The position numbers and the translations under genes are program-made. The notes beneath the pieces are model-generated. The model did not search any database and was not told the origin of the DNA. It worked only from the letters and a program-made list of their open reading frames with translations. This document shows, in pieces, positions 1 to 5,150 of a DNA stretch of 5,150 nt (its first letter is position 1; each line of letters starts with the position of its first letter). The stretch is taken from NCBI GenBank assembly GCA_009885185.1, contig VFLF01000771.1, positions 1 through 5,150 of the forward strand, given 5' to 3'. Source of the DNA: Nitrosomonadales bacterium. Lineage in GTDB: Bacteria; Pseudomonadota; Gammaproteobacteria; Burkholderiales; SG8-41.

Positions 1-275
1 GGCCGCTTGATGGCGCTGGGAAACTCGCGCATCAGCGCGGCGGCCCTGGCGTCGTTCAAACCCTGCTGACGCGCTGCCGGCAGATCGCGAAACGTCTTGC
101 CCTTGGTGTTCAACACGCGTTCCCAGCCGGCCTGCTTGATCCAGACCTTGATGCGCTCTTCAGGCGCGCCGAGCTTTTTGTAATCGTGAAAGGTGTATTC
201 GATGCCTTTGCCTTCGAGCCACGCGAAGGCTTTTTTCATGGTGCTTCAGTTGCGGATGCCGTAGATCGTAACCAC
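1..275 (-). CDS. yffB: YffB/ArsC-family thiol reductase, probable selenoprotein (Sec at codon 10), 3' end cut by window edge
   Basis: Read from GTG at 275 with the TGA at 248-246 as an amino acid, the product starts MVTIYGIRN-U-STMKKAFAWLE and continues for 91 codons to SAIKR at the window edge. It matches E. coli YffB (about 118 residues) along its length: beta-strand VTIYGI, then N-C-D-T with catalytic Cys10, then the KKA helix, FHDY near 29-32, GW near 50-51, LNTKG at 55-59, FR at 62-63 and IKRP at the end. YffB belongs to the thioredoxin-fold ArsC/Spx family; it is thought to be a glutathione-dependent cytosolic thiol reductase rather than a proven arsenate reductase. The TGA sits exactly on the catalytic cysteine. 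AAGGA (286-282) lies 6 nt before the GTG, so translation begins upstream of the TGA. The ATG at 239 has no Shine-Dalgarno and would lose the first strand and the active site. The gene is third in the selO operon, 11 nt after the hydrolase stop. The alternative is a nonsense mutation or sequencing error. Family assignment is firm; selenocysteine is well supported but unproven. Confidence 0.85.
210..230 (-). promoter_or_regulatory. Candidate bacterial SECIS stem-loop
   Basis: On the minus strand GCCUUCG (230-224) pairs perfectly with CGAAGGC (216-210), closing a 7-nt loop CGUGGCU (223-217). The stem has seven Watson-Crick pairs, five of them G-C. It begins 15 nt after the UGA and the loop begins 22 nt after it. 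Known bacterial SECIS elements lie inside the reading frame just downstream of UGA and carry a G in the first positions of the apical loop, with a GU read by SelB. Here G is the second loop base and is followed by U, about 26-27 nt from the first base of UGA; in E. coli fdhF the equivalent distance is about 22-23 nt. The element also encodes residues 16-22 (AFAWLEG). A chance hairpin cannot be excluded by eye. Confidence 0.7.
246..248 (-). other. In-frame UGA, probable selenocysteine codon (Sec10)
   Basis: This TGA is codon 10 of the YffB-like frame that opens with GTG at 275. The residues on either side (IRN before, STMKKA after) match the family pattern N-C-D-T-x-K-K-A, so the TGA replaces the redox-active cysteine. 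The family's following Asp codon is a Ser codon (AGC) here. A typical TGC GAC ancestor would therefore need several base changes, which is more than a single nonsense mutation. Downstream there is no further stop for the remaining 81 codons in the window. Confidence 0.8.
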
Positions 276-281
276 GTTGGT

Positions 282-286
282 TCCTT
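282..286 (-). promoter_or_regulatory. Ribosome binding site that fixes the GTG start of the YffB-like gene
   Basis: AAGGA on the minus strand immediately follows the hydrolase stop codon (289-287) and lies 6 nt before GTG at 275. It is the only good Shine-Dalgarno near this gene. Nothing comparable precedes the ATG at 239. It therefore places initiation upstream of the in-frame TGA. Confidence 0.75.
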
Positions 287-1138
287 TCAGGAGGTGAGAA
301 ATTCGTGCACGACAGTGATTTGATCGTCCGCCATCAGCATGGGCGCGTGCCCGATGCCGTCGAACGCCACCAGCCGCGCCTTGGGACCGCGTTGCGTCAT
401 GGCTTGCGCGGTGTCTTGCAGCAGCAAGTCTGAATCCGCGCCGCGCAACAGCAGCGTGGGGCAGGTGATACGGTCGTAGTAATCCCATAGCTCAATGTCG
501 TTGATGGGGCCTTGCTGAAACGGCGCCGCGATGCCGGGATCGTAATTCATGACCCATGCGCCGTCGGCGTTTTGTTTCGCGTTGTGGCGCGTCAGATGAT
601 CCCACTGCGCGTCGGTGAGCGGGCCGAACGGCGCGGAAACATAACGCACGTAGGCATTCATTTCATCCAGTGACGCAAACACGGGCGCCTTGCCGACATA
701 CTTGCCGATGCGTTCCAGCGAGGCCTTGGGGATCAGCGTGCCGACATCGTTCAGCACCAGCCTGCGCACGGGCGTGCCCGGCAAACTCGCCAGCAACATG
801 CCGATCATGCCGCCCATCGAGGTGCCGACCCACAGGATGTCTCTGGGGCCATCCGCCGTCAGGCGCGCCAGCAGCGTGTTGATATCGGCGAGGTACTGCG
901 GCAGGCCGTAGTGCTTTTTGTCGGCCAGCCATTCGCTTTGGCCGCGACCGACGATATCGGGACACACCACGCGAAAGTCATGTGCCAGCGATTGCGCCAG
1001 TGCGTCAAAGTCGCGGCAGTTGCGCGTGAGGCCATGCACGCAAATGACAATGCGCGGGTTGGCGCGCTGCCCCCACTCAGTGTAGTGCATGTGGTGCAGG
1101 CCGGTGGGGCTGAGACATTGAACGAAATTTTCTTGCAT
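287..1138 (-). CDS. Alpha/beta hydrolase
   Basis: The 283-residue product is a cytosolic alpha/beta-fold hydrolase with no signal peptide or membrane segment. Visible landmarks in order: oxyanion-hole HG at 35-36 in a hydrophobic strand (IVICVHG), D61 with GRGQS at 64-68, the nucleophile elbow GTSMGG at 105-110 with Ser107, a cap region around 135-215, the acid GADSDLL with Asp237 likely, and the catalytic His264 in GIGHAPML. The triad and length fit the esterase/lyase-type family; the substrate cannot be read from sequence. The ATG start is supported by AAGGA five nt upstream, just beyond the selO stop codon. The gap to selO is 7 nt and to the YffB-like gene 11 nt (stop at 287-289, GTG at 275), so all three are probably one transcript. 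It may serve detoxification or ester turnover, but that is only a guess from context. Confidence 0.9.
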   Translation of the reverse strand: MQENFVQCLSPTGLHHMHYTEWGQRANPRIVICVHGLTRNCRDFDALAQSLAHDFRVVCPDIVGRGQSEWLADKKHYGLPQYLADINTLLARLTADGPRDILWVGTSMGGMIGMLLASLPGTPVRRLVLNDVGTLIPKASLERIGKYVGKAPVFASLDEMNAYVRYVSAPFGPLTDAQWDHLTRHNAKQNADGAWVMNYDPGIAAPFQQGPINDIELWDYYDRITCPTLLLRGADSDLLLQDTAQAMTQRGPKARLVAFDGIGHAPMLMADDQITVVHEFLTS

Positions 1139-1145
1139 GATTTCC

Positions 1146-2603
1146 TTATGAGGAACAACTCACGTGTATGTCTTTCGCCCAGTCCGGCGGCGGCGCGGCA
1201 TAGGCCTCGAACGCGGGCTGTTCGTCAAACGGACGTTGCAGCAGCGCGAGCAAGCGGTCGATCTCGGAAAAATCGCGATGCTTCTCCGCTTTTTCGATGG
1301 CCGCCTGCGCGAGATGATTGCGCAGTACGTATTTCGGATTGACGGCGTGCATGCGGGCGCGGCGCTCCGTATCGTCGCTGGATTCCGCCGCCAGGCGCGC
1401 GGCGTAGCGGCCGGCCCAGGCGTCGAATGCAGGGCGGTTGATCATCAAGTCTCGCGCAGTATCCAGGTTGGCGAGCGCGCGAAAGAAAATCGTGTAGTCG
1501 GTGCCGTGTTCCGCCAGTAGCGCCAGCAGATCGCTGATGAGCGCGGTGTCGTCATCCATTGCTTGTGCCAGGCCCAGCTTGGCGCGCATCAACGCCGCGT
1601 ACTTTTTCATAAACGCGCCTTCGTAACGCGCCAGCGCGGCGTTGCATTGTTCCGCATCGATAAGCGGCGTCAATGCCTGCGCCAGGCGAGAGCAATTCCA
1701 CAGGCCGATGTAAGGTTGATTCCCGTAGGCGTAGCGGCCCTGATCGTCGGAGTGATTGCAAATGTGGCCGGGGTTGAACGCTTCCATGAATCCGAACGGG
1801 CCATAGTCGAGCGTGAGACCGAGTATCGACATATTGTCGGTGTTCATCACGCCGTGGCAAAAACCCACGGTCTGCCACTGCGCGATCAGCCGCGCGGTGC
1901 GTTCAACGACCTCGATCAGGAATTTTTCATAGACGTCCGGCGCGCCGTGGCATGCCGGAAAATGTTCTTGGATGACGTGATCAGCGAGCTGTTTCAGATG
2001 CTCGTGCTGTTGCCGCGCGTAAAAAACCTCGAACGAGCCAAAGCGCACGTGCGAGGGCGCCAGCCGCAGCAGCACCGCCGCGGTTTCCGGCGTTTCGCGA
2101 TACACCGGCTCGTCAGCGCCCGCGATGCCGAGCGCGCGGGTAGTGGGGATGCCCAGCGCGTGCATGGCCTCTGAACAAAGGTATTCACGGATGGTCGAAC
2201 GCAGCACCGCGCGTCCATCGGCGGTGCGCGAGAACGGCGTTTCGCCCGCGCCCTTGAGTTGCAGCGTCCAGCGTTCGCGTTTGGCATTGACGATTTCGCC
2301 GAGCAGAATCGCGCGACCGTCGCCGAGTTGCGGCACAAAGGTGCCGAACTGGTGACCGGCATACAGCATCGCCAGCGGCTCGGCGCCGGACGGCACGTGA
2401 TTGCCCGCCAGCAGATCGAGAAAGCGTTCGCTACGCGTATCGGCAGGATCCAGATCGAGCAGTGCGGCGGCGTCTTCGCTCACGCTCACCAGATAAGGCG
2501 CGGCCAGCGGCGTGGGATGCAGCTTGCGATAAAAAGCCGGGGGCAATCGCGCATAGCGGTTGTCGAAGGCGAGTGTGTCGATGGTTGTGACCGTGGATGG
2601 CAT
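1146..2603 (-). CDS. selO: Protein adenylyltransferase SelO (YdiU family)
   Basis: This 485-residue protein is a full-length SelO, a kinase-fold enzyme that transfers AMP from ATP to Ser/Thr/Tyr of target proteins and is linked to redox homeostasis and protein glutathionylation. Landmarks: FDNRYARLP at 13-21, YAGHQFG at 81-87, QLGDGRA at 92-98, LKGAG with Lys117, Glu140 in STIREYL, NTDN at 254-257 with Asp256 and Asn257, and DYGPFGF with Asp266. By comparison with the characterised Pseudomonas SelO these are the nucleotide/metal-binding and catalytic residues, and all are present. The C-terminus is C483-S-S; animal SelO has selenocysteine at this third-from-last position, and bacteria normally have cysteine as here (TGT codon). 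The protein length matches E. coli YdiU (about 480). The ATG at 2603 is the sensible start because the conserved FDNR block follows at residue 13, yet no Shine-Dalgarno precedes it; a TATAAT box lies 7 nt upstream, suggesting a leaderless message. It is the first gene of the operon. Confidence 0.97.
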   Translation of the reverse strand: MPSTVTTIDTLAFDNRYARLPPAFYRKLHPTPLAAPYLVSVSEDAAALLDLDPADTRSERFLDLLAGNHVPSGAEPLAMLYAGHQFGTFVPQLGDGRAILLGEIVNAKRERWTLQLKGAGETPFSRTADGRAVLRSTIREYLCSEAMHALGIPTTRALGIAGADEPVYRETPETAAVLLRLAPSHVRFGSFEVFYARQQHEHLKQLADHVIQEHFPACHGAPDVYEKFLIEVVERTARLIAQWQTVGFCHGVMNTDNMSILGLTLDYGPFGFMEAFNPGHICNHSDDQGRYAYGNQPYIGLWNCSRLAQALTPLIDAEQCNAALARYEGAFMKKYAALMRAKLGLAQAMDDDTALISDLLALLAEHGTDYTIFFRALANLDTARDLMINRPAFDAWAGRYAARLAAESSDDTERRARMHAVNPKYVLRNHLAQAAIEKAEKHRDFSEIDRLLALLQRPFDEQPAFEAYAAPPPDWAKDIHVSCSS

Positions 2604-2610
2604 GGAGTGA

Positions 2611-2639
2611 ATTATAGGCGGTAGTTTGCGTAGTGCTAG
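2611..2639 (-). promoter_or_regulatory. Candidate sigma70-type promoter for the selO operon, giving a near-leaderless mRNA
   Basis: The minus strand carries a perfect TATAAT -10 box at 2616-2611. A weak -35 candidate CTAGCA (2639-2634, 3 of 6 matches) sits 17 bp upstream. Transcription would begin about 2604-2603, essentially at the selO ATG (2603), which also lacks a Shine-Dalgarno. The -10 box is clear; the -35 is poor, so an activator may be needed or the promoter may lie elsewhere. Confidence 0.45.
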
Positions 2640-2642
2640 TAT
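2634..2642 (+). promoter_or_regulatory. Possible extended -10 promoter for the 2676-3419 gene
   Basis: TGC followed by TAGTAT (4 of 6 matches to TATAAT) forms an extended -10 type element on the plus strand, with no convincing -35. It would start transcription near 2649 and give a leader of about 27 nt. It overlaps the -35 region of the divergent selO promoter. Weak evidence. Confidence 0.25.
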
Positions 2643-2675
2643 TGCACGCCATTCCTTTATTCATCAGGACACACC

Positions 2676-3419
2676 ATGGACAAAGCCATCTGGGCCAACT
2701 GGTACAACCTTTCCGGCGACAACAAAGAGGCGTATCTCGACTGGCTGCACGGCAAGTTCATGCCGAAGATACTCGCCAATCCGGGCGTGTTGTGGGCGGC
2801 ACACTACAAAGTGGATCAAAAGCCCATTGGGCATCGCATTACGCGCACGCAAGACCCGGCGGTGGGCACGGGCAACGATTACATACTGCTGTTCGGCGGC
2901 GAAAGCACGCACGCGTTCGCACGCGATGCGCTGTCGTTCGCGCGCGGAACCACCGATCGTTGGGCCGCACAGTTATCCGACGAAGACAAAACCATGCTCG
3001 CCCGACGCGCGGATGTGCGCTTGAGCATCATGACCGAAGAGGCGCGCGTGCAGGGGCCGGAAAGCGGTCAGCGCGAAGGTCTGCGCAAACCCGCGCCGTG
3101 CATACAGATCGGCAGCTTCAACGGCCCGACGCCCGAAATCGAAGAAGAGTTGCTCGCGTGGTACGCCGACTGGCGCATGGCGTCGATGGCGAAAATGCCC
3201 GGCTGTCTCGGCATGCGCAAACTGGTCGGCACCGTGGGCTGGAACAAGCACGGCGTGATCTACGAATTTTTATCGCTCGAAGCGCGTGCCGCGGCGGTGG
3301 CGCAAGTGCCGGTGCTGTATCCCGAGATGGAAGCATGGACCAACCAATGCGTGCCCAAGCTGGTGCACGCGTATGGCTCGCCGCACGTGGCCGCACGGAT
3401 CTTTGTGCTGGAGAAGTAA
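2676..3419 (+). CDS. Hypothetical protein with two similar halves, likely a tandem dimeric alpha/beta barrel (ferredoxin-like) fold
   Basis: I do not recognise this 247-residue protein by name. It has no signal peptide, membrane segment or cofactor motif. It shows an internal repeat: residues 20-46 (YLDWLHGKFMPKIL then NPGVLWAAHYKV) parallel 159-185 (LLAWYADWRMASMAKMPG then CLGMRKLVG), sharing a Trp exactly 13 residues before a Pro-Gly (W23/PG36-37 and W162/PG175-176). Each half begins with a beta-like strand (IWANWYNL; CIQIGSFNG) and ends with another (DYILLFGG; GVIYEFLS). This helix-PG-strand pattern is typical of dimeric alpha/beta barrel proteins such as the EthD and antibiotic-monooxygenase groups, so a fused two-domain member is the best guess. 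The fold is inferred and the function unknown. The ATG at 2676 is supported by AGGA at 2666-2669, 6 nt upstream. It is transcribed divergently from selO and convergently with the YkgJ-like gene. Confidence 0.85.
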   Translation: MDKAIWANWYNLSGDNKEAYLDWLHGKFMPKILANPGVLWAAHYKVDQKPIGHRITRTQDPAVGTGNDYILLFGGESTHAFARDALSFARGTTDRWAAQLSDEDKTMLARRADVRLSIMTEEARVQGPESGQREGLRKPAPCIQIGSFNGPTPEIEEELLAWYADWRMASMAKMPGCLGMRKLVGTVGWNKHGVIYEFLSLEARAAAVAQVPVLYPEMEAWTNQCVPKLVHAYGSPHVAARIFVLEK

Positions 3420-3424
3420 TTACA

Positions 3425-3476
3425 AAAAAATACAATAAAAACAAATAGTTATGTTGTTTATGGTGCCGGATAACTA
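3425..3476 (-). terminator. Weak hairpin plus T-rich tract, possible terminator of the dehydrogenase-ykgJ operon
   Basis: On the minus strand TAGTTAT (3476-3470) pairs with ATAACTA (3452-3446) across a 17-nt loop. It is followed directly by a T-rich run (about 3446-3423) containing runs of five and seven T. This is the right order for an intrinsic terminator of the minus-strand genes ending at 3484, but the stem is short and AT-rich. On the plus strand the same tract is A-rich and gives no intrinsic terminator for the gene ending at 3419. Confidence 0.35.
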
Positions 3477-3483
3477 ATGCTGG

Positions 3484-3843
3484 TTAGCGCGTCGTCGCAA
3501 CGAATTCGTCGTCGCCCTGATGCTCGCGTTCGAACTTCAGAAAATCGTAGTAGCCGCAAACCGCGCCGTACGGGTAGGTGCGGCAGGGGTGCGGTCGCGC
3601 TTCGTATACCGTGCAGCGCCGCGCGGTGCGGTCGAAAAACACGCACATGGACTTGAAGTGTTCGTCCTGATGGTGGCGCAGCACCACCTTGCCGTCATCC
3701 ACCTTGGTGTAGCGTTTTTCGGCGACGTCGGGCGCGATTTCCAGATGCTTGGCCAGTCGTTTGATATCGTGTTGCGATACTTCGATGTGATCGTAGCTGC
3801 AGCAATAACCGGGGCATTTGCTGCAATCGTATTTGTTTTTCAT
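3484..3843 (-). CDS. YkgJ-like cysteine-cluster protein (putative zinc/iron-chelating)
   Basis: The 119-residue product has eight cysteines in the pattern of the YkgJ / UPF0153 family: C7-x2-C10-x3-C14-C15 at the N-terminus, then C67, C77, C87 in the signature YEARPHPCRTYP (80-91), and C96. These cysteines are presumed to bind zinc or an iron-sulfur cluster; the family's biochemical role is unclear. There is no signal peptide, so it is probably cytosolic. The start ATG at 3843 lies 18 nt after the stop of the dehydrogenase gene, with only a weak Shine-Dalgarno (AAGAG about 12 nt upstream), so it is likely translated from the same transcript. Length is normal for small family members and all expected cysteines are present. 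Confidence 0.88.
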   Translation of the reverse strand: MKNKYDCSKCPGYCCSYDHIEVSQHDIKRLAKHLEIAPDVAEKRYTKVDDGKVVLRHHQDEHFKSMCVFFDRTARRCTVYEARPHPCRTYPYGAVCGYYDFLKFEREHQGDDEFVATTR

Positions 3844-3861
3844 TATGTCAGGTACTCTTGG

Positions 3862-4770
3862 TTACTCAGCGGCGGATTTTGCGTTCGATTTTGCGTTATT
3901 TCGTCCCGCCGCGCCATCCATCAGATAGGTGCCGAGCGCCGCCCAGTCGCGTTCGCCGTAACCGGCGGCGATGGCCGCGCGATGCTGCGAGCGCAGGAGT
4001 TCCGCCGTGGGCATCGCCACGCCGAGGTCATGCGCGGTTTGCAGCGTGAGCTCGATGTCCTTCAGGCCGAGCGTGAGCGGAAAGGTAGGATTGGGCGGGT
4101 TGTCGAGCATCATCCCGCCGTAGCTCTTGAACGCGGGCGCGTTCATGTTGGTGCTGGTGATGATGTCGAAAAACATGCGCGGATCGACGCCGGCTTTTTC
4201 GACCAGCGACTGTGCTTCGCCCAGACTCTCGATAATGGATCCGAGCAAAAAATTGCGCGCAACTTTGACCGCGTTGGCCTTGGGCGCCTCGGCGGCGACG
4301 TTGAACCAGCGCCGGCCCAGCACCTTAAACAGCGGTTCGCATAGCGCTATCGCGGCAGGCGCGCCGGCGGCGATGATATCCAGCTCGCCGCGCGCGCCGA
4401 ATTCGGGCCGTCCAAACACTGGGGCGCTGATATACGGCGAGCCGTGCTCGCGGTGCAGGTCGTCCAGCCGCTGCCCCATGCGCATACTGACCGACGCCAT
4501 GTTCAAATGCACGGTTGTTGCCGGCAGCCGTTGCAGCAAGCCGCTGCTGATCCATACCGCTTCGACCGAGGCATCGTCGGCGAGCATGGTAATCACCACC
4601 TCGCATGCCAGCGTTTCGGCCAATGTGTTCGCGATCACCGCGCCGCGCGCGGCAAACGGTTCCGTCACCGCGCGCGTACGGTTCCACACCGTCAGTTGGT
4701 GTCCGCTGTCGATCAACCGCGATGCCATGCCGCGGCCCATTTGCCCGAGACCGATAAAGCCGATGTTCAT
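3862..4770 (-). CDS. NAD(P)-dependent beta-hydroxyacid (3-hydroxyisobutyrate-type) dehydrogenase
   Basis: The 302-residue protein starts MNIGFIGLGQMG, a Rossmann GxGxxG (G7, G9, G12), followed by NRT at 30-32 at the end of the second strand, where Arg often favours NADPH. The substrate region APVFGRPEFGARG (116-128) has GRP where classic 3-hydroxyisobutyrate dehydrogenases have SGG. The catalytic Lys169 and Asn173 in NAVKVARNF are retained, and a helical C-terminal domain with GLKDIEL (235-241) follows. The family oxidises beta-hydroxy acids or reduces the semialdehydes; this variant could act on a succinic-semialdehyde/glyoxylate-like or unknown substrate. The frame is open upstream to 5004, but the ATG at 4770 is chosen because the Rossmann strand begins there and AGGGAG lies about 9 nt before it. 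The C-terminal tail carries a small NAKS-NAKS duplication. It heads a two-gene operon with the YkgJ-like gene and diverges from the Bug-family gene. Confidence 0.93.
   Translation of the reverse strand: MNIGFIGLGQMGRGMASRLIDSGHQLTVWNRTRAVTEPFAARGAVIANTLAETLACEVVITMLADDASVEAVWISSGLLQRLPATTVHLNMASVSMRMGQRLDDLHREHGSPYISAPVFGRPEFGARGELDIIAAGAPAAIALCEPLFKVLGRRWFNVAAEAPKANAVKVARNFLLGSIIESLGEAQSLVEKAGVDPRMFFDIITSTNMNAPAFKSYGGMMLDNPPNPTFPLTLGLKDIELTLQTAHDLGVAMPTAELLRSQHRAAIAAGYGERDWAALGTYLMDGAAGRNNAKSNAKSAAE
3875..3898. repeat. Two-copy 12-bp tandem repeat at the dehydrogenase 3' end
   Basis: GATTTTGCGTTC at 3875-3886 is followed directly by GATTTTGCGTTA at 3887-3898, identical in 11 of 12 bases. 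Read on the minus strand it encodes the repeated tail NAKS-NAKS just before the stop codon. It looks like a recent slippage duplication in an unconstrained C-terminus. Confidence 0.8.
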
Positions 4771-4838
4771 GCTGCGTGCTCCCTGCGTGTTCCAATCGAG
4801 GCTCCGATTGTGCCGCGAATGAATGCAAAACGATAGGG

Positions 4839-4848
4839 CGTTGCAACG
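4839..4848. promoter_or_regulatory. Palindrome CGTTGCAACG, possible operator in the divergent gap
   Basis: A perfect 10-bp palindrome lies in the 119-bp gap between the divergent dehydrogenase and Bug-family genes, just upstream of the TACAAT box at 4854. That is a usual place for a regulator to bind. It is short enough to be chance, and no second copy is seen in the gap. Confidence 0.25.
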
Positions 4849-4853
4849 TGCGC

Positions 4854-4859
4854 TACAAT
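4854..4859 (+). promoter_or_regulatory. Candidate -10 box (TACAAT) for the Bug-family gene
   Basis: GCTACAATG contains TACAAT, 5 of 6 matches to the sigma70 -10 consensus, and would start transcription near 4866, about 24 nt before the GTG start. No good -35 is found 16-18 bp upstream (CGATAG at 17), so it may depend on an activator. Confidence 0.4.
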
Positions 4860-4889
4860 GCTTGCCTGCGTTTTCTGGAGGAGGGCGCC

Positions 4890-5150
4890 GTGAAAAAAAT
4901 CGTATCGTTGTTGGGGATTGCCGTGGTGTCCGTGCTCGCGGTCGGGCAGGCCGTCGCGCAGAATTACCCCAGTCGCAGCATACGCATTGTGTTGCCGTGG
5001 CCACCTGGCGGCATTACCGACGTGATCATGCGCGCGGTTAATATGCATTTGTCGGAGACGTTCGGTCAGCCACTGGTGATCGATAACCGACCCGGCGCGG
5101 GCGGCACGCTGGGGGTTGCGCTTGCTGCCAAGGTGCCGGCGGATGGCTAC
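4890..5150 (+). CDS. Tripartite tricarboxylate transporter substrate-binding protein (Bug/TctC family), 3' end beyond window
   Basis: The first 87 codons are present. The N-terminus is a typical Sec signal peptide: MKK, a hydrophobic stretch to about residue 19, then the cleavage site AVA-Q after residue 23. The mature part opens with NYPSRSIRIVLPWPPGG, followed by D-x-x-M-R and VIDNRPGAGGTLG, the hallmark of Bug-family periplasmic binding proteins, which capture carboxylates and related solutes for the TctAB-type membrane transporter. Complete members are about 320 residues, so roughly a quarter is seen. The GTG start at 4890 has a very strong Shine-Dalgarno (GGAGGAGGG, 4877-4885). No transporter membrane genes are visible, so it may be one of the many orphan Bug proteins common in Burkholderiales. 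Its ligand cannot be told, but the adjacent hydroxyacid dehydrogenase suggests carboxylate catabolism. Confidence 0.93.
   Translation, partial: MKKIVSLLGIAVVSVLAVGQAVAQNYPSRSIRIVLPWPPGGITDVIMRAVNMHLSETFGQPLVIDNRPGAGGTLGVALAAKVPADGY

What the first reader, a model, noticed from the sequence alone, without database searches (positions are those of the whole stretch)
210..275. YffB/ArsC-like reductase with UGA in place of the catalytic cysteine: probable unannotated selenoprotein
Seen directly: GTG start with a good Shine-Dalgarno, nine family-matching codons, TGA at the exact position of YffB Cys10, then an uninterrupted matching frame for 81 more codons. Known: selenocysteine typically replaces redox-active cysteines in thioredoxin-fold proteins, and arsenate-reductase-like selenoproteins have, as I recall, been reported in metagenomic surveys; I do not recall a YffB-branch case. 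Inferred: Sec10 would make a more nucleophilic active site. A standard gene caller would stop at TGA or start at ATG 239 and lose the active site, so this gene would be mis-annotated.
Basis: partly seen in the sequence, partly recalled or inferred. Interest (0 to 1): 0.93.

Follow-up and report, generated by a model that had tools for sequence, protein, structure and literature searches.

The report
Selenocysteine YffB reductase in betaproteobacteria
A small bacterial redox gene carries a UGA stop codon exactly where its relatives have their catalytic cysteine, the same UGA recurs in 16 related genomes, and it is predicted to be read as selenocysteine, giving a likely selenoprotein that gene-finding software cuts short.

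Summary
Minus strand 275-3 reads VVTIYGIRN-UGA-STMKKAFAWLEG..., a YffB (ArsC-like) frame with UGA at the catalytic Cys position. It is not a lone error or decayed gene: 16 genomes of two betaproteobacterial families have UGA at the same codon. Of 120 listed homologues, 106 begin at Met13, the first ATG after the UGA. The 12 genomes first examined all have tRNA-Sec(UCA), selA and selB (one selB split), and 11 of 12 have selD with its own UGA. Each has one YffB gene, always with UGA. Codons 16-22 form a 7-bp hairpin that fits the published bacterial SECIS model; their synonymous sites are almost frozen (3.7% differences against 46% elsewhere and 57% in Cys genes). Hairpin stability alone is ordinary. 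Function (glutathione-dependent thiol/disulfide reductase with a catalytic selenolate) is inferred. Published ArsC-type selenoproteins are UxxS or UxxC; I found no YffB-branch, lone-Sec case in the papers searched. The window's own genome is not held and no protein was detected.

The parts
3..275 (-). yffB-type reductase gene, codons 1-91 (cut by the window end), GTG start (ATG in all 16 relatives)
246..248 (-). UGA, codon 10, at the catalytic Cys position; predicted Sec10
249..275 (-). codons 1-9 (VVTIYGIRN), in-frame part upstream of the UGA; the motif YG[I/V][R/K][N/H] is kept in all 17 loci
210..230 (-). SECIS-like hairpin: stem 230-224 / 216-210, 7-nt apical loop CGUGGCU 223-217; codons 16-22, synonymous sites almost frozen
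   Evidence: model from PMC13188914
237..239 (-). ATG codon 13, where 106 of 120 listed database relatives start; GTT in the G073 relative
281..287 (-). AAAGGAA, Shine-Dalgarno-like stretch
   Evidence: read by eye
287..1138 (-). alpha/beta hydrolase just upstream (11 bases between); its own stop at 289-287 is TGA, so TGA is a normal stop here
1146..2603 (-). selO (protein adenylyltransferase), 7 bases upstream of the hydrolase gene; upstream in 11 of 17 loci, window included

Best explanation
The gene encodes a YffB-type (ArsC-like) reductase whose catalytic-cysteine codon is UGA in all 17 loci read, and it is predicted to be translated through that UGA into a selenoprotein. Shown: the conserved UGA, the conserved frame on both sides, the sel genes in relatives, and a nearly invariant hairpin sequence that starts 15 nt after the UGA. 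Inferred: the hairpin is the SECIS element that SelB with Sec-tRNA(UCA) would recognise; Sec10 sits at the active-site position of the thioredoxin fold in a GX3UX3K motif. The protein has no other Cys in 14 of 17 loci (the window's 91 residues included), and where one occurs its position differs, so the selenolate likely works as a single-chalcogen (monothiol-like) nucleophile that reduces disulfides or glutathione mixed disulfides and is regenerated by glutathione. In 10 of the 13 relatives of the larger family the gene lies downstream of selO, whose E. coli product AMPylates a glutaredoxin, so a shared role in S-glutathionylation control is possible but untested.
For: 17 loci (window plus 16) with UGA at codon 10 and the family frame before and after it; ATG at codon 1 in all 16 relatives. 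In the 12 genomes found by the pattern scan: tRNA-Sec 12 of 12 over cut-off, all with anticodon UCA; selA 12 of 12; selB 12 of 12, 11 over cut-off and one split between contigs; selD 11 of 12 over cut-off, each with its own UGA. One NF008107 match per genome, always with one TGA, and no second copy. In the family of G004, all 13 UGA genomes of 74 have selA. Synonymous differences in codons 16-22: 30 of 816 pair comparisons, against 2829 of 6125 in codons 23-91; the family's 27 Cys genes 825 of 1445 in the same block. The only variant (GAG, 2 of 17) keeps the pair as U-G. All 17 fit a script version of the published SECIS constraints, Cys genes 6 of 27. The G073 relative has Val13, so no ATG there. 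YffB binds glutathione (PMC3169414, abstract and passages). Cys counts. selO positions.
Against: Hairpin stability is not exceptional: 2356 of 5000 synonymous recodings fold as well and 462 of 2000 pass the same SECIS constraints. No Rfam hit in the window up to E 1. The selD hairpins of these genomes failed my strict unbulged version of the model, 0 of 11. selA is common in the family at large (67 of 74), so it does not single out UGA genomes. The genome of the window is not held, no protein was detected, and 13 of the 16 relatives belong to one family, so the loci are not independent. In G077 of the second family the part with codon 10 is missing.
Confidence: 0.93

Rival explanations
1. The protein really starts at Met13; the upstream codons are untranslated remains and the product is a truncated YffB without its catalytic residue.
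For: 106 of 120 listed database relatives are predicted this way.
Against: Codons 1-9 are conserved in frame in 17 loci with a start codon at position 1; the G073 relative has Val (GTT) at codon 13; a truncation does not explain frozen synonymous sites 16-36 nt after a conserved UGA.
Confidence: 0.03
2. UGA is read through with another amino acid (Trp or Cys), by a code change or a suppressor.
For: UGA is the only in-frame stop and the frame stays open.
Against: TGA ends the adjacent hydrolase gene (289-287); the aligned residue is Cys, not Trp, in all 27 family Cys genes; Sec machinery in relatives. Insertion of Cys at a Sec UGA is not excluded by sequence.
Confidence: 0.03
3. A decayed gene or a sequencing or assembly error.
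For: A single base separates TGA from TGC/TGT; the window is from an unnamed contig.
Against: The same UGA in 16 related genomes, 12 of them under different sequence records; protein conserved downstream while 46% of comparable synonymous codons differ.
Confidence: 0.01

Closest known systems
YffB / NF008107 (PRK10853) ArsC family reductases, PDB 1rw1 and 2kok
   Same: Sequence family, ungapped alignment to 2kok, GX3[C/U]X3K motif, the Arg of IKRP, no conserved second Cys
   Different: UGA instead of Cys10; MKKAFAWLEG clade; Ser or Thr instead of Asp after the active residue in all 17
ArsC-type selenoproteins of the ocean surveys: ArsC 1 (UxxS, pfam03960/COG1393) and ArsC 2 (UxxC, cd03032); NF041106
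   Same: Same Pfam superfamily, Sec in the active-site motif
   Different: Motif here is U-S-T-M with no Ser or Cys three residues on; best model is NF008107. TIGR00014 is far below cut-off for the window piece; NF041106 is not listed for it up to E 1 and is far below cut-off for two Cys relatives. The survey sequences themselves were not compared (one search shows table rows only)
Uxx-star glutaredoxin-like selenoproteins (NF041114, NF041212)
   Same: Glutaredoxin-like (seleno)proteins by model name
   Different: Match of 13-14 bits against cut-offs of 66-72 over 34 residues only

Membership tests
YffB (ArsC family reductase, NF008107) | Match to the family profile over its curated cut-off (121 bits) | tested here: inconclusive
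   Best of all NCBIfam models, E 9e-28, 96.8 bits for the 91-residue piece. Full-length UGA relatives score 102-113 bits in 12 genomes and 116-119 in G076 and G078, all under the cut-off; the close Cys relatives P0003 and P0009 score 120.1 and 125.4.
YffB (ArsC family reductase, NF008107) | Catalytic Cys in GX3CX3K | tested here: not met
   UGA in its place in 17 of 17 loci; G, K and spacing kept. It is therefore described as YffB-type, a Sec variant, not as a plain member
YffB (ArsC family reductase, NF008107) | Glutathione-dependent thiol reductase activity | not testable with these tools
   Glutathione binding reported for two YffB proteins, activity itself only proposed (PMC3169414, passages)
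Bacterial selenoprotein | In-frame UGA conserved among relatives, aligned with Cys in homologues | tested here: met
Bacterial selenoprotein | Sec machinery in the genome | tested here: met
   In relatives: 12 of 12 for tRNA-Sec and selA, 12 of 12 for selB (one split, under cut-off), 11 of 12 selD; the window's own genome is not held, so not tested there
Bacterial selenoprotein | SECIS hairpin 16-37 nt after UGA, loop 3-9 nt, G in its first two positions, stem 4-16 bp, energy at or below -7.5 | tested here: met
   Loop CGUGGCU 22 nt after UGA, 7 bp, -9.0; 462 of 2000 recodings also pass, so the frozen synonymous sites carry the weight
Bacterial selenoprotein | Selenium in the protein | not testable with these tools
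   needs labelling or mass spectrometry
ArsC-type selenoproteins ArsC 1 (UxxS) / ArsC 2, NF041106 (UxxC) | UxxS or UxxC motif | tested here: not met
   UxxM in 16 of 17 and UxxV in one

The most novel reading that the evidence does not exclude
A whole clade of betaproteobacteria runs a selenium-dependent branch of S-glutathionylation control: a one-selenol YffB, encoded in a selO-hydrolase-yffB operon, acts with the AMPylator SelO, and in genomes without a selenium formate dehydrogenase it is a main reason for keeping the selenocysteine machinery.
Probability: 0.2. Interest if true: 0.82.

Novelty: new variant of a known kind. Interest (0 to 1): 0.7.

Why it matters
YffB is a reductase family of unsettled function (PMC3169414). 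A selenocysteine version kept by a clade argues that residue 10 is a true catalytic nucleophile and gives a handle for assays (Sec versus Cys forms). It also points to a selenoprotein family whose database copies mostly lack the first 12 residues and with them the active site (106 of 120 listed), and it adds a client other than formate dehydrogenase and SelD for the Sec machinery of these betaproteobacteria.

Tried and rejected
Hairpin energy as evidence: z-scores from -0.91 to +0.85 for five stretches and 2356 of 5000 recodings equally stable, so dropped as an argument. Rfam: no hit in the window. One gain of Sec: the protein tree (95 rows; 37 of the 106 Met13-starting proteins taken and counted as UGA without their DNA being seen) needs at least 6 changes between U and C, but no well-supported branch forces more than one, so neither single nor repeated gain is claimed. 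A formate dehydrogenase as the sole reason for the sel genes: TIGR01553 matches with an in-frame TGA in 7 of 12 genomes only (6 over cut-off, one partial). The shared apex between yffB (GCGUGGCU) and selD (GCGUUGCU) hairpins is suggestive only; the formate dehydrogenase hairpins have another apex. Three of 15 pattern hits (L003, L008, L009) were chance matches and were dropped. G077 was dropped from the 17 because codon 10 is missing there. Structure prediction was not run.

Full report
Observation. The window's minus strand from 275 reads GTG GTT ACG ATC TAC GGC ATC CGC AAC TGA AGC ACC ATG AAA AAA GCC TTC GCG TGG CTC GAA GGC.... The frame is open for 81 codons after the TGA up to position 3, where the window ends. 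With Cys for the TGA it is an ArsC-superfamily protein whose best model is NF008107, the YffB branch. It aligns without gaps to the solved YffB structure 2kok, with residue 10 on its Cys. The adjacent hydrolase gene ends with TGA at 289-287, so TGA is also used as a stop in this organism.

Relatives. A protein search gave 253 hits, 120 of them listed. Of these 120, 106 begin exactly at MKKAF, the first ATG after the UGA, and 14 are full-length with Cys at position 10. For most of the 106 I did not see the DNA; that they carry UGA is inferred. A scan of one genome for each of 84,980 species for the UGA form of the motif gave 15 stretches: 12 real yffB genes, all in records titled Burkholderiales, Betaproteobacteria, beta proteobacterium or Bordetella parapertussis, and 3 chance matches. 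The pattern misses variants (it would miss the G073 and G078 genes), so 12 is a lower bound. Family searches added four more UGA genes, G073, G075, G076 and G078, giving 17 loci with the window. In the family of G004, 13 of 74 genomes have the UGA form, 27 have a form without a stop, one has a weak match only and 33 have none. The UGA genomes of a second, four-genome family are G001, G076 and G078; in the fourth, G077, the part with codon 10 is missing and the TGA counted there lies in unrelated upstream sequence. In 399 genomes drawn from the order, 231 had a match; among the matches listed (not all of them) a TGA is reported only in members of these two families (membership by handle).

Machinery. 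The 12 genomes of the scan were searched for the Sec genes. tRNA-Sec: 12 of 12 over the cut-off, each with anticodon UCA. selB: 12 of 12, 11 over cut-off, with G003 in pieces on two contigs. selA: 12 of 12. selD: 11 of 12 over cut-off, each with an in-frame UGA; G009 has only a weak match. NF008107: exactly one match per genome, always with one TGA. selA is common in the family at large, 67 of 74 over the cut-off, so its presence fits but does not by itself single out the UGA genomes. The genome of the window is not held.

RNA signal. Codons 16-22 read GCC TTC GCG TGG CTC GAA GGC in 15 of 17 genes and GAG for GAA in two. They form a 7-bp stem with loop CGUGGCU, 22 nt after the UGA. The published bacterial model asks for a 3-9 nt loop, a 4-16 bp stem, G in the first two loop positions often followed by G or U, 16-37 nt spacing and energy at or below -7.5 (PMC13188914, passages); all 17 fit my script version of it. 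The GAG variant turns U-A into U-G and keeps the pair. Synonymous differences within the block are 30 of 816 pair comparisons, against 2829 of 6125 in codons 23-91, and 825 of 1445 in the block of the 27 Cys genes. Of 100,000 random sets of six invariant codon columns, 39 were as uniform. Between the window and the diverged G073 gene, 59% of comparable codons in 23-91 differ and none in the block. Against this, the hairpin is not unusually stable: 2356 of 5000 recodings fold as well, 462 of 2000 recodings and 6 of 27 Cys genes pass the constraints, and the selD hairpins failed my strict form of the model, 0 of 11, probably because they hold a bulge.

Mechanism. YffB from Brucella binds glutathione next to its GX3CX3K motif, and its authors support a glutathione-dependent thiol reductase and point out that two of the three ArsC arginines have no counterpart (PMC3169414, abstract and passages). 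Here G, K, the spacing and the Arg of IKRP are kept in all 17. Apart from codon 10 there is no Cys in 14 of 17 proteins (the window's counted over 91 residues), and the single Cys of the other three stands at three different positions. So a lone selenolate, regenerated by glutathione, is the likeliest chemistry; this step is inferred. SelO AMPylates a glutaredoxin in E. coli, and cells without it have less protein glutathionylation (PMC12663964, passages). selO lies upstream in 11 of 17 loci and the hydrolase in 12 of 17, in two overlapping pieces in L006. The loci with neither are L001, L082 and L083 (the second family), L014 and L081 (the last with only 540 bases upstream); L002 has 365 bases upstream, enough for part of the hydrolase gene only. 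In the window the gaps are 7 and 11 bases. A functional link is a lead, not a result.

Evolution. Close Cys relatives (P0003, P0009, P0017, P0025, P0067) fall among UGA rows in a weakly supported protein tree, as expected when Sec and Cys interchange, but the direction is not resolved. The family's own 27 Cys genes form a separate branch.

Novelty. The surveys list ArsC 1 (UxxS) and ArsC 2 (UxxC) (PMC2398784, passages), an arsenate reductase with UXXS (PMC1088965, passages), ArsC-like (PMC1794560, passages), and UxxS and UxxC forms in reviews of 2022 and 2026 (PMC9312934 and PMC13188914, passages). The main texts of PMC13188914, PMC9312934 and PMC2398784 do not contain the word YffB, and PMC13188914 does not contain UxxM; PMC1088965 and PMC1794560 were not searched for these words. 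The main text of a 2025 selenoprotein-prediction paper has no arsenate reductase, ArsC or Spx (PMC12013277, passages). Searches of the held library for YffB with selenocysteine gave one paper, a Nautilia genome paper seen only in the listing, and for selenoprotein with Burkholderiales and selenocysteine two papers, seen only in the listing and on other topics by title. Two further searches gave no title on such a protein. Subscription papers and preprints are not covered, and the survey sequences themselves were not compared. I therefore rate it a new variant of a known kind.

Noticed in passing
window 287-2603: selO and an alpha/beta hydrolase sit directly upstream of the predicted selenoprotein gene with gaps of 7 and 11 bases; selO is upstream in 11 of 17 loci, the hydrolase in 12 of 17.
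   Followed up: partly
L086-L096: selD of 11 of these genomes has its own in-frame UGA, and its hairpin apex (GCGUUGCU) resembles that of yffB (GCGUGGCU).
   Followed up: partly
G001, G003, G006, G007, G008: No TIGR01553-type formate dehydrogenase with an in-frame TGA is reported in these five of 12 genomes although the Sec machinery is present; other clients were not searched and the assemblies may be incomplete.
   Followed up: no
L002, L010, L012, L013: Record titles say Bordetella parapertussis, but these metagenome-assembled genomes (G002, G007, G009, G010) fall in one family with genomes titled only Betaproteobacteria; the titles look like mislabels.
   Followed up: no
L084 (G077): The yffB relative lacks its first 17 or so codons; upstream DNA shows no trace of them, through loss, insertion or assembly.
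   Followed up: partly
window 2676-3419 (+): 247-aa protein with no Pfam or NCBIfam match at E 0.001; relatives lie near selO in L006, L010 and L015.
   Followed up: no
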